Origin: Sphaerobacter thermophilus DSM 20745
Lineage (GTDB): Bacteria > Chloroflexota > Chloroflexia > Thermomicrobiales > Thermomicrobiaceae
Assembly: GCF_000024985.1 (NCBI RefSeq)
Contig: NC_013524.1
Location: 868,001-932,000, forward strand
Direction: 5' to 3'
DNA length: 64,000 nucleotides
Notes under the pieces: generated by a model
Told to the model about the DNA's origin: nothing
What the model saw: only the letters and a program-made list of their open reading frames with translations
The model's database searches: none
Position numbers and translations under genes: made by a program
Shown here: positions 1-64,000 of the stretch, one piece after another
Numbering within the stretch: the first letter of the stretch is position 1
Layout: every line of letters starts with the position of its first letter

Positions 1-271
1 GCGGGAAGGTCACCCCGTAGCGGCGCGCGAACGAGCGCGTGACGTTCGGCGAGTCCTGCGCGATTCCCCAGACAGTGAGACGATCCTTGGGGTACTGCTG
101 GTAGATCCGCTCCAGGAAGGGGAAGATCGTCTTGCTCGCCTGGCAAGACGACTTGTAGATGCTGATCAGGACCGGACCGGCCTTGAGAGCCTCGGCCAGG
201 CTGTGCTCTCGCCCTTCAGCGGCGTCCTTGAGCGTGAACTCGGGCGCTCTGGCGCCGGTCTCCAGTGGCAT
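1..271 (-). CDS. Redoxin / AhpC-TSA-like protein, C-terminus cut by window edge
   Basis: The visible 90 residues are the N-terminal part of a thioredoxin-fold peroxiredoxin-like protein: an opening typical of the family (LETGARAPEFTLKD), then a beta strand ending in SIYKSSCQASKTIFPFLE, where Cys sits at the position of the redox-active cysteine. The second cysteine of a CxxC pair is replaced by Ser (CQAS), as in one-cysteine or atypical redoxins. The ATG at 271 has AGGAG about 8 bases upstream. The stop lies outside the window, so resolving cysteines further on cannot be judged. It probably reduces peroxides or disulfides in the cytoplasm, since no signal peptide is seen. It lies 120 bases downstream of trpS on the same strand. 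Confidence 0.72.
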   Translation of the reverse strand, partial: MPLETGARAPEFTLKDAAEGREHSLAEALKAGPVLISIYKSSCQASKTIFPFLERIYQQYPKDRLTVWGIAQDSPNVTRSFARRYGVTFP

Positions 272-391
272 CCCGCGCTCCTTTCCTGCCGCCGCGCCTC
301 GGGCGCGGCGGACCAACCCGCTCCCCCTCACTCGCGCCCGTGCCGGGCACGGTCGCATCCCTCTGCTATGCAATCATACCCTATCCGCCCG

Positions 392-1438
392 TTAGAGCGG
401 CGGCAAGCCAAGCCCGGTGACGTCGCGGACGCGCTCCATCTTCGCCGCGGCGATCTCCCGCGCCCGTGCGGCACCCTCGTGCAGGATCCGCACCACCTCG
501 GCCGGCTGGGCGCTCAGCTCGTCCAGCCGCTGCTGGAGCGGCGCCAGGTGCTCGACGATGACCTCGGCGAGATCCTGCTTGAAGGTCCCGTAGCCCTTCC
601 CCACGTAGCGCTCCTCCAGCTCGGGGATGGGGATGTCCGAGAAGAGGTGGTAGATGGTGAGCAGGTTGGAGATGGCGGGCTTCCCTTCCTCGTCGAACCG
701 GATCTCGGTGCCGGAGTCGGTCACGGCGCGGCGGATCTTGCGCCGGATCACATCCGGGCTGTCGCGCAGTTCGATACGACTGTTGGGGTCCGGATCGCTC
801 TTGCTCATCTTCTTGGTCGGGTCCTGGAGCGACATGATGCGGGCCCCGGCCTCTTTGATGTCGGCGTCGGGCACGACGAAGGTCTCGCCGAAGGTGTTGT
901 TGAAGCGGATGGCCACGTCGCGCGTCAATTCGATGTGCTGCTTCTGGTCCTCACCCACCGGCACCAGCGCCGCGTCGTAGAGCAAGATGTCGGCTGCCTG
1001 GAGCACGGGGTAGAAGAGGATACCGGCGCCGACGCGCTCGCTCCCCTTCGACTTCTCCTTGAACTGCGTCATGCGGCGCAGCTCACCGTAGGTGGCCAGG
1101 GTGCCGAGAATCCACGCCAGCTCGGTGTGCTCGCGCACGTCGGACTGGATGAAGAGGATCGAGCGCGCGGGGTCGATCCCGGCAGCCAGGAGCACGCTGG
1201 CCAGCTCGAGATTGCGTGCCCGGAGGTCGGCCGGGTCGTAGGGGATGGTCATCGCGTGCAGGTCGACGATGCAGAAGACGTTGTCGTAGTCGTCCTGCTG
1301 GCGGACCCAGTTGCGGATCGCCCCCAGGTAGTTCCCGATGTGAATGCCGCCCGTGGGCTGGATGCCGGAGAAAACGCGCGGGCGCTGCTGCGGCGCGTCC
1401 GCGGTCTCCCGGCTAGCGGTGGTGGCCTGTTCGACCAT
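392..1438 (-). CDS. trpS: Tryptophanyl-tRNA synthetase
   Basis: This class Ic aminoacyl-tRNA synthetase charges tRNA-Trp with tryptophan in the cytoplasm. At 348 aa it has the normal bacterial TrpRS length. The HIGH-type signature is seen as GIQPTGGIHIGNYLGA near residues 25-40 and the KMSKS loop as PTKKMSKSD near residue 215. The GEDQ motif (VPVGEDQKQHIELTRD) that contacts ATP and tryptophan is present. The 20 or so N-terminal residues before RPRVFSG are a low-complexity extension. The start ATG follows an AAAGG sequence. The gene is preceded by a T-box leader with a UGG specifier, so it should be induced when uncharged tRNA-Trp accumulates. The T-box and the enzyme identity support each other independently. 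Confidence 0.97.
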   Translation of the reverse strand: MVEQATTASRETADAPQQRPRVFSGIQPTGGIHIGNYLGAIRNWVRQQDDYDNVFCIVDLHAMTIPYDPADLRARNLELASVLLAAGIDPARSILFIQSDVREHTELAWILGTLATYGELRRMTQFKEKSKGSERVGAGILFYPVLQAADILLYDAALVPVGEDQKQHIELTRDVAIRFNNTFGETFVVPDADIKEAGARIMSLQDPTKKMSKSDPDPNSRIELRDSPDVIRRKIRRAVTDSGTEIRFDEEGKPAISNLLTIYHLFSDIPIPELEERYVGKGYGTFKQDLAEVIVEHLAPLQQRLDELSAQPAEVVRILHEGAARAREIAAAKMERVRDVTGLGLPPL

Positions 1439-1510
1439 GTGCTCTGCGCCTTTCCTTACGATAGGTTCGCCCGGAGCCGATCATCGCGGCCGGGCTCGAG
1501 AGTCGTTCCA

Positions 1511-1828
1511 TATGCAAAAGACCTCCGCCCGCAAGGGACGGAGGTTGATGTATCCACTCCGCGGTGCCACCCTCGTTGGGCGCCGATCATGCGGGCGCCC
1601 CACTCGGTGAGCCTCCGGACCGGCATGCGCCGTCCGAGGCCCGGCTCCGTGGTAACGGTGGAGCTTCCGGCGCCGCCTACTGGCTGCGGCATCCCGCACG
1701 TTCGGGGCGCGGCTCGCGGAACCATTCCGCGCCGCCGCCGGGTCGGCGTTCCACCGGCTGCCGACTCTCTGGGCCGCGTGTCGGCGCGTACTCGCTCCGG
1801 TCGTCGCCATTCACGCTCTCGTGTTGTC
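1511..1828 (-). ncRNA. T-box riboswitch (tryptophan specifier) in the trpS leader
   Basis: Read on the minus strand the leader has every hallmark of a transcriptional T-box. In order: an AGTA loop-E motif near 1790; the distal stem I sequence AGAGAGTCGGCAGCCGGTGG (AGAGAG at 1765-1770); a specifier loop GAATGGTTC with the codon TGG at 1722-1724; the universal antiterminator motif AGGGTGGCACCGCGG at 1559-1573; and a terminator hairpin at 1516-1545. UGG is the tryptophan codon and the downstream gene is trpS, so the assignment is internally consistent. Uncharged tRNA-Trp would pair at the specifier and at the UGGC bulge, stabilise the antiterminator and permit trpS transcription. Confidence 0.93.
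1516..1545 (-). terminator. T-box-controlled intrinsic terminator upstream of trpS
   Basis: Minus-strand stem ACCTCCG (1545-1539) pairs with CGGAGGT (1527-1521), followed by CTTTT. It lies 13 bases 3' of the T-box motif and 80 bases before the trpS start, so it is the attenuator of the T-box leader. Confidence 0.9.
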
Positions 1829-1834
1829 GGCCAG

Positions 1835-1864
1835 AGCCTACCAGTCGCTGGGAAACGGTGTCAA
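1835..1864 (-). promoter_or_regulatory. Sigma-70-type promoter of the trpS T-box leader
   Basis: A consensus -35 TTGACA (complement of 1859-1864), an 18-base spacer and a -10 TAGGCT (complement of 1835-1840) place the transcription start near 1828, just before the T-box stem I. Confidence 0.7.
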
Positions 1865-1888
1865 GGCGAGGTTTTCCAACGGGTCGGC

Positions 1889-1894
1889 TATACT
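1889..1894 (+). promoter_or_regulatory. Possible -10 element for the sigma/anti-sigma operon
   Basis: TATACT is a good -10 hexamer 120 bases before the sigma-factor gene. No convincing -35 is visible at 16-18 bases, so the promoter may be of a different class or this may be chance. Confidence 0.25.
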
Positions 1895-2010
1895 ATGCGG
1901 TGCAGGAGTACGACGGGGTAGGGGTGGAACGGGCCCGGATTTCAGCGGGAGACGCATCCTGTTGCGACGATCCGGACGTATATTGAAATGCCACGCCTGG
2001 TGGCCGGGAC

Positions 2011-2613
2011 GTGGCGGCTGCACAGGTCGGCATGGGCACTGACCTGCGGCAACTCCCCGACGACGAGCTCGTCCAGCGCATGCGCGAGGGTCAGGTCGAA
2101 GCGCTGGAAGTGCTCTATGATCGGTATGCGCGGGTCGTCTTCTCCTTCGCGGTACGGATCGTCGGGGATGGACTGCTGGCTGAGGAGGTGCTCCAGGAGG
2201 CGTTCATGCGCTCCTGGCAGCAGGCGGGCCGCTTCGAGATCGCCAGAGGGAGCTTTCCGAACTGGCTCTTGAGCATCACCCACAACCTCGCCATCGATGA
2301 GATCCGCAAGCGTCAACGCCGGCCCCAGCGCGCTGATCTGGTGGATATCGCCGACGTGCTGCGCAGCGAGGTCGATACGACGGCGGATGTGGAGGAGACC
2401 GCCGAGGCGTCGGAGCTGCGGGAGCGCATCCGCGCCGCAATGGCCACGCTGCCTCCCGCGCAGCAGCGGGTGATCGAACTGGCCTACTTCGAGGGCCTGA
2501 CCCAGCGCGAGATCGCGGCGCTGCTCAACGAGCCGCTGGGCACGATCAAGACCCGCATGCGTCTGGGGATGCGGAAGCTCAAGGAAGTGCTGGGCCCGCA
2601 GGAGGAGCCGTAG
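2011..2613 (+). CDS. ECF RNA polymerase sigma factor
   Basis: This is a 200-aa group 4 (extracytoplasmic function) sigma factor. Sigma region 2 covers roughly residues 25-95 (LYDRYARVVFSFAVRIVGD, then the EEVLQEAFMRSWQ core-binding helix). Region 4 covers about 140-195 and has the recognition helix-turn-helix LTQREIAALLNEPLGTIKTRMRLGMRKLKE. GTG at 2011 gives the longest form, but ATG at 2032 with AGGTCGG upstream is equally likely. It directs polymerase to a small regulon, probably including its own operon. The anti-sigma gene starts 21 bases after its stop, so the two proteins are almost certainly cognate. Confidence 0.93.
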   Translation: MAAAQVGMGTDLRQLPDDELVQRMREGQVEALEVLYDRYARVVFSFAVRIVGDGLLAEEVLQEAFMRSWQQAGRFEIARGSFPNWLLSITHNLAIDEIRKRQRRPQRADLVDIADVLRSEVDTTADVEETAEASELRERIRAAMATLPPAQQRVIELAYFEGLTQREIAALLNEPLGTIKTRMRLGMRKLKEVLGPQEEP

Positions 2614-2633
2614 GGCTGAGGACTGTTCAGGGT

Positions 2634-3404
2634 ATGAGTGAGCACGAGGACCACCACGACGCGATAGCGGAGCTGATTCCGGCCTACGTGCTCGGTGCGT
2701 TGGAACCGGATGAGATCGAGGCGGTCGAGCTGCACCTCCTCGAGTGCCCGCGGTGCCGTGCGGAGGTCGACGAGCAGCGCCAGGTCACCGCGCTGCTGCC
2801 CTACCTGGCCGAGCCTCGGTCGGTGCCCGTGCGTGCCCGGCGCGAGCTGCTGGCGCGGATCGACGCTGCGCCGGTCCCGATCGCCACGCGGCGGCGCCTG
2901 CCCGGCCCGCTGGCGCGCCTCGGCTGGGTGGCGGCTGTCGCCGCAGTGCTGGTGGCTGCGGTGCTGGGGATCAACAGCCTGCGGATGCAGGAGCAGGTGA
3001 AGCAGAAGGATATGGAACTGACGGCGGCCCAGGAGAGCCAGCGCGCCGTGGCGCGCTTCGTCGGCTCACCACGGGGCTTCGTCACCGCGCTGGAGAGCAC
3101 CGGCGTCGCCCCCGGCGCTGAGGGCGGTGTGATCCTCGACCCGACCCGCAATGCCGCCCTGCTGATGGTGGACGGGCTGCCGAAGCCGTCGCCGGGGCAG
3201 GCCTATGTCGTCTGGATGGTGCGCGGCAGCCAGCACTTCAACGTCGGTGTCCTCCCGGTCGGCAACGACGGCCGCGCGACCCTCTACATCTCCCCGCCCG
3301 ACGCGCTGGCCAGCTACGACGGGATCGTCGTCACTGAGGAGTCCGGCCCGCTCGCCGCCAACCCCCGCGGCGTGCGCATGATGACCGCACGCGTCGGCCA
3401 GTAG
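2634..3404 (+). CDS. Membrane-anchored anti-sigma factor, RskA-like
   Basis: This 256-aa protein holds the partner ECF sigma factor inactive at the membrane. The N-terminal anti-sigma domain (about 1-75) carries the zinc-type HxxxCxxC motif (HLLECPRC). One transmembrane helix follows near residues 97-115 (LGWVAAVAAVLVAAVLG), then a short coiled segment. The extracytoplasmic part, about 120-256, is of the RskA C-terminal type (QAYVVWMVRGSQHFNVGVLP). In RskA-type systems, regulated proteolysis of the anti-sigma factor frees the sigma factor. The signal sensed here cannot be told from sequence. Confidence 0.9.
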   Translation: MSEHEDHHDAIAELIPAYVLGALEPDEIEAVELHLLECPRCRAEVDEQRQVTALLPYLAEPRSVPVRARRELLARIDAAPVPIATRRRLPGPLARLGWVAAVAAVLVAAVLGINSLRMQEQVKQKDMELTAAQESQRAVARFVGSPRGFVTALESTGVAPGAEGGVILDPTRNAALLMVDGLPKPSPGQAYVVWMVRGSQHFNVGVLPVGNDGRATLYISPPDALASYDGIVVTEESGPLAANPRGVRMMTARVGQ

Positions 3405-3576
3405 TCTCCCCTCGCCGACCCTTCACTTCCGCGGCGACTGTCCCGTGCCCCAGATCATCGTCACCCTGTCGCGTGGCATCGTCAGGTATGTTGCGTCGTC
3501 CGCGACCCGGGCATAGACGAACGTACCGCCTTCAGCCCCATCAAAGCGCCCCAGAACAGGACGAAAATCCCTTGTG

Positions 3577-3596
3577 AAAGGGAGAATCCTCCCTTT
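3577..3596. terminator. Perfect hairpin between the anti-sigma gene and the Tad genes
   Basis: AAAGGGAG, a four-base AATC loop and CTCCCTTT form an 8-bp stem. There is no T-run, so it is only terminator-like. It sits 173 bases after the anti-sigma stop and 57 bases before the first Tad gene, so it could also be part of that operon's leader. The rest of the 250-base gap shows nothing recognisable. Confidence 0.4.
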
Positions 3597-3653
3597 ACGT
3601 TGAGGCTACGCGGGTGCTTCGGTTGTCCGCGATCTAGTGATCGGAGTCAGCCG

Positions 3654-4052
3654 ATGCACAGCCATCGGCCAGGGCGGCGATACACAGCAGGACAGGCGAT
3701 CGTCGAGTTCGCGATCGCCGGTATCGTGTTCTTCCTGATCGTGTTCGGCACGGTTGACTTCGGTCGGGCGATCTTCATGTACTCGGAGTTGACCAACGCC
3801 GTCCGCGAAGGCGCACGCTACGCCCAGATACACCCGACCCAGACCGCGGGAATCAAGGACGTGGTCGTGAACAAGTCGCCGGGTCTCGGTATCCGCGCCG
3901 CGGATGTCACGGTCAGTTGTTCCCCGGCCGGGTGCCAGCCCGGCGGGACGGTACAGGTCACGGCCAGGATGCACTTCCAGGCGGTTACCCAGAGCCTGCT
4001 GGGCATCCGGCCGCTTACCCTCCAGGCATCGGCAGAGAACGTGATCGAGTGA
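3654..4052 (+). CDS. TadE-like pseudopilin (first copy)
   Basis: This 132-aa protein has the TadE family pattern: a short basic N-terminus, the motif GQAIVEFAIAGIVFFLIVFGTVDFGRAIF with Glu five residues into the hydrophobic segment, then one transmembrane helix and a small extracytoplasmic domain with two cysteines (SCSPAGCQPGG). TadE/TadF proteins are prepilin-like proteins cut by a TadV-type peptidase and needed for Flp pilus export. The ATG at 3654 is chosen because GGAG lies upstream; a longer reading frame from 3600 has no ribosome site. The next gene is a paralog 31 bases downstream. Confidence 0.88.
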   Translation: MHSHRPGRRYTAGQAIVEFAIAGIVFFLIVFGTVDFGRAIFMYSELTNAVREGARYAQIHPTQTAGIKDVVVNKSPGLGIRAADVTVSCSPAGCQPGGTVQVTARMHFQAVTQSLLGIRPLTLQASAENVIE

Positions 4053-4083
4053 CGCCCACAGGACCCGCGGGCGAGAGAGGCTG

Positions 4084-4521
4084 ATGATGCGCGTCTGGGC
4101 CAACAAGCACACAACGCCACGCTGGAGAACCCCAGGCCAGAGTCTGGTGGAGTTGGCCATTGCGCTGCCGCTCTTGCTGCTCCTGCTGCTCGGCACGATC
4201 GACCTGGGCCGGATGTTTGTTGACTACGTCCAGATGCGTAACGCAGCCTTTCGCGGGGTCCGCTACGGGATGACGGCTCCGGACGATACCAACGGGATAC
4301 GACAGCGCGTGCACGCCCACGGTGTGCCGGCGGACACGGCGGTGACGGTCACCTGTCGCCCGGTGGCCTGTAGCCAGGTTCAACTGGGCCAGGACGACGC
4401 GACGATCACGGTTTCGGCAACCCGCACGTTCAGGCCGGTCACCACTAGTTTCCTTCAGAGCTTTTTCGGGCTCGGACCCGTGAACCTACGGGCTCAGGCG
4501 ACGGCGAGGATAGCGACATGA
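4084..4521 (+). CDS. TadE-like pseudopilin (second copy)
   Basis: This 145-aa TadE-family protein has GQSLVELAIALPLLLLLLLGTIDLGRMFVD at residues 20-49 and is clearly a paralog of the upstream protein. It keeps the same Glu position, single membrane helix and Cys pair (TCRPVACSQ). Its stop overlaps the next start by four bases (ATGA), so the two are translationally coupled. The pair probably forms the minor pseudopilin set of a Tad-type secretion apparatus whose motor and secretin genes are not in this window. Confidence 0.88.
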   Translation: MMRVWANKHTTPRWRTPGQSLVELAIALPLLLLLLLGTIDLGRMFVDYVQMRNAAFRGVRYGMTAPDDTNGIRQRVHAHGVPADTAVTVTCRPVACSQVQLGQDDATITVSATRTFRPVTTSFLQSFFGLGPVNLRAQATARIAT

Positions 4522-5543
4522 TGTGGGAAACGATGCGCCGTTGGTTGTGGCACGCCCGAGCGCGCGGGCAGGTACTCGTCCTCTTCGCCGTGGCGTTGGT
4601 GGGGATGATCGGGATGACAGGCCTCGCCATCGACCTCGGCTACACGTTCTCCCAGAAGCGGGCGATCCAGAACGCAGCCGACGCCGGCGCATTGGCCGGC
4701 GCGCAGTACCTGACCAAGTCGACCCCGGACACCCGTTACCCGGTCCGAAACGAGGTCGCCCAGGTCGTGGCCCAGAACGGCTTCGGCGGCGCAACACCCC
4801 AGTTGGTGTCGTGCCAGTACGTCGACGCGTCGGACAATCTCTTGGGGGACTGCAGCCAGGAGCCGCCGGACGAGGCGACGGGTGTGGAGGTTCGGGTCCG
4901 AGAGACCCACCGGACCTTCTTCATCCAGATCGTCCCCGGTGCGCCCGACACCGCCTCAACCGAGGCGATGGCGCGGGCACGGGTCTTCAAGGTGACCAAT
5001 GCTCCAGGCGATGCGCCGTTTGTCGTCTGCGGGTACGATACCGAGCTGGCCGGTGGCGGGACGTTCTCGATCCTGAAGCCAGGAACGAACGAGATCGATC
5101 CGGCGGCGATCGGCAAGACGTTCCGGATTCACGCCCCGCAAGGCATCTCCCGCTGTGGGACGGGCAACGCGTTCAAGGGTCTCGTCGGGGACAACGACGA
5201 GGAAAACATCCCGATCCCCGGAATCTGGGAGGGCACCCCGGGTACGCGCGCCAGCATTCGCATCAAGGTGCCTGGCCTTCGGGGATGCCGGCCGGGCTCA
5301 TCGGTCAACGACTGTATCCTGCTCCTGCCGATTGCGGACTCAGGAGAAGGCAACGGGTCGCACATCAAATTCCATGTGGTCGCCGTCGCGGCCTTCTGGA
5401 TCCAGGAGTGCCACGCGAACTGTCATGAGGGCACGCTCATCGGGCCATACGTCATCGGCCCCGGTGACGGTTGGCTGCCCGACCCGGGCGATAGCTGGCA
5501 ACTGGGCGACAACGGCCTGCTCATGATCCGGCTCGTCGCCTGA
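4518..5543 (+). CDS. TadG-like membrane protein (putative Flp pilus assembly)
   Basis: This 341-aa protein opens with the TadE/G-like signature RGQVLVLFAVALVGMIGMTGLAIDLGYTFSQKRAIQNAADAGALAGAQYL (positions 4575-4721 of the window), that is, one N-terminal membrane helix followed by the AADAGALAGA helix typical of TadG-like proteins. The remaining 280 residues are extracytoplasmic with several Cys residues and no von Willebrand A domain. It is the third gene of a tight operon with two TadE proteins. This is a three-gene subset of a Tad locus; the function as a cell-surface pilus or secretion component is inferred from the family. Confidence 0.85.
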   Translation: MMWETMRRWLWHARARGQVLVLFAVALVGMIGMTGLAIDLGYTFSQKRAIQNAADAGALAGAQYLTKSTPDTRYPVRNEVAQVVAQNGFGGATPQLVSCQYVDASDNLLGDCSQEPPDEATGVEVRVRETHRTFFIQIVPGAPDTASTEAMARARVFKVTNAPGDAPFVVCGYDTELAGGGTFSILKPGTNEIDPAAIGKTFRIHAPQGISRCGTGNAFKGLVGDNDEENIPIPGIWEGTPGTRASIRIKVPGLRGCRPGSSVNDCILLLPIADSGEGNGSHIKFHVVAVAAFWIQECHANCHEGTLIGPYVIGPGDGWLPDPGDSWQLGDNGLLMIRLVA

Positions 5544-5603
5544 TTCACCCGGCGCGATCTGAACACGGGCGCGACAGAAGCCCGGCGTGGATCTCAGTGC
5601 GGT

Positions 5604-5894
5604 TCACTGCCCCCGGACCGCCTGCATGAAGCGGTTCAGCTCGATTGCCGGCATCGTGAGGAACTGCACCGTCCCCCGGCTGCTGAGGGCGACCGAGACC
5701 TTGGCGATCGTCTCGTTGTCGGGTGCCTCGACGATGTTGACGAAGTCGTAGGGCCCGAGGACGGCCCACTGCTGCACCACCCGGGCGCCCATCGCCTCGA
5801 CCTCGCGGTTGACCTCGGTGATCCGCTCCGGCCGCTCCTGGATCGTCTCCCGGCCGTCGTCAGTCAGGGTGCTGAGCATGATGTAGGTGGGCAT
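5604..5894 (-). CDS. GYD domain protein
   Basis: This 96-aa protein belongs to the GYD family, small ferredoxin-like-fold proteins of unknown biochemical function. The family motif is seen as VLGPYDFVNIVEAPDNETIAKVSVALSSRGTVQFLTMPAIE. The start at 5894 has GGAGGGG upstream; a longer form lacks a ribosome site. It stands alone on the minus strand between the Tad genes and a divergent FAH-family gene, so its partner is unknown. Confidence 0.85.
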   Translation of the reverse strand: MPTYIMLSTLTDDGRETIQERPERITEVNREVEAMGARVVQQWAVLGPYDFVNIVEAPDNETIAKVSVALSSRGTVQFLTMPAIELNRFMQAVRGQ

Positions 5895-6056
5895 GGCTAC
5901 CCCTCCGCTGCAGGCGTGCGCCAACCGCACGACGCCCCACTCCCCGCAATTCCCGTGCAGACGCAGACCTTGACCGGTCGGACCCTGGCGCTGAAGATGG
6001 CGGGTGAACGGGAGCGGGCAATACCGCGCCGCGGGCGCGGCTGAGCGAGAGGAGTC

Positions 6057-6848
6057 GTGCCGGTGGATTCAATGCACATCGTGCGCTTCCGGGATGGGGA
6101 GCGCGCGGCCTACGGAGTTCTTGAGGACGGGGTGGTGCGTCGGGCGTCGGGCGATCCGTTCAGCGGGCTGACGCCGGGCACCGAGGTCGGCCCGCTGGAG
6201 CAGGTCACGCTGCTGCCGCCGGTTGCGCCGAGCAAGATCGTGGCGATCGGCCTGAATTATCTGGACCACATCACCCAGGACGCGCATGGGTTCGAGCAGC
6301 CGGAGAACCCGATCATTTTCCTGAAGCCGCCGAGCTCGCTGTTGGCGCACGGCGGCAACATCGTGCTGCCGCAGGGCACCGAGCGGGTGGAGAGCGAGGC
6401 GGAGCTGGCGGTGGTCATCGGGCGGCGGGCCCGCTACGTGCCGGCCGAGCGCGCCTACGACTACATCCTCGGCTTCACCTGCTCGAACGACGTGAGCGCC
6501 CGCGACTACCAGTTCAAAGACGGCCAGTGGGCGCGCGCCAAGAGCTTCGACACCTTCACCCCGATCGGCCCGGCCATCGCCACCGGCCTGCGCGCCGACG
6601 ACCTGGCGATCGCCTGTCGGCTCAACGGCGAGGTGCGCCAGCAGTCGACCACCGCGCAGTTGCTCTTCGACGTGCCGTACCTCGTGGAGTTCATCAGCCG
6701 GGTCATGACCCTGGAGCCGGGCGACGTCATCATGACTGGCACCCCGGCCGGTCCGCCGCGCATGGCCCCGGGCGATGTCGTCGAGATCGAGATCGAAGGC
6801 GTCGGCGTGTTGCGCAACGGCGTGGTCGCGGAGGAGCTGCCGGGGTAG
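6057..6848 (+). CDS. Fumarylacetoacetate hydrolase family protein
   Basis: This 263-aa protein is an FAH-superfamily hydrolase, metal-dependent enzymes that cleave C-C bonds or tautomerise keto acids in aromatic degradation. The core (about 60-255) holds the divalent-metal acidic residues in RVESEAELAVVIGRR and in FTCSNDVSARDYQ, plus the family ending MTGTPAGPP. GTG at 6057 is the longest form; GTG at 6063 has a better-spaced GAGAGGAG site and ATG at 6072 also fits. The substrate cannot be fixed from sequence: acylpyruvate hydrolase and 2-hydroxyhepta-diene-dioate isomerase relatives look alike. Confidence 0.92.
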   Translation: MPVDSMHIVRFRDGERAAYGVLEDGVVRRASGDPFSGLTPGTEVGPLEQVTLLPPVAPSKIVAIGLNYLDHITQDAHGFEQPENPIIFLKPPSSLLAHGGNIVLPQGTERVESEAELAVVIGRRARYVPAERAYDYILGFTCSNDVSARDYQFKDGQWARAKSFDTFTPIGPAIATGLRADDLAIACRLNGEVRQQSTTAQLLFDVPYLVEFISRVMTLEPGDVIMTGTPAGPPRMAPGDVVEIEIEGVGVLRNGVVAEELPG

Positions 6849-6851
6849 GGT

Positions 6852-6955
6852 GCCCCTTACCCCCGACCCCTCTCCCACAAGGGGAGAGGGGAGTGTCTCT
6901 TCGTCTCATTCCCCCTCTCCCAACTTTGGGAGAGGGGGGTAGGGGGTGAGGGCCG
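6852..6955. repeat. Dispersed CCCTCTCCC palindromic repeat, copy A
   Basis: Two palindromes in tandem: CCCCTCTCCC-ACAA-GGGGAGAGGGG and CCCCTCTCCCAACTTTGGGAGAGGGG, with ACCCCCGACC at the left and GTAGGGGGTGAGGGC at the right. Matching copies lie near 9911, 20636, 33111 and 38838. It lies between convergent genes (FAH hydrolase and pyrD). Confidence 0.85.
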
Positions 6956-6964
6956 GCCTATGCC

Positions 6965-8059
6965 TCACTCCGTGCCGATGATGTCTTCGATGGAGCGGAG
7001 TCCTTCGCGGTCGAGGTAGGTGACGAGATCGCGGAGGATGCGGCCGGGAAGGGCGGGGCCGCCGTAGACGAAGGCGGTGTACATCTGGACCAGGCAGGCG
7101 CCGGCGCGCATCCGCTCGATGACATCGGCCGCGCTGCTGATGCCGCCGACACCGATGATCGAGAGCCGGTCGCCCGCGCGCCGGTGGACCTCACGGACGA
7201 GCGCGGTGGCGCGGGCGCGGAGCGGCGGGCCGCTCAGCCCGCCGGGGACGTCCGGCACCGGCCCCCGCAGCCCGCTCCGGTCGACGGTGGTGTTGCTGAC
7301 GACGACACCGGCCGCGCCCCCCTCGATCGCCCCGGCGAGGACGTCGTCGAGCGCGGCGTCGTCGAGGTCGGGCGCGATCTTCACCAGCACCGGGTGGGGG
7401 CGGCGGCGGTGCAGCGTGGCGGCGCGGGTGTTCGCCTCACCGACGGCTCGGAGGATTTCCACCAGCGCCGTGCGCTGCTGCAGGTCGCGCAGGCCGGGGG
7501 TATTGGGCGAACTGACGTTGACCACGACGTAGTTCGCCACGTCCCAGAGCGCGTTCAGCACGTCCACGTAGTCCTTGGCGGCGCACTCGGGCGGCGTGTC
7601 GCGGTTCTTCCCGAGGTTGATACCGACGACACCGGGGAAGCGCCGGCCGACCAGCCGGGCACGGACGGCCGCCGCGCCCTCGCTGGGGAACCCCATGGCG
7701 TTGATGAGGGCCTGGTCCTGCGGCAGGCGCCAGAGGCGAGGCTGCGGATTGCCGGGCTGCGGGCGCGGGGTGACGGTGCCGACCTCGACCGCGCCGAACC
7801 CGAGCGCCAGCAGGGCACCGACCGCCTGGGCGTCCTTGTCCAGTCCGGCGGCGACGCCGAGCGGGTTGCGGAACGTCAGGCCGAAGCGCTCCACGCGGAG
7901 CCGCTCATCGGCGGGGCCGGCGAGCCGACCCAGGAGCGCTGCCCCACCCGGCATTCGGTCCGCATCGCGCAGCAGCCGGAGCGCCAGGTGGTGTGCGCGC
8001 TCCGGGTCCATGCGCTGCAGCAGTGCCGGGTAGAGGACCGCTCGGTACAGCCGCTCCAT
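6965..8059 (-). CDS. pyrD: Dihydroorotate dehydrogenase (quinone), class 2
   Basis: This FMN enzyme oxidises dihydroorotate to orotate, the fourth step of pyrimidine synthesis, passing electrons to membrane quinone. The N-terminal helix-rich segment (MERLYRAVLYPALLQRMDPERAHHLAL) is the membrane-associating part that marks class 2. The FMN/substrate region is seen as GVAAGLDKDAQAV, GINLGKN and VVVNVSSPNTPGLRDLQ, where Ser in SSPNTPG is the catalytic base of class 2. C-terminal phosphate-binding glycines follow (IGVGGISSAADVIERM). The start at 8059 is supported by AAGGAG nine bases before; 364 aa is normal. It is not in a pyrimidine operon here. Confidence 0.96.
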   Translation of the reverse strand: MERLYRAVLYPALLQRMDPERAHHLALRLLRDADRMPGGAALLGRLAGPADERLRVERFGLTFRNPLGVAAGLDKDAQAVGALLALGFGAVEVGTVTPRPQPGNPQPRLWRLPQDQALINAMGFPSEGAAAVRARLVGRRFPGVVGINLGKNRDTPPECAAKDYVDVLNALWDVANYVVVNVSSPNTPGLRDLQQRTALVEILRAVGEANTRAATLHRRRPHPVLVKIAPDLDDAALDDVLAGAIEGGAAGVVVSNTTVDRSGLRGPVPDVPGGLSGPPLRARATALVREVHRRAGDRLSIIGVGGISSAADVIERMRAGACLVQMYTAFVYGGPALPGRILRDLVTYLDREGLRSIEDIIGTE

Positions 8060-8083
8060 GCTGGTGGACTCCTTCGGCGTCAT

Positions 8084-8265
8084 GCGTCATGCGTCATGCG
8101 TCATACGTCACGCGTGTTCCGTGTTGCGTGTTTCGTGTTCCGTGGTTCGTCATGGCGAGTCGGAGCCCAAGCTAACGGACCGCGCGACACGCAACACGGA
8201 ACACGCATCACGCATCACGCACCAGTATGACGCATGACAGGTGACGTATGACGAATGACGTCTCG
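8084..8265. repeat. Tandem and inverted short-repeat cluster
   Basis: The left part is a run of 7-mers: CATGCGT three times, then CATACGT and CACGCGT. GCGTGTTCCGTGTTGCGTG at 8112-8130 recurs exactly inverted at 8188-8206. The right part repeats ACGCATCACGCATCACGC and related units up to about 8265. A related cluster is at 20598-20633. No gene is visible in this gap. Confidence 0.8.
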
Positions 8266-8326
8266 GATTCCCCTACCCCGTCTCACAGACCCAGGCGCGC
8301 GGCCCGCCGGGCCGCTCGGGGTGCCA

Positions 8327-8725
8327 TCACTGGTTGCCGCTGGGGTAGGAGATCTCGTAGCCGGTACCGCGGCGGGGGATGGCGAGGGCGACGAGGCGCC
8401 GGGTGTCGTCCAGCTCGGCGCGCAGCGTCGCCTGCGCGGCGCGGACCTGCTCCCGGTCGATCCCCTCCTCCGGCACGCTCAGGGTGATGTAGGCGGAGTC
8501 GGGGTCCACGTCTACATACTCGGCGGCGACGGGGTCGTCCGTCCAGGGCTGGAGTGCAGCGGTCAAGTCGAGGCCGGGCGGCGGCACGATCTCGACACCA
8601 ACCAGCCGGCCGCCCTCTCCGACGTCGACGTAGCCCGGCAAATCGACCGTCCGGCTGGTCTCCCCCGGCTCGCGGTCGAGTGAGAGGCGCAGGGAGTTGG
8701 TGGTCGGGTCGTAGCGGAGACGCAT
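8327..8725 (-). CDS. DUF2283-type protein
   Basis: This 132-aa protein has an N-terminal half (1-50) that matches the DUF2283 pattern: MRLRYDPTTNSLRLSLD, then a central YVDVGEGGRLVGVEIV segment. Such proteins are small beta-sheet proteins of unknown function. The C-terminal 80 residues are acidic and unassigned. The ATG has AAGGA eight bases upstream. It lies just upstream of nothing obvious on its strand and follows the iron-transport ATPase gene by 38 bases, so it may be the last gene of that operon; this is only inference from spacing. Confidence 0.7.
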   Translation of the reverse strand: MRLRYDPTTNSLRLSLDREPGETSRTVDLPGYVDVGEGGRLVGVEIVPPPGLDLTAALQPWTDDPVAAEYVDVDPDSAYITLSVPEEGIDREQVRAAQATLRAELDDTRRLVALAIPRRGTGYEISYPSGNQ

Positions 8726-8763
8726 GGCGTGTCCTTATGTCCAGTGGCGAGGGGCGGGTCGCG

Positions 8764-9837
8764 CTAGCCGCGCGGCGCGGTCAGGCCGATGCGGGCGTCG
8801 GCGTCGTAGGCGGCGAGCCGGCTCCGGTTGCAGCGGACGCGGACGCGGGTGCCCGGCGCCAGGTCGACGTGCGACGGCTGGTTCGACAGGAGCTGGACGC
8901 CGCACGGGAGCTGCACCAGATAGGTGTACTCCGCGCCGTTGAAGGTGCGCGAGGTGATGACGGCGATGCCCTCGGAGTCCTCCTCAAGGCTGACGTCGCG
9001 CGGGCGGATCAGGAGTTCGACAAGTTGCGGCCCGGCCGGGTTCTCCAGCCCGAAGCGGCCGAGGTCCGACTCGGCCACGTCCCCGGCGACGCGGGCCGGG
9101 ACAAACGTGCCCTGCCCGACGAAGCGGGCGACGGCGCGGGTCGCGGGGAAGTGGTAGACCACGTCCGGCGTGTCGATCTGCTCCACGCGCCCCTGGAGCA
9201 TCACTGCCACACGGTCCGCCACGGTCATGGCTTCCTGCTGGTCGTGCGTCACCAGGATTGCGGTCGTCTCGGTCGCCTTGAGCAGGGCGCGCACCTCGGC
9301 GCGCATCTGGGTGCGCAACTCGGTGTCGAGGTTGGAGAAGGGCTCGTCGAGCAGCAACACGTGCGGGCGCGGCGCCAGGGCGCGGGCGATCGCCACGCGC
9401 TGCTGCTGGCCGCCCGAAAGCTGGTGCGGGTAACGGTGGGCGACGCCTTCAAGGCCGGTCAGCGCCAGCAGATCATCCACGCGCGAGCGGCGCTCGGCTG
9501 ACGAGAGGTGCCCGAGGCCGAAGGCGATGTTGTCGGCCACGCTCAGGTGCGGGAAGAGGGCGTAGTCCTGGAAGACCATACCGACTCCGCGGCGCTCCGG
9601 GGGCACGAAGGTGCCGTTCCCGTCGGCGACGCAACGGCCGGCGATGGCGATGGCCCCGGTGTCGGGGCGCTCAAAGCCTGCGATGAGCCGGAGCGTGGTG
9701 GTCTTGCCGCACCCGCTGGGGCCGAGGAGCGCCACGATCTCGCCCGGCGCGATGGCGACACTCACCTCGCGGACGGCCGGCTCAGCGGCGCCCGGGAAAC
9801 GCTTACTGACTTGTGTCAGCTCGATCGCCGCGTGCAT
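8764..9837 (-). CDS. fbpC: Ferric iron ABC transporter, ATP-binding protein
   Basis: This 357-aa ABC ATPase powers iron import with the permease and binding protein encoded upstream. Walker A is GPSGCGKTT (about 39-47), the Q-loop lies in VFQDYALFPHLSV, the ABC signature is LSGGQQQR (about 141), Walker B is VLLLDEPFSNLD and the switch His is in VTHDQQEAM. A TOBE-type C-terminal domain (about 280-355) is present, as in FbpC/PotA-type ATPases. The gene starts 191 bases after the permease stop, and that gap is filled by a dispersed palindromic repeat, so the operon has been interrupted by repeat insertion. An alternative substrate such as thiamine cannot be excluded from this subunit alone. Confidence 0.9.
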   Translation of the reverse strand: MHAAIELTQVSKRFPGAAEPAVREVSVAIAPGEIVALLGPSGCGKTTTLRLIAGFERPDTGAIAIAGRCVADGNGTFVPPERRGVGMVFQDYALFPHLSVADNIAFGLGHLSSAERRSRVDDLLALTGLEGVAHRYPHQLSGGQQQRVAIARALAPRPHVLLLDEPFSNLDTELRTQMRAEVRALLKATETTAILVTHDQQEAMTVADRVAVMLQGRVEQIDTPDVVYHFPATRAVARFVGQGTFVPARVAGDVAESDLGRFGLENPAGPQLVELLIRPRDVSLEEDSEGIAVITSRTFNGAEYTYLVQLPCGVQLLSNQPSHVDLAPGTRVRVRCNRSRLAAYDADARIGLTAPRG

Positions 9838-9910
9838 TCCTCTCCCCCGCCTGTCTGCCGGTCACTGCTGGGCGACCGGTCTGGGTTCAGTCTACCATTC
9901 GGGAAGCGGC

Positions 9911-10010
9911 CTTCACTTCCAACCCCTCTCCCAAGATAAAAAAGGGGCGAGATCCGTCGTCGTATTCCCCCTCTCCCAACTTTGGGAGAAAGGGCCAGTG
10001 AGTGAGGGCC
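9911..10010. repeat. Dispersed CCCTCTCCC palindromic repeat, copy B (inside fbp operon)
   Basis: AACCCCTCTCCC, an A-rich spacer and GGGGCGAG form a decayed palindrome, followed by CCCCCTCTCCCAACTTTGGGAG. It separates the permease and ATPase genes of the iron operon and may act as a processing or attenuation hairpin in the mRNA. Confidence 0.8.
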
Positions 10011-10028
10011 GACGCACGCACGTGCGAA

Positions 10029-11684
10029 TCACCCATCGCTCTTGCCCTCGCGCCAGGCAGTGACGGCCATCGGGACGGCCGAGAGCAGGATCAACAGCAG
10101 GGCTGGCGCGGCGGCCCGAGCCCAGAAGCCCTCGGCGGTCGCGCTCCAGACCTGTGTCGCCAGGGTGTCGAACCCGGTCGGTCGGAGCAGCAACGTCGCC
10201 GGGAGTTCCTTCATCACGGTCAGGAAGATGAGCGCCCCGGCGCTCAGGATGCCGGGGTAAGCCAGCGGCGCCGTGACGCGCAGCCAGACGCGCGGCGGTG
10301 AGTGGCCGAGGCTGCGGGCAGCCTCCTCCACGCGCGGGCTGACCTGCATCAGCGCGGCTCGCAGGGTGGCGAGCGCCTGGGGCAGGAAGCGGATGATGTA
10401 CGCCACGAGCAAGATGCCGAGCGTCTGGTAGAGCCAGGGCGCGTAGCGGGAGCCGAAGAAGACGAGCGCGAGCGCCACGACGATGCCCGGCAGGGCGTAG
10501 CCGAGATAGCTGAGCCGTTCGAGGACCCGGCTGAGCGGGCTCGAGTGGCGCACGGCCATGAGCGCGATCGGCGCCGCCGCCAGCACGGCGACCACGGCTG
10601 CGGCCAGCGAGACGGACACCGAGCTGAGCGCCGCGGACCAGACCAGCCACAGCGGCTCGCCGGCGCGCAACCCCCGGATCAACCAGTGGATGATCACGCC
10701 GATCGGGATCAGGAGCGTAACGCTGACGATCGCGGCACAGTAAGCCAGTGCCAGCGGTGTCCAGCGGCCCAGGCGCACGCGGGTCGGTGGGCGGCTGACG
10801 CCCACGGTGCTGCGGTGGTAGCGGGCACGGCCGCGGGCGCGCGCCTCCAGCGCCAGCACCACCCCGGTCATGGCGACGAGCACGAGTGACAGCCCTGCGG
10901 CCAGGGAGCGGTCAAAGGCGCCGCGGTATTGGTTGTAGATCGCGCGGGTAAAGACGTCGTAGCGCAGCAGTGAGACGGCGCCGAAGTCGCCCAGGACGTA
11001 GAGCGCGACGAGCAGCGAACCGGCCAGCAAGGCCGGGCGCAGGAGCGGCACGGTCACCCGCCGGAAGCTCTCCCACGGGCCGAGCCCCAGCGAACGGGCT
11101 GCCTCCTCCAGGGCCGGGTCAAGCCGGGCCATCGCCGAGCGGACTGCCAGGAGAACGTATGGGTAGCTCAGGAGCGTCAGCGTCAGCCAGGCGCCGAAGA
11201 AGCCGTAGATCTCCGGCAGCCGCTCGATGCCGAAGATGACCTCCAGCAGGCCCTGGAGTACCCCGCGTGGCCCGAGCGCGGCGATGAGGACATAGCCCCC
11301 AACGTAGCTCGGGATCACCAGCGGCAGTGCGGTGAGGACCGACCAGAGGCGCCGGCCCGGCAGATCGGTCCGCACCGTGAGCCAGGCCAGCGGCAGTGCT
11401 ATCGCCGCCGAGGCGGCAGTCACAGCCGCTGAGAGGAGGAGCGAGTTGCGGATGAGCATCAGCGTCCGGTCGCGCCAGAGCAGATCGAACAGCTCGGGGC
11501 CGGCCTGGGCGGCGCGCAGGACGAGGTAGACCAGCGGGGCGACCATGAGCAGCGCCACGACGAGCGCCGGGAGCACCAGCAGCGGCGGGACGGGCGCGCC
11601 GTCCCAGAGGCGGCGGCTTGCCCGCGCCGGTTGGGTGCTCGGCGTCGCGGTCGGTTGCGGCATTGAGGCCCCGCTGGTCGTCAT
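10029..11684 (-). CDS. fbpB: Ferric iron ABC transporter, permease (two fused permease halves)
   Basis: This 551-aa integral membrane protein has about twelve hydrophobic segments in two homologous halves, as in FbpB and ThiP permeases. Each half carries an EAA loop for ATPase contact: EEAARSLGLGPWESFRRVTVPLLRPA (window about 11043-11120) and EEAARSLGHSPPRVWLRVTAPLAYP (about 10258-10335). The first ~30 residues are a cytoplasmic low-complexity tail. The start lies two bases after the stop of the binding-protein gene, indicating tight translational coupling. It forms the membrane channel for Fe3+ released by FbpA. Confidence 0.92.
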   Translation of the reverse strand: MTTSGASMPQPTATPSTQPARASRRLWDGAPVPPLLVLPALVVALLMVAPLVYLVLRAAQAGPELFDLLWRDRTLMLIRNSLLLSAAVTAASAAIALPLAWLTVRTDLPGRRLWSVLTALPLVIPSYVGGYVLIAALGPRGVLQGLLEVIFGIERLPEIYGFFGAWLTLTLLSYPYVLLAVRSAMARLDPALEEAARSLGLGPWESFRRVTVPLLRPALLAGSLLVALYVLGDFGAVSLLRYDVFTRAIYNQYRGAFDRSLAAGLSLVLVAMTGVVLALEARARGRARYHRSTVGVSRPPTRVRLGRWTPLALAYCAAIVSVTLLIPIGVIIHWLIRGLRAGEPLWLVWSAALSSVSVSLAAAVVAVLAAAPIALMAVRHSSPLSRVLERLSYLGYALPGIVVALALVFFGSRYAPWLYQTLGILLVAYIIRFLPQALATLRAALMQVSPRVEEAARSLGHSPPRVWLRVTAPLAYPGILSAGALIFLTVMKELPATLLLRPTGFDTLATQVWSATAEGFWARAAAPALLLILLSAVPMAVTAWREGKSDG

Positions 11685-11686
11685 GG

Positions 11687-12871
11687 CTACAGCAGCCCCA
11701 CGTCGCGCAGCATCTCGAGCGTTGCCTCCAGGTCGGCCAGATCCGACAGGTCGATGTCGGGTGTCTGGATCTCGCTCAGCGGGACGAGGTTCGGGTCGGT
11801 CGGCACGCCCGCGACCAGCGGGTACTCATGGGTCTCCTCGGCGAAGTAGGTCTGCGCCTCGGGGCTGAGCATGTAGCGGATGAAGGCGATGGCCTGCTCC
11901 TGGTTCTTGGCCGTGGTGAGAATCCCGGCACCGGCCACGTTGACCAGCGCGCCCGGGTCGCCGTTGCGATAGATGTAGTTCCGTGCCGGCAGATCCCCGC
12001 CCGCCTCGGCGAGCTGGCGCATGAGATAGTAGTGGTTGACGAACCCGGCGTCGATCTCTCCGTCGATGACGGCGCTGACGATCGCATTGTTGTTCTCGAA
12101 CACCCGGGCGCCGTTGTCCCGAATCCCCTCCAGCCATGCGCGGGCCACGTCATCGCCGCGCAGCACGCGGATCGCCGTGACTGCGGCCTGGAAGGAGGCG
12201 TTGGTCGGCGCCCAGCCGAGCCGGTCCTTCCACACCGGGTCGGTGAAGTCGAGGATCGAGGGCGGGATGTCTGACTCGCTGAGACGCTCGGTGTTGTAGA
12301 CCACGGCACGCGCCCGGCCGCTGATCCCGACCCAGAGACCGTCCGGGGAGCGGAAGCGCGCCTCCACCAGGTCCAGCACGTCCGCCGGGAGTTCGGCCAG
12401 AAGCCCCTCGCGGGCGACCGCGCCGAGCGCGCCGGCGTCCTGCGCGAAGAAGATGTCGGCAGGGCTGCTCTGCCCCTCCTCCAGGATGGCGGCGGCCATC
12501 TCGGCCGTGTCCCCGTAGCGCACCTTGACCTCAACGCCGGAGGCCGCGGCGAACTGGTCGACGATTGCCTGGATCAACTGCTCCGAGCGGCCGGAGTAGA
12601 CGGTCAGCGAGCCGCCGACCGTGCCGGTGGCCGGCGCGCCGGCCGGAGTGCCAGCCGGGGTGCTCGCAGGCGTCGCGGCGGCTGACGTCGCCGTGGCTGC
12701 CGAACCGCCGCTACCGGTACCGGCCTGGCTGGTGGCGGTCGGCGCCGCGGTCGATGCTGGATTGTCTTCTCCACCGCAGGCAGCCAGCACCGGTGCAGCC
12801 AGCGACGCGCCGGCCAGACCGGCCAGCGCACGGATGATGTCGCGTCTACTCACTGAGCGGTTTGTGTTCAC
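11687..12871 (-). CDS. fbpA: Ferric iron ABC transporter, substrate-binding lipoprotein
   Basis: This 394-aa lipoprotein captures ferric iron outside the membrane. The signal region SRRDIIRALAGLAGASLAAPVLAACGG combines a twin-arginine-like SRRD motif with a lipobox LAAC. A Ser/Thr/Ala/Gly-rich linker (about 36-85) precedes the binding domain, which opens with GGSLTVYSGR. The adjacent tyrosines in FVNHYYLMRQL match the paired Tyr iron ligands of FbpA proteins. The GTG start has GGAGGGG upstream. It is the first gene of the fbpABC operon and follows the promoter and dyad at 12948-13003. Confidence 0.93.
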   Translation of the reverse strand: MNTNRSVSRRDIIRALAGLAGASLAAPVLAACGGEDNPASTAAPTATSQAGTGSGGSAATATSAAATPASTPAGTPAGAPATGTVGGSLTVYSGRSEQLIQAIVDQFAAASGVEVKVRYGDTAEMAAAILEEGQSSPADIFFAQDAGALGAVAREGLLAELPADVLDLVEARFRSPDGLWVGISGRARAVVYNTERLSESDIPPSILDFTDPVWKDRLGWAPTNASFQAAVTAIRVLRGDDVARAWLEGIRDNGARVFENNNAIVSAVIDGEIDAGFVNHYYLMRQLAEAGGDLPARNYIYRNGDPGALVNVAGAGILTTAKNQEQAIAFIRYMLSPEAQTYFAEETHEYPLVAGVPTDPNLVPLSEIQTPDIDLSDLADLEATLEMLRDVGLL

Positions 12872-12947
12872 GTCCCCTCCGCGCCTTCGCGCCTATGCGC
12901 CCCTCGCGCGGGGCGCAGCACACAGTCTCACTTACAATGGGATGCGC

Positions 12948-12972
12948 AATCCCGACCTGCGCAGTCGGGATT
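12948..12972. promoter_or_regulatory. Perfect operator-like dyad at the fbpA transcription start
   Basis: AATCCCGAC, a 7-base spacer and GTCGGGATT make a perfect 9-bp inverted repeat, placed directly downstream of the -10 hexamer. That is the position expected for a repressor site. The sequence does not look like a Fur box or a DtxR/IdeR box. It could also form an RNA hairpin at the 5' end of the message. Confidence 0.65.
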
Positions 12973-12973
12973 T

Positions 12974-13003
12974 AGAGTACGAGGCGTGGTGTGGCCTTGT
13001 CAA
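12974..13003 (-). promoter_or_regulatory. Promoter of the fbpABC operon
   Basis: Minus-strand TTGACA (complement of 12998-13003), 18 bases, and TACTCT (complement of 12974-12979). The leader to fbpA would be about 95 bases. Confidence 0.7.
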
Positions 13004-13053
13004 GAGGGCACGGCTCACATAGGGCAGCCTAGGGTTTGGCACTGGGGCGCGGA

Positions 13054-13386
13054 TCACGACCGCGATTCGGCGGTGGATACGTGGGCCGGCCGGCGGCGCG
13101 CGACGATACACGGGGTGATCGCGTCGGCGAGCGCATCGAACGCGTCGCGGATCGCGACGCCGGGCGTGCTCCCCTCGCCGGTGGCGGTCAGGTCGCGGTC
13201 CTCCAGCCGGAGGAGGAGGTGGACGGTGTAGTCCTCCCGATCGGGGCGGTGGGTAAGCGTGACGTCGATAAGCGGCGGATCCTGCAGCGCCCCGCGCAGG
13301 CGATGCGTGAGGAGGGCGGCCTCGCGTGCCAGGGTGGCGTGGAGGGCCGTCGTCAACAGGTCCGGGTTGTTGCTGTGGATCCGCAT
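13054..13386 (-). CDS. S30AE/HPF-like ribosome-associated protein (short form)
   Basis: This 110-aa protein resembles the N-terminal S30AE domain of hibernation-promoting factor and RaiA: a first strand and helix (MRIHSNNPDLLTTALHATLAREAALLTHRL), then a basic-acidic strand pair VDVTLTHRP-like and LLLRLEDRDLTATGEG, then an AIRDAFDALADAI helix. Length matches short-form HPF without the C-terminal dimerisation domain. The start at 13386 has GGAG eight bases before. If the assignment is right it binds the 30S decoding site during slow growth. Similarity is by pattern only, so the function is tentative. Confidence 0.55.
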   Translation of the reverse strand: MRIHSNNPDLLTTALHATLAREAALLTHRLRGALQDPPLIDVTLTHRPDREDYTVHLLLRLEDRDLTATGEGSTPGVAIRDAFDALADAITPCIVARRRPAHVSTAESRS

Positions 13387-13732
13387 CGGGTCATCTCCAG
13401 GCGTTGTTGGCGGGCTTGTACCCCGGCGCCGGTGCCGGGCTAGATCCATCGTGCGGTAGCGGGCGCGGCAAAGGCATCGACACCGCACCCAGCGACGCGA
13501 CAATGCCGTGCACGTTTGGCTGGTGTTACTCCGAGGTGGGCAGTGCAACGCGGTGGGTCTGCCGGACCCAGTGGGGGAATGCAGCCGCGACGGGGGCAGC
13601 GGGTGCTCCACCCGCGACGGTGAGCCTCAACCGCTCCTCGTTCGTTCTAGCCATGGGCGGGCACCGGCTCGCCTGGCACGCAGCGGACCGGTGCCCGCCA
13701 AACCTGGAACGGATCGGAATCGGAGGTTGTTC
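13387..13732 (+). other. Structured leader or intergenic region before the secreted propeller gene
   Basis: No gene is credible here. The stretch carries a GCGGGTG-CTC-CACCCGC hairpin at about 13589-13605 followed by GACGGTGAGCCTC, and a perfect 12-bp hairpin GGCGGGCACCGG/CCGGTGCCCGCC (13656-13667 with 13688-13699) that ends 34 bases before the GTG start. The arrangement faintly recalls a c-di-GMP-I or cobalamin aptamer, but the conserved cores are not met. Confidence 0.35.
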
Positions 13733-15661
13733 GTGCGCAGACCGAGGTCGCAACCCCGGATCGCGCGCATGCTCGCTCTCATCGTCATCCTCAGCGCGCT
13801 CCCCCTCGCACCGTCTCTTGCCGTTACCGCCGCCAGCATCCAACCGTCCGGCCTGGTCGCCTACCTGGACCGCGGCAACAACCTGTGGGTCAGCCAGGAC
13901 AGCGGCGCAGGCGCAGTCCAGCTCACCACAGCGGGCGGCTACACGGGGTTTGTCTGGTCGCCCGACGGCACCCGCCTGGCCGCCGTCGGCCCGGTCAGCG
14001 GCGGCGCGGGCGTGTCGCTGGTCGGGACCGACCCGAGCTTCGGCGTGCGTGAGCTGCACACCGGTACCGCGCCCGCCTGGTCCCCGGATAGCCGCCGCGT
14101 CGCGATCATCGACGGGGGGACGGTCCACATCTACGACCGCGAGGGAGGCTACCAGCGCAGCGTCGGTGTCGGAGCCGACGCCATCCAGTGGTCGCCCGAC
14201 GGCCGGCGCATCGGCTTCACCCGCTGGCTGAGCGACCCCTACGGCACCGGCTGCGCCATCCGCGACCTCGGCTGGATCGACGCTGACACCGGCGCGAGCC
14301 ACGGCGTCGCCCGCACGTTCGGCAAGTTCGCGTGGGCCGGGGACGGCGCTCGGCTCCTCTACGTCTCCGCGGACGACGGCACCGTTCGCGCCTTCGACAC
14401 CCGCTCCGGCTCCGGGCAGCGCCTCTCCTCTCGGTCGGCCAATCCCTGCGGTGGGCCCTTCTTCACCAGCAACGACGGCCGCACGCTCTTCTTCCTGGAC
14501 TACGGCGCGGGTGGGCGCGACCTCGTCGCCGTCAACCTGTCGTCGCTCCAAGAGCGGGTCTACCGGAACCTGCCGATCGGCTACCCGGCGCGCACGCTGC
14601 CCGACAGCTACGTCTCGGTCGACCCGCTGGCGCGCTTCGCCTACGTGGTGCAGACGTATCCGACCACCATCACCCGGGTCGATCTCCAGTCCGGCGCGCT
14701 CCAGCAGATGCTCTTCAACGACTACCGCATGGTGCTCGGCTTCTCGCCCGACCGCGACCGGGTCGCCCTGCTCGCCACACCCTACGGTGAGCCGAGCGTG
14801 ACCTACATCCGCGATCTGACCACCGGCGAGGAGACCGCCTTCACCAACGTTGGCTGGCTCGCCTGGCAGGGGACGCCGATCACCGCCTCCACCGTGGATG
14901 CCTGGACCCGCGTCTGGGATCGGGAGGACCGCCCGGTCGCGGCGCTCGCGGCACACCGCACCTGGATCTGGGGCCCGGCCCCCTTCGCCACCCGCCAGGA
15001 GCCCTATCTCGAGGCGCCCGGTGGCCGTCGCGCGGTGCAGTACTACGACAAGAGCCGTATGGAGGTGACGCATCCCGACGGCGATCAGAGCAGCCGCTGG
15101 TACGTCACCAACGGCCTGCTGGTCAAAGAGTTGATCACCGGCCAGATGCAGGTCGGTGACGCCAGCTTCGTCGAGCGCGGCCCGGCACATGTCCCGGTGG
15201 CGGGGGACCCGGACGACACGCTTGGTCCGACCTACGCCACGCTCCAGGGTGTGCTCTCGGCCCCGCCGACCCCGGCCGGCACCGAGATCCGCGCGAGCAT
15301 CGACCGGCACGGCAATGTCGGCAGCGACGGGCCGGGTGGCGTCTTCGCCCAGGAGTACATCCCGGACACCAACCACACCATCGCCGACGTCTTCTGGGCC
15401 TACCTCAACTCGCGCGGACTGGTCTGGGACGGGGCGAACTTCGTCGACGGGAAGCTGTTCGAGCCGACCTTCTTCGCCACCGGCTTCCCGATCACCGAAC
15501 CCTACTGGACCAAGGCCAAGGTCGGGGGCGAGGTGAAGGACGTTCTCGTGCAGTGCTTCGAGCGGCGCTGCCTGACCTACACGCCGTCCAACCCGGAGGG
15601 GTGGAAGGTCGAGATGGGCAACGTCGGCCGTCACTACTACGCCTGGCGTTACGGCGGCTGA
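13733..15661 (+). CDS. Secreted beta-propeller protein with C-terminal conserved module
   Basis: This 642-aa exported protein begins with a basic N-terminus and signal peptide (ARMLALIVILSALPLAPSLAVTAAS). Residues ~40-370 are a TolB/WD40-like PD40 propeller with repeating SPDG/SPDS blades (FVWSPDGTRLA, PAWSPDSRRVA, IQWSPDGRRIG). Residues ~380-642 form a separate module beginning near VWDREDRPVAAL and ending PITEPYWTKAKVGGEVKD, VQCFERRCLTYTP and NVGRHYYAWRY. The same module is at the N-terminal side of the protein at 50521-52314. GTG at 13733 is chosen because GGAGG precedes it. Its role is unknown; an extracellular binding or scaffold job is only a guess. Confidence 0.8.
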   Translation: MRRPRSQPRIARMLALIVILSALPLAPSLAVTAASIQPSGLVAYLDRGNNLWVSQDSGAGAVQLTTAGGYTGFVWSPDGTRLAAVGPVSGGAGVSLVGTDPSFGVRELHTGTAPAWSPDSRRVAIIDGGTVHIYDREGGYQRSVGVGADAIQWSPDGRRIGFTRWLSDPYGTGCAIRDLGWIDADTGASHGVARTFGKFAWAGDGARLLYVSADDGTVRAFDTRSGSGQRLSSRSANPCGGPFFTSNDGRTLFFLDYGAGGRDLVAVNLSSLQERVYRNLPIGYPARTLPDSYVSVDPLARFAYVVQTYPTTITRVDLQSGALQQMLFNDYRMVLGFSPDRDRVALLATPYGEPSVTYIRDLTTGEETAFTNVGWLAWQGTPITASTVDAWTRVWDREDRPVAALAAHRTWIWGPAPFATRQEPYLEAPGGRRAVQYYDKSRMEVTHPDGDQSSRWYVTNGLLVKELITGQMQVGDASFVERGPAHVPVAGDPDDTLGPTYATLQGVLSAPPTPAGTEIRASIDRHGNVGSDGPGGVFAQEYIPDTNHTIADVFWAYLNSRGLVWDGANFVDGKLFEPTFFATGFPITEPYWTKAKVGGEVKDVLVQCFERRCLTYTPSNPEGWKVEMGNVGRHYYAWRYGG

Positions 15662-15669
15662 TGTACGAG

Positions 15670-15697
15670 CGGGCGGCGGTTGCTAGCCACCGCCCGG
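15670..15697 (+). terminator. Hairpin after the secreted propeller gene
   Basis: GGGCGG-C-GG and CC-A-CCGCCC pair around TTGCTAG, ten bases past the stop codon. There is no T-run, so termination by this element is uncertain. Confidence 0.35.
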
Positions 15698-15765
15698 ACC
15701 CATCCACTGGCACCGGCCGCGGCCACCGTGCGCGCCGGGGCCAGCGTAGAGGGCCCGGGGCTCAA

Positions 15766-16825
15766 ACGCTTGGTGTGAGTTAGGGCGCCGTGGCTACCAG
15801 GTGATCAGGTTCGCCACCGCCAGCAGCGGCCGTTCCCGCTGCCGATTCAGCCAGCAGCAGAGATTGTGCAGCGCCACCCGGGCCGCCAGCCGCGCCTGGA
15901 AACCCGCCAGGGTGTGCGGCCGCTCGCGTGCCAGCCCGAAGGTGTGCAGCAGTCGTCCAACGACCGTCTCCACGATCTGGCGATGGCGGGCCGCCCAGCG
16001 GCGGACCGCCTTGGGCCAGCGCCGCCGACTGCCCCGCTGCGGGGTGGCCACCAGCGTCACCCCGTAGGTGGCCGCCAGGTGCGCCTCGTAGCCCTCACCT
16101 CCAAAGCCACTGTCGGCCAGGTAGATCCCGACCGGGCTGCCGACACTGGGCAGGCGGGGATCGGGGTGCGCGCGGGCAGCGATCAGGGTCTCGGCCAGGG
16201 GACGCTCGTTGGTGCTGGCCGGGGCCACGCCCCAGCCGGTGATCACCCCTTCCAGGCTGACCGCGGTCAGCACGCGGAAGCCGGCAAACCAGCCCAGGCG
16301 CAAGCTGAAGCCGATGTTGGCCTCACCGGCCAACCAGCCCCGCCCGCGGCGCTTGGCGTTGCGTACCGGGGCCGGGGCCACATCGAGGACGTCACAGGGG
16401 ACCGGTCCCCGCCCCAGCTGCTCGGCCAGATACAGCGCGAACTGAGCCAGGGCGGCCTGGTGGCGGCGCAGCAGGCGGTTGTATTGGCTGCGGTGGGGCA
16501 GGGTCGGGAAATAAGGCCGCAGGTGCCGCTCGGCGTAGCGATAGAAGTCCTGCTCACTGGAGAACCTCATCCACTGCCCGAAGATGGCCAGGGTCAAGAC
16601 CTCGCTGCGGCTCAGGGCGGGGGCGGGACCGGGGCGGCGGGGCTCCGGGGGCAGGTGGGTCTGGCAGAAGGTGTCGACCAGGACATAGACTGTAATCAGG
16701 AAGGTGTCCACATCCATCGGGTGCTCCTTTCGTGGGAGACGGATACGAGCTATCTCCCGTATGGAAGTGGGCACCTTCCTGTGTCAAGAGGGCACAGCAT
16801 GCCCCGGCTAACTCACACCAAGCGT
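15766..16825 (-). mobile_element. IS982-like insertion sequence, complete
   Basis: About 1060 bp bounded by perfect 18-bp inverted repeats ACGCTTGGTGTGAGTTAG (15766-15783 and its complement 16808-16825). A four-base direct repeat TCAA flanks it (15762-15765 and 16826-16829), consistent with target duplication. It carries one transposase gene. It abuts the left edge of a composite dispersed repeat (CCCCGGGCTCACAAC). Confidence 0.88.
15794..16717 (-). CDS. IS982-like DDE transposase
   Basis: This 307-aa transposase moves the surrounding insertion sequence. The N-terminus MDVDTFLITVYVLVDTFCQ is like IS982 family enzymes. The presumed catalytic acidic residues lie in VLDVAPAPV, YLADSGFGGEGYEAH and RQIVETVVGRLLHTFGL, matching a DDE spacing with the final Glu in the family-typical IVETV motif. 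ATG at 16717 has AAAGGAG upstream; a longer frame to 16774 lacks a ribosome site. The gene is full length with no frameshift, so the element may still be active. A TTGACA hexamer lies at the complement of 16782-16787 inside the element, but its -10 is poor. Confidence 0.87.
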   Translation of the reverse strand: MDVDTFLITVYVLVDTFCQTHLPPEPRRPGPAPALSRSEVLTLAIFGQWMRFSSEQDFYRYAERHLRPYFPTLPHRSQYNRLLRRHQAALAQFALYLAEQLGRGPVPCDVLDVAPAPVRNAKRRGRGWLAGEANIGFSLRLGWFAGFRVLTAVSLEGVITGWGVAPASTNERPLAETLIAARAHPDPRLPSVGSPVGIYLADSGFGGEGYEAHLAATYGVTLVATPQRGSRRRWPKAVRRWAARHRQIVETVVGRLLHTFGLARERPHTLAGFQARLAARVALHNLCCWLNRQRERPLLAVANLITW

Positions 16826-16830
16826 TCAAG

Positions 16831-17095
16831 GCCCCGGGCTCACAACAAAAGCCGGCTGAAGCCGGCTGGGGCAGCCCTGGGTTACATCCGGGTGACACGG
16901 TGTCTACCGGTCTGCGGGGTGCCTGGGGGTTTACCCCCGGGCTGAATACTGAATAGGGGTAAGCCCACTGAAGGGGCTGTGGCGGCGACATCCGGGTGTA
17001 TCCGGTTCGGCCTCCCACCGGGCACCGAGTCCATAGCCCGCTTTAGCGGGCTTCGTATTGTCAGCCCGGGGGTTTACCCCCGGGCACGGACCAGG
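16831..17095. repeat. Composite dispersed repeat (GGGTAAACCCCCGGG family), copy 1
   Basis: Ordered parts: CCGGGCTCACAACAAAAGCC with a GCCGGCT palindrome, CTGGGGGTTTACCCCCGGG, GTAAGCCCACTGAAGGGGCT, AGCCCGCTTTAGCGGGCTT and CGGGGGTTTACCCCCGGGCAC. The same order recurs at 33269-33520 and partly at 52409-52620. Each part is a strong palindrome. Confidence 0.85.
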
Positions 17096-17242
17096 CGCGG
17101 GGCTCCTTGCACCACCCATCCCGGCACTGCTGACAAGATGCCGGGCGAGGCTCCGTCCGACGCCAGCGCGTCCTATCAGGTGCAGGGTGTTCCCGTGCGA
17201 ACTTGCGTATTGAGAGGGGAAAGCCTCATACTAACCGATGCT

Positions 17243-18157
17243 ATGACGTGCGTGTCGGTCGTCATTGTCAATCACAACACGGCGGACCTCCTCGCTCGGT
17301 GCCTGGAGCACCTGCGCGCCAGCGTGGTCGATCGCCCGCTCGACATCTGGGTGGTGGACAATGGTTCCCGCGACGACAGCGCGGCGCTGGTCCGGGAGCG
17401 GTTCCCCGATGTCCGCCTGATCGTGTCGCCGCGAAACCTGGGCTTCGCTGGGGGCAATAACCTGGCACTGCGCCAGATCCTGGCCGAGGCGCCGCCCGGT
17501 CCCGCCCGCAGGAACCACTACGTCCTCCTCCTCAACACCGACTGCTTCGTCGAGCCCGATACCATCGCGCGGACGGCCCAGTTCCTCGACCGGCAGCCCG
17601 ACGTCGGGATTGTGGGCCCGAAGGTGCTGCTGCCCGACGGCCGCCTCGACCTCGCCTGCCGTCGCTCGTTCCCCACACCGGCGAGCGCCTTCTGGAAGCT
17701 GACCGGGCTGAGCCGGCGTTTCCCGAACTCGCCGCGCTTCGCCCGGTACAACCTCACCTACCTTGACCCCGACAAGACCTATGAGGTCGACTCGGTCATG
17801 GGCGCCTATATGATGGTGCGGCTCGCTGCGATCGACGACGCCGGGCTGCTCGACGAGCGCTTCTTCATGTATGGCGAGGATCTCGACTGGGCGTACCGTA
17901 TCAAACAGCATGGATGGCGCGTTTTCTATTATGCGGACGCCCGCGTCCTGCACGTCAAAGGTGCGACAAGTTCGCGCCAGAGCTACCGGCTGATCGTTGA
18001 GTTCTACCGGGCGATGTATCTCTTCCACCGGAAGCATTACGCGCCCGGCACCTTCGTCCTGCTGAACTGGCTGGTTACTGCGGGGATTATCGTCCGGGGC
18101 GGCTACGCGCTGTTCCGCAACCTGCTCCGCCCGGCCGGCGCCAAGCGCGTGGCCTGA
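17243..18157 (+). CDS. Family 2 glycosyltransferase (rhamnosyltransferase-like)
   Basis: This 304-aa GT-A fold enzyme transfers a sugar from a nucleotide donor during surface polysaccharide assembly. The fold opens with [22 protein letters not shown] and [11 protein letters not shown]. The metal/nucleotide acidic region is in [13 protein letters not shown], and the acceptor-side motif is [22 protein letters not shown]. The downstream part ([13 protein letters not shown] and a C-terminal hydrophobic segment) suits WbbL-like rhamnosyltransferases. The start is uncertain: no ribosome site is well spaced before ATG 17243, and GAGAGGGG lies further upstream. It leads a three-gene exopolysaccharide operon. 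Confidence 0.88.
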
Positions 18158-18168
18158 CGACGGAGGGG

Positions 18169-19689
18169 ATGGGAACCTCTGGGAGATCGGGAGTGACCAA
18201 GACGAGCCTGCCAGCCGGGATGTCGGCCACACCGGGCGCACGCGATCACGCCCTGACGCGGCGTGCCACGCTGGCCCGGCGTCGCTGGACCGAGACGCTC
18301 TTCCTCGGCACGCAGGTGGCGCTCGACGCCCTGCTGGTGGCGCTGGCCTGGTTCATCGCCTACCGAGTGCCGGTGGCGCTCCACCTGCTGCGCCTGCCGC
18401 GCGAGTTCTCGACGATGCAGGGGTTGATCGTCCTCGGCATCATCGTCGGGACGACCCTGCTGGTCTTCGCGATCGGCGGTCTGTACCGCCTCGGGCGCGG
18501 CGCATCCCGCGTGGACACGTTCTACAAGATCTGCACCCATCTCTCGCTCGCGGTGCTCCTTGCCATCGCCGCCAACGCGATCGTCCTGCATGAGAACGTT
18601 GTCCTCTCGCGGCGGGTCCTGGTGCTGGGCTGGCTCCTGGCCATCGCCATGGTCACCACCGGGCGCTTGCTCCACAGCTTCGTCGTCGGTCAGGTGCGCC
18701 TGCGCGGGGTCGCGGTCGACCGGCTGTTGATCGTCGGCACCGGGACGAACGCGCGCATCGTCCACGACAAGATCCGCAAGATGCCGGAGCTGGGCTACCA
18801 CCTGGTCGGCTTCCTGGCGCACCCGAGCGAGGGCACGCCGCCGGACACGGTCAATGGGGTGCCGGTCTACGGCACGACCGGGCGGCTGGCCGAGGTGGTG
18901 CGCCGCCACCGGATCGACGAGTTGATCTTGGCGCTTGAGGGAACACCGCACGCCGAGGCGCTCGATCTGGTCTACCAGGTGATGGACCTGCCGGTGAACA
19001 TCCGCGTCTACCCCGACCTGTTCCGGCTCATCACCAACGACGAACTCACCGTGAGCGACCTCGGCGGGCTGCCGATGGTCACCGTGCGCACCGCCGGCCT
19101 GCGCACCTGGAGCCGCATTGTCAAGCGTGCGGTCGACCTGGCCGTGAGCAGCGCCGTCCTCGTCTTCTGCTCCCCGCTCATGCTGCTGCTCGCCATCCTG
19201 ATCAAGCTCGACTCTCCCGGCCCGGTCTTCTTCGTCCAGGAACGGGTGGGGCACGACGGGGTCCCGTTCAACCTGCTCAAGTTCCGCTCGATGCCGGTGG
19301 ACGCCGAGAAGGAGACCGGACCGGTCTGGGCCACGCCCGACGACCCGCGCCCGACCCGGATCGGCCGCTTCATGCGGCGCTACTCGTTGGACGAGCTGCC
19401 GCAGTTCATCAACGTCTTCCTCGGTGAGATGAGCGTCGTCGGCCCGCGCCCGGAGCGACCCCACTTCGTCGAGCAGTTCCGCCAGACAATCCCCTACTAC
19501 ATGGCGCGCCACCGGGAGAAGTCAGGCATCACCGGCTGGGCTCAGGTCAACGGCCTGCGCGGCGACACCTCGATCCAGGAGCGGACCCAGTACGATCTGT
19601 ACTACGTCGAGAACTGGTCGCTGCTCTTCGACATCAAGATCATGATCAAGACCCTCGCCCGCATCATCAACGACGAGAACGCGTACTAG
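18169..19689 (+). CDS. Polyprenyl-phosphate sugar phosphotransferase (WcaJ/WbaP-like)
   Basis: This 506-aa membrane enzyme starts exopolysaccharide repeat-unit synthesis by moving a sugar-1-phosphate onto undecaprenyl phosphate. Residues ~35-170 hold four or five membrane helices. A Rossmann-like middle domain follows (VDRLLIVGTGTNARIVHDKI). The catalytic bacterial sugar transferase domain is C-terminal: KRAVDLAVSSAVLVFCSPLMLLLAILIKLDSPGPVFFVQERVG, FNLLKFRSM, RRYSLDELPQFINVFLGEMSVVGPRPERP and the ending GITGWAQVNGLRGDTS. The ATG is preceded by GGAGGGG. It lies 11 bases after the glycosyltransferase gene. Confidence 0.94.
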   Translation: MGTSGRSGVTKTSLPAGMSATPGARDHALTRRATLARRRWTETLFLGTQVALDALLVALAWFIAYRVPVALHLLRLPREFSTMQGLIVLGIIVGTTLLVFAIGGLYRLGRGASRVDTFYKICTHLSLAVLLAIAANAIVLHENVVLSRRVLVLGWLLAIAMVTTGRLLHSFVVGQVRLRGVAVDRLLIVGTGTNARIVHDKIRKMPELGYHLVGFLAHPSEGTPPDTVNGVPVYGTTGRLAEVVRRHRIDELILALEGTPHAEALDLVYQVMDLPVNIRVYPDLFRLITNDELTVSDLGGLPMVTVRTAGLRTWSRIVKRAVDLAVSSAVLVFCSPLMLLLAILIKLDSPGPVFFVQERVGHDGVPFNLLKFRSMPVDAEKETGPVWATPDDPRPTRIGRFMRRYSLDELPQFINVFLGEMSVVGPRPERPHFVEQFRQTIPYYMARHREKSGITGWAQVNGLRGDTSIQERTQYDLYYVENWSLLFDIKIMIKTLARIINDENAY

Positions 19690-19713
19690 CCGGCCGGGAA
19701 GGATGGGAAAGCC

Positions 19714-20598
19714 ATGCGAGTGCTGGTGACCGGTGGCGGAGGATTCATCGGCAGCCATCTGGTCGATGCCCTCCTCGCCCGCGGCGATGAGCCTGTCGTG
19801 CTGGACGACTGGTCCGGGGGCAGCCGTGACAACCTGCCGCCCGGCGTCGAGACCCTGGACATGGATGTCGCCGACCCCCGCACTGTCTCCGCCATTGCCG
19901 CGCTCCGCCCCGACGGCATCATCCACGGTGCGGCGCAGGTGAGCGTTCCCCGCTCGATGGCCGACCCGGACCGCGACCGCGCGGTCAACGTCGTCGGCAC
20001 GGCGCACGTGCTGGCGGGCGCGCGGGAGGCGGGCTCACCGCGGGTGGTCTTCCTCTCCACCGGCGGCGGCATCTACGGGGAGAGCGACGGCGCCGACGAG
20101 ATGACCCTGCCCCAACCCAAGAGCTACTACAGCGCGCACAAGTACCTGGCCGAGCGATACCTGGAGTACTCCGGCCTCCCCTACGCCATCGCCCGGCTGG
20201 CCAACGTCTATGGCCCACGCCAGCGGTCGGACCTGGAGGGCGGCGTGGTGGCGATCTTCACCGAGCGCCTGAGCGCCGGCCAGCCGATCACGATCTACGG
20301 CAGCGGAGAGCAGTACCGCGACTTCGTCTACGTGGCCGATGTGGTCGATGCGGTGCTCACGATGCTCGACAGTTCGGTCGATGGCATGTGGAACGTCGCG
20401 ACCGGGGAGGCGACAACCGTGAACGCGCTGCTGGCCGCCCTCCAGGAGCGGCTCGGCTCGGCCTCGGCCATCGTCCACGAACCGCCCCGACCGGGCGACG
20501 TCTTCGCCTCGCGCCTGAGCATCGACCGCATCAAGGCCGACCTCGGCTGGTCCCCCCGCTACGACCTCGCCGCCGGCCTCGATGCGATGTTGAAGTGA
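19714..20598 (+). CDS. NAD-dependent sugar epimerase/dehydratase (GalE-like)
   Basis: This 294-aa extended short-chain dehydrogenase probably interconverts UDP-hexoses for the polysaccharide operon. The NAD-binding site is VTGGGGFIGSHLVDALL at the N-terminus. The catalytic Ser/Thr region is VFLSTGGGIYGE and the YxxxK motif is YYSAHKYLAERYLEY. The C-terminal substrate domain follows (YGPRQRSDLEGGVVAIF, GSGEQYRDFVYVADVVDAV). The start is 24 bases after the sugar transferase stop. Substrate (glucose/galactose versus glucuronate epimerisation) cannot be told from sequence alone. Confidence 0.92.
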   Translation: MRVLVTGGGGFIGSHLVDALLARGDEPVVLDDWSGGSRDNLPPGVETLDMDVADPRTVSAIAALRPDGIIHGAAQVSVPRSMADPDRDRAVNVVGTAHVLAGAREAGSPRVVFLSTGGGIYGESDGADEMTLPQPKSYYSAHKYLAERYLEYSGLPYAIARLANVYGPRQRSDLEGGVVAIFTERLSAGQPITIYGSGEQYRDFVYVADVVDAVLTMLDSSVDGMWNVATGEATTVNALLAALQERLGSASAIVHEPPRPGDVFASRLSIDRIKADLGWSPRYDLAAGLDAMLK

Positions 20599-20690
20599 TG
20601 CGTGATGCGTGTTGCGTGTTGCGTGTTCCGTATCACTCCCCTCTCCCCTGGTGGGCTCCGTCCGAGAGGGGGCGGGGGTGAGGGGGACGT
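20598..20690. repeat. Mixed repeat: GCGTGTTGCGTG unit joined to CCCTCTCCC copy C
   Basis: TGATGCGTGATGCGTGTTGC and GCGTGTTCCGT (20598-20633) match the cluster at 8084-8265. They run directly into CCCCTCTCCCCTGG and GAGAGGGGGCGGGGGTGAG (20636-20687). It lies between convergent genes. Confidence 0.8.
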
Positions 20691-20711
20691 ATGACGCATC
20701 ACGCACGACTC

Positions 20712-21668
20712 TCATCCCCCGGACCGGGTCAACCGATCGAGCGGCGGCAGCGCCTGCTCGATCTCGGCCCGTCGGGACTCGTACCAGGGCGGCAGCTTCA
20801 GGCTCGTGCCCAACTCCTCCACCGGCTCGTCGACGGTGAAGCCGGGCCCGTCGGTGGCGATTTCGAACAACACCCCGCCCGGCTCGCGGAAGTAGATCGA
20901 CCGGAAGTACTGCCGGTCGCGCACCGGTGTCACGTGGAAACCGGCCTCTATGAGCCGCTCCCGCCAGGCGCTTTGCGTCGCGTCGTTGGGCGTGCGCCAG
21001 GCGATGTGGTGTACCGTGCCCGCGCCCTCTTCCCCGCGGGGTGCTGAGGGCGGGCTGGCGACATCGATCACCGCCCGACTCGGGCCCTCGCCTACTTCGA
21101 AGCGCAGCCGATCGTTCTCCTCCGACACCAGCCGGAATTCCATCAGGTCGGTGAGGAGTCTTGCCGTCGGCTCCAGCGTCGTCACCCAGATGGTCGCGCC
21201 GTGGAAGCCGCGGATGGCGTGCTCGGCCGGCACCGGCCCGCCTGCCCAGACGCGCTGTGCCGGGCCGTCGTCCCGCGTAATCAGCTCGTACTGCAGCCCG
21301 TCGTGGTCGGCGAAGGCGATTACCTCCTCGTCAAGCCGTGCCGCCGGGCGCTCGACGGTCACGCCGTGGCTGGTGAGCCGATCCACCCAGTAGCCGGTCG
21401 AACCCGAGGGGATGGCGAAGGCGGTCACCACTACCTGCCCAGTGCCTGGCGGGCGCCGGGAGAGGTGCGGCCAGGGGAAGATCGTCAGGATCGTGCCCGG
21501 TGTCCCCACCTCGTCGCCATAGTAGAAGTGGTACGTGCCCGGCACGTCGAAGTTGACCGTGACCTTGATCAGGCGCAGCCCGAGCACGTCGGTGTAGAAG
21601 TCCAGGTTCCGCTGGGGGTCGGAGGAGATCGATGTGATGTGGTGAATGCCGGGGATGGTGTCGGCCAT
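20712..21668 (-). CDS. Ring-cleaving dioxygenase of the glyoxalase/VOC superfamily (MhqO-like)
   Basis: This 318-aa protein has two vicinal-oxygen-chelate modules. The first starts IPGIHHITSISSDPQRNLDFYTDVLGLRLIKVTVNFD, the second IRGFHGATIWVTTLEPTARLLTDLMEF. Candidate metal ligands are His in GIHHIT, His in VHHIAWRT and Glu in REPGGVLFEIATD, as in hydroquinone-type dioxygenases. Members such as MhqO and MhqA detoxify or degrade hydroquinones using Fe2+. ATG at 21668 has GGAGGGAG upstream. It is a single gene; substrate is inferred from family only. Confidence 0.88.
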   Translation of the reverse strand: MADTIPGIHHITSISSDPQRNLDFYTDVLGLRLIKVTVNFDVPGTYHFYYGDEVGTPGTILTIFPWPHLSRRPPGTGQVVVTAFAIPSGSTGYWVDRLTSHGVTVERPAARLDEEVIAFADHDGLQYELITRDDGPAQRVWAGGPVPAEHAIRGFHGATIWVTTLEPTARLLTDLMEFRLVSEENDRLRFEVGEGPSRAVIDVASPPSAPRGEEGAGTVHHIAWRTPNDATQSAWRERLIEAGFHVTPVRDRQYFRSIYFREPGGVLFEIATDGPGFTVDEPVEELGTSLKLPPWYESRRAEIEQALPPLDRLTRSGG

Positions 21669-21738
21669 GTCCGCTCGCTCCCTCCATACACTGCACGATG
21701 TTCGGGGTGTCATCGGAACTCCCCCGTATCATACGCGC

Positions 21739-21768
21739 AGCGCCGGGGCCACGGTATGCCCCGGCGCT
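21739..21768 (-). terminator. Strong GC hairpin after the protease operon
   Basis: AGCGCCGGGGC and GCCCCGGCGCT pair perfectly (11 bp) around an 8-base loop, 36 bases past the protease stop. There is no T-run. It separates the protease operon from the downstream dioxygenase gene. Confidence 0.5.
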
Positions 21769-21803
21769 ACAGTCTTCGGGGAGGGATGGAGAGCGGGATG
21801 CGC

Positions 21804-22721
21804 CTAGGCGGCGCTGCGGGCGGGCGGTGCGTCAGCTTGCGGCGCACGGTGCGCGGGCGCGACCCGCAGTCGGTGCCCCTGGCCGCCGCGGAGGATCACC
21901 AGATCAAGGTCGCCTCCGGCCGGGGTGCGCGCCAGCGCCTCCAGCAGGTGCCGCGGGTGGCGCACCGGCTCCTCCGCGATCGCGACGATCACATCGCCTG
22001 GCAGCAGCCCGGCCGTCTCGGCCGGCCCGCCGCGCTCGACGGCGGTAATCATCAACCCAGCCGCGACGCCGACCCGGCGCCGCAGGGCAGGCGGGAGCAC
22101 CACCGGCAGTGCCGTGATCCCCAGCCATGGGGTCGGCTCGCCGATGTGTTCGACGAAGTCGGCCACCACGTGGCTGGGCACCGCCAGCGCCACCCCCGGT
22201 GAGGCGACCATCGCGTTGATCCCGACCACCCGCCCGGCGGCGTCCACCATCGGCCCGCCGGAGTTCCCGGGTGCCAGCGCCAGATCGGCGCGGATCAACT
22301 CGCGCTCGTCATCGTCGGAGGGCAGCGCACTCACGATGCCGAGGGTCAGCGCGTGGCTGAGCCCCATTGGGTGCCCCATTGCCAGCACGATCTGGCCGGG
22401 ACGCAGGGTGCGGGAGTCGCCCACCTCGGCGGGCGCCAACCCTTCGCGCGGGACGCGGAGCGCGGCCAGGTCGTTGAGCCGGTCCCGCCCGACGACCCGC
22501 GCCAGCACGACGTCCTGGCTCCCGAGCCGCACGCGCGCCCGCTCCCCCGGCACGACATGGTCGTTGGTGATGATCAGGCCGTCGTCCGACCAGATGACGC
22601 CCGCCCCGGCGCCGCCGCTTCCGTTCTCGATGGTGACGACACTCGGCCGCAGGCGCTCGGCGACGGCCGTCACCGCCGCCCCGAGCGGTGCCAGCCGCCC
22701 TTGTGTGCTCAAACCGGTCAT
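21804..22721 (-). CDS. S1C trypsin-like serine protease with PDZ domain, apparently cytoplasmic
   Basis: This 305-aa HtrA/DegP-like protease has a chymotrypsin fold in residues ~15-190. The catalytic triad is visible: His in IITNDHVVPGE, Asp in RDRLNDLAALRV and Ser in LALAPGNSGGPMVD. A PDZ domain follows (about 195-285: WLGITALPV, GLMITAVERGGPAETAGLLPGDVIVAIAEEPV). Unlike usual HtrA proteins there is no signal peptide or membrane anchor. It starts 11 bases after the stop of a paralogous protease gene and the two form an operon. Confidence 0.9.
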   Translation of the reverse strand: MTGLSTQGRLAPLGAAVTAVAERLRPSVVTIENGSGGAGAGVIWSDDGLIITNDHVVPGERARVRLGSQDVVLARVVGRDRLNDLAALRVPREGLAPAEVGDSRTLRPGQIVLAMGHPMGLSHALTLGIVSALPSDDDERELIRADLALAPGNSGGPMVDAAGRVVGINAMVASPGVALAVPSHVVADFVEHIGEPTPWLGITALPVVLPPALRRRVGVAAGLMITAVERGGPAETAGLLPGDVIVAIAEEPVRHPRHLLEALARTPAGGDLDLVILRGGQGHRLRVAPAHRAPQADAPPARSAA

Positions 22722-22732
22722 GGACTTACTCC

Positions 22733-23653
22733 CTACCGCTCGCCGACCGTCACCGTGGTGTCGGCGATCGCGCCGCCGCGGACGACCCGCACCGGCTGCT
22801 GCGTGCCGGCGCTGCCCGGGCCGAGCAGTGCCTGGAGCGACTGCGGGTCGGTCGTCGGCTGCCCGCCGAAGGCGATCACGATATCGCCCAACAGCAGCCC
22901 ACCCCGCTCGGCCGGGCTGTCCGGCTCCACGCCGACGATCAGCAGCCCCGACTCCTGCGTCAGACCCAACTGGGACCGCAGCGCCTGGGGCAGTGCCACC
23001 GGCTGCGTCGCGATGCCCAGGTAGCCGCGTGTGACCTTACCCTTCGACACCAGCGCCTCGACCACCCGCTCCACCATCGCGGCCGGCAGCGTCACCGACA
23101 GGCCGCGCGAGAGGAACGACGTGTTCATGCCGATCAGTCGGCCCTCGGTGTCGATCAGCGGCCCACCGGAGAAGCCGGGGTAGAGGGTGGCGTCGGAGCG
23201 GATCGCGTGGTCGATCGTGCCGCCGCGCCAGGTGCGCCACGGGCCGGACACCGCCCCGATCACGCCCAGGGTGGCCATCGGCTCACTCCCACGCGGTCGG
23301 CCCAGTGCCAGCACCAGATGGCCCAGGCGGGCCTCGACCGGCGAGATGGTTGCCGCCGTCAACCCGTCGGCATCCACCCGCAGCACCGCGATGTCGGTCC
23401 CGGGATCCCGGCCGACGATGCGCGCCGGCAGATCTCGGCCGTCCGGCAGGCCGACGGTGATATCGTCCTCCCGCTCGAGGACGTGGTCAGCCGTGACGAT
23501 CAGCCCATCGGCGCGCCAGATGATGCCGGTGGCGCCTATCCGTCGCCGAGCATCGATCCGCACGATCGACCGCGCGCCGGCAGCGACCGCGTTGGCGAGA
23601 CTGTCGGAGAGTTCGGTCAAGAGGTTCGTGCTCCCTGTGTTCCCAATGCTCAT
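22733..23653 (-). CDS. S1C trypsin-like serine protease with PDZ domain, paralog
   Basis: This 306-aa protease is built like its downstream neighbour. Triad candidates are His in IVTADHVLERE, Asp in RDPGTDIAVLRVD and Ser in LYPGFSGGPLID, where the usual GNSGGP has Phe in place of Asn. A PDZ domain occupies about 205-300 (YLGIATQPVALPQALRSQL, GVEPDSPAERGGLLLGDIVIAFGG). There is no signal peptide. AAAGGAG precedes the ATG. Tandem duplication is the likely origin; the altered Asn could change activity or oxyanion geometry. Confidence 0.89.
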   Translation of the reverse strand: MSIGNTGSTNLLTELSDSLANAVAAGARSIVRIDARRRIGATGIIWRADGLIVTADHVLEREDDITVGLPDGRDLPARIVGRDPGTDIAVLRVDADGLTAATISPVEARLGHLVLALGRPRGSEPMATLGVIGAVSGPWRTWRGGTIDHAIRSDATLYPGFSGGPLIDTEGRLIGMNTSFLSRGLSVTLPAAMVERVVEALVSKGKVTRGYLGIATQPVALPQALRSQLGLTQESGLLIVGVEPDSPAERGGLLLGDIVIAFGGQPTTDPQSLQALLGPGSAGTQQPVRVVRGGAIADTTVTVGER

Positions 23654-23878
23654 GAGGGGACTCCTTTCTACGCCCTAGCATAGGTGCGGGCGCGCCGGCG
23701 CGAATCCCCCGATCCGGCAGCGGCGTACCTACCCGAATGGGGAGGTAGGGCGACCGACCTCGTCATCTCGGCGGCAGAGGAGGAATCAGTCGCTCGGGTG
23801 AGGGCTGGGCTTGTCCCCGCCCGCGTAGCCGCTATCGCGCACCGGGCTGCCTCGATTCCCACCCATGCCACCGTTTAT

Positions 23879-23957
23879 GTCATCCTGGGCGGAGCGAACG
23901 ATCTCCAGGCTGCGGCGGTCGCTTCGACGAGAGATCCTTCGCTCCGCTCAGCATGAC
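23879..23957. repeat. Dispersed inverted repeat (GTCATYCTGAGCGNAGCGAA family), copy 1
   Basis: Left arm 23879-23905 (GTCATCCTGGGCGGAGCGAA...) and right arm 23931-23957 (...TTCGCTCCGCTCAGCATGAC) are near-perfect complements. The element matches 44191-44268. The whole 377-base gap 23654-24030 otherwise shows no gene. Confidence 0.8.
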
Positions 23958-24030
23958 AGCGGGGGATTGCGATGAACGGTGGAGATGCGAGGCCGAGCCA
24001 GAGCGGGCATCCGGATTAGGTCGCACTCCC

Positions 24031-24660
24031 TCACAGCACGATCAATCCGGCCCGTGCGGCGCGGGCCAGGGCTTCGGCGCGGCTCGAAGCGCCGAGCTTG
24101 TCGAGGATCGAGCCGACGTGGAACTTGACCGTGTGCTCGCTGATCCCGAGCTCAAGAGCGATCGACTTGTTGGGCAAGCCCTGTGCGATGAGTTGGAGGA
24201 TCTCGCGCTCTCGCGGCGTGAGTGGCTCGCCGGCGTCGGGGGATGCCCGCGGCGCTGCGTCGGTCGTCAGGAAGGGAACGGCACGCGGGTCCAGCACCGT
24301 GAGGCCCTGCCCGGCCGCCCGCAGTGCCGCTACGATCTCGTCCGGGTCGGCGTCACGGAGGAGCAGCCCGGCGACCCCGGCGCGCAGTGCCTCGGGCGCC
24401 AGTTCGGGCGTGTCGACCAGGAGGAGAACCGGCGGGGCCCCGCTCTCCCCGGCCAGCCGGGCCAGGTCGTCCAGCCACTCCTCTACATCGTCGCCTGGCG
24501 CAAGGAGGATCACATCCGGCGCGGCCGGCTCCATCTCAGCCACCGCGGTGGCCACGTCCTCCACCGTCGCGGCCACGGCAATCTCCGGCGTCTCAGCCAG
24601 GAGTGCCGCCAGTCCGGCACGAGTCATGGGATACGCTGCGGCGACGAGGACGCGAAGCAT
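24031..24660 (-). CDS. LuxR-type response regulator with degenerate receiver
   Basis: This 209-aa protein has NarL/FixJ layout: receiver-like domain (1-120) and a LuxR helix-turn-helix (about 145-205: LTPREREILQLIAQGLPNKSIALELGISEHTVKFHVGSILDKLG). The receiver lacks the phosphorylation residues. The usual N-terminal acidic pair is AA (RVLVAAAYP) and the phospho-acceptor strand reads DVILLAPGDD, with Ala where Asp is expected. It is therefore probably phosphorylation-independent, an atypical response regulator. No histidine kinase is adjacent. The DNA-binding half looks fully functional. Confidence 0.88.
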   Translation of the reverse strand: MLRVLVAAAYPMTRAGLAALLAETPEIAVAATVEDVATAVAEMEPAAPDVILLAPGDDVEEWLDDLARLAGESGAPPVLLLVDTPELAPEALRAGVAGLLLRDADPDEIVAALRAAGQGLTVLDPRAVPFLTTDAAPRASPDAGEPLTPREREILQLIAQGLPNKSIALELGISEHTVKFHVGSILDKLGASSRAEALARAARAGLIVL

Positions 24661-24775
24661 GGCCAGCCAATCTCTGGGCCGGACCGGAGCCAGGCACCGA
24701 CCGGAACGCGGGTTTCTCCGTACGAATTATAGGGGCGCGCCAAAGGGGCACGCCGAGCGGACGGGAGGCGGGGCG

Positions 24776-25255
24776 ATGAACCTCCGTGCGGTGATGCTCT
24801 GGGGCTTTGCCGGGACGACGGTGCTGACCACCATCCTGCGGGGCGCGGCAGCCATCGGGCGAACGCGGGTCGATCTCCCGCTCATCCTCGGGCTGATGGT
24901 GACACCCAACCGCGACCGTGCCAAGATCTACGGATTCCTGATGCACCTGGTGAACGGCTGGCTCTTCGCGCTCGTCTACGCCGCGACCTTCCAGTACTTC
25001 CAGCGCGCCACCTGGTGGCTCGGCGCGGCAATCGGCGCAGTGCACGCGCTCTTCGTGCTCGTCGTCGGCCTCCCGGCCCTACCGGGTCTCCACCCTCGCA
25101 TGGCGAGCGACGCCCGCGGCCCCGAGCCGACGCTGGAGCTGGAGCCCCCCGGCTTCCTGGCGAGCAACTACGGCCACCAGACCGCGATCGTCACCTTCCT
25201 CGCCCACCTCGCTTTCGGTGCCATGCTCGGCACCTTCTATCGGCTCAGGCGGTAG
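24776..25255 (+). CDS. Small multi-pass membrane protein, unknown function
   Basis: This 159-aa protein has about four hydrophobic segments (VMLWGFAGTTVLTTILRG, LVNGWLFALVYAATFQYF, LGAAIGAVHALFVLVVGLP and TAIVTFLAHLAFGAMLGTFY) with a charged loop between the third and fourth. I do not recognise a family. GGGAGG lies upstream of the ATG. It is divergent from the atypical response regulator with 115 bases between starts, so the two may be co-regulated. Confidence 0.7.
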   Translation: MNLRAVMLWGFAGTTVLTTILRGAAAIGRTRVDLPLILGLMVTPNRDRAKIYGFLMHLVNGWLFALVYAATFQYFQRATWWLGAAIGAVHALFVLVVGLPALPGLHPRMASDARGPEPTLELEPPGFLASNYGHQTAIVTFLAHLAFGAMLGTFYRLRR

Positions 25256-25335
25256 GGATGCATGGCGACCAGGGAGCGCCGCAGACGGCGGATCCTTCGA
25301 CGTGCCGCGTGACATCAGGCATAATGAGCTCGTAC

Positions 25336-25364
25336 GGATGATGAGAAGACTACAGCCATCATCC
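25336..25364. promoter_or_regulatory. Inverted repeat upstream of the antitoxin gene (candidate operator)
   Basis: GGATGATG and CATCATCC are perfect 8-bp arms separated by 13 bases, 35 bases before the antitoxin start and just downstream of a possible promoter (TTCGAC at 25296, CATAAT at 25320). Toxin-antitoxin operons are usually autorepressed at such sites. Confidence 0.5.
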
Positions 25365-25398
25365 CCGCGGTATCGCACATACGACCCGGGAGCGCCCA

Positions 25399-25767
25399 GT
25401 GGTGCACAGGGAGCGGCACGAATATATCAGCGTCTCAGAGGCGGCCGACTACCTGGCGGTCAGTGCCGCAGTCGTGCGCCGGTGGGTCAAGGCAGGGCGA
25501 CTCCGGGGCCATCGCGTGGCGCGTCTTGGAATCCGTCTGCGCCGGGCGGAGGTTGTCGCCTTTGCCCGGGAACTGCGGGCGAAAGATGATACGGGGTTGC
25601 ACACCGGTCCGAAAGACAGCGCCGAGATCTGGGCAGCGTACGATCCCGAAGCGGTCCGCGCGGCCCTGCAGCGGAGCGCCGGGACGCTTGTGGGCGTGGA
25701 CCCCGACACGCTCATCCGCGATATCCATGAGGCTCGGACGCAGGGCGAGTCCGAGAGTCCCCGCTGA
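25399..25767 (+). CDS. Excisionase-type HTH antitoxin
   Basis: This 122-aa protein has an excisionase/MerR-like winged helix-turn-helix in residues ~8-60 (EYISVSEAADYLAVSAAVVRRWVKAGRLRGHRV). The C-terminal tail (about 85-115, AVRAALQRSAGTLVGVDPDTLIRDIHEAR) is like the toxin-binding tails of VapB-type antitoxins. The GTG starts at 25399 or 25402 are both served by GGGAG. The PIN toxin gene begins three bases after its stop. The role as antitoxin and autorepressor is inferred from this pairing. Confidence 0.78.
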   Translation: MVHRERHEYISVSEAADYLAVSAAVVRRWVKAGRLRGHRVARLGIRLRRAEVVAFARELRAKDDTGLHTGPKDSAEIWAAYDPEAVRAALQRSAGTLVGVDPDTLIRDIHEARTQGESESPR

Positions 25768-25770
25768 TCG

Positions 25771-26184
25771 ATGGCCTACCTCATAGACAGCGACTGGGTC
25801 ATCGACCATCTTACCGGTATCCCCGATGCAAGCGAACTCCTGCTTCGTCTGGCCCCGGCGGGAATCGCCATCAGCATCATCACCTACATGGAGGTCTACC
25901 AGGGTGTGCTCATGAGCACCGATCAGGCGGCTGCCGAGTTGCGCTTTCGCGAACTGGTTGAGACCCTGCCGCTGCTGCCCCTCTCACCGGCGGTAGCGCG
26001 TCGTTGTGCGGCGGTCCGGGCAGACCTGCGCAGGCAAGGCAGGCGAGTCGGCGGCCGGGCGCTCGACCTCATCATCGCGGCAACGGCTCTTGAGTTCAAC
26101 CTGACGCTCGTTACCCGCAATCTCCGCGACTATCGAGACATCCCTGGCCTTTCTCTCCTCGACCTCCCCACAACCCGGGAGTAG
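25771..26184 (+). CDS. vapC: PIN-domain ribonuclease toxin (VapC-like)
   Basis: This 137-aa PIN domain protein would cleave RNA with Mg2+ when free of antitoxin. Acidic metal ligands are seen in order: Asp in YLIDSDWVIDHL, Glu in ISIITYMEVYQG, Asp in GGRALDLIIAATALE and the C-terminal acidic position in LVTRNLRDYRDIPGL. Length and layout are normal for VapC. Its 3' end overlaps the convergent GH15 gene by 55 bases, which argues for a compact, not recently inserted, module. Confidence 0.9.
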   Translation: MAYLIDSDWVIDHLTGIPDASELLLRLAPAGIAISIITYMEVYQGVLMSTDQAAAELRFRELVETLPLLPLSPAVARRCAAVRADLRRQGRRVGGRALDLIIAATALEFNLTLVTRNLRDYRDIPGLSLLDLPTTRE

Positions 26185-28025
26185 GCGCCGCGCTGGGGCT
26201 GCTGTTCGACCTCGTGGAGAGTCACGGCGGCGTTGATCAGGCCGATGTGGCTGAATGCCTGGGGGAAGTTGCCGAGTTGCTCCCCGCTCACCGGGTCAAC
26301 CTCTTCGGCCAGCAGCCCAAGCGGGTTGGCCCGCGCAAGAAGACGCTGAAAGCGCTCGTGGGCCTCGTCGAGCCGCCCGGTGCGTGCCAGGGCTTCCACC
26401 AGCCAGAACGAGCAGATGAGGAAGGCACCCTCTTCGCCGGGCAGCCCATCCTCCCCCAGGTAGCGATGGACCAGATCGTCGCGCGTGAGGCGTCGCTCGA
26501 TTGCCCGGACTGCTTCGGCAACGCGCGGGTCGCGCTGGTCGAGGAAGTCCACCAGTGGCACGACCAGGAGCGCGGCGTCCAGGTCCCCACTACCGTAGGT
26601 GCGGGTGAAGGCGCCGAGGCCGGGATCGTACCCGTGGCGGAGCACCCACGCCTGGATCTCGTCGGCCGTGCGCTCCAGGTGGGGCACGGAGATCGGCAGC
26701 CGCTCATGCTGGGCAATCTCAATCGCCGCCTGCAGCCCGACCCAGGCCATCACCTTCGAGTGGATGTGCTGGGCGCGGCCCGAGCGGACCTCCCAGATGC
26801 CGTCGTCCGGCTCATGCCAGCGGCGAGCGATGACCTCCGCCAGTCCCGCGATCAGGCGCCGCCCGTCGCGGTCGAACGAGCCGCCGACCCGATGGTAGAT
26901 CCGGAGGGCATCGATGACCTCGCCGTAGACATCGAGCTGGAACTGCTCGGCCGCGGCGTTACCGACCCGTACCGGCCGTGAGCCGCGATAGCCCTCCAGG
27001 TAGTCCAGCGTGCGCTCCGGGATATCGGCTTCGCCGTACAGGGTGTAGAGGACTTGCAGCTCCGGGTGCGTGAGCCGGGTGACGTGGAGCAGCCACTCGG
27101 CGAACGCGTGGGCCTCCCGCTGGTAGTTGAGACTGAGCAGCGCGCGGATGGTGAAGGCCGCATCACGCAGCCAGCAGTAGCGGTAGTCCCAGTTGCGCAC
27201 GCCCCCGATCTGCTCCGGGAGTGAGGTCGTCGGTGCGGCGATGATCGCGCCGGAGGGGGCGTACGTGAGGAGCTTGAGAACGAGCGCGCTGCGGCGCACT
27301 GCCGACTGGTAGGGCCCGGTATACCCGCATTGCCGGATCCACGCCTCCCAAAACTCCACGGTCAGCCGCTGCATCAGGTCGAGGCTGCCGAGGGTCGGCA
27401 ACTCGGCCGGTGACTCGCTGGAGTAGGAAAGCACCAGGTCCACCCGCTGGCCCGGCACGAGGTCGAAGGACGCCGTGAGTGTGCCGGGGTCGATGTGCAG
27501 CGGGACGCCTGCGGTGACGTGCAGCGCCTGGTCGCGCCACTCGATGACGTAGCGGTCCGCGCGCGTCTGCCGCACCCGCGGCGTCAGGCGGCCGTAGTCC
27601 GGCCGCGGCCGCAGCAGCAACTGCATCGGCACGCGTCCCGAGATGCCCTCCACTCGGCGCACGATCTCGCGGAAGGGGATCGGATAGCGCCGCTTCTGCG
27701 CCTCCGTCAGCGCCGGCATGAAGTCCACCACCCGGGCTTCCCCGGCATCGGTGGTGAAGGTGGTCGCCAGCACGTTGGTTTCGCCTAGGTACGCCTGCCG
27801 GCCGTGGAAGGAGCAGCGCGGCTGGATCACGCACGACCCGCCGAGGCGCGTGTCGAGCAGCCGGGCGAAGATCGGGTCGCCATCGAAGCGCGGCAGGCAC
27901 CACCAATCGATCGCGCCGGTATTGGCCACCAGCGCGATGCTGCGCCCGTCCCCGATCACGCCATAGTCAGCCAGTGGAAGGTATCCGGCCGGCGCTGGGT
28001 GGACTGCATCCGGCTCACTCGGCAC
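26130..28025 (-). CDS. Glycoside hydrolase family 15 protein (glucoamylase/trehalase-like)
   Basis: This 631-aa cytoplasmic protein has the two-part GH15 layout: an N-terminal beta-sandwich (about 15-230, LADYGVIGDGRSIALVANTGAIDWWCLPRFD) and a C-terminal alpha/alpha barrel. The barrel contains GGVRNWDYRYCWLRDAAFT with one catalytic Glu/Asp neighbourhood, and GEEGAFLICSFWLVEALARTGR near the end with the second acidic site. Relatives hydrolyse trehalose or alpha-glucan termini. There is no signal peptide. GTG start. It ends inside the convergent toxin gene. Confidence 0.92.
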   Translation of the reverse strand: MPSEPDAVHPAPAGYLPLADYGVIGDGRSIALVANTGAIDWWCLPRFDGDPIFARLLDTRLGGSCVIQPRCSFHGRQAYLGETNVLATTFTTDAGEARVVDFMPALTEAQKRRYPIPFREIVRRVEGISGRVPMQLLLRPRPDYGRLTPRVRQTRADRYVIEWRDQALHVTAGVPLHIDPGTLTASFDLVPGQRVDLVLSYSSESPAELPTLGSLDLMQRLTVEFWEAWIRQCGYTGPYQSAVRRSALVLKLLTYAPSGAIIAAPTTSLPEQIGGVRNWDYRYCWLRDAAFTIRALLSLNYQREAHAFAEWLLHVTRLTHPELQVLYTLYGEADIPERTLDYLEGYRGSRPVRVGNAAAEQFQLDVYGEVIDALRIYHRVGGSFDRDGRRLIAGLAEVIARRWHEPDDGIWEVRSGRAQHIHSKVMAWVGLQAAIEIAQHERLPISVPHLERTADEIQAWVLRHGYDPGLGAFTRTYGSGDLDAALLVVPLVDFLDQRDPRVAEAVRAIERRLTRDDLVHRYLGEDGLPGEEGAFLICSFWLVEALARTGRLDEAHERFQRLLARANPLGLLAEEVDPVSGEQLGNFPQAFSHIGLINAAVTLHEVEQQPQRGAYSRVVGRSRRERPGMSR

Positions 28026-28234
28026 GCTGCACCCTCGTCTCCTCGGTGCGCCTGGACGTTAACGCCACCACGCGAAAGCTGTTCCATCGCCGAGCTCATG
28101 GGTCCCACGGGGGGCGCACACGTCGCCGATCGCGCACCGTCCACGGAGGGTACGTGCGAGGCGCTGGAGAGGTTTTGCGCAGCTCTGGTGCGCGCTACTG
28201 CTCAATGAGCTGAGCCAGCGCGGGACTCGCCGGA

Positions 28235-28376
28235 TCAATCCAGTGCAAGCGAAAGATGATCCGGCAGCGTGGTCAGGAGGGGAAGTGCCACAGCCTCCTT
28301 GCGAGCGAGCACGACTGCGTCAGCACGGGATCGCCACCGGGCACGAACTAGGTGAACACGGTCGTACCGATGATTG
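28235..28376 (-). pseudogene. C-terminal remnant of a PIN-domain toxin
   Basis: In one minus frame the sequence reads NHRYDRVHLVRARWRSRADAVVLARKEAVALPLLTTLP, which resembles the last third of VapC toxins (Asp near the AAHLA-type helix, then DAVVT-like strand). The N-terminal two thirds are missing and the segment overlaps the 3' end of the antitoxin gene in another frame, so an internal deletion probably joined antitoxin to toxin tail. Confidence 0.45.
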
Positions 28377-28640
28377 TCGCTCAGCGGTGTCGCGCGCGGT
28401 ATCCAACTCCCGGCGCAGGTCCGCCGGATCGTCGGGGACCGGCATCGGCTCAGCCGCCAGGATCGCCTCAATCGCCGCGCGCCGGGCTTCGCTGTCCGTC
28501 GGCAAGCGATCGATCGCCTCGCGGATCACGGCCCCAATCGAGATACCGCGGCGCCGCGCTTCCCGCGCCACCTTCTCATAGCGTTCGTCGTCGAGTAGCA
28601 CTTGAACTCGGTGGTCCAACATACACATACGATAGCCCAT
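28320..28640 (-). CDS. Ribbon-helix-helix antitoxin, probably orphan
   Basis: This 106-aa protein has the RHH pattern of CopG/VapB-type antitoxins: VQVLLDDERYEKVAREARRRGISIGAVIREAIDRL (about 13-47), followed by an acidic linker. The last ~20 residues (after RRELDTARDTAERQ) look unrelated to antitoxins and come from read-through into the toxin remnant. No ribosome site is clear; starts at 28640, 28631 or 28622 are possible. Without a full toxin it may be a relic or a stand-alone regulator. Confidence 0.6.
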   Translation of the reverse strand: MGYRMCMLDHRVQVLLDDERYEKVAREARRRGISIGAVIREAIDRLPTDSEARRAAIEAILAAEPMPVPDDPADLRRELDTARDTAERQSSVRPCSPSSCPVAIPC

Positions 28641-28681
28641 GTGTCAGTCAGGCGGCCAACGGTTGCCTTTCCCGCTACCTC

Positions 28682-28710
28682 TTGCGAGATCTTCGCCATG
28701 TGTCTAAGAT
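28682..28710 (+). promoter_or_regulatory. Promoter of the acoABCX operon
   Basis: TTGCGA (28682-28687), 17 bases and TAAGAT (28705-28710), about 50 bases before acoA. Confidence 0.6.
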
Positions 28711-28760
28711 GGGACGCACCAACCAAACTAAATGTTCAGTTCCCGGGGAAGGAGGCTTCC

Positions 28761-29762
28761 ATGACGACCTCAGCACCCCCACCCACCATTATCGGTGAGC
28801 TGGGTAAGCAGGAGTTACTCCACGCCTATCGTGTCATGCGCACCATCCGCGAGTTCGAGGAGCGCCTGCACATCGAGTTTGCGACCGGCGAGATCCCTGG
28901 GTTCGTGCACCTCTACGCGGGTGAGGAGGCGATCGCCGCCGGGATCTGCGCCAACCTCCGCCCGGACGACTGGGTGGGCAGCACCCACCGTGGCCACGGC
29001 CACGCCATCGCCAAGGGCTGTGACGTCAAGGCGATGATGAAGGAGATCTACGGGAAGCGCGACGGGCTGTGCAAGGGCAAGGGCGGCTCGATGCATATCG
29101 CCGACTTTGACCAGGGCATGCTCGGCGCCAACGGCATCGTCGGCGGCGCGCCCCCGCTCATCTGCGGCGTGGGCCTGATGGCTCGGATCCGGGGTACCGA
29201 CCAGGTCGGTGTCGCCTTTGTCGGCGACGGCGGATCAAACCAGGGCACCTTCCTGGAGAGCCTGAACCTGGCCGCCGTCTGGAACCTCCCGGTCCTCTTC
29301 GTCGTCGAGAACAACGGCTACGCCGAGTCCACGTCGAGCCGGTACCACCAGAAGGGTATCGATGTCGCCAAGCGCGCCGACGGCTTCGGCCTGCCCGGCG
29401 TGATCGTCGACGGCCACGATTTCTTCGCCGTCTATGAGGCGGCACGCGAGGCGGTCCGCCGCGCCCGCAGCGGCGGTGGTCCGACCCTGCTGGAGTGCAA
29501 GGTCAACCGCTACTACGGGCACTTCGAGGGCGACCAGCAGACCTACCGCGCGCCAAACGAGGTCGAGAACATCCGCCAGACGCGCGACTGCCTGATGCGC
29601 TTCGCCCAGCGCGTCACGTCCGCCGGGGTCATCGACCAGGCCGAGCTCGACGAGATCGACCGCGATGTCCGGGCGCTGATCGACGACGCGGTGCGTGAGG
29701 CCAAGGCCGCGCCCGACCCGGATGTGTCGGAACTCGTGACCGATGTCTACGTCGCCTACTAG
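28761..29762 (+). CDS. acoA: Acetoin dehydrogenase E1 component, alpha subunit
   Basis: This 333-aa thiamine-diphosphate enzyme subunit, with the beta subunit, cleaves acetoin oxidatively or, in close relatives, decarboxylates pyruvate. The TPP-binding motif is GDGGSNQGTFLESLNLAAVWNLPVLFVVENN (GDG...NN). The family start HAYRVMRTIREFEERL and the regions HLYAGEEAIAAGICANL and GKGGSMHIAD are typical. The ATG is preceded by GGAAGGAGG. The hydrolase-type E2 and AcoX genes downstream favour acetoin over pyruvate as substrate. Confidence 0.93.
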   Translation: MTTSAPPPTIIGELGKQELLHAYRVMRTIREFEERLHIEFATGEIPGFVHLYAGEEAIAAGICANLRPDDWVGSTHRGHGHAIAKGCDVKAMMKEIYGKRDGLCKGKGGSMHIADFDQGMLGANGIVGGAPPLICGVGLMARIRGTDQVGVAFVGDGGSNQGTFLESLNLAAVWNLPVLFVVENNGYAESTSSRYHQKGIDVAKRADGFGLPGVIVDGHDFFAVYEAAREAVRRARSGGGPTLLECKVNRYYGHFEGDQQTYRAPNEVENIRQTRDCLMRFAQRVTSAGVIDQAELDEIDRDVRALIDDAVREAKAAPDPDVSELVTDVYVAY

Positions 29763-29878
29763 CCGCGCGGCGGGCGTCATCGCTCCGGCTGCGGCGGGTG
29801 CAACCCCGTCCGGCGCCGGTGTGGTGGCGGCGCGGGAGGGTGGATGCCTCCCTCCCACCAGCAGACGGAGGTGAAGAA

Positions 29879-30907
29879 ATGGCTCGACGGCTCACCTTCC
29901 AGCAGGCGATCAACGAGGCGCTCGCTCAGGAGATGCGGCGTGACCCAACCGTCGTCCTCCTGGGCGAGGATATCTCCGGCGGCGCCGGGTCCGACGGCCA
30001 GCAAGGCGACTCCTGGGGCGGCCCGCTCGGCGTCACCAAGGGGCTCTGGACCCAGTTCAACGACCGCGTGCTCGACACCCCGATCAGCGAGTCGGCCTTC
30101 ATCGGCGCCGCGATCGGCGGGGCCATCAGCGGCATCCGGCCGGTGGCGGAGTTGATGTTCGTCGACTTCATGGGTGTCTGCTTCGACCAGATCTTCAACC
30201 AGGCCGCCAAGTTTCGCTACATGTTCGGCGGCAAGGCCAAGACGCCGGTCGTGATCCGCACCATGTACGGCGCGGGTATCCGCGCGGCGGCCCAGCACTC
30301 CCAGGCCCTCTACCCGATCTTCACCCATATCCCGGGGCTGAAGGTCGTCGTCCCGTCCAACCCGTACGACGCCAAGGGCCTGCTGATCCAGGCGATCCGC
30401 GACGACGACCCGGTCATCTTCTTCGAGCACAAGGTGCTCTACACCATGGAGGGGGATGTCCCCGAGGAGTCCTACACCATCCCCTTCGGCGAAGCCGCCT
30501 ATGTGCGCGAGGGGGACGACGTGACCATCGTCGCGCTCGGCCGGATGGTCAGCATGGCCCAGCAGGCCGCCGAGACGCTGGCAGCCGAGGGCATCGAGTG
30601 CGAAATCGTTGACCCGCGCACGACCTCGCCGCTCGACACCGAGACGATCTACGAGAGCGTCGAGAAGACCGGCCGGCTCGTCGTCGTCGATGAGGCCTAC
30701 CCGCGCTGCGGCTTCGCCAGCGATGTCGCGGCACTGGTGGCCCAGGACTGCTTCTCGGCGCTGACGGCCCCGATCCGCATGGTCACCGCGCCGCACGCGC
30801 CGGTCCCCTTCAGCCCGACGCTCGAGGATGCATTCGTCCCGAGCCCGGATCGCATCGCCGCGGCGGTGCGCGAGGTCGTCGGCAAGGGGGCGGAGGTTAC
30901 GGCATGA
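29879..30907 (+). CDS. acoB: Acetoin dehydrogenase E1 component, beta subunit
   Basis: This 342-aa transketolase-like subunit pairs with AcoA. It opens LTFQQAINEALAQEMRRDPTVVLLGEDI, carries the pyrimidine-binding domain with Glu in ISESAFIGAAIGGAISG, and ends with the transketolase C-terminal domain (VDPRTTSPLDTETIYESVEKTGRLVVVDEAYP). GGAGGTGA precedes the ATG. Relative to pyruvate dehydrogenase beta subunits there is a 15-residue insert GAGSDGQQGDSWGGPLGV. The stop overlaps acoC by four bases. Confidence 0.93.
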   Translation: MARRLTFQQAINEALAQEMRRDPTVVLLGEDISGGAGSDGQQGDSWGGPLGVTKGLWTQFNDRVLDTPISESAFIGAAIGGAISGIRPVAELMFVDFMGVCFDQIFNQAAKFRYMFGGKAKTPVVIRTMYGAGIRAAAQHSQALYPIFTHIPGLKVVVPSNPYDAKGLLIQAIRDDDPVIFFEHKVLYTMEGDVPEESYTIPFGEAAYVREGDDVTIVALGRMVSMAQQAAETLAAEGIECEIVDPRTTSPLDTETIYESVEKTGRLVVVDEAYPRCGFASDVAALVAQDCFSALTAPIRMVTAPHAPVPFSPTLEDAFVPSPDRIAAAVREVVGKGAEVTA

Positions 30908-32034
30908 CCACGGAGACCCAGGTCATCAAGCTGACGATGCCCAAGTGGGGTCTATCGATGACCGAGGGGCGCCTCGTGAGCTGGCTGGTGGACGAGGGGA
31001 GCACCATCCGGCCGGGAGACGAGGTGGCCGAGGTCGAAACCGAGAAGATCAACGGTGTGGTCGAGGCGCCGGCTGGGGGCATCCTGCGCCGGCGCGTGGC
31101 TGAGCCCGGCCAGGTGATCCCGGTCGGTGGCATGCTCGGCATCATCGCCGACGAGGCGACCCCGGACGAAGCGATCCAGGAACTGATCGCCGAGTTCGAG
31201 GCCACCTTCGTCCCACCCGCCGAAGCGGGCGATACCGGGCCGGTGCCCGAGCAGGTGACCGTCGGCGACCGCACCATCCGCTACCTACGGCACGGTGAGG
31301 ACGGCCCGGCCGTCATCCTGATCCACGGATTCGGTGGCGACCTGAACACCTGGCTCTTCAATCAGGAGGCGCTGGCCGGAGGCCGCACGGTCTACGCCCT
31401 CGACCTGCCGGGGCACGGCGGGTCGAGCAAGGACGTGGGTGACGGATCGCTCGACGTGCTGGCGGGCACCGTCGCCGGGTTCATGGACGCACTCGGGATC
31501 GAGCGCGCCCACCTGGCCGGCCACTCGATGGGTGGGGCGACGGCGATGGCTGTCGCCACGGCCCATCCGGAGCGCGTCGCCTCCCTGACCCTGATCGCCA
31601 GCGCCGGGCTCGGTCCCGAGATCAACGGGGACTTCATCGAGGGCTTCATCGCCGCCGGGTCGCGCCGGCAGATGACACCCGTGCTCACCATGCTCTTTGC
31701 GGACCAGTCGCTCGTCACCCGCCAGTTCGTGGAGGATACGCTGCGTTCAAAGCGGATCGACGGCGTGGACCAGGCCCTGCGAACGCTGGCCGACCGGCTC
31801 TTCCCCGGCGGGCGGCAGGCGACGGTACTGGCTCCGGCGCTGGCCGGCCTCGATGTCCCGGTGCTTGGCATCTGGGGTCGGGAGGACCAGATCCTCCCGG
31901 TCGACCACGCCAACGCACTGCCGTCCCACGCCCGGGTGGAGATCATCGAGGGTAAGGGCCACTCGGTCCAGATGGAGGCCGCGAGCGAGGTCACACGGCT
32001 GATTGACCGCTTCCTCGCTGAGGTGGATGCCTGA
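30904..32034 (+). CDS. acoC: Acetoin dehydrogenase E2: lipoyl domain fused to alpha/beta-hydrolase fold
   Basis: This 376-aa protein has an N-terminal lipoyl domain (about 5-85) with the lipoylated Lys in VETEKINGVVEAPAGG, a short Pro/Ala linker, and an alpha/beta-hydrolase domain from ~115. The nucleophile elbow is GHSMGG, the oxyanion start is ILIHGFGG, and the late His lies in GKGHSVQMEA. This hydrolase-type E2 is characteristic of acetoin dehydrogenase and differs from the CAT-type E2 of pyruvate dehydrogenase. It transfers the acetyl group to CoA. No E3 (dihydrolipoamide dehydrogenase) gene lies in the window. Confidence 0.93.
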   Translation: MTTETQVIKLTMPKWGLSMTEGRLVSWLVDEGSTIRPGDEVAEVETEKINGVVEAPAGGILRRRVAEPGQVIPVGGMLGIIADEATPDEAIQELIAEFEATFVPPAEAGDTGPVPEQVTVGDRTIRYLRHGEDGPAVILIHGFGGDLNTWLFNQEALAGGRTVYALDLPGHGGSSKDVGDGSLDVLAGTVAGFMDALGIERAHLAGHSMGGATAMAVATAHPERVASLTLIASAGLGPEINGDFIEGFIAAGSRRQMTPVLTMLFADQSLVTRQFVEDTLRSKRIDGVDQALRTLADRLFPGGRQATVLAPALAGLDVPVLGIWGREDQILPVDHANALPSHARVEIIEGKGHSVQMEAASEVTRLIDRFLAEVDA

Positions 32035-32038
32035 CGCC

Positions 32039-33079
32039 ATGCCTGTGACTGTTGGCGTCATCGCGAACCCTGCCTCGGGCCGGGACATCCGGCGCCTCGT
32101 GAGCGGCGCGTCGGTCTTCGACAACGCCGAGAAGGGGCGCATGATCTACCGCCTCCTCGTCGGGCTAGGCGCGGCCGGGGTCGAGCGCGTACTGCTCATG
32201 CCGGCCGGGGCGGGTGTGGGCGACAGCCTGGAGCGCAACCTCCGCGCACACCAGACCGACCCCACGCCGCCCCGCCTCCCGGAACTCGAGGTTCTCGACC
32301 TGCCGCTGCAGGACGGTCCGGAGGACAGCGCCGCGGCGACCGAGATGATGGTCGCCGCGGGTGCCTCTGCTATCGTGGTCCTCGGGGGCGACGGCACCCA
32401 CCGGATCGTCGCCGGGCACTGCGGCGACACACCCCTCTGTGCCCTCTCCACCGGCACCAACAACGCGTTCCCCCAGGTGCGGGAGGCGACCATCGCCGGT
32501 CTGGCAACCGGCTTCTATGCCACCGGCCAGGTGCCGCCCGATCTCGCTCTGCGGCAGGAGACACTGCTCACGGTGCGGGTCGACGGGGCGAATCCGCGTG
32601 AGGAGCTGGCGCTGGTGGACGTCGCACTCAGCACCGACCCCTGGATCGGCTCCCGCGCGCTCTGGCGGGCCGAGACGATCTCCCAGATCATCGTTGCCTT
32701 TGCCCAGCCCGGTGCGGTCGGGCTCTCGGGCACCGCTGCCCTGGTCGATCCGCTGCCGCGCGGGACAGGGGAAGCGCTCTATCTCCGCCTGACCGATCCG
32801 GCAACGGCACCGCTCGTGATCCACGCCCCGCTCGCGCCCGGCCTTATCGCCCCGGTCGGGGTCATGGAGTGGCGCCGGATCGCTCCCGGCGAAGAGGTGT
32901 TCCTGGAAGGCTGTCTCGGTTGCCTGGCCCTCGACGGCGAGCGGGAGATCGAGCTGACCCCCGCCGACCGCGCCACCGTCCACCTCCGTCGCGACGGCCC
33001 CCGCACCATCGACATCGACGCCATCATGACCCACGCTGCCCACCACGGACTCCTCCGCGCTGTGGCCACGCGGCGGTAG
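32039..33079 (+). CDS. acoX: AcoX-like NAD-kinase family protein
   Basis: This 346-aa protein belongs to the ATP-NAD kinase superfamily and matches the AcoX proteins found in acetoin operons. The nucleotide-binding motif GGDGTHRIVAG is the family GGDGT signature, followed by STGTNNAFP. Residues ~1-60 carry VGVIANPASGRDIRRLV. The start is four bases after acoC and in the same operon. The biochemical role of AcoX is not established; it may phosphorylate a cofactor or act on a lipoyl/TPP-related substrate. Confidence 0.86.
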   Translation: MPVTVGVIANPASGRDIRRLVSGASVFDNAEKGRMIYRLLVGLGAAGVERVLLMPAGAGVGDSLERNLRAHQTDPTPPRLPELEVLDLPLQDGPEDSAAATEMMVAAGASAIVVLGGDGTHRIVAGHCGDTPLCALSTGTNNAFPQVREATIAGLATGFYATGQVPPDLALRQETLLTVRVDGANPREELALVDVALSTDPWIGSRALWRAETISQIIVAFAQPGAVGLSGTAALVDPLPRGTGEALYLRLTDPATAPLVIHAPLAPGLIAPVGVMEWRRIAPGEEVFLEGCLGCLALDGEREIELTPADRATVHLRRDGPRTIDIDAIMTHAAHHGLLRAVATRR

Positions 33080-33110
33080 CCGTACCGGGGCGGGGGCGGT
33101 TCTGGGAGTG

Positions 33111-33158
33111 GCCCTCACCCCCGACCCCTCTCCCAACGTTGGGAGAGGGGAGTGGCGG
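33111..33158. repeat. Dispersed CCCTCTCCC palindromic repeat, copy D
   Basis: CCCTCACCCCCGACCCCTCT followed by CCCAACGTTGGGAGAGGGG, a perfect palindrome about the AACGTT centre, 35 bases after acoX. Confidence 0.85.
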
Positions 33159-33268
33159 GCAGGAGGGTAAGGACGCCCACGCTTGTGGCTGTGGGAGGGC
33201 GGAGTGGTCGTGGTTGGGTGAGTGGCAGGAGGGGTTAGGGACGTGGTCGGTGCCCGGGACTAACGCCA

Positions 33269-33520
33269 CCGGGCTCACAACGAAAGCCCGCTCAAGCGGG
33301 CTGGGGGTCATGAGCCGACCGGGTGATGGGAGGATCCAGCGCCGTGGTCTAGGCCCAGGGGTAAACCCCCGGGCTGAATATTGGGTAAGCCCACTAAAGG
33401 GGCTGTGATGCCGACTTGCAGGCATATTCTGTTTGGACTCCTACCGGGCCCAGCGCCCTCAGCCCCTTCAGTGGGCTTCGCGTTGTCAGCCCGGGGGGTT
33501 CACCCCCGGGCACGTGCCGA
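33269..33520. repeat. Composite dispersed repeat (GGGTAAACCCCCGGG family), copy 2
   Basis: CCGGGCTCACAACGAAAGCC with CCCGCTCAAGCGGG, GGGGTAAACCCCCGGGC, GTAAGCCCACTAAAGGGGCT, AGCCCCTTCAGTGGGCTTCG and GGGTTCACCCCCGGGCAC, in the same order as copy 1. The gap 33080-33646 holds only repeats; no gene is supported. Confidence 0.85.
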
Positions 33521-33646
33521 CCGCGGGACTCTCACACCACCCTCTCCGGGCACGTGCCACGGCGGTGGATCCTCCGCACTACTCGCCTCCTGCACCGGAC
33601 GCGCTGAATGCGTCCCTATGGGTCGGCCACGGATAGTGGCTACCCC

Positions 33647-34558
33647 TCACGCCCGGCGGCGGAGGCGGGGGTCGAGCAGGTCGCGGAGGCCGTCGCCCAT
33701 GAGGTTGAGGCTGAGCACGGTCACGGTCAGGGCGATGCCGGGCAGGATCATCATCCAGGGTGCCTCGCGGATGAACGGTCGCGCCTCGCTTAGGATCGTG
33801 CCCCAGCTCGGGTAGATCGGTGGCGGTCCGACGCCGAGGAAGCTCAGCGTGGCCTCGCCCAGCACACCCTCGGCGAAGACGAAGGTGCCCTGCACGATGA
33901 TCGGGGACCAGGAGCTGGGCAGGATGTGCCGGCCCAGCAGGCGCCAGTCACGCACCCCGATGGCGCGGGCCGCCTCGATGAAGGCCTGCTCGCGGACGCT
34001 CAGCACCACGCTGCGCACCAGCCGGGCGACCCGTGGGATGTAGACGACCCCCAGCGCGAGGATCACGTTGGCGATGCTCTGGCCGGTCGCGGCGACGATC
34101 CCGATCGCCAGGATGATGCCCGGGAAGGCCATGACTGCGTCCATCAGGCGCATCAGCGGCGCGTCCAGGCGGCGGTAGTACCCTGCCAGCAAGCCGAAGA
34201 TGATCCCTCCGAGCAGCGCGGCGAGGCTCACGCCGAAGCCGACGCCGAGCGAGATGCGGGTGCCGTGCACCGTCCGGCTGAAGAGGTCGCGCCCGAAGTT
34301 GTCGGTGCCGAAGCGATGGGCCGCGCTCGGCCCGGCCAGCCGCTCGGCCGGGTTGAGCGCGGTCGGGTCCTGCCCCGCGATCTGGTTGGCGAAGATGGCG
34401 ATGAGCACGATGAGCAGCACCAGCGTCGAGCCGAGCACGCCGCCGGGGTGTCGCCGCACGTAGTGGCCGACGCGCTTGCCGAATGACGGTTCCGGTCGGA
34501 TCTGGTCCGCGAGCGCTCGCGGTCGTTCGACGACCGTCATCGTTGCCTCACTCTGCAC
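33647..34558 (-). CDS. dppC: Dipeptide/oligopeptide ABC transporter permease (DppC-like)
   Basis: This 303-aa permease has an N-terminal cytoplasmic stretch, a first membrane helix (VLGSTLVLLIVLIAIFANQIA), the DppC-type HRFGTDNFGRDLFSRTVHGTRISL segment and five more helices. The EAA loop for ATPase contact is FIEAARAIGVRDWRLLGRHILPSSWSPIIVQ. GTG at 34558 and ATG at 34540 are both plausible, the latter with GAGG upstream. It follows dppB and is the last gene of the operon; the ATP-binding subunits are not encoded nearby. Confidence 0.92.
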   Translation of the reverse strand: MQSEATMTVVERPRALADQIRPEPSFGKRVGHYVRRHPGGVLGSTLVLLIVLIAIFANQIAGQDPTALNPAERLAGPSAAHRFGTDNFGRDLFSRTVHGTRISLGVGFGVSLAALLGGIIFGLLAGYYRRLDAPLMRLMDAVMAFPGIILAIGIVAATGQSIANVILALGVVYIPRVARLVRSVVLSVREQAFIEAARAIGVRDWRLLGRHILPSSWSPIIVQGTFVFAEGVLGEATLSFLGVGPPPIYPSWGTILSEARPFIREAPWMMILPGIALTVTVLSLNLMGDGLRDLLDPRLRRRA

Positions 34559-34585
34559 ACTCCCCCGATGCCCTGCGTGGCTCCC

Positions 34586-35530
34586 CTAGCTGTAGTGGAT
34601 GCGCGGGTCCAGGAAGACATAGATCAGGTCCACGATCAGGTTGATGATGACGTAGAGAAGGGCAACGATCAGGACGATCCCCTGGATCAGGGGGAAGTCC
34701 CGCCGGTTGACGGCCCGGATCAGCAACTGCCCGGCGCCCGGGATGCCGAACACCTGCTCGGTCACCACCGCCCCGCTGATCAGGACGGCGAAGGTGAGGC
34801 CGATCACCGTCACCAGCGGGATGAAGGCGTTGCGGAGTGCATGGTGCAGGATGACCCGGCGCTCGCTCACTCCCTTGGCCCGCGCCGTCCGTACATAGTC
34901 CTCGTGCAGCACCTCGAGCATCATGGAGCGGGTCATCCGGGCAAGCAGTGCGCCCTGGGCCGCGCCGAGCGTCAGCGCCGGCATGATCAGGTAGCGCAGG
35001 CTCGTCCAGAGACCCTCTGAGAGGGGCTGATAGCCCTGGACCGGCAGCCAGCGCAGCTTGACGCCGAAGATGAAGATCAGATTGAGCCCGAGCCAGAAGG
35101 TCGGCATCGAGATGCCGACCATGGCCGCGAGCATCGCCCCGACGTCGATCGTCGAGCCGCGCCGGACTGCCGAGATCACGCCGAACGGGAGCCCGACGCA
35201 AATCGCCACGAGCGACGCGAGGAGCGTCAACAGCAGTGTCGGCTGCGCACGCTCGGCGATCGCCTCCGTGACCGGCTTGCCGAGGAAGATGCTCTCGCCC
35301 AGATCACCGCGCGCCAGATCCCGGAACCAGTTCAGCAACTGGATATGCACCGGGTCGTTGAGCCCCAGCGCCTCCCGCATCTCCTCGATCTGCTCGACCG
35401 TGGCGTCCGGGCCGAGGAGCACGGAGACCGGGTCACCTGGGGTCATGTGCAGCAGCAGGAAGGTCGTCACCGCTACCAGTAGCATGACCGGGATCGCGAG
35501 CAACAGGCGCCGGATGATGTAGCGCGTCAT
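34586..35530 (-). CDS. dppB: Dipeptide/oligopeptide ABC transporter permease (DppB-like)
   Basis: This 314-aa permease has the DppB start MTRYIIRRLLLAIPVMLLVAVTTFLLLHMTPGDP, six membrane helices and the EAA loop DYVRTARAKGVSERRVILHHALRNAFIPLVTVIGL. GGGAG lies just before the ATG, 20 bases after the stop of the binding-protein gene. It forms the heterodimeric pore with DppC. Confidence 0.93.
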   Translation of the reverse strand: MTRYIIRRLLLAIPVMLLVAVTTFLLLHMTPGDPVSVLLGPDATVEQIEEMREALGLNDPVHIQLLNWFRDLARGDLGESIFLGKPVTEAIAERAQPTLLLTLLASLVAICVGLPFGVISAVRRGSTIDVGAMLAAMVGISMPTFWLGLNLIFIFGVKLRWLPVQGYQPLSEGLWTSLRYLIMPALTLGAAQGALLARMTRSMMLEVLHEDYVRTARAKGVSERRVILHHALRNAFIPLVTVIGLTFAVLISGAVVTEQVFGIPGAGQLLIRAVNRRDFPLIQGIVLIVALLYVIINLIVDLIYVFLDPRIHYS

Positions 35531-35550
35531 GGCTCCCGCTCAGCTCTGGT

Positions 35551-37245
35551 CTATTCCTCGAACCACGCGTTGAAGAAGTGCCAGTCGGTCGGGTTGTTGT
35601 AGCCCTTCAGGCGCGAGCGATAGCCGCGCAGCGTGGCGCCCTCGCAGACCTTGATCATGCACGCTTCCGACCACCACAGCTCCTGGAGCTCGGCGATGTA
35701 CTCCAACTGCTTGGCGGGGTCGGTCTCCTCGATGATCAAGGTCATCAACTCGTCCTTACGGGAGTTCACCCACCAGCCCGGCCAGGTTTCCGGCAGGAAG
35801 ACCTGGAGGATCGGGTGGTTGTAGCTCGGGTGGCCCGTGATGAAGATGTCCCAGGCGTCCTTCTGGCTGCGCTGGCTGACCAGGGTGGCCCAGTCCATCA
35901 CCTGGAAGTCGATGACCGCCCCGGCCTTCTCCATCTGGTCCTTCAGGACAAGTCCCATGTTGTAGTTGTAGGAGTACTCCTTGGTGGCGATCCAGCGGAT
36001 CGGCGTGCCGTCGTAGCCGGCGGCCTGGAGCATCTCCCGGGCCTTGTCGGGATCCTTCAGGTCGTAGTACTGCTTGCCGGCGTCGGTGTACCAGGCCGAC
36101 TCGGGCGCGCTGATCTCCGGCCCCAGCCGCCAGAACCGCTCGTCCCCAAACCCGGCGCGCGCCACCGGCTCCATGTCGATCGCCGTCAGCAGCGCCATCC
36201 GCAGGTCGCGGTTGGACATCATGCTCTCTTCGGACTTGTTGAAGTGCGCGCCGTAGAAGTAGTAGGGCAGCGTGATCTGCAGCTCGACCGACGGCTCGGC
36301 CTCGAGAGCTTCGAAGTTGTCCTTGCTGAGGTCCTCGGCGAAGTCGAACTCGTCGGTGATCAGGCCGTCGGAACGCACCGCCTGCTCCGACACCGGGATG
36401 AAGCGGATCTCGTCGAAGTAGGCCGTCTTGCCGCCCGCAAAGTAGTTCGGCGGCTCGTCCCGCTTGGCGTAATCCTCGAAGCGCACCAGACTGATGTAGC
36501 GGTCCGGCAGGCGCTCCTTCACCATGTACGGCCCGGTCCCGATGAACTCGCCCATCTCGCTATCCGGCGCGGCATCGGCGATCGACTTGGGGATGATGAT
36601 CGCGTCGGGCATCTGGAGGAACACGGGCGCGATGCCAGTCGGTGCGTTGAAGGCCAGGCGGACGGTGTAGTCGTCGACTTTGTCCAGCCCCTCGACACGC
36701 TCGAACAACGTCCTGCCGCGGCCTGACAGCTTGGCGTAGCGCTCCAGCGAGGCGATGACGTCGTCGGCCTTCATCTCCTCGCCGTTATGGAACTTCACCC
36801 CCTGGCGGAGGTTGAGGACGAAGACCTTGCCCTCCTCCTGGATGTCGGCGCTCTCCAGCAACAACGGCTGAGGAGAGAACTCGTTGTCTTGAGCCCAGAG
36901 GGTCTCAAAGACGTGGGCTGTTGTGTTCTGCGTGATGGTTGCGGTGGTGAAGGTTGGGTCGAACGCGGGTGGCTCGCCGATGATCGCGACCCGGAGCGTT
37001 CCGCCCGGTTTCCCTTCGCCTGCGGCCGGTGACTCGGTCGTGGCGGGCGTCTGCGCGGCGCCGCCGCCGGTGCTATCGCCGCCACCCCCCGGTTCCTCCT
37101 CGCCGCCACCACAGGCGGCCAGGAAGCGGGCGAGCGCTCCGGCGCCGAGTGCGGCGGCAGTGCCACGCATCAGCATGCGCCGGTCGACGGTCCGGTGCAG
37201 CATCTGGCGGAGTTTCTCACGTTCGGGATCATACTGGGGGGTCAT
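35551..37245 (-). CDS. Peptide ABC transporter substrate-binding lipoprotein (DppA/OppA family)
   Basis: This 564-aa family 5 solute-binding protein is exported as a lipoprotein. The signal region DRRMLMRGTAAALGAGALARFLAACGG combines a twin-arginine-like RRxxM with lipobox LAAC. A Gly/Ser/Ala linker follows, then the binding domain (GGTLRVAIIGEPPAFDPTFTT, LRQGVKFHNGEEMKADDVIASLERYAKL). ATG at 37245 has GGAGG at close spacing. It is first in the operon and stands behind a 250-base leader with an intrinsic terminator. The bound peptide or other ligand is unknown. Confidence 0.92.
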   Translation of the reverse strand: MTPQYDPEREKLRQMLHRTVDRRMLMRGTAAALGAGALARFLAACGGGEEEPGGGGDSTGGGAAQTPATTESPAAGEGKPGGTLRVAIIGEPPAFDPTFTTATITQNTTAHVFETLWAQDNEFSPQPLLLESADIQEEGKVFVLNLRQGVKFHNGEEMKADDVIASLERYAKLSGRGRTLFERVEGLDKVDDYTVRLAFNAPTGIAPVFLQMPDAIIIPKSIADAAPDSEMGEFIGTGPYMVKERLPDRYISLVRFEDYAKRDEPPNYFAGGKTAYFDEIRFIPVSEQAVRSDGLITDEFDFAEDLSKDNFEALEAEPSVELQITLPYYFYGAHFNKSEESMMSNRDLRMALLTAIDMEPVARAGFGDERFWRLGPEISAPESAWYTDAGKQYYDLKDPDKAREMLQAAGYDGTPIRWIATKEYSYNYNMGLVLKDQMEKAGAVIDFQVMDWATLVSQRSQKDAWDIFITGHPSYNHPILQVFLPETWPGWWVNSRKDELMTLIIEETDPAKQLEYIAELQELWWSEACMIKVCEGATLRGYRSRLKGYNNPTDWHFFNAWFEE

Positions 37246-37498
37246 GGCGCCTCCTCCTCGAACGACAACTCTCGGCCACACTCGATGAACGGGAACGACA
37301 CGCTCGCCACCCTGCGTGGATGCCGGGATGGCATTGAAAAAGGCCCGCGGGGCTGCGAGCCTCGGTTACGCGGACTCGCGGCCACCGCTCGCGCCAAAAT
37401 CCCTTTAGACGAAGGTATGGGGCGGACGCGCATCGCTCGCTGGCGACTGACGCCGAGTCCGCAAAGCTGGAACCTTTAGTTACCGAGTACGTGAAACT
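37246..37498 (-). ncRNA. Attenuator-like leader RNA of the peptide transporter operon
   Basis: About 250 bases from the predicted start to the ATG. GCGGACTCG (37462-37454) can pair either with GTCCGC (37427-37422) or with CGAGTCCGC (37378-37370, perfect 9 bp) just 5' of the terminator. CTAAAGG occurs twice (37479-37473 and 37408-37402), and CTAAGG once more next to the -10. Mutually exclusive folds are thus possible. I could not match it to a known riboswitch class, and it has no obvious leader peptide with a ribosome site. Confidence 0.5.
37337..37361 (-). terminator. Intrinsic terminator in the peptide-transporter leader
   Basis: Minus-strand GGCTCGC pairs with GCGGGCC (one G-U) around AGCCCC, followed by TTTTT. 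It lies 92 bases before the binding-protein start and about 135 bases after the promoter start point, so it can only serve attenuation of this operon. Confidence 0.75.
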
Positions 37499-37505
37499 GG
37501 ACCTT

Positions 37506-37534
37506 AGATAACATGGGCGATGAAGGTCTGTCAA
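37506..37534 (-). promoter_or_regulatory. Promoter of the peptide transporter operon
   Basis: Minus-strand TTGACA (complement of 37529-37534), 17 bases, TTATCT (complement of 37506-37511): near-consensus. Confidence 0.75.
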
Positions 37535-37569
37535 GCGGTGGCGCTGCGCGCCGTCCAGACGAATGCCAC

Positions 37570-37597
37570 TTGCCATGATGGGCTCGAGGTGTAGAAT
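37570..37597 (+). promoter_or_regulatory. Promoter of the proC leader
   Basis: TTGCCA (37570-37575), 16 bases, TAGAAT (37592-37597). It is back to back with the transporter promoter; the two -35 boxes are 35 bases apart. Confidence 0.6.
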
Positions 37598-37659
37598 AGC
37601 GAGCACACGGGCGACTGTTCGACGCGCTCGCGGCAAGCCGCGGGTTGCTGGAGGACGCG

Positions 37660-37827
37660 ATGCTGTACTCATCCGACCTCGCTGACCACCACACCCTGTG
37701 CTACGACCGCGCACGTCTGCCCGGCGCGCCGGCATCCCCTGCCCGCGCGCTGTCCGCCCCTAGCCCGATCCCTGCCCCGGACCCTACCGGCGGCCCTCAA
37801 CCCGCTTCCCTCGGAGATCTTTGCTGA
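37660..37827 (+). CDS. Proline-rich putative leader peptide of proC
   Basis: This 55-aa reading frame begins with ATG five bases after CTGGAGG and lies 60 bases downstream of a promoter. The second half is packed with proline: ten Pro codons within 29 codons (LPGAPASPARALSAPSPIPA then PDPTGGPQPAS). Five of the ten are CCT, although this GC-rich genome mostly uses CCG and CCC. The next gene is proC, which makes proline. A hairpin that resembles a terminator begins 26 bases after the stop codon, and ACCCGCTT inside the reading frame can compete for the hairpin. The layout is that of an attenuation leader. It may instead be a chance GC-rich frame; no homology is recognised. Confidence 0.5.
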   Translation: MLYSSDLADHHTLCYDRARLPGAPASPARALSAPSPIPAPDPTGGPQPASLGDLC

Positions 37828-37853
37828 GTCGATCGTCACGGTTTCCGAGTGGG

Positions 37854-37875
37854 GCGGGTGCCGACGGGCACCCGC
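37854..37875 (+). terminator. Terminator-like hairpin between the leader frame and proC
   Basis: GCGGGTGCC pairs perfectly with GGCACCCGC around a 4-base loop, followed by TTAGCGTTTG, a weak T-tract. GCGGGT (37854-37859) can alternatively pair with ACCCGC at 37800-37805 inside the leader frame. Confidence 0.55.
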
Positions 37876-37928
37876 TTAGCGTTTGAGGGCCAGAAACCTA
37901 CCCACGCACAACCGGTAGCTCAATAGCG

Positions 37929-37948
37929 GCGCCGCACGCGTGCGGCGC
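37929..37948 (+). promoter_or_regulatory. 20-bp perfect palindrome just before the proC ribosome site
   Basis: GCGCCGCACGCGTGCGGCGC is fully self-complementary and ends four bases before GGAGGAG of proC. It could be a regulator site or an RNA hairpin shaping translation start. Confidence 0.45.
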
Positions 37949-37966
37949 ACGATGGAGGAGCCAGCA

Positions 37967-38830
37967 ATGGAGGGTACGGTGCAGGACATCCTGCGCGACG
38001 CACGGATCGCATTCATCGGCTGCGGTGTGATGGCGGAGGCCATCATGGCGGTCTTGCTGCGCGGGGAGCTGGTCCACCCGCGGCAGATCACCGGCGGCGA
38101 GCCGATCCCATCCCGCCGCGAGGAACTCGCCGCGCGCTACGGGGTTCGCATCGTCAGCGACAACCGGGAAGCGGCCGCCGAGGCCGACCTTGTCATGCTC
38201 AGTATCAAGCCGCAGACGCTCGACGTGGTCATGCAGGAGCTCGCCGGTACGCTGCGGCCGGAACAGGTCGTGGTTTCGATCATCCCCGGCGCCACGATCG
38301 CCCACCTCAGCCAAGGGCTTGGGCACGCCGCAGTCGTGCGCTCGATGCCGAACACCCCGGCGCAGATCGGCAGCGGGGTCACCGCCTGGTACCCGGCACC
38401 GGCCGTCGATGAGCGGATTCAGGCGCTGGTCGAGGCTGTGCTCAGCGCCATGGGCCTGTCGGTGCGCGTCGACTCTGAGGACCAGATCGACATGGCGACG
38501 GCGCTGAGCGGCACCGGGCCAGCCTACGTCTTTCAAATGATGGAAGCACTGATCGATGCCGGGGTCCACCTCGGGCTGCACCGGCGCATCGCGGAGCAAC
38601 TCGTCTACCAGACGATGCTCGGCTCGGTGCTCTTCGCTCGCGAGTCGGGCAAGCACCCGGCCGAACTCCGCAACATGGTGACGACGCCGGGCGGCACGAC
38701 CGCGGCCGCGCACTACCAGATGGAGAAGGGCGGGTTGCGCACCGTCATCGCCCAGGCTGTCTGGGCGGCCTACAAGCGCGCAGAAGCCCTCGGCGCCGGT
38801 CGCAAGAACGGCGGCCCGGAGTTGCTGTAG
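37967..38830 (+). CDS. proC: Pyrroline-5-carboxylate reductase
   Basis: This 287-aa NAD(P)H enzyme makes proline from pyrroline-5-carboxylate, the last step of the pathway. The dinucleotide site is RIAFIGCGVMAEAIMAVLL near residue 12. The signature of the family is seen as SMPNTPAQIGSGVTAW and, in the C-terminal dimerisation domain, ALSGTGPAYVFQMMEALIDAGVHLGL and VTTPGGTTAAAHYQMEKGGLR. ATG at 37967 has GGAGGAG six bases before. It is preceded by a proline-rich leader frame and hairpin that may attenuate transcription. Confidence 0.95.
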   Translation: MEGTVQDILRDARIAFIGCGVMAEAIMAVLLRGELVHPRQITGGEPIPSRREELAARYGVRIVSDNREAAAEADLVMLSIKPQTLDVVMQELAGTLRPEQVVVSIIPGATIAHLSQGLGHAAVVRSMPNTPAQIGSGVTAWYPAPAVDERIQALVEAVLSAMGLSVRVDSEDQIDMATALSGTGPAYVFQMMEALIDAGVHLGLHRRIAEQLVYQTMLGSVLFARESGKHPAELRNMVTTPGGTTAAAHYQMEKGGLRTVIAQAVWAAYKRAEALGAGRKNGGPELL

Positions 38831-38837
38831 GTGATCC

Positions 38838-38897
38838 GGCCCTCATCCCCGGCCCCTCTCCCAATGTTGGGAGAGGGGGGCAGGGGGTGAGGGCCAT
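38838..38897. repeat. Dispersed CCCTCTCCC palindromic repeat, copy E
   Basis: GGCCCTCATCCCCGGCCCCT followed by CTCCCAATGTTGGGAGAGGGG and CAGGGGGTGAGGGCC; lies between convergent proC and reductase genes. Confidence 0.85.
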
Positions 38898-38900
38898 CCT

Positions 38901-40139
38901 CTACCCCGCCGCGAACTGCCGCGACAGGGCCCGGAGGTCGGTGTCGGGGTTGGCCAGCACGGCCGGGTCGACGGCGGCGCCGGCCGCGACGAGGCGGCGG
39001 GCAGAACGGTGCTCCTTCGGCCGGTTGAGCATCGCGGCCGCCACGATGCGCCCCTCGGCGAGATAGAAGGCCGTCACGCTGAAGGCCGCGGCGTCACCCC
39101 GCAGCACCACCTGATCCCAGGGGACGGGGTAGCCGTAGTATTGGAGCGTCGTGTCGTACTGATCGGTCCAGAAGGAAGGTACCGGCGCGTAGGGCTCGGG
39201 TTGCCCGGCCATGGCCCGGCCTGCCGCCGCGCCCTGCTCCCCGGCGTTGTCGAAGTGTTCCACCCGGATCCGACGACCCAGTGCCGGATGCCACCAGGTG
39301 GCCACGTCGCCCGCGGCGTACACCCCGGGCGCGCTGGTAGCGCAGTGCTCGTCGACCAGGATGCCGTCGTCGACCGCCAGCCCGGCCGCAGTGGCCAGAT
39401 CGACCGCCGGCCGCACCCCCACGCCGAGCACGACCAGGTCGCAGTCGAGCCGTGTGCCGTCGTCGAGCACCGCCTCCTCGACCCGATCCCGGCCGCGCAG
39501 TTGAGCCACGCCCCGGCCCATCCGCAGATCCACTCCATGGGCACGGTGCAGGTCGGCATACACTGCCGCCAGCTCGGGCCCGAGGACGCGGCTCATCGGT
39601 GCAGGCAGCAGATCGAGCAGTATCACCTCTCGGCCGAGTGCGCGGGCGCTGGCGGCGACCTCGCTCCCGATGAACCCGGCGCCGATCACCAGAACCCGCT
39701 CGGCCTGTAGCAGGCCGGCCCGGAGGGCCTCGGCGTCGGCCAGCGAGCGCAGCACATGCACCCCCGGCAGGTCGATCCCCGGCAGTCGGGGGCGGATCGG
39801 GTTGGCTCCGGTTGTGATCAGCAGCCGGTCATACGACACCGATTCGCCGGAGTCGAGCACGACCCTGCGCGCGGCCGGGTCGAACGCCACGGCCGCGCGA
39901 CCCAGCAGGAGGTCGATCTCCCGCTCGCGGTAGAACTCCTCCGGCTGGAAGACGATCGCCTGGGGTTCCTTCGTACCCTGGAGGATGCCCTTGGAGAGCG
40001 CTGGGCGGTCGTAGGGCCGCACCGGCTCGGCGCCGATCAAGAGCACCTGCCCGTCGAAGCCGGCCTGGCGCAGTGCGTCGGCGGCGAAGTGGCCGGCAAC
40101 CCCGGCCCCGAGGAGGACGTACACAGGCCGGCGTGACAT
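38901..40139 (-). CDS. FAD-dependent NAD(P)H:ferredoxin reductase-like protein
   Basis: This 412-aa flavoprotein passes electrons between NAD(P)H and an Fe-S carrier. Two dinucleotide-binding folds are visible: FAD at the N-terminus (YVLLGAGVAGHFAADALRQAGF) and NAD(P)H near residue 150 (RVLVIGAGFIGSEVAASARALG). The FAD-closing motif is PGVYAAGDVATW. A reductase C-terminal domain follows (about 320-412). The start lies three bases after the stop of a Rieske ferredoxin gene, its probable redox partner, as in the electron-transfer arm of ring-hydroxylating dioxygenases. No oxygenase subunit is encoded nearby. Confidence 0.92.
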   Translation of the reverse strand: MSRRPVYVLLGAGVAGHFAADALRQAGFDGQVLLIGAEPVRPYDRPALSKGILQGTKEPQAIVFQPEEFYREREIDLLLGRAAVAFDPAARRVVLDSGESVSYDRLLITTGANPIRPRLPGIDLPGVHVLRSLADAEALRAGLLQAERVLVIGAGFIGSEVAASARALGREVILLDLLPAPMSRVLGPELAAVYADLHRAHGVDLRMGRGVAQLRGRDRVEEAVLDDGTRLDCDLVVLGVGVRPAVDLATAAGLAVDDGILVDEHCATSAPGVYAAGDVATWWHPALGRRIRVEHFDNAGEQGAAAGRAMAGQPEPYAPVPSFWTDQYDTTLQYYGYPVPWDQVVLRGDAAAFSVTAFYLAEGRIVAAAMLNRPKEHRSARRLVAAGAAVDPAVLANPDTDLRALSRQFAAG

Positions 40140-40142
40140 GGA

Positions 40143-40487
40143 CTAGGCCTCTCCCCCTCCCCGCGGCGCGCGGGAGACGTAAACCTCCCCGTCCACGATC
40201 TTCACATCATAGACCGGCAGCGGCGTCACCGCGGGCAGGCTCGTGACGGCGCCGGTCCGGAGGTCGAACCCGGAGCCGTGAAGCGGGCAGTAGATCACGT
40301 GGTCCTCTATCTCGCCCTCGGACATCTCCGCGTACTCATGCGTGCAGATGCCGTCGCAGGCGAAGATCTCATCGCCCACCCGCGTCAGGATGCGCAGCTC
40401 CCCGTCCACCTCGAACTCGTAGATCTCTTCCTCCGCGACCTCTGCCGCGGGCATCACGCGTACGTAGTCGTCCGTCGGTCCTGCCAT
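40143..40487 (-). CDS. Rieske [2Fe-2S] ferredoxin
   Basis: This 114-aa soluble Rieske protein has both cluster-binding motifs: CTHEYAEMSEG (Cys-x-His) and CPLHGSGFDLRTG (Cys-x-x-His), spaced as in dioxygenase-type ferredoxins. ATG at 40487 has GGGGAG seven bases upstream; a longer frame lacks one. It precedes and is coupled to the reductase gene (three-base gap), so the two form an electron chain. Confidence 0.94.
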   Translation of the reverse strand: MAGPTDDYVRVMPAAEVAEEEIYEFEVDGELRILTRVGDEIFACDGICTHEYAEMSEGEIEDHVIYCPLHGSGFDLRTGAVTSLPAVTPLPVYDVKIVDGEVYVSRAPRGGGEA

Positions 40488-40579
40488 GCAGTTACTCCCC
40501 ATCGTCTGGCGCGTGGACTCCGGCGGGGTGACCGAACGGCCCCGTCCGGGTATGGCTGGCATGTCGTGCGGAGGTCCGG

Positions 40580-40789
40580 CTACGGATTCGGCCGGTTCGG
40601 ATTATCCTTGCTCCAGACCTTCCGGTGGCTGCCGTCGCAGAACGGCTTGGTCTGGGAGTGTCCGCAGCGGCAGAGCCAGACTTCCTCCCCCTCGTACGGG
40701 ATCTCGTTCCCCTGGTGGTCTACCAGGAGAACCTTGCCCTGGACGTAGTACGACCCATTCCGGCTGACCATAATCCGAACCTCAGACAC
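40580..40789 (-). CDS. CDGSH iron-sulfur domain protein
   Basis: This 69-aa protein carries the complete CDGSH cluster motif CRCGHSQTKPFCDGSH, where three Cys and one His hold a labile [2Fe-2S] cluster as in mitoNEET-type proteins. There is no membrane helix. The GTG start at 40789 is chosen because AAGGAGGGGG directly precedes it; a longer frame has no such site. It lies 92 bases upstream of the Rieske gene on the same strand, so it probably belongs to the same redox operon. Confidence 0.93.
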   Translation of the reverse strand: MSEVRIMVSRNGSYYVQGKVLLVDHQGNEIPYEGEEVWLCRCGHSQTKPFCDGSHRKVWSKDNPNRPNP

Positions 40790-41348
40790 GCCCCCTCCTT
40801 CTCGCGAATCACGATGCACGCGATACCGCGTCCTGGCGCTCACGGTGCCCCCGGCAAGTGGCGGACAGGAACACCTCAGCGCCGGACCAAGACCATCATG
40901 GACTATAACACGCCAAAGTTTCGAAATGCCCCGGCCGTCGCCCAGGCCCGATGCTTCTACGTTCCCCACGCCGGCGCGGTTGGTTAGCCTGATGCGAGAT
41001 ACCACGCCGGCCCGTTCACTCCGCGGGACGGGGGCGGCGTAGCCGTCCAGGCGAAGGAACCCCCACAAAATGAGCCGCGCGGGCGCGGGGACACCCGGGC
41101 GGCTGGCCGCTTGGGGCAGCGGCGAACGGAAAAAAAGAACTACAGGGAAGGGCTTGTGTGTGCGACCCAGTCGCGCCTACACTGCCGGCCGTGTAGTCGG
41201 CCAGCCTCACAGCGCGTTCGGCGGGAATCAGGGACTCGCGGAGGGTTCCAGCAGAGGACCAGATCCCGACGCTATCTACTATAACGTGCTGGGATCGCAA
41301 TGTGTTACATGCATCCCCGCACTCAGATCGATGATGGCACAAGACCGG
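40790..41348. other. Gap without recognisable gene
   Basis: About 560 bases with uneven composition, including an A-rich run near 41130. On the minus strand TATAGT (complement of 40900-40905) could be a -10 for the CDGSH operon, without a clear -35. Reading frames here lack ribosome sites and look like noise. Confidence 0.4.
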
Positions 41349-41477
41349 TCACATCCGGTGGCCGGGAGGCCCTTCGCCGTGATCGGTCTTCTCCTTTGAG
41401 GCCTCGCCGACCGCCTTCCACAGGAAGTAGAGCCCGACCGCGAGCAGGATGCCGAGGGGGATCAGGAGGAGTGGCAT
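41349..41477 (-). CDS. Small single-pass membrane protein
   Basis: This 42-aa protein consists of one hydrophobic helix (MPLLLIPLGILLAVGLYFLWKAV) and a short charged tail ending in GPPGHRM. A strong ribosome site GGAGG four bases before the ATG supports real translation. No family is recognised. Proteins of this size and layout often join larger membrane complexes, but there is no neighbour to point to one. Confidence 0.6.
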   Translation of the reverse strand: MPLLLIPLGILLAVGLYFLWKAVGEASKEKTDHGEGPPGHRM

Positions 41478-41691
41478 CGTGACCTCCTTCGTCGCCGGTC
41501 GTTCGCCACTGTCGAGGTCCACACCGCGCGGACCCGGCGAGGGATGCAAGACCGGTACCCCGGCTGGTGGCCAGTGATGCGCGGCTTGACGGCCGTCGTC
41601 CACTCGCTCAGACTACGTTCTGCTTCCGCGACGCTCGTCGCCGTGCCCGCCGATACCACGACCGTCACGCAACGAGGAGAAGTGCAACACC

Positions 41692-41901
41692 GTGAAACTC
41701 GATTCACACCTATCTGAGAAGAAGGTGCTGGCGCAGCTACGCCGCCAGGCCGCCGAGACGTTCGGCCCGATGCGGACGTTTGAGATGGCCGAGGCCCTGG
41801 AGATCACCGCCGCGGCCCTGGCGCGCATCGCCGCCGCGCCGCTGGACCTGACCGACGACGCCCCTGATACCTCGGGCGTGGATGCGGGGGGAACGGCATG
41901 A
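41692..41901 (+). CDS. Small protein coupled to the amidase, possibly GatC/AtzG-like
   Basis: This 69-aa protein is mostly alpha-helical and has a C-terminal APLDLTDDAPDTSG segment. Its stop overlaps the amidase start (ATGA). Small partners of this kind (GatC, AtzG) wrap amidase-family enzymes, and the end of this protein is compatible, but the similarity is weak. GTG start; GAGGAG lies 12 bases upstream, rather far. Confidence 0.6.
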   Translation: MKLDSHLSEKKVLAQLRRQAAETFGPMRTFEMAEALEITAAALARIAAAPLDLTDDAPDTSGVDAGGTA

Positions 41902-43517
41902 CGGCGCTCTACGACCTCACGGCCACCGAGATCGTCCGCCACGTGCGCGCGCGGGAGCTGTCGGCGGTTGACCTGGTGACCGCGCTTCTGGAGCGGATCG
42001 CTCGGCTGGAGCCGGAGATCGAAGCCTGGGCGACGCTGGGTGCCGACGAGGCCCTGGCCGAGGCTGCCGAACGCGATCGCGCCGCGGAGGCCGGCCAGAT
42101 CGGGCCGCTGCACGGCGTGCCTATCGGTGTCAAGGACATCATCGACGTCGCGGGCATGCCGACCGTCGCCGGGTTCGCCCCGTACCGCGACCGGCGGGCG
42201 GACCAGGATGCCCATGTCGTCGCGCGGCTCCGTGCTGCCGGAGCGATTATTCTGGGCAAGGTGCACACGACGCAGTTCGCGCACGCCGACCCCGCGCCGA
42301 CCAAGAATCCCTGGAACGCCGCGCGGACGCCGGGCGGGTCGAGTGCCGGGTCTGCTGCGGCTGTGGCTGCGCGCATGGTCCCGCTGGCGCTCGGCACGCA
42401 GACAGCGGGGTCGGTGGTGCGCCCGGCGGCGTACTGCGGCACGGTCGGCTTCAAGCCGAGCTACAACTGGGCCAGCCGTCAGGGCGTGATCCCCCTCGCC
42501 TGGTCGCTCGACCACGTCGGACTCCTGGCGCGCACGGTTGAGGATATTGCACTCGCCTACGACGCGATCGCGGGCACGCAGACCGACCTCGCGGCCCGAC
42601 GCGACACCCCGCCGCGCCTGGTGCTGCTGACCGAGTTCCTGGAGCGTGCCGAGCCGGATGTGCGCGATCACCTGCTGGATGTGGCCGATCGCCTCCGCGC
42701 GGCCGGGGCGTCGGTGGAGGAGGGGGCGCTCCCGGTCGATCTCGACCTCTGGCTGGCGGTCCACCGGGTGATCATGCAGGCCGAGGTGGCTGCCGTGCAC
42801 GCCGAGCAGTGCGCACGTCACCCGGACGACTACGGCAAGCTGCTGCGGCAGGAGATCGAGGTGGGCCAGCTCATCCCGGCCGCCTACCTGCTGACGGCAG
42901 CTCGGCTGCGACGCCGGATCGCTCGCGCGGTCGACACCGCGCTGGGCGAGGTGGACGGCTATCTCTTGCCGAGCGTCAGCAACGCCGCGCCGCGCCGCAA
43001 CACCACCGGTGACCGCACGTTCCAGGCTCCGTGGTCGCTGGTCGGCACGCCGGCCATCACCCTGCCGACCGGCCTCAACAGCGACGGCCTGCCGCTCGGG
43101 ACGCAGCTCGTTGCCCGCCGCGGGCAGGATGCCGCCCTGTTGGCGCTGGCTGCCTGGTGCGCTCAGGCGCTCGGTACGATCGCTCCGCCCGATCTGGAGC
43201 CGCCCGCGGAGGAACCTGAGCCGGAGGCAGTCGAGCAGCCCGCGGCGGAGGAAGCCCCCGTGGCCGACGCGTCCACTGAAGAGTCCGCACCGGCGGAGGA
43301 ACCGGCACCAGAACCCGCGGCACCCAGGGAGGCCGCGTCCGACGCCGAACGGGAACCCGCCCCGGCTGATCCCGAGCCTGCCGCGGCACCGGAAGAAGAG
43401 ACCGCAGCAGCCGAGGCGACGGCAACGGAACCTGCGGCCCCGGATGTGCCCGACCCAGGGGCTGCGAACGACGCGGACGAGGCAGAGGAGACGCCGGAGC
43501 GGCCCGCTGAGTCGTGA
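41898..43517 (+). CDS. Amidase-signature family hydrolase with acidic low-complexity tail
   Basis: This 539-aa enzyme hydrolyses an amide bond through the Ser-cisSer-Lys triad: Lys in HGVPIGVKDIIDVAG, the cis Ser in TPGGSSAGSAAA and the nucleophile Ser in LGTQTAGSVVRPAAYCG. The amidase domain ends near residue 430. The last ~110 residues are almost only Pro, Ala, Glu, Asp and Thr, which is not a normal part of the family. The small coupled gene upstream may encode its partner. GatA of the Asp/Glu-tRNA amidotransferase is the closest known relative type, but without gatB here a catabolic or cell-wall-amide role is as likely. Confidence 0.9.
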   Translation: MTALYDLTATEIVRHVRARELSAVDLVTALLERIARLEPEIEAWATLGADEALAEAAERDRAAEAGQIGPLHGVPIGVKDIIDVAGMPTVAGFAPYRDRRADQDAHVVARLRAAGAIILGKVHTTQFAHADPAPTKNPWNAARTPGGSSAGSAAAVAARMVPLALGTQTAGSVVRPAAYCGTVGFKPSYNWASRQGVIPLAWSLDHVGLLARTVEDIALAYDAIAGTQTDLAARRDTPPRLVLLTEFLERAEPDVRDHLLDVADRLRAAGASVEEGALPVDLDLWLAVHRVIMQAEVAAVHAEQCARHPDDYGKLLRQEIEVGQLIPAAYLLTAARLRRRIARAVDTALGEVDGYLLPSVSNAAPRRNTTGDRTFQAPWSLVGTPAITLPTGLNSDGLPLGTQLVARRGQDAALLALAAWCAQALGTIAPPDLEPPAEEPEPEAVEQPAAEEAPVADASTEESAPAEEPAPEPAAPREAASDAEREPAPADPEPAAAPEEETAAAEATATEPAAPDVPDPGAANDADEAEETPERPAES

Positions 43518-43576
43518 CCCAACCGGTGACACACCGGCTGCCATCCACGATGGCATGAGGGACGAAGGAGAAGACG

Positions 43577-44092
43577 ATGGCAGTGCTGACCCGCTCGGAG
43601 ATCCTCCGGCATATCGAGGCCGGCACGATCGTGATCGACCCGTTCGATCCGGCCCAGGTCGGGCCGGCCTCGATCGACCTCCACCTGGATCGCCAGTTCC
43701 GCGTGTTCCGGCCGGCCCAGGAGATCTTCCACGTGACTGATGATGCCGACTACCGGGAGGTCACGAGCCTGATCGAGGTCGACGACTACTTCCTCCTCTT
43801 ACCGGGCCAGGCGATCCATGGCGTTACCCAAGAGCGCATCACCCTGCCCCCGGACATCTGCGGCTGGATCCAGGGCCGGAGCCGGTTCGCCCGGATCGGC
43901 CTCATGGTCCACGTCACCGCGAACTTCATGCAGCCGGGGATCACCCGCGCCAAGCAGGTGCTGGAGATGAACAACGCCGGGCCGGTGCCGCTCGCCATCC
44001 ACCCGGGCACTGCCATCTGCCAGATCATCCTTGAAGAGTGCGTCGGACAGGCGACCTACGCCGGCCGCTTCCAGGAGCAGGAACTGCCCTAG
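43577..44092 (+). CDS. dCTP deaminase/dUTPase family protein
   Basis: This 171-aa trimeric beta-barrel family member has the Dcd layout: VGPASIDLHLDRQFRVF, then QGRSRFARIGLMVHVTANFMQPGITRAKQVLEMNNAGPVPLAIHPGTAICQIILE. The catalytic Glu of dCTP deaminase is kept (LEMNN). Two positions differ from canonical enzymes: Arg for the second Ser of GRSS and Gln for Asp in the IDPGW-like stretch. GAAGGAG precedes the ATG. It may be a dCTP deaminase, a dUTPase-like variant or an inactive nucleotide binder. Confidence 0.86.
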   Translation: MAVLTRSEILRHIEAGTIVIDPFDPAQVGPASIDLHLDRQFRVFRPAQEIFHVTDDADYREVTSLIEVDDYFLLLPGQAIHGVTQERITLPPDICGWIQGRSRFARIGLMVHVTANFMQPGITRAKQVLEMNNAGPVPLAIHPGTAICQIILEECVGQATYAGRFQEQELP

Positions 44093-44190
44093 GGCGGCCG
44101 GGCGGTTATGACTGCTTTACCCCCAATCACGTGCGGGCAGGCGCTCGTGCCTCTCATGCCGAGCGATGTGGGTCATCCTGAGCGGCACAT

Positions 44191-44268
44191 GTCATTCTGA
44201 GCGCAGCGAAGAATCTCGTGCAGGGGCGGCCGCACGCGCCGGAGATCCTTCGCTGCGCTCAGAATGAC
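44191..44268. repeat. Dispersed inverted repeat (GTCATTCTGAGCGCAGCGAA family), copy 2
   Basis: Arms 44191-44217 and 44242-44268 are 27 bases each with one mismatch. A partial extra unit GTCATCCTGAGCGGCA lies at 44172. It matches copy 1 near 23.9 kb. Confidence 0.85.
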
Positions 44269-44347
44269 ACGAACACGAGCGATCACCCGCAGTCGGTGTC
44301 TCGCTGCGCTGGGAGAGGGCGGATCGGGAACCCGCCGCGTCCCTGCG

Positions 44348-45358
44348 TCAGCGCACGATGGTGTGTGAGGAACCGGCGTCAGCGAGGCAGGCGGCGATGT
44401 CGTCGTCGCTGAGGACCGCGAGGTCGCCGCGGACGGTCATCTTCAGCGCTGCGAGGCGCACCCCGAGGCGCAGCCCCAGCGCGACGTCGCCGTCCAGGTA
44501 GCCGTGCAGGAAGCCGGCGGCGAAGGCGTCCCCGGCGCCGACCCGGTCGATCACGTCGACGGGGACAGCCGGCTCGCGGTAGATGGTCCCATCGCGCGTC
44601 AGTGCCAGCGCCCCGTCGGCTCCGGCCGTCAGCACCGTCACCGCCGGGTCGAAGCGCTCGGCCAAGCCGCGGGCGACCTCCTCGTCCGACCCGCTGAGGC
44701 CCCAGAGGGTGCCGGCGTCGTTCCGCCCGCAGAAGAGGATCGTTGCTTCACTGCACAGCGGCGCCAGCGTCTCGGCTGCTGCCTTCGGCGTCCAGAGCCG
44801 GGAGCGGTAGTTCACATCGATACTCACGGGGATGCCTGCCGCGGTGCCGGCCGTCAGCAGGCGCCGGGTGATCTCGGCGCACGATGGGCTCAGCGCGGGA
44901 GTGATCCCGGTGAGGTGGAGGAGGCGGCCGCGGGTGGCCAGCGCCGGGTCGATGTCCTCCGGGTTACAGACGGCGATGGCCGATCCGGCGCGGTCGTAGA
45001 GCACCTGGGTTGGGCGGGGTGCCGCACCGGTGTCGAGATAGTAGACACCGGCGCGGCCCTGATCGACCCAGTGGATGTGCGTGGTATCGACTCCGTGGCG
45101 GCGGAGTTCACCGGCGATGCGGGCACCGAAGGGGTTGCGCGGCAGGACGGATGCCCATGCGACCCGCCGCCCGAGACGGGCGAGCGCGACGGCGACGTTC
45201 GACTCAGCACCACCGATCCCGATTTCGACGGTGGTCGCCGTCTCCAACCGCTCGCCGGGTGCGGTGGAGAACCGGATCATGGTTTCGCCGAAGGTGACGA
45301 CGTCGTAGCCCGCCAACCAACGCCCTCCCCGTCCCGTGGCCTCACCGGCGCGACCCAC
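44348..45358 (-). CDS. PfkB-family sugar kinase (2-keto-3-deoxygluconate kinase-like)
   Basis: This 336-aa ribokinase-fold enzyme phosphorylates a sugar acid or sugar with ATP. Motifs: YDVVTFGETMIRFS at the start, GIGGAESNVAVALARLG (PfkB signature 1) and DRVGAGDAFAAGFLHGYL (signature 2 with catalytic Asp). KdgK-type kinases start with this TFGE motif. GTG at 45358 gives a 15-residue extension; TTG at 45316 is better placed behind GGGGAGGG. It follows the Lrp-type regulator gene and may be controlled by it. Confidence 0.88.
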   Translation of the reverse strand: MGRAGEATGRGGRWLAGYDVVTFGETMIRFSTAPGERLETATTVEIGIGGAESNVAVALARLGRRVAWASVLPRNPFGARIAGELRRHGVDTTHIHWVDQGRAGVYYLDTGAAPRPTQVLYDRAGSAIAVCNPEDIDPALATRGRLLHLTGITPALSPSCAEITRRLLTAGTAAGIPVSIDVNYRSRLWTPKAAAETLAPLCSEATILFCGRNDAGTLWGLSGSDEEVARGLAERFDPAVTVLTAGADGALALTRDGTIYREPAVPVDVIDRVGAGDAFAAGFLHGYLDGDVALGLRLGVRLAALKMTVRGDLAVLSDDDIAACLADAGSSHTIVR

Positions 45359-45373
45359 ACGGTCAGCGGGTCG

Positions 45374-45904
45374 CTAGCGCTCGACGCCGATCGGCTCGCC
45401 GCGCTCGACCTTGGTGGTCAGGTCGGTTGCCCACTCGTGCTGCTGCTTCAGGACGCGCAGTGCGACGGAGGTCTCCGTACGCAGGGTGCCCGGGATCCGT
45501 GCGAGGCGGTCCGTCAGGAAGGCGAACATTTCATCCTGGCTGCGGAACGATGCCATCACCATGATGTCGTGCGCGCCCGCGGTAATCGCGCACCAGATCA
45601 CTTCCGGCATCGCCGCGATGGTTTCTGCGGCCGAGCTGATCCGCTCGGGCTCCACCTGCACGCTGATGACAGCGGTCAGGGCGTAGCCCAGGTGGCTCGG
45701 GTCAACCGACGCGGTGATCTTGAGCACCCCGCTCTCGATCAAGCGCCGGACGCGGTACCGAACCGTCGCCTCGGGGACTCCCAGCCGCCGCGCGATCTCG
45801 CGGTTGCTTCGCCGGCCGTCGGCACGCAGCAGACGGATGATCTGGCGGTCGAGATCGTCGGGCTGAAGCTGGCGCACTCGGCGTGGTCCCTGTCCGTCGC
45901 TCAT
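45374..45904 (-). CDS. Lrp/AsnC family transcriptional regulator
   Basis: This 176-aa regulator has an N-terminal winged helix-turn-helix (about 15-70: LDRQIIRLLRADGRRSNREIARRLGVPEATVRYRVRRLIESGVL) and a RAM ligand-binding domain (about 80-165: YALTAVISVQVEP, MVMASFRSQDEMFAFL). Proteins of this type sense amino acids or related metabolites. ATG at 45904 has GGGGAG upstream. It lies just upstream of the kinase gene in one operon. Confidence 0.92.
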   Translation of the reverse strand: MSDGQGPRRVRQLQPDDLDRQIIRLLRADGRRSNREIARRLGVPEATVRYRVRRLIESGVLKITASVDPSHLGYALTAVISVQVEPERISSAAETIAAMPEVIWCAITAGAHDIMVMASFRSQDEMFAFLTDRLARIPGTLRTETSVALRVLKQQHEWATDLTTKVERGEPIGVER

Positions 45905-46232
45905 GTTTGGCTCCCCTCTCCTCGTTCGGGCGGCTTCCACTCCTCAACGCCCTCGCGCGATGCGCAAACTCACGGGACATGCGGTGCTGACACAGCACGC
46001 TGACCCGAGCCATGGCTCTCGCCGATTGGCACGGGCCGTCCCCAATCATAGCCGATTTCCACCACGTCGCCTGCCCCTTGTCACGGCAAAACGCAGCAGT
46101 CGGCGCAGCGGCTGATGCATTGGGCGTGCAGCTCGCGGCGCAGGGTCCGGACTCTCCGGTGTCCGGAGTTTGTCCATTCGCGCAACGATGTGAGGGGTTT
46201 GCGGCACCACGGATGCGGCACCCACCGGCCTG
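45905..46232. other. Gap without recognisable gene
   Basis: About 330 bases between the Lrp regulator and the response regulator. It holds a short CTCCGG-TGT-CCGGAG hairpin (46154-46168) after the response-regulator stop, without a T-run, and no supported reading frame. Confidence 0.4.
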
Positions 46233-46871
46233 CTATGGGCGGACCAGACCGCGCTGAATCGCCTTGCTGACCGCTTCAGTGCGGCCGCTCACATCCAGCT
46301 TACGATAGATTGCGTTGGCATGGAACTTCACCGTGCGTTCGGTGATCGAAAGCTCGTAGGCGATCTCTTTGTTGCGCAGCCCGCGCGCCATGAGGGTGAG
46401 GACGTCCAGCTCCCGGGCCGTCAACTCTTCCTCGACCGGCTCCCCGCGGAGCAGGTCGCCCATCCGATTGAGCAGCTTCCCGGCGACCACCGGCTCCAAC
46501 AGTGAGCCGCCCCGGTAGACCACCCGCACGGCTCGGAAGATATCCTCGCGCGGTGCGCCCTTGAGGAGGTAGCCGGAGGCCCCGGCCTGGACCGCCTGGA
46601 GGATGCGCTCGTCGGTGTCGTAAGCGGTCAGGACAACAACCCGTGCGTTGGGATCGATACGCTTGATCTCCTGGATGGCCTGCACGCCGTCGGTCCCCGG
46701 CATCGCCAGGTCCATCAGCACCACGTCGGGCTTCAGGTCGCGGTACTGTTGCACCGCCTGGTCACCATCACCCGCCTCGCCGACGACGGTGAGGTCTTCT
46801 TGTGCCTCCAGGATAGCCACCAGTCCCTCGCGGACGACTGGGTGGTCGTCGACGACGAGAATCCTGATCAT
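46233..46871 (-). CDS. NarL/FixJ-type response regulator
   Basis: This 212-aa regulator has a canonical receiver (VVDDHP acidic pair, phospho-acceptor Asp in DVVLMDLAMPGTDG, Thr in VVVLTAYD, Lys in GYLLKGAP) and a LuxR helix-turn-helix (LTARELDVLTLMARGLRNKEIAYELSITERTVKFHANAIYRKL). It starts 23 bases after the histidine kinase stop, so the two are a cognate pair. Confidence 0.95.
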   Translation of the reverse strand: MIRILVVDDHPVVREGLVAILEAQEDLTVVGEAGDGDQAVQQYRDLKPDVVLMDLAMPGTDGVQAIQEIKRIDPNARVVVLTAYDTDERILQAVQAGASGYLLKGAPREDIFRAVRVVYRGGSLLEPVVAGKLLNRMGDLLRGEPVEEELTARELDVLTLMARGLRNKEIAYELSITERTVKFHANAIYRKLDVSGRTEAVSKAIQRGLVRP

Positions 46872-46894
46872 CGTCCGTTTCCTCGCTCTAGTCT

Positions 46895-49555
46895 TTAGGA
46901 TGTCTCGCGCGCCCGACCCTCCGCGGGGATCGTCACGACCAGGCGCGTCCCTTCCCCGGGGGCGCTCGACAGATCGAGCGTGCCGCGCAGCAGACGAGCG
47001 CGCTCTCGGATTGACATCAATCCGAAACCGCCCCCATTATCGCGCTCGATTGCCTCCTGCGCAAAGCCGACCCCGTCGTCCTCAACCGTGAGGGAGACTT
47101 GCCCCTCGCTCGCCGTCAGCGCCACGCGCACGTGGTTGGCGGTCGCGTGGCGACGGACGTTGTTCAACGCCTCCTCGGCAATGCGGTACAGCCCCATCTC
47201 GACCCGTGCCGACAGGCGCCCGACCAGGCCCTCGACCACGAAGTCCGCCTCGACGCCGGTATCGCCCGTGAACGTCAGGACGAGCCGCCGGAGCGCGTCC
47301 GGCAGCGACATCTGGTGCAGCCGCGCGGCGCGCAGATCGAGCACCGAGCGGCGCGCTTCCTCGAGATTCTGTCGCGTCAGCTCCAGCGCCCGTCGGACCT
47401 TATCGGCAGCTTGTTCCGGCTTATGTGGGAGGTAAGCGTCAGCGAGGTCAAGGTGGAGCGAGATGGCGGTCAACCCCTGGGCAAGCGTGTCGTGGATCTC
47501 CTGCGCGAGCCGCCCGCGCTCCTCGGCGATCGCGAGCCCATGCGACTGCGCGTAGAGCCGCGCGTTTTCGACCGCAAGCCCGGCCGAGTCGGCCACACCC
47601 CGGATCAACTGGATGCGATCGGGCGTGAAGCCGTCGCAGGGAGTCTCCGAGAAGACAAACGCCACGCCCAGGATGCGACCCTTGGCGGCCAGCGGCACGG
47701 CCAGCGCGCAGGCGCCGCCCAGGGCCGCGTGCAGCGCCGGGTCGTCGCCCACCATCTGCGGGACCTGGCAGCAGGAGAACGGCTCACGCTGTCCCAGAAC
47801 CATGCGGACGGTCGGGCTGTCCGCCACGCGGACGACCGTGGTGCCGACGCGGGTCCGATCGAACGAGCTCCGCGGCCCGACGACGGTCGCCGCCGGGACG
47901 AGCGACTGCTCATCCTCGTCCAGCAGATAAATCGCGCAGTTCGGCACGCCGGCCGCCTCGGCGATCCCTTCGGCCAGCCGCTCCAGCACCTCGTCGAGGA
48001 CCAGAGACGATCCAGCCGCGCGGGTGGTGGCCAGCATCAAGGCCAGCGCGCGGCTGCGTTCGTGTTCCTCACGGAACAGGCGGGCGTTCTCGAGGGCGAC
48101 CGCCAGTTGGTCGGCGATAGTGCGCAGCGTCGTGAGATCGTGGGCATCGAAGGCGTCGACCCGAGTGCTCTGCAGGTCGAGCACCCCGAGCACCTCCCCC
48201 TCGCGGAGGATGGGCACCGCCGTCTCCGATCGGGTATTGGCTGTCTCGGGTGTGCTGACGTAGCGCGGGTCTTTTGAAACATCGGCGACGACGATGGCCT
48301 GTCCGGTCGCCGCGACCTCGGCAACGATGCCCGGCCCGCCGATTCGCAGGCGGAGGTTGCGGAGCCCCGGGGGGTTGGCCGGGTCGGAGTGGGCACGGAG
48401 CACCAGTTCACCGGTGTCGTCGTCGACCAGGAAGAGGTACACCAACGAGTAGCCCATGAGGTCGTGGATCAGGTCGACGGCGGTGGCGATGAGGGTATCC
48501 GGGTCGCGCACGGCGGCCAGGCGGCGTGCCAGTTGGTTGACGGCCTTGAGTTGCTCGGCGCGGCGCCGCTGCTCCAGCAGCAAGCGGCTGTTTTCCAACG
48601 CCACCGCCGTGTGCCGCGCGATACTCGCCAGGATCTCGACATCTTCCCAGTCGAACGGTAGCAGGGAGGAGAAGACCGAAATGACGCCGATGGTCTGCTC
48701 ACCCTGGACCATCGGCGCTGCCATCCACGGGATCGGTTTGCCGGTGTCGTACTCCGGATTGGGGGTTACACCGTAGTCGGCGCAGGCCGCGACATAGTCG
48801 GGCACCGCCAGCGGTCGCTGCTGTTCTGCCACCACCCGGGCGAGTGCGTTCCGGGTCGGCTGTCCCTCCCGGTCGCGGCGGCGCTGGCCCCGCACGTAGA
48901 GCAGCTTGGGAGTGATGCACCCCGTCTCGGAGTTATAGAGGGCGATGCAGAAGTCGTCACCGTTGACGATGCGGGAGCAGGCGGCGTGGACCTGTTCCAA
49001 GAGGTCCTGAGGATTCTGCGTAGTGCTGACGGCCCGCGCGATGTCTCCCAGTGCGGTCAGGCGGGCGATACGCCGCTCGCGGACTGCCGTCATCACATCC
49101 ACGACCCCGGCCCATTCCGCGTTGGATTTCTCCGGGGACTCGGGCGGGAAAACGCGCCCGAGGACATTGCGGGTGAACGTAGCCGCCGCGGGCACGATCT
49201 CCGACGAATCGAAGGGGAGACCAGGGATGTCCGCGAGGCTGCGGCGCAGGGTCTCGGTGAAGAGACTCAAGGCTACCCCCGCGTCGGCGCTCCGTGCCCG
49301 GCTGGCGCCCATCGCCTGCCAGCGTTCGGCCATAGAGGAGCAAGCCGGCTCCTCACCCATGAGGTAGCCGGCAAAGCTGACGATACAGGCGTCGAGCTGG
49401 CTGCGAATGGCTTGCCACGCGACGGGGTCTTGTACTGATGCTTCGAGGAGCGCCTCCCAGGTCGCGCGGATCCCCTCGCGATGGGACAGGATCGCTGACG
49501 CCGCGGCATGGGCGTGTGTAAAGAAGATGCTCTTGCGGGTAGTCATAGCCTTCAC
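46895..49555 (-). CDS. Cytoplasmic histidine kinase with three GAF domains
   Basis: This 886-aa soluble sensor kinase has an N-terminal helical domain (1-160) of unknown role, then three GAF-type sensor domains (about 175-320, 345-500 and 520-665) and a HisKA_3 kinase core. The phospho-acceptor His is in AEERGRLAQEIHDTLAQGLTAISLHLDLA (about 680-708). The ATPase domain has VRRHATANHVRVAL, DDGVGF and GGGFGLMSIRERA. There is no membrane segment, so signals are internal, such as redox state, gas or a small ligand. GTG at 49555 and ATG at 49546 are both possible starts; no strong ribosome site is seen. Confidence 0.94.
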   Translation of the reverse strand: MKAMTTRKSIFFTHAHAAASAILSHREGIRATWEALLEASVQDPVAWQAIRSQLDACIVSFAGYLMGEEPACSSMAERWQAMGASRARSADAGVALSLFTETLRRSLADIPGLPFDSSEIVPAAATFTRNVLGRVFPPESPEKSNAEWAGVVDVMTAVRERRIARLTALGDIARAVSTTQNPQDLLEQVHAACSRIVNGDDFCIALYNSETGCITPKLLYVRGQRRRDREGQPTRNALARVVAEQQRPLAVPDYVAACADYGVTPNPEYDTGKPIPWMAAPMVQGEQTIGVISVFSSLLPFDWEDVEILASIARHTAVALENSRLLLEQRRRAEQLKAVNQLARRLAAVRDPDTLIATAVDLIHDLMGYSLVYLFLVDDDTGELVLRAHSDPANPPGLRNLRLRIGGPGIVAEVAATGQAIVVADVSKDPRYVSTPETANTRSETAVPILREGEVLGVLDLQSTRVDAFDAHDLTTLRTIADQLAVALENARLFREEHERSRALALMLATTRAAGSSLVLDEVLERLAEGIAEAAGVPNCAIYLLDEDEQSLVPAATVVGPRSSFDRTRVGTTVVRVADSPTVRMVLGQREPFSCCQVPQMVGDDPALHAALGGACALAVPLAAKGRILGVAFVFSETPCDGFTPDRIQLIRGVADSAGLAVENARLYAQSHGLAIAEERGRLAQEIHDTLAQGLTAISLHLDLADAYLPHKPEQAADKVRRALELTRQNLEEARRSVLDLRAARLHQMSLPDALRRLVLTFTGDTGVEADFVVEGLVGRLSARVEMGLYRIAEEALNNVRRHATANHVRVALTASEGQVSLTVEDDGVGFAQEAIERDNGGGFGLMSIRERARLLRGTLDLSSAPGEGTRLVVTIPAEGRARETS

Positions 49556-49666
49556 CGGTCGTTCAGTCTGAGCCGGCAGCTCCCCGATACGCAGCGCCAG
49601 CTCGTTACCATGTCAGTATCGACGAGCTGCAACGCTAATTCCATCGGACCACGGCACAGTCCGCTG

Positions 49667-49682
49667 CTGTCCAAATGGACAG
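49667..49682 (-). terminator. Small hairpin after the haloacid dehalogenase gene
   Basis: CTGTCC and GGACAG around a 4-base loop, 15 bases after the stop; no T-run. Confidence 0.3.
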
Positions 49683-49696
49683 GCCCGCCTCCGCGC

Positions 49697-50374
49697 TTAT
49701 GCGCCCTTCCCTAGCAGCGCGGGCAACTCCGCCAGCGACCTGATCGTGGCATCCGGCTCAACGCCTAACGGGTCAAGCGGCGTGCCACCGCGGCTGACGT
49801 GACAAACACGCAGGCCGAATCGCTGCGCGCCGGCCACGTCGAAGCCGTTGGCCGAGCAGAAAAGCACGCGCGCGGCCGGCGTGCGCAGCCAGGCCGGAGC
49901 CAGGGCGTAGACTGCCGGATGCGGCTTGAAACGTCGTACCGTATCGGCACTGAGCACCGCCGAGAACGACGACTTCAGCCCGCTGTGCGTGAGCGCCGCA
50001 TCGAGCATGGCCAGGCTGCCGTTGGACAGCACCGCCAGAGGTCGACCCTCCAGTGCCGCCAGTGCCGCCGGTACCTCCGGGAACGGCTCCAGCGCGAGCC
50101 AGGCGTCCAGCAACTGCGTGCGCCCGGCAGGATCCAGCGCCACACCGAGCGTCGCAAGTGCGTAGTCCAGTGCCGCCTCAGTGATGGCCCAGAAGTCCAC
50201 ATAGTCGTCAACCAGGGTGCGGACGAAGGAGTACTCCAACTGCTTGGCACGCCAGAGGCCGACCAGCCCCGCCGCTTCCGGCGCCACCTCGCGGCGCCGC
50301 GCCTCGATGCTGTCGACGTCGAGCAGGGTGCCGTAGACGTCGAACACGACCGCGTCGATGTCTGTCAGCGGCAT
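49697..50374 (-). CDS. Haloacid dehalogenase type II-like hydrolase
   Basis: This 225-aa HAD-superfamily enzyme has the nucleophile Asp motif VVFDVYGTLLDV, the Ser/Asn motif LAVLSNGS, the Lys motif DTVRRFKPHPAVY and the ending FCSANGFDVAGAQRFGL. The SANGFD-type ending and overall length match L-2-haloacid dehalogenases; other HAD phosphatases usually have DD at this place. GGGGAG precedes ATG 50374. Confidence 0.92.
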   Translation of the reverse strand: MPLTDIDAVVFDVYGTLLDVDSIEARRREVAPEAAGLVGLWRAKQLEYSFVRTLVDDYVDFWAITEAALDYALATLGVALDPAGRTQLLDAWLALEPFPEVPAALAALEGRPLAVLSNGSLAMLDAALTHSGLKSSFSAVLSADTVRRFKPHPAVYALAPAWLRTPAARVLFCSANGFDVAGAQRFGLRVCHVSRGGTPLDPLGVEPDATIRSLAELPALLGKGA

Positions 50375-50520
50375 CGTCTCTCCCCTCACGTCGGCACTGG
50401 TGTAGCATGGAGTGGTAGGGCGATCATAGCAGACGCGTGGCCCGGTGGTGTGTAACCGGTGCGTCCTTCCGGGCGTTCTACTAGTGCGGGCCGCGCAACC
50501 GGCAGCCCAGCCGATTCGAC

Positions 50521-52314
50521 GTGCCCAAATGGTCCGGAGGAGTCCCGCACGAGGTGTTCAAACAGGTCGTCGCAGCCCTGATCGTCACCCTGATCGGCGT
50601 CAGCCTCCTTCCCGTGCGGCAGGCCGATAGCCCCACGTTGGCCAACCCCGCTTTCGAGGAAATCTGGTCAGCCCGATCGGCGTCGACCTCCGGCTTCGAT
50701 CTTTGGGGAAGTGAGCCGCTGGCCTGGCGGATCGAGTCCTACGCCGATGCCCCGGGCGGTCGGCGCATCGTGCAGTACTTCGACCGGGGTCGCATGGAGC
50801 TGGGGTTACCGGACTCCGGGCGCGAAGAGCCGCAGGTGTACCAGGGCTTGCTGGCGCTGGAGTTGACCACTGGCCGCATCCACCTGGGAGACAGCCTGAC
50901 GGCCTCGCGGACCCCGCCGAGCATCCCGATCGACAGCGGCTCCCCCGACGATCGGGTCCCGACCTACGCCGCGCTGAGCAACGTCGTCCAGGAGCGCGCC
51001 CCGTCGCGCCTGGGGAGGGACCTGCCCGTGGCCTGGATCGACAGCACCGGCCAGCCCGCACCGGGGTCGCCCGTTGTTCCGCTGCGGGGGGCTGAGTACA
51101 TCGAGCAGACAGGCCACAACCTGCCGGACGTCACCGTCTCCTTCTTCGCCAGGCGTCCCTTCGGCACCATGGGCTGGATCGAGGCGATGGGCCTGCCGAT
51201 CAGCGAGCCGTATTGGACGATCTACCGGCGCGACGGTACGCCGCTGCCGTCGTTGATCCAGGTCTTCGAGCGCCGGATCCTGGTGTACACCCCGGCGCTC
51301 CCGGCCGAACAGCGCTTCACCACTGCCAACACCGGTCGGCACTATTACCGCTGGCGCTACGAAACAGACCCACCCCGGCGCTGGCCCGACCCGCGCCCCG
51401 GCCGGGACGCGCCCGACATCCGCGTCCCCGACGGGTTCGCGGCCGGCGTCTACGCAAGCGATCTCGGCACCCCGGTGGGGCTGGCGCTCGGCCCGGCCGG
51501 CAACATCTGGGCGGTCACGGCCGAGGGCCGGGTTCTGCGCATCGACAGCGAGCGCGAGGACGGCAGCGCCGACCGTGTCACCGTGATCGCCGAGGACCTG
51601 CCGAACCCGCGCGGCATCGCGATCACCGGGACGACAATCTACGTCCCCGTTGACGGCGGGGTCGTCCGCATCGACGACAACGACCTGAATGGCGTCGCCG
51701 ACCGCATGAGTTACGTGACCCGGAACCTCGACCCGGCGCCAGGGTCACGCGGCGCTCCGGTTATCGACGGACAGGGGCGCGTGTTCGTCGCCGGAACCCT
51801 GGTGCCCGGCGGCGACCAGCGCGTGGTGGCCCGGCTGAATGGCGACGGGGAGGTCCTTATCTCCGGCTCCGGCGTGAGCAACCCCGGTCCGCTCATCACC
51901 GCCCGCCAGCAGCTCCTGGTGGTGGATCGCCCGGCCGAGGGCGAGCAAGGGCTCTACCGCATGCCGACTAACGGGACTCGCAGCGCCAGTCAGGATCCCC
52001 TGGCCGCTGTGCTCAGCCGGCGGGTGGTCAAGTTCCCGGGCGACGTCACCGTCCACGCCGTGCTGCGCTTTGACAACGTGTTGTGGCCTCAGATCGACCC
52101 GGACACTCTTTTCGCCGCGATCAGCAGCGGCGAGAGCGGGAGCGTGGTCCGCACCATACCCGGCGATGTCGGCGCGCCACCCGACCTCGTGGAGTTCGCC
52201 ACCGGCTTGTCTCAGCCCGTCGCGCTCGCCGTTGGCCTGGACGGCTCGCTCTTCGTCGCCGACGCCGGCCGCGGCGAGATCATCAAGATCGTCGTCCCTG
52301 CTCCGGAGGAGTAG
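50521..52314 (+). CDS. Secreted protein: conserved module followed by NHL-like propeller
   Basis: This 597-aa exported protein has an N-terminal hydrophobic signal (VVAALIVTLIGVSLLPV), then the same module as the protein at 13733-15661 (about residues 45-285: RRIVQYFDRGRMELGLPD, ISEPYWT, VFERRILVYTP, NTGRHYYRWRY). From ~300 it is a beta-propeller of the NHL/sorbosone-dehydrogenase type (FAAGVYASDLGTPVGLALGPAGNIW, VLRIDSEREDGSADR, GSLFVADAGRGEIIKI). GTG at 50521 is the longest start; GTG at 50554 has GGAGGAG upstream at 11 bases. The function is unknown; enzyme residues cannot be assigned. Confidence 0.82.
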   Translation: MPKWSGGVPHEVFKQVVAALIVTLIGVSLLPVRQADSPTLANPAFEEIWSARSASTSGFDLWGSEPLAWRIESYADAPGGRRIVQYFDRGRMELGLPDSGREEPQVYQGLLALELTTGRIHLGDSLTASRTPPSIPIDSGSPDDRVPTYAALSNVVQERAPSRLGRDLPVAWIDSTGQPAPGSPVVPLRGAEYIEQTGHNLPDVTVSFFARRPFGTMGWIEAMGLPISEPYWTIYRRDGTPLPSLIQVFERRILVYTPALPAEQRFTTANTGRHYYRWRYETDPPRRWPDPRPGRDAPDIRVPDGFAAGVYASDLGTPVGLALGPAGNIWAVTAEGRVLRIDSEREDGSADRVTVIAEDLPNPRGIAITGTTIYVPVDGGVVRIDDNDLNGVADRMSYVTRNLDPAPGSRGAPVIDGQGRVFVAGTLVPGGDQRVVARLNGDGEVLISGSGVSNPGPLITARQQLLVVDRPAEGEQGLYRMPTNGTRSASQDPLAAVLSRRVVKFPGDVTVHAVLRFDNVLWPQIDPDTLFAAISSGESGSVVRTIPGDVGAPPDLVEFATGLSQPVALAVGLDGSLFVADAGRGEIIKIVVPAPEE

Positions 52315-52408
52315 CCGCAGTCCCCGGCGCGCCATCGAGGCGAGGGCACGGCAGGTTCCCGGAGCAATGGATACCGCGAAATCTCCCGGGTCTGCGGCCG
52401 TGGCACGT

Positions 52409-52620
52409 GCCCGGGGGTAAACCCCCGGGCACATGGCACGGCGCTGGATCCCTCGTGCCACCCATGCCGTGTCCCGACGCTGTCATGGAACCAACCCCGG
52501 CGCGCGGCTGGTGCCGCGCGATACCGAAGCGGCGACTCAGGCCGCCGCACTCCAAAATCCTGAGCCCGCTTTAGCGGGCTTTTCATTGTGAGCCCGGGGG
52601 TTCACCCCCGGGCACGTGCC
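52409..52620. repeat. Composite dispersed repeat, copy 3 (shortened)
   Basis: GGGGGTAAACCCCCGGGCAC at the left and AGCCCGCTTTAGCGGGCTTT with GGGGGTTCACCCCCGGGCAC at the right, separated by unrelated sequence. The gap 52315-52739 holds no other feature I can support. Confidence 0.8.
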
Positions 52621-52739
52621 ACCGCGCGAGAACCGTCTCACCACCCGCCCGGACCGAAATCACGGCGCGGCACTTAGCGCAACCCTGCGGGCATCCCCAT
52701 TGCCCGGACGCCATGCTCGCGTGTGTCCAGCCCAGTGCG

Positions 52740-55190
52740 CTATCGCCCTCGCACGCGGTGCCAGGCGGCGCGGAGGCGGTCGAGGGCGTGGAGCCGCCAG
52801 GCGAAGCGGAGCGTGACGGCCCAGGCGATCGCGATGTGGGCCAGGATCACGTAGTCGAGGAAGCCGAGCACTTCCAGGCCGTAGAACTCACGTGCCACCG
52901 GCCAGGCCAACACCCCGACGTAGACGCCGAGCAAACCCACGGCCAGGATGGCGGGGCGCCAGTCGCCGTTGAGGCTGGTCCCGCCGGTGAAGGCTTCGTT
53001 GGGGGGTTGGGCGAAGGGGATCAGGATCAGGCCGCAGAGGATGGTAATGGTGGTCAGCGCGCTGCGCGCGGTGATCACCTCGGCGCCGCGCGAGAGATAG
53101 AACATGTAGACCACGAAGGCGACCCAGGCGATCGAGAGAGCGGCCGGGAAGACGAAGTGACTCCCGGAGCGAACCAGCCGCCGGGGTGTGTTCCCGGGCC
53201 GGGCCCAGGCGGCCAGGGCGAACACGGGAATGCCGACGGTCAGCAGTGCCAGGATCGAGTTGTGCTTGGGCGTGATCGGGAACGCCGCCCCGGCGGCGGA
53301 GGTGCCGAAGATGATCAGGGCCACGTAGAGGGTCCGCACCAGGAAGAGGCGGATGATATCCCGCATGCCGCGGCGGATGCGCTGGCCTTCCAGGAACGCT
53401 TTCGGCAGCGCGGCAAAGGAATCGTTGAGCAACACGATGTCGGCGACGCTGCGGGTCACCTGGCTGCCGCTCCGCATGGCGATGGCGAGGTCCGCCCGTT
53501 TCAGCGCCAGCACATCGTTTACCCCGTCGCCGGTCATCGCCACGTAGTGGCCCTGGGCGCGCAGCGCGCTCACCAGCCGCTCCTTCTGGCGGGGAGTGAT
53601 GCGCCCGAACACGGTCGTCTCCTGGGCGACCGGCATCAACGCTTGCTCGTCCAGGTCGCCCAGTGTGGTGCCGGAGACAGCCCGGATCCCCGCCGGGAAG
53701 CCCGCCTGGCGCGCCAGCGCGGCCACAGTGTCCGGGTTGTCGCCCGAGATGATCTTCAGCGTGATGCCCGCCTCGCGGAAGCGCTCGATCGTCTCGCGCG
53801 CCTCGGGGCGCAGCTCGTCTCGGAGCGCGATCAATCCCATTGGGATCAGTCCCGCTGGGAGCGATGGCTCGCTCTGTCCGTCCGGAAGCGGTGCCGGGTT
53901 GGGCCGGTAGGCGAAAAGGAGGACGCGCAGGCCGCGCTCGGTCCAGGCATCGACGCGCGGCTGGAGGCCGTCCGCCGAGCGCAGCGCCGGCTGGATCATC
54001 TCCGGCGCCCCGAGCACGTAGAACCCGCGTCCCTCCGCGTCGTCGAAGGCGAGCGCGCTCCACTTACGCGACGACGAGAACGGGATCTCCCCCACGACCT
54101 TGCGCTCCCGGCCCGGGCAGGCCGCGGCGATGGCCGCGATCGTCCGGTTGCCCGCGGTCGTGGCGGCGGCGTAGTCGCCCAGTACGGTGCGCAGGTGCTC
54201 CTCGTCGACCCCGATCGGCTCCAGCGAATCCAGGACCAGGGTGTTGGTCGTCAGCGTCCCGGTCTTGTCCAGGCAGAGCACGTCGATGTTGCTGGTCGAT
54301 TCGACGGCGTTCATGCGCTGGATGAGCGCGCCGCTGCCCGCCATGCGCACAGCGGCCATGGCGTAGGTGACGGTGACCATGAAGACGAGTCCCTGGGGGA
54401 CGAGGCTGACCAGCACGGCCGCCGCCTGGGTGATCTCGCGCAACCCGGGGTCGTCCGGCGACTCGTAGAAGGCGATCCCGACCTGGATCGAGAGCGCCGC
54501 CACCAGCACCAGCATCACCTGGAGCACCAGGCGGACCTCGCGCTGGAGCGGCGTGCGGACGTCGCGGTAGGCCCGGGCTTCGGCCGTGATTTGCTGCGCC
54601 ATGCTCTCGGTGCCCACCTTCCGCGCGATAAAGATGCCGCTGCCGGTCATGCAGAATGATCCGGAGTGGACGGTGTCCCCAACCCGCTTGCGGATCAGGT
54701 CCGATTCCCCGGTCAGGAGCGACTCGTCGACGCTCAGGCCGTTCTCGTCGAGCACCTCGCCGTCGACGAGGATCTGGTCGCCCGGGTGGACCACGAGGAT
54801 GTCGTCGAGCACGATGTCGTTGGGGTCGACGGTGCGCTCTTCCCCCTCGCGGATGACGGTCGCGGTCGGCCGCATCAGGAGCGCGATCGAGTCGAGCTTC
54901 CGCTTGGCCCGTGTCTCCTGAACGATGCCGACGACGACGTTGCCGATCACCAGGCTGACCGTCACCACCGCATCGCCGTAGAGGCCGAGCGCGGCCAGCG
55001 CGATACAGATCGCGAAGAGGGCGGTGTTGATAAAGGTGAAGGTGTTCTCGAAGATGATCCGCTTGTAGGTGCGGCTGGTCTCGAAGGGGACGGCGTTGGT
55101 CAGACCGCGAGCGCGGCGCTCGGCGACCTCGGCCTCGCTGAGGCCGAGCGGACGCCCAATCGGCGTGGCGCGCTGCTGGGTCACGGTCAT
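52740..55190 (-). CDS. P-type cation ATPase, CtpE-like
   Basis: This 816-aa P-type ATPase pumps a cation, probably Ca2+ as known for CtpE. Domains: actuator loop with LTGESDLIRK, phosphorylation motif DKTGTLT (about residue 315), nucleotide domain with PFSSSRKWSALAF, hinge MTGDGVNDVLALKRADLAIAM, and about ten membrane helices. In the fourth membrane helix the usual PEGL reads VPQGLV, with Gln in place of the cation-binding Glu. ATG at 55190 is preferred over GTG 55202 because AGAGGG is better spaced. Confidence 0.92.
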   Translation of the reverse strand: MTVTQQRATPIGRPLGLSEAEVAERRARGLTNAVPFETSRTYKRIIFENTFTFINTALFAICIALAALGLYGDAVVTVSLVIGNVVVGIVQETRAKRKLDSIALLMRPTATVIREGEERTVDPNDIVLDDILVVHPGDQILVDGEVLDENGLSVDESLLTGESDLIRKRVGDTVHSGSFCMTGSGIFIARKVGTESMAQQITAEARAYRDVRTPLQREVRLVLQVMLVLVAALSIQVGIAFYESPDDPGLREITQAAAVLVSLVPQGLVFMVTVTYAMAAVRMAGSGALIQRMNAVESTSNIDVLCLDKTGTLTTNTLVLDSLEPIGVDEEHLRTVLGDYAAATTAGNRTIAAIAAACPGRERKVVGEIPFSSSRKWSALAFDDAEGRGFYVLGAPEMIQPALRSADGLQPRVDAWTERGLRVLLFAYRPNPAPLPDGQSEPSLPAGLIPMGLIALRDELRPEARETIERFREAGITLKIISGDNPDTVAALARQAGFPAGIRAVSGTTLGDLDEQALMPVAQETTVFGRITPRQKERLVSALRAQGHYVAMTGDGVNDVLALKRADLAIAMRSGSQVTRSVADIVLLNDSFAALPKAFLEGQRIRRGMRDIIRLFLVRTLYVALIIFGTSAAGAAFPITPKHNSILALLTVGIPVFALAAWARPGNTPRRLVRSGSHFVFPAALSIAWVAFVVYMFYLSRGAEVITARSALTTITILCGLILIPFAQPPNEAFTGGTSLNGDWRPAILAVGLLGVYVGVLAWPVAREFYGLEVLGFLDYVILAHIAIAWAVTLRFAWRLHALDRLRAAWHRVRGR

Positions 55191-55248
55191 CTTGCGCTGC
55201 ACCCTCTGCTGATCATCTCGGGTTCGATGCCCGCACGATGATACCCAA

Positions 55249-56391
55249 TCATCCTGGCGATCGACCCTGCGTCCGGTTGACCCCGCGCCAGCGGCCGTGC
55301 GCCTCCAGCACCAGCCCGGCCAGGATCGGCACCCAGAGGTCCCACAGCCGGTAGATCAGGGTTGCCGCCAACGCTGTGGCGAGCGGGATCTCCATCGCCT
55401 CCAACGCCAGCGTCATCGACACCTCCACCAGTCCGACGCCCTGGAAGAACGGGGCGATGACGTTGAACAGCATCTCGATCTGATAGGAGACGAGCGCCGC
55501 TACCACCGCGCCGGGTCTGCCGACCGCTCCGAGCGCGGCGTAGAGGATCGCGACGCCGACGACGTCGGTCGCAACCGAGAGCGCCAGCGGGCGTAGCAGC
55601 TCGCGCGCCCCGATGCGACGGGCGCGGGCCTCTTCGACGAAGCGGTTGAGCCCTCGTGGAACCCGCCGGATGAACCACCCCGGCGCCGGTGGACCGCGCA
55701 ACACCAGAACCACCGCCGCCGTCAGGATCGCGAAGATGGCAACGCTCAGGAGCGCCGCTGTAACTATCCGCTGGCCCAACTCCTTCCCCCACCAGAGCGC
55801 CAGAAGGGCCGGGAGCAGCACGATGACGAAGGAGGCATACCCGACGAGGCTGGTCAGGCCGGTGGCCAGCAGTGCGATAGCGCCCGGCACGCGAGCGCCG
55901 GTGAGGTACCGGATGAACAGCACGGCCGTCGTCGGTCCGCTGAAGGGCACGACCGAGCCGACGGCATGGCTGCGAAGGTAGGCCCCGAGAACCGTGCGCA
56001 GCCCGATGTACTGTCCCAGTCGCGCCAGCACCGTCTGGTAGGTCTTGCCGATCAAGACCAGGTAGAGGATCTCCAACAGGCCCGCCGCCAGAACCCAGGG
56101 GAGGCGTGCACTGCCGAGCACCGTCCCGAGCTGCGCGATCTGCTCACGCTCGTGGACCGCGAAGGCGCCGATCAGCGCGCCGAGCAGCACGAGCCAGATG
56201 GCGGTTCCCCACCGGCGCACCGCGTCGCGTAGCCAGGCGCTCTGGACGCTCCGGCGCGGACCCGCCGCCAGCGAGCCGAGGCCCTCCTCATCCGTGCGCC
56301 CGACGGTGTCCCCCGGTTGCCCCTGGTGGAGAGCGGAGAGATCCCCGGCCGGTGTTGGGCTTTCCCCACGCGGGTGGCGGTCTCCCGGCAT
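55249..56391 (-). CDS. Lysylphosphatidylglycerol-synthase-TM/UPF0104-like membrane protein
   Basis: This 380-aa protein has about eight membrane helices in the layout of the flippase-like LPG synthase TM family (AVRRWGTAIWLVLLGALIGAF, YQTVLARLGQYIGLRTVLGAYLRSHAVGSVVPF, FNVIAPFFQGVGLVEVSM). The GVGLVE-like stretch near the end is a family hallmark. The 70-residue N-terminal region is charged and low in complexity. ATG 56391 follows GGAG; a longer frame up to 56529 is not supported. It may flip a lipid-linked sugar or phospholipid. Confidence 0.82.
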   Translation of the reverse strand: MPGDRHPRGESPTPAGDLSALHQGQPGDTVGRTDEEGLGSLAAGPRRSVQSAWLRDAVRRWGTAIWLVLLGALIGAFAVHEREQIAQLGTVLGSARLPWVLAAGLLEILYLVLIGKTYQTVLARLGQYIGLRTVLGAYLRSHAVGSVVPFSGPTTAVLFIRYLTGARVPGAIALLATGLTSLVGYASFVIVLLPALLALWWGKELGQRIVTAALLSVAIFAILTAAVVLVLRGPPAPGWFIRRVPRGLNRFVEEARARRIGARELLRPLALSVATDVVGVAILYAALGAVGRPGAVVAALVSYQIEMLFNVIAPFFQGVGLVEVSMTLALEAMEIPLATALAATLIYRLWDLWVPILAGLVLEAHGRWRGVNRTQGRSPG

Positions 56392-56529
56392 GGTGATGCT
56401 CCATGCGACAAGCCCCGCATCCTCGCGGGTCGGCGTCCGCTTCTTTACGTCTAGCCGGAATCGGGCCACGGGGGTGTGACGGCGCGCCGGACGGCGCGAC
56501 AGTTCCGTGCCAGGACAGGGCCGCTGCAC

Positions 56530-57390
56530 TCAATCCGCGGCGGCCCACACCTCGCACTGGCGCATCGTCGCTACGTCAAAGGGGATGAAGTGGATCAGGC
56601 GGAAGCGTGCATCGCGGATGAATCGCTCCGAGGCCAGCCGGAACGATAGGGTCCCGGCTCCTGGCACGGCCAGACGGACCGGCACCAGTGTCCGGGCCGC
56701 GCTCGCGGTCTGGGGCTCCCGCTCAACCAACTCCCAGTAGTGGCGGAAGCGGGGCAACTCCTGCAACTCGCGCATCATCTCGGCGTACCACGGCTCGCCC
56801 TGCATGAACTCCGTCTCAGCACGGGTGGCGCGGATGAGCGCGGGGAAGAAGGCATCCGGCTCGACAACGAGCCGTGCCAGCGGTGAGGTCGGGTCGAGCC
56901 ACGCGGCCAGGATCGGACGGCGCGCCAACCCGCCGAGCTGGGGATCGCGCGGCGAGAGCCCGAAGAGGTGCGGGACGTAGCGGTTCCAGGCAAGCAACCG
57001 GGTCCGGCAGTCGAGGACATAGGCCGGGAAGGGGACACCGTGCAGCTCGTCGTGGGAGACGGCACAGGCCCAGGCGATGTCGTCCTCATCCGGCAGCGGC
57101 GTGGGGACGGTATAGCCGAAGCGCTCCATCACCTCGCGCCGCTCGCTGTACCGCGCACCGAGCGCCGCCAGGATGCGCTCCAGCGTGGCCCGCTCGGGCT
57201 GCGCGACGCGACCCGACTCGATCCGCTGGAGGTAGCCCGTCCCCAGCTCGGCCTCGGCCTCGACCCAGAGTTGTGTCTTCCCGGCCCGCTCGCGAAGTGC
57301 CCGAAGACGGCGTCCGCCCGGCGTCCCGGTTGCCCGCTGCACGTCCATGTGCCGGATGCCTCGCTCCACGCCCAATTCGACTTCGATCAC
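56530..57390 (-). CDS. MmyB-type HTH transcriptional regulator
   Basis: This 286-aa regulator has an XRE helix-turn-helix (about 25-90: GRRLRALRERAGKTQLWVEAEAELGTGYLQRIESGR) and a MmyB-like PAS-related ligand domain (about 105-275: PFPAYVLDCRTRLLAWNRYVPHLFGL, FRHYWELVE). Such proteins bind lipids or small aromatics in relatives. GTG start; an ATG at 57348 is possible. It is divergent from azlCD with only 42 bases between starts, so it probably controls those genes and itself. Confidence 0.87.
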   Translation of the reverse strand: MIEVELGVERGIRHMDVQRATGTPGGRRLRALRERAGKTQLWVEAEAELGTGYLQRIESGRVAQPERATLERILAALGARYSERREVMERFGYTVPTPLPDEDDIAWACAVSHDELHGVPFPAYVLDCRTRLLAWNRYVPHLFGLSPRDPQLGGLARRPILAAWLDPTSPLARLVVEPDAFFPALIRATRAETEFMQGEPWYAEMMRELQELPRFRHYWELVEREPQTASAARTLVPVRLAVPGAGTLSFRLASERFIRDARFRLIHFIPFDVATMRQCEVWAAAD

Positions 57391-57432
57391 GATGACCCGC
57401 CGCTATAGGGCGCCTAGTATAGCAAGTAACGG

Positions 57433-58257
57433 GTGGCTTCACGGATGGATGGCACCACCCCGAGCCGGGCCCGGATCCGGGCCATCATGGGGGTGCTGAC
57501 CAGCAGGGAAGCATTGGAGCAGGCAATCGCAGAGCACGCCGGGCTGATCGACGAGCACGACCGCAGGATGTCACACGAGCCGGTGTGGACCGCCTTCGTA
57601 CGTGGTTTCGTCGGCATGCTGCCCCTCTGGGTGGGGGCCATCCCAACCGGCATCGCCTATGCCGTCGCGGCGCGGAGCATCGGGCTCGCCCCGGGCGAGA
57701 CTCAGCTCATGAGCCTGCTCGTCTTTTCGGCCGCGGCGCAGGTCAGTGCCGTGTCGCTGTTCGATGCGGGCACGCTGATCCTGGTGCTTGTCGGCACCGC
57801 GATCGCGTTCAACGCCCAACTGCCGCTGCTCGGGCTTGCGATCACCAGTCAGATCCGGATGGGCTGGCTTTCCCGCCTGGTGACCGCCTGGTTCCTGACC
57901 GACGGTGCCTTCGGGGTCGCGGCCGGGCAGGGGCGCCTGCGTTTGCCGATCCTGCTGGGTGCCGGGGTGAGCATGTACGTCGCCTGGAACACCGGGACCG
58001 CGCTCGGCATCCTGGCCGGGCAGGCCGTGCCGGACCCGCGCCGGGCCGGGCTCGACCTGCTCGTCCCGCTCGCCTTCCTGGCGGTGCTCATCCCGCTGCT
58101 GCGCGGGCGCGCGGCGCTGCTCGCCGCGCTGGTCGCGGCCGCCGCGATGCTGCTGCTGTCCTCGCTCGTCCCGAGCGGCGTGGCGGTGCTCGGCGCGGGC
58201 GGCCTCGGGAGCGCCGCGGGGGCGTGGTGGTCGCGGCGGACGGGAGGCCGGCCATGA
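57433..58257 (+). CDS. azlC: AzlC-family branched-chain amino acid exporter subunit
   Basis: This 274-aa membrane protein matches AzlC: FVRGFVGMLPLWVGAIPTGIAYAVAARSIGL, LLVFSAAAQVSAVSLF and VTAWFLTDGAFGV. AzlC with AzlD exports branched-chain amino acids or their analogues. The N-terminal ~50 residues are cytoplasmic. Several starts are possible (GTG 57433, ATG 57445). The stop overlaps azlD by four bases. Confidence 0.92.
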   Translation: MASRMDGTTPSRARIRAIMGVLTSREALEQAIAEHAGLIDEHDRRMSHEPVWTAFVRGFVGMLPLWVGAIPTGIAYAVAARSIGLAPGETQLMSLLVFSAAAQVSAVSLFDAGTLILVLVGTAIAFNAQLPLLGLAITSQIRMGWLSRLVTAWFLTDGAFGVAAGQGRLRLPILLGAGVSMYVAWNTGTALGILAGQAVPDPRRAGLDLLVPLAFLAVLIPLLRGRAALLAALVAAAAMLLLSSLVPSGVAVLGAGGLGSAAGAWWSRRTGGRP

Positions 58258-58544
58258 GCAACCTGTGGTCCATCGTCGCCATGGCCGCCGGGGTGTACGC
58301 CCTGCGGCTGGGCGGGCTGCTGCTTCCGCAACGCGCCGTCCCGCCCGGCGTGCAGCAGGCGCTGCGATTCCTGCCGGTTGCCCTGCTGGGCGCGTTGGTC
58401 GTCGCGACGCTCTCTGGCCGGGGTTACGACCCCACGACCTGGGTGGCCGTCGCCGGTGCCGGACTGGTCGGCTGGGCAACGCGCCGGATGTGGGCCTGCA
58501 TCCTCAGTGGGATGGCTATCTACTGGCTGCTGCGCCTCATCTGA
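58254..58544 (+). CDS. azlD: AzlD-family transporter subunit
   Basis: This 96-aa protein has three to four membrane helices (LWSIVAMAAGVYALRLGGLLL, LRFLPVALLGALVVATLSG, WVAVAGAGLVGWATRRMWACILSGMAIYWLL), the AzlD layout. ATGA overlap with azlC shows coupling; the two form one exporter. Confidence 0.92.
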   Translation: MSNLWSIVAMAAGVYALRLGGLLLPQRAVPPGVQQALRFLPVALLGALVVATLSGRGYDPTTWVAVAGAGLVGWATRRMWACILSGMAIYWLLRLI

Positions 58545-58580
58545 GGCGGCAGCGGCCGCGCAGACGAGGAGGGCCGCGCG

Positions 58581-59090
58581 ATGGTCGAGACGTTTGATCG
58601 AGAGGTGTCGCTGCATCACGACCTCCGCCCCGGCGACCTGGGCCGGGTGACCGAGCTACACGGCGTCCTCTACGCCGAGGAATTCGGGTTCGATCACACC
58701 TTCGAGTCCTACGTCGCCGAGGCGCTCGGTGAGTTCGGCCGCCTATACCGGCCGGGACAGGACCGGCTCTGGCTGGCGGAGCGGGATGGGCGTCTGGTCG
58801 GGTCGATCGGCATCGTCGGGCGCGAGGACGGCGCGGCGCAGCTCCGCTGGTTTCTGGTCCACCCTGACGCGCGCGGGCGGGGCCTCGGCAGACGGCTGCT
58901 CAACGAGTCGCTCGCCTTCTGCCGCGCGGCGGGCTACCGCTCGGTCTACCTCTGGACGGTGAACATCCTGACCGACGCTGCCCGGCTCTACACGTCCGTC
59001 GGTTTCCGGCTCACCGAGGAGACCCCGGTGCAGCCGACCTGGGGCGTCATGCTGGCCGAGCAGCGCTACGACCTGACCCTGGCGAAGTGA
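58581..59090 (+). CDS. GNAT-family N-acetyltransferase
   Basis: This 169-aa acetyl-CoA-dependent transferase has the GNAT core: the strand LRWFLVHPDARGRGLGRRLLNESLAFCRAAG with the acetyl-CoA pyrophosphate loop (RGRGLG), then YLWTVNILTDAARLYTSVGF. GAGGAGG precedes the ATG. The acceptor is unknown. It follows azlD by 36 bases and may be in the same operon. Confidence 0.9.
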   Translation: MVETFDREVSLHHDLRPGDLGRVTELHGVLYAEEFGFDHTFESYVAEALGEFGRLYRPGQDRLWLAERDGRLVGSIGIVGREDGAAQLRWFLVHPDARGRGLGRRLLNESLAFCRAAGYRSVYLWTVNILTDAARLYTSVGFRLTEETPVQPTWGVMLAEQRYDLTLAK

Positions 59091-59130
59091 TGCCAACGCA
59101 GGGGGCGCTGGGACCGGTACGTCCTCGTGC

Positions 59131-60594
59131 TCAGCCCTTGATGGTCACGACCGGCCGCAGCCGGGCGACCTTCGCGATGACCCCGGCCCCGGCCATGATG
59201 TCCACCACCTGCTCGACGTCCTTGTAGGCGCCGGGCGCCTCCTCGCTGATCGATGAGCGGCCGTGGGCGCGCACGGTGATGCCGCGCTCCTTCAACTGAC
59301 GGATCACGCGGTCCGCCGGGTATTCCTTCTTCGCCTTGGTCCGCGACTTCGCCCGCCCGGCGCCGTGCAGCGCGCTGCCGAAGGTGTCGCGCATCCCCTT
59401 CTCGGTGCCGCGTAGGACGTAGCTGGCGGTGCCCATCGTGCCCCCGACCAGCACCGGCTGGCCGACCGAGCGGTAGCGCTCCGGGATCTCGGGGCGACCC
59501 GGCCCGAACGCACGTGTGGCGCCCTTGCGGTGCACGAGCAGGCGCTTCCGCCGGCCGTTCACCTCGTGTTCCTCGAACTTCACGGTGTTGTGCGCGATCT
59601 CGTAGACGGTGCGGATCGACTCGGGCGCGACGCCGAGCGCCTTGTTGAGCGCCTCCCGGATCAGGTGGGTCAGCACCTGGCGATTGGCGAAGGCCGTGTT
59701 GGCGCCGGCCATGACCGCTGCGTAGTACTGCCGTCCCTCCGGGCTCTCGACGGGCGCGCAAACCAGCTCGCGATCGCGGATCGGGATGTTGTACTTCCGG
59801 GCAGCCCGCTCCAGGAACGGCAGGTAGTCGGTGCCGATCTGGTGGCCGAGCGCGCGGCTGCCGGTGTGGAGCATGATGGTGACCTGCCCCACCGCGAGGC
59901 CGAAGGCGCGGGCGGCTTCCTCGTCGTAGATCTCATCAACGACCTGCACCTCGACGTAGTGGTTGCCCGAACCGAGCGTGCCGACCTGCCGCAGTTGCCG
60001 CTGCTTGGCCGTGCGGCTCACGGCGTCCGGGTCGGCACCGGACATCCGCCCCTGCTCCTCGACGTAGGTCAGATCGGCCGGGGTGCCGTAGCCGAGGTTA
60101 ACGGCATAGTGCGCGCCCTCGCGCAGCACCCGGTCGATCTCCTTCTCGGTGAGCTTCAACTCCCCGGTGCTGCCGAGCCCGGCCGGGACGCCGTGGAAGA
60201 GGGCATCGGCCACCCGGTCCTCCTTGCCCTCCAGGTCGGCACGGGTCAGCTCGGTGGCGAGCAGGCGCACGCCGCAGTTGATGTCGAACCCGACTCCGGC
60301 GACGCTGATGACGCCCTCCTTGGGGTCGAACGCGCCGACGCCGCCGATCGGGAAGCCGTAGCCGGGGTGAACGTCGGCCATCGCCAGCGCCGCCTTCTGG
60401 ATGCCGGGTAGGCTGGCGACGTTCACGAGCTGCTGCAGCGCGCTCCACTCCTGCGCCGCGGGGGCCGTCAGCTCCTCGATCAACTCCTCGTCGGCGTAGA
60501 TCCGCGCCGGGACGCGCATCTCACCGTGAGCCGGGATCTCGTACACGTAGCGCTCGACGCGCGTGATCGGTACGCTTGTCCGCTGCTGTGCCAT
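59131..60594 (-). CDS. rtcB: RNA-splicing ligase RtcB
   Basis: This 487-aa GTP- and Mn2+-dependent ligase joins RNA 2',3'-cyclic phosphate and 5'-hydroxyl ends. Metal and catalytic motifs: GVGFDINCGVRLL (Cys), GSGNHYVEVQ, HTGSRALGHQIG and the guanylylated-His motif SALHGAGRAKSR. ATG at 60594 has GGAGGGAT upstream; a longer frame to 60963 lacks a ribosome site. No archease gene is adjacent. It may repair tRNA or rRNA after cleavage, for example by PIN toxins. Confidence 0.96.
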   Translation of the reverse strand: MAQQRTSVPITRVERYVYEIPAHGEMRVPARIYADEELIEELTAPAAQEWSALQQLVNVASLPGIQKAALAMADVHPGYGFPIGGVGAFDPKEGVISVAGVGFDINCGVRLLATELTRADLEGKEDRVADALFHGVPAGLGSTGELKLTEKEIDRVLREGAHYAVNLGYGTPADLTYVEEQGRMSGADPDAVSRTAKQRQLRQVGTLGSGNHYVEVQVVDEIYDEEAARAFGLAVGQVTIMLHTGSRALGHQIGTDYLPFLERAARKYNIPIRDRELVCAPVESPEGRQYYAAVMAGANTAFANRQVLTHLIREALNKALGVAPESIRTVYEIAHNTVKFEEHEVNGRRKRLLVHRKGATRAFGPGRPEIPERYRSVGQPVLVGGTMGTASYVLRGTEKGMRDTFGSALHGAGRAKSRTKAKKEYPADRVIRQLKERGITVRAHGRSSISEEAPGAYKDVEQVVDIMAGAGVIAKVARLRPVVTIKG

Positions 60595-61123
60595 GGTGGA
60601 TCCCTCCTCGCCCCTGTCGTGTCGTGGGATGTGCTGTGCAACCGATGGCGCGGGCTGGGGGACAGGGTGGTACGGGGGAAAGCCCGTCGGGGCCTGGGCC
60701 GGGGTCATCTCCGCCCCGGCGGGCCGTCCCATCGGTGTTCGTTGATCTCTAGTGTACCCGAAGCGGCACCCCCCGTCGCCCGCTGCCTCGGCAGCATCCC
60801 TTACGTGGAATGGTGGCCTGATTGGGGACAGCGGATCGGCGTTTGTCCGGGGTGGTGAGGTTTGTCGAGTGGTGCAGGGATTGCCGCACCGTGGCGCGTG
60901 CTCGGAGGTAAATCCCCGGACACGTGCCGGCCGCGTACGACCAACGGATTCGTCAAACTCCATTGCCCCCGGGCACTCACCGACCGCATACGCCCATCTG
61001 ATTCATCAACCCCATTCGCGATGGCAAGAGCAGGTGGCCGACGATCTGCGGACCCCAACGTTGGCCGCTCCCCCTCGGCGCTCGGCTGGGGACGGCGCGG
61101 CCGGTCCAGAAGGGAGATCCGTC
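60595..61123. other. Gap with decayed repeat and no gene
   Basis: GAGGTAAATCCCCGGACACG near 60905 and CCCCGGGCACTCACCGACC near 60966 are decayed pieces of the composite repeat. No reading frame with ribosome site is seen except the gene starting at 61124. Confidence 0.5.
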
Positions 61124-62005
61124 ATGAAACTTGGCCTCCACATCAACCGCTTTCGCTGGGACGGAGGCCCGGAGCGCTTGGGACCGACGCTCGCCGCCAT
61201 GGCGCACGCCGCCGAGGCGGCCGGGTTCGACACCATCGCCGTCGCGGACCATGTCTGGCAACACCCGATCCTCGGCGGCACCGAGGGGCCGTCGTTCGAG
61301 AGCTACTCGACGCTGGCGTTCCTGGCCGCGCACACCCAGCGGGTGAACCTCGTGGCGCTGGCGACGCCGGTCTCCTACCGCTATCCGGGCATGCTGGCCA
61401 AGACGGTGACCACGCTCGATGTCCTCTCGGAGGGTCGCGCATGGCTGGGGATCGGCACCGGCGATTACGAGGAGGAGGCGCGCGGCCTCGGCCTGCCATT
61501 CCCGCCGCAACGCCAGCGCTACGACATGCTGGAGGAGACGCTCCAGATCTGCCTGCGCATGTGGAGCGGGGAGTCTGGGGATCAGCAGCCCGACCAGGGA
61601 GAGCACTACCAGCTCGCCCGCCCTCGCAACCTGCCGCAAAGCCTCTCCCGGCCACACCCGCCGATCCTGATCGCGGGTGACGGCGAGCGGCGGACACTGC
61701 CCCTGGTCGCTCGCTACGCCGATGCGTGCAGTCTGCGCCCCACCCCGGAACTGCCGCGCAAGCTTGACGTTCTGCGCAGCTACTGCGAGGCAACGGGGCG
61801 GGATTACGATGCCATCGAAAAGACCAGCGTCTTCCTCTTCGATCCCGGCGAGGACGGAGCGAAGTCCGATGAGTTGATCGAGCGGCTGCGCTGGCTCGCC
61901 GGGATGGGAATCACGAAGGTCCTGGCCTGGGTCGAGGGCGCCGACCGCATCTCGCCGATCGAGGCGATGGGCCGCACCGTGATCCCGGCAGTCGCGGACC
62001 TCTAG
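61124..62005 (+). CDS. LLM-class (luciferase-like) F420- or FMN-dependent oxidoreductase
   Basis: This 293-aa TIM-barrel oxidoreductase has the bacterial-luciferase-like layout: KLGLHINRFRW at the start, DTIAVADHVWQHP, TQRVNLVALATPVSYRYPGMLAKTVTTLDVLSEGRAWLGIGTGDYE (cofactor-binding strand and glycine loop) and PPILIAGDGERRTLPLVARYADAC. This pattern is shared by F420-dependent enzymes; the cofactor cannot be fixed here. AAGGGAG precedes ATG 61124. Confidence 0.92.
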   Translation: MKLGLHINRFRWDGGPERLGPTLAAMAHAAEAAGFDTIAVADHVWQHPILGGTEGPSFESYSTLAFLAAHTQRVNLVALATPVSYRYPGMLAKTVTTLDVLSEGRAWLGIGTGDYEEEARGLGLPFPPQRQRYDMLEETLQICLRMWSGESGDQQPDQGEHYQLARPRNLPQSLSRPHPPILIAGDGERRTLPLVARYADACSLRPTPELPRKLDVLRSYCEATGRDYDAIEKTSVFLFDPGEDGAKSDELIERLRWLAGMGITKVLAWVEGADRISPIEAMGRTVIPAVADL

Positions 62006-62083
62006 CGGTCACGGGACGCGCCCGATCGTGAACGACGCCCTCGTTCTCGCACGGTTCAGGATGGGGACGCCCATTCGCCGTGC

Positions 62084-63244
62084 CTAGTCGTACGCCGGCT
62101 CGGGGGCACGCGTCGCGCCCTGTCCCCGGCCGGTCACGATAAGGTAGGTGCCGCGGATGAGCATCGGGAGAGCGAAGACGGCGATCATCGCGTAGCCCAT
62201 CGCGGTGTACCCCTTGGCGATCAGGTCGATGATGCCGACCCGGGCCAGCACCAGTGCCAGCAGCAGGGCGACGACGGAGATGGCGCCGTTGGCCCGCCTG
62301 CTCAGCGGCTTGCGTCCGAGATCCACCAGGTTCTGGTTCACCCGCGCCAGCAACGCGTAGATCACGCCGGTCGCCGTCTCGATCAGCGTCCAGCCGACGA
62401 CGATGCCGAACACCACCAGCATCCACCCGCCGTAGCTGCTCAGCATCTCCAGCCACGGCACCGAGGCGTCGAAGATCGCGTCGTCAGGGTAGAAGCCCAT
62501 GAGCGCAAAGTAGGTCAGGAACCAGGGGAACGTCATCAGGACGCCGCCGAAGAGCGCCGCCACGACCGAGTCGCGCATGCTCGTCTGCCGGCGCACGGTA
62601 AAGAGCGCAGCGGGATAGACCACGAGGTTGTACCCCACGTAGATGATGCCGGTCCAGAGCACGATCCCCAGGCCGGCGTCGGGGTGGAGGGAGTGATCCC
62701 CGCTGCTCAGTGTAGTTCCGATCTGGTCCCAGTTCCGCGAGATAACGAGGAAGGCGAACGTGATGTAGCCCAGGTAGAGGAGGGCGGTGCCCGCCGTCTT
62801 GAAGCGTTCGATGAGTCCTTCGCCGTAGAAGTTAAGGATGCCGACGACGATGATGATCAGGACGACGCCGACCCAGTAGTTCAGGCCGAGCGTGCTGTTG
62901 AGGATCTCGCCGGTCGCCGCCGCCATGATCGCGATGACGAGGATCGCGAGCAGGACGTAGACGATGTCGTACAAAGGGTAGAACGGCCCGATCACGTGCT
63001 TGAGCAGGCTGCGATAGTCGAAGGCCTGGAAGCGGCGTGCCACTTCAAAGGTCAGGAAGGCCATGCCGGCGAACCCGGCGAAGATTGCCAAACCGGCCAG
63101 CCAGCCCAGCGCCCCGTACTTGGCGCCGAACTCAACGATCTCGCGACCCGTCGCATACCCGCCACCGATCAGAACGGACTGCAGGATGACGCCGGGCAAG
63201 ATGTATCGGCCGAATCGACCTTCGAAGAATCCTCGCTCCTGCAC
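62084..63244 (-). CDS. YkvI-like membrane transporter
   Basis: This 386-aa integral membrane protein has about ten helices, opening FFEGRFGRYILPGVILQSVLIGGGYATGREIVEFGAKYGALGWLAG, as in YkvI proteins of the APC/BCCT-like superfamily. The GGGYATGRE stretch marks the unwound first helix of the LeuT fold. The GTG start at 63244 is chosen because AAGGAGG lies seven bases upstream. The substrate is not known. Confidence 0.85.
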   Translation of the reverse strand: MQERGFFEGRFGRYILPGVILQSVLIGGGYATGREIVEFGAKYGALGWLAGLAIFAGFAGMAFLTFEVARRFQAFDYRSLLKHVIGPFYPLYDIVYVLLAILVIAIMAAATGEILNSTLGLNYWVGVVLIIIVVGILNFYGEGLIERFKTAGTALLYLGYITFAFLVISRNWDQIGTTLSSGDHSLHPDAGLGIVLWTGIIYVGYNLVVYPAALFTVRRQTSMRDSVVAALFGGVLMTFPWFLTYFALMGFYPDDAIFDASVPWLEMLSSYGGWMLVVFGIVVGWTLIETATGVIYALLARVNQNLVDLGRKPLSRRANGAISVVALLLALVLARVGIIDLIAKGYTAMGYAMIAVFALPMLIRGTYLIVTGRGQGATRAPEPAYD

Positions 63245-63310
63245 CGAGGAACCTCCTTGCCGCGCTGTCACCAGGGTCCGGGTGGAATTTCCTTAAATTT
63301 AGATGGCCTC

Positions 63311-63339
63311 ATCTTAGTCGATGGTCCTGGCCTCGACAA
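63311..63339 (-). promoter_or_regulatory. Promoter of the YkvI-like gene
   Basis: Minus-strand TTGTCG (complement of 63334-63339), 17 bases, TAAGAT (complement of 63311-63316). An AT-rich patch with palindrome TAAATTTA lies just downstream (63294-63301), unusual in this GC-rich DNA and a possible operator. Confidence 0.6.
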
Positions 63340-63449
63340 GGTCTCCGGCACGAGGTCCGCAGACGGCTACGGCTCGGTTGTGCGCTGTACCGGTGTGGCA
63401 ATCGCTTGCGTATGATTGCTGCGCGAGTGCTTGGGTGAAGGGAGCGGCG

Positions 63450-64000
63450 GTGTCCCGCAATGTGGAGGCTGGGCCGGTGATCGAGCCGGTGCCATCTCCG
63501 CCGAATGCAATGCCCCGTGGACCACGGGTCCCGACGGGCCTGCTGGCGCTGGGCCTCGCGCTCTGGGCGCTGCTGATGGCTGCCTGGGTCTCGACCGCGG
63601 TATTCGACCGCCTGCCGCATGTCGAGGACGAGGTCGCCTTCCTCTTCCAGGCGCGCACGTTCGCTGCGGGACACGTGGTGGCACCCGCGCCGCCCGAGCC
63701 GTCCTCCTTCAGCATCCCCTTCGTCATCGTGCGTGATGGCATGTGGTTCGGGAAATACCCGCCCGGCTACCCACTGGTGCTGGCGCTGGGCGTGCTGATC
63801 GACCAGCCCTGGCTTTTCAACCCGATTGCCGGAGCGGTCGCGATCGTGCTGCTCTACCGGGCGGGGCGCACTCTCTACAGCCCGGGAACCGGGCTGCTGG
63901 CCGCGGCGCTGCTGGCGCTCTCCCCCTTCTTCCTGCTCCAGGCCGGGTCGTTCATGTCCCACGTCGCCGGGTTGATCTGGGCGCTGGCCCTGCTGCTGCT
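63450..64000 (+). CDS. GT39/ArnT-like membrane glycosyltransferase, 3' end outside window
   Basis: The visible 183 residues fit a multi-pass membrane glycosyltransferase that uses a polyprenyl-phosphate sugar: first helix GLLALGLALWALLMAAWVS, then the acidic loop HVEDEVAFLFQARTFAAG (an ED/DE motif as in the first loop of GT39/GT83 enzymes), GMWFGKYPPGYPLVLALG (the KYPPGYPLVL motif is typical), and further helices. GTG start with AAGGGAG upstream. The C-terminus runs past the window edge. Confidence 0.85.
   Translation, partial: MSRNVEAGPVIEPVPSPPNAMPRGPRVPTGLLALGLALWALLMAAWVSTAVFDRLPHVEDEVAFLFQARTFAAGHVVAPAPPEPSSFSIPFVIVRDGMWFGKYPPGYPLVLALGVLIDQPWLFNPIAGAVAIVLLYRAGRTLYSPGTGLLAAALLALSPFFLLQAGSFMSHVAGLIWALALLL

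Follow-up and report, generated by a model that had tools for sequence, protein, structure and literature searches.

A Conserved Proline-Codon Leader Upstream of proC in Five Related Bacterial Genera as a Candidate Ribosome-Mediated Attenuator

Introduction

The attenuators of the trp, his, leu, and ilv operons combine a promoter, a short open reading frame (ORF) with an abundance of codons for the end product, a rare control codon, competing hairpins, and a downstream gene of the same pathway. In Bacillus, the genes for proline biosynthesis are preceded by T-boxes that sense the charging of tRNA-Pro. The Salmonella leaders mgtL (upstream of mgtA) and mgtP (upstream of mgtCBR) are ORFs with proline codons in which ribosome stalling at low levels of Pro-tRNA raises downstream transcription, and no obvious intrinsic terminator is associated with either of them (PMC3641672). 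Leader peptides and the LEU element have been described in actinobacteria for Trp, Cys, Leu, and Ilv cases; proline is never mentioned (PMC1262725).

The leader of proC described here shares with the trp, his, leu, and ilv attenuators each of the elements named above. It differs from them in its end product and target gene (proline and proC), in an additional long-range helix (P1) that closes the entire element, in an antiterminator segment located inside the ORF, with most of its stem (P2) shared with the terminated fold, and in a T-tract that is weak or absent in most genera. Like mgtL and mgtP, it contains a proline-codon ORF and lacks an obvious intrinsic terminator in some genera, whereas the Salmonella leaders control Mg2+ transport and virulence genes rather than proline synthesis and occur in other bacteria with a different peptide and a different fold. 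The actinobacterial leaders resemble it in their GC-rich hosts and regulatory codons, and some of them likewise have no obvious terminator.

Apart from the Salmonella Mg2+ leaders, no attenuator of proC or of proline biosynthesis was found in the open-access literature; subscription journals were mostly outside the search, and priority is uncertain. An earlier note on this DNA knew of no such control for proC or in this phylum, and no report of leader-peptide control of proC or in the Chloroflexota was found in the literature searched.

Organization of the proC Leader

The DNA analyzed here (the window, 64 kb) comprises positions 868001-932000 of contig C2 in a genome of 3,993,764 bases and two contigs. 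All features of the leader are located on the plus strand of the window. A single site was returned by the promoter search, compared with 0.0 expected from shuffled sequences. It is a sigma-70-type promoter (37570-37597) with the -35 hexamer TTGCCA at 37570-37575, a 16-nt spacer, and the -10 hexamer TAGAAT at 37592-37597. The sequence GTGTAGAATAGCG of this region is also present in leader L005 from the same genus (g1), and a TAxAAT-like box was seen by eye at a comparable position in most of the other leaders. The Shine-Dalgarno sequence GGAGG at 37650-37654, identical in L005, is followed by an ATG at 37660 that opens a frame of 55 codons plus stop (MLYSSDLADHHTLCYDRARLPGAPASPARALSAPSPIPAPDPTGGPQPASLGDLC, 37660-37827). 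The gene for pyrroline-5-carboxylate reductase, proC, occupies 37967-38827 and matches P5CR_dimer at 5e-38. The segment ACCCGCTT, which occurs three times in the 64 kb, is found within the ORF at 37800-37807 and again at 37870-37877. A gene for an extracellular solute-binding protein lies on the opposite strand upstream of the leader. The promoter, the strong ribosome site, the proline-rich frame of 55 codons, the hairpin, the repeated arm, and proC had all been reported in the earlier note, and each was located where it had been placed.

The leader ORF contains ten proline codons, five of which are CCT, a codon that was correctly described beforehand as rare elsewhere. Proline richness alone is weak evidence in such GC-rich DNA: of the 217 chance ORFs with a length of 40-70 codons in six frames, 29 carry at least ten proline codons. 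Within 41 genes of the window, CCT accounts for 39 of 1065 proline codons (3.7%), against half of those in the leader ORF, and from this low share a P of ~1e-5 is obtained for five CCT codons among ten. None of the 15385 segments of 29 codons in the window genes contains at least ten proline codons or at least five CCT codons. The argument that the element is real is based on its conservation in relatives, which, as judged by sequence comparison, settles the reality of the observation.

Conservation in Related Genomes

A search for proC covered 21 genomes of the family and 61 of the order, and the DNA upstream of the gene was read. Fully comparable leaders were obtained from 12 species-level genomes in five genera, the genome of the window included. 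These are L003 (the leader of the window) and L005 from genus g1, L017 from g2, L018-L022 from g3, L007, L008, and L010 from g4, and L009 from g6. The sequence of L004, also from g1, begins within the leader, but P3 is retained, as is the P1 3' arm.

One reading frame is open in all 12 leaders, with its start 30-41 codons before and its stop 11-16 codons after a CCT codon that is invariant across the five genera; in the two remaining frames, neither openness nor a start is consistent among the leaders. This CCT, located at 37783-37785 in the window, is the candidate control codon and is always followed directly by an A. The peptide surrounding it conforms to P-x-P-[TSN] in every leader, reading PAPDPTGGPQPASLGD in the window and, for example, PITPAPTGGPRLASPG, PPPSPVPTGGPRVASSG, SPDPNGRPSAPA, APDPTRRPP, and LPDPSCGSW in relatives. 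Few proline codons are found in the frames of g2 and g6, and the g4 leaders do not have a clear Shine-Dalgarno sequence. As expected of an attenuator, 12 of 12 leaders thus carry an ORF that is conserved in frame and contains codons for proline, the end product. By these alignments, the proC leader is a genuine, conserved element, and its presence in 12 species of five genera makes it very likely that the arrangement functions as a switch, one that would increase proline synthesis when proline becomes scarce. The earlier note had proposed that the frame, the proline codons, and the competing arms be checked for conservation. The check was run on these leaders and was passed, and a proline-codon leader on proC is therefore well supported.

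In genus g5 the leader is absent from the six genomes in which proC was found, and another gene directly precedes proC. The leader was not seen by eye upstream of proC at 29 further loci in other families of the order. When 158 genomes of the class were searched with a covariance model built on the g1/g3 form, every match was a proC leader of g1 or g3; a wider spread of leaders of the g2, g4, and g6 types is possible, since the model misses those divergent forms. In family f3 (L023-L026), several proline codons are found at the end of the gene preceding proC, where a tail resembling PEPAGAATGDG is encoded, and a CCGGTAGGAGCGGC-like segment comes next. The sequence of this tail is unrelated to that of the g1-g6 proC leader.

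RNA Helices of the Leader

When the leaders were folded singly, the same plan was obtained in g1, g2, and g3; the best fold of L005 alone is without P1. P1 is a long-range helix formed between codons shortly after the invariant CCT and a segment beyond P3. In the window its 5' arm (segment 2a, GGCCCTCAA) lies at 37792-37800 and its 3' arm (segment 5, TTGAGGGCC) at 37883-37891, and it encloses both P2 and P3. P2 is formed by pairing of the last codons of the ORF (37808-37818) with the bases at 37841-37853, immediately 5' of the P3 hairpin. P3 is the terminator-like hairpin reported in the earlier note; its arms are located at 37854-37862 (GCGGGTGCC) and 37867-37875 (GGCACCCGC), and it is followed by the weak T-tract TTAGCGTT. 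A candidate antiterminator, P2*, extends P2 by pairing of ACCCGC at 37800-37805 with GCGGGT at 37854-37859 and competes with P3.

No helix other than P1 is shared by all five genera, and the 5' arm of P1 starts 4-9 nt after the CCT in all 12 leaders. In g4 and g6, P1 is lengthened into a long rod, and P3 and the T-tract are absent. Shuffled downstream sequences pair with the 5' arm of P1 at least as well as the native sequence in 7 of 1000 trials for L018 (g3), 6 for L007 (g4), 1 for L009 (g6), 42 for L017 (g2), and 228 for the window. The pairing thus beats the shuffles at ~0.001-0.04 in four genera and at 0.23 in the window, where P1 taken singly is not better than shuffled sequence.

Covariation was evaluated with an alignment of the seven g1 and g3 leaders. 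For P1, P2, and P3 together, 93.4% of the cells are paired, and at most 51% when the arms are slid. Changes on both sides occur at 8 pairs and in 16 cells, against 4.4 and 5.5 in the shuffles, counts that are not probabilities because the aligned leaders are few and related. Both-side changes are found at 5 of the 12 pairs of P2. All cells of P3 (100% for its 5' arm) are paired, and this helix is invariant or compensated across g1 and g3. For P2*, 90.5% of the cells are paired (at most 50% when slid), with a covariation of 0.397 against 0.239 for shuffled sequences; five or six of the six pairs of its extension are kept in seven of seven leaders, and the extension varies mostly by changes between C-G and U-G. 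The predicted helices P1, P2, P3, and P2* are thus supported by pairing-preserving changes.

Mutually exclusive helices with pairing-preserving change are found in g1 and g3 as P2* and P3 and are absent in that form from g4 and g6. The terminator/antiterminator pair of two arms proposed in the earlier note stands insofar as the competition of P2* with P3 is kept in g1 and g3. It is incomplete in other respects: P1, the best-kept helix, and the ORF-tail pairing P2 were overlooked; P3 can coexist with the greater part of the antiterminator stem (P2), and competition is confined to the extension of 5-6 bp; and g4 and g6 are without P3.

Proposed Mechanism

The best explanation of the leader, to which a probability of about 0.75 is assigned, is a ribosome-mediated attenuator through which the expression of proC would respond to charged tRNA-Pro and thus to proline limitation. 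At low levels of Pro-tRNA, the ribosome would stall in the proline run of the leader ORF, most likely at the rare CCT. A ribosome at this codon would cover ~15 nt downstream, which is the 5' arm of P1, and leave the sequence from 37800 onward free. The free segment could then extend P2 into P2* and sequester the 5' arm of P3, and proC would be transcribed. With ample proline, the ribosome would reach the stop codon and cover most of the stem of the P2* segment, and P3, and later P1, would form. Formation of P3 would shut down proC, most simply by termination of transcription at P3. The leader anatomy, its conservation, and the pairing-preserving changes are read from the sequences themselves; we infer that the leader is translated, that the ribosome stalls, in which direction proC responds, and how the OFF step is achieved.

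Folding energies were computed with the ribosome placed at each codon, and the Escherichia coli trp leader was used as the control. In each of the eight leaders that have P3, blocking this hairpin costs less with the ribosome at the CCT than at the stop codon, and the same direction is obtained for the trp leader. P3 is the preferred equilibrium fold at most ribosome positions, equally so in the trp control, and the switch would therefore have to be kinetic. Because the control behaves alike, the equilibrium test does not discriminate; the energy cost alone differs, in the expected direction.

The OFF Step and Alternative Explanations

The 8 nt following P3 contain 3-4 T in the genus of the window, which agrees with the weak T-tract reported in the earlier note. 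The range is 3-5 for g1 and g3 overall, and the count is 6 in g2, where the P3 hairpin is followed by T5 at the same place. The T-box terminators of the window's genome have 4-7 T in the corresponding 8 nt. A hairpin with a U-tract is thus good in g2, weak in g1 and g3, and absent from g4 and g6, and on these T counts intrinsic termination is likely in g2, possible in g1 and g3, and unlikely in g4 and g6. Intrinsic termination at P3 is a plausible OFF step for the proC leader, most clearly in g2. Rho or another step may serve this purpose in g4 and g6, where P1 alone remains. P1 closes beyond the terminator, and the simple attenuation model assigns it no clear task; it might serve as an additional barrier in the OFF state or be of importance to Rho.

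These observations bear on a variant of the preferred explanation in which the same proline-codon sensor operates and the P1 rod controls the OFF step, as Rho-dependent termination or as RNA processing in place of intrinsic termination. P1 as the sole helix of all five genera, the loss of P3 and the T-tract in g4 and g6, and the weak T-tract of g1 and g3 point toward it. So does the C-rich composition of the 60 nt of ORF leading up to the CCT (22-34 C versus 9-18 G), and the Salmonella mgtA and mgtCBR proline-codon leaders without intrinsic terminators provide a precedent (PMC3641672). The well-positioned T5 tract of g2 and the invariant or compensated P3 of g1 and g3 argue against this variant, which is regarded as a serious possibility, though short of an even chance. 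Somewhat more tentatively, the proline-sensing switch might be P1 itself, covered by a ribosome stalled at the invariant CCT and operating, in two or more genera, with no classical intrinsic terminator; it would then be a ribosome-gated fold distinct from a terminator/antiterminator pair. The retention of P1 where the terminator was lost raises the question of how stalled ribosomes gate genes without intrinsic terminators.

Other explanations depart further from proline-codon attenuation. Translational control, in which the leader fold hides or exposes the ribosome site of proC, is unlikely: candidate hairpins lie over or just 5' of the proC Shine-Dalgarno sequence in g1 and g4, whereas the computed openness of this site does not change consistently among the free, stalled-at-CCT, and at-stop states of the 12 leaders. 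It is similarly doubtful that P-x-P-[TSN] arrests the ribosome as a nascent-peptide or EF-P sensor, independent of the charging of tRNA-Pro. The motif is kept in 12 of 12 leaders even though g2 and g6 have few proline codons, but x and the remainder of the peptide vary and the controlled gene makes proline; the invariance of the CCT codon itself implicates the codon rather than the peptide. A T-box riboswitch for tRNA-Pro would be in keeping with the eleven T-box matches in the genome and with the invariant A after the CCT. The proline codons, however, sit within an open, conserved frame, and the Rfam T-box model (RF00230) did not match the leader at thresholds up to E 10 despite the eleven matches elsewhere, which makes this reading highly improbable. 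The proline T-boxes of Bacillus, by comparison, bind tRNA directly without translation. No Rfam family reached its gathering score in the window, and hits in the leader are at the level of chance (E at least 2.6). A fortuitous ORF with hairpins in GC-rich intergenic DNA has hardly any probability left: proline-rich short frames are common here (29 of 217), and chance is contradicted by the conservation and the pairing-preserving changes across genera.

Proline Pathway and T-Boxes

Both proB and proA went undetected in the 21 genomes of the family, as did proB in the 61 genomes of the order, while 12 of 14 control genomes gave a score. Since proB and proA were not found in the family, proC is apparently the sole gene that it dedicates to proline and a natural control point. 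Ornithine aminotransferase was considered as a possible source of pyrroline-5-carboxylate: each of the 21 genomes encodes class III aminotransferases, but none of these scored above the curated cut-off.

The T-boxes of the genome precede leuA, leuS, trpE, ileS, trpS, thrS, and homoserine O-acetyltransferase-like genes, which were named by eye from the protein sequence, and none of the genes behind them was recognized by eye as a proline gene. If the proposed attenuator is correct, it would be the first case in the literature searched in which a leader peptide controls proC or proline biosynthesis, and a leader-peptide attenuator of the Chloroflexota in a genome that otherwise uses T-boxes for the genes of Leu, Trp, Ile, Thr, and Met. 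Such an attenuator would also illustrate how a lineage without detected proB and proA could control proline synthesis at the remaining dedicated enzyme. Within the window, a T-box match of 69.8 bits (Rfam cut-off 93) was located on the minus strand at 1531-1813, upstream of a tryptophanyl-tRNA synthetase-like gene.

Repeats Flanking proC

A perfect inverted repeat, GCGCCGCACGCGTGCGGCGC, is present at 37929-37948, immediately 5' of the proC Shine-Dalgarno sequence, and similar hairpins are found in L004 and L005. Directly after proC, at 38835-38905, there is a palindromic repeat, CTCTCCCAANNTTGGGAGAG, together with its flanks, which also occurs near 6915, 9971, and 33128. These four sites in the window compare with 0.13 expected matches, and 96 matching stretches were counted genome-wide on both strands. 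From its sequence and distribution, this repeat is a REP-like dispersed element.
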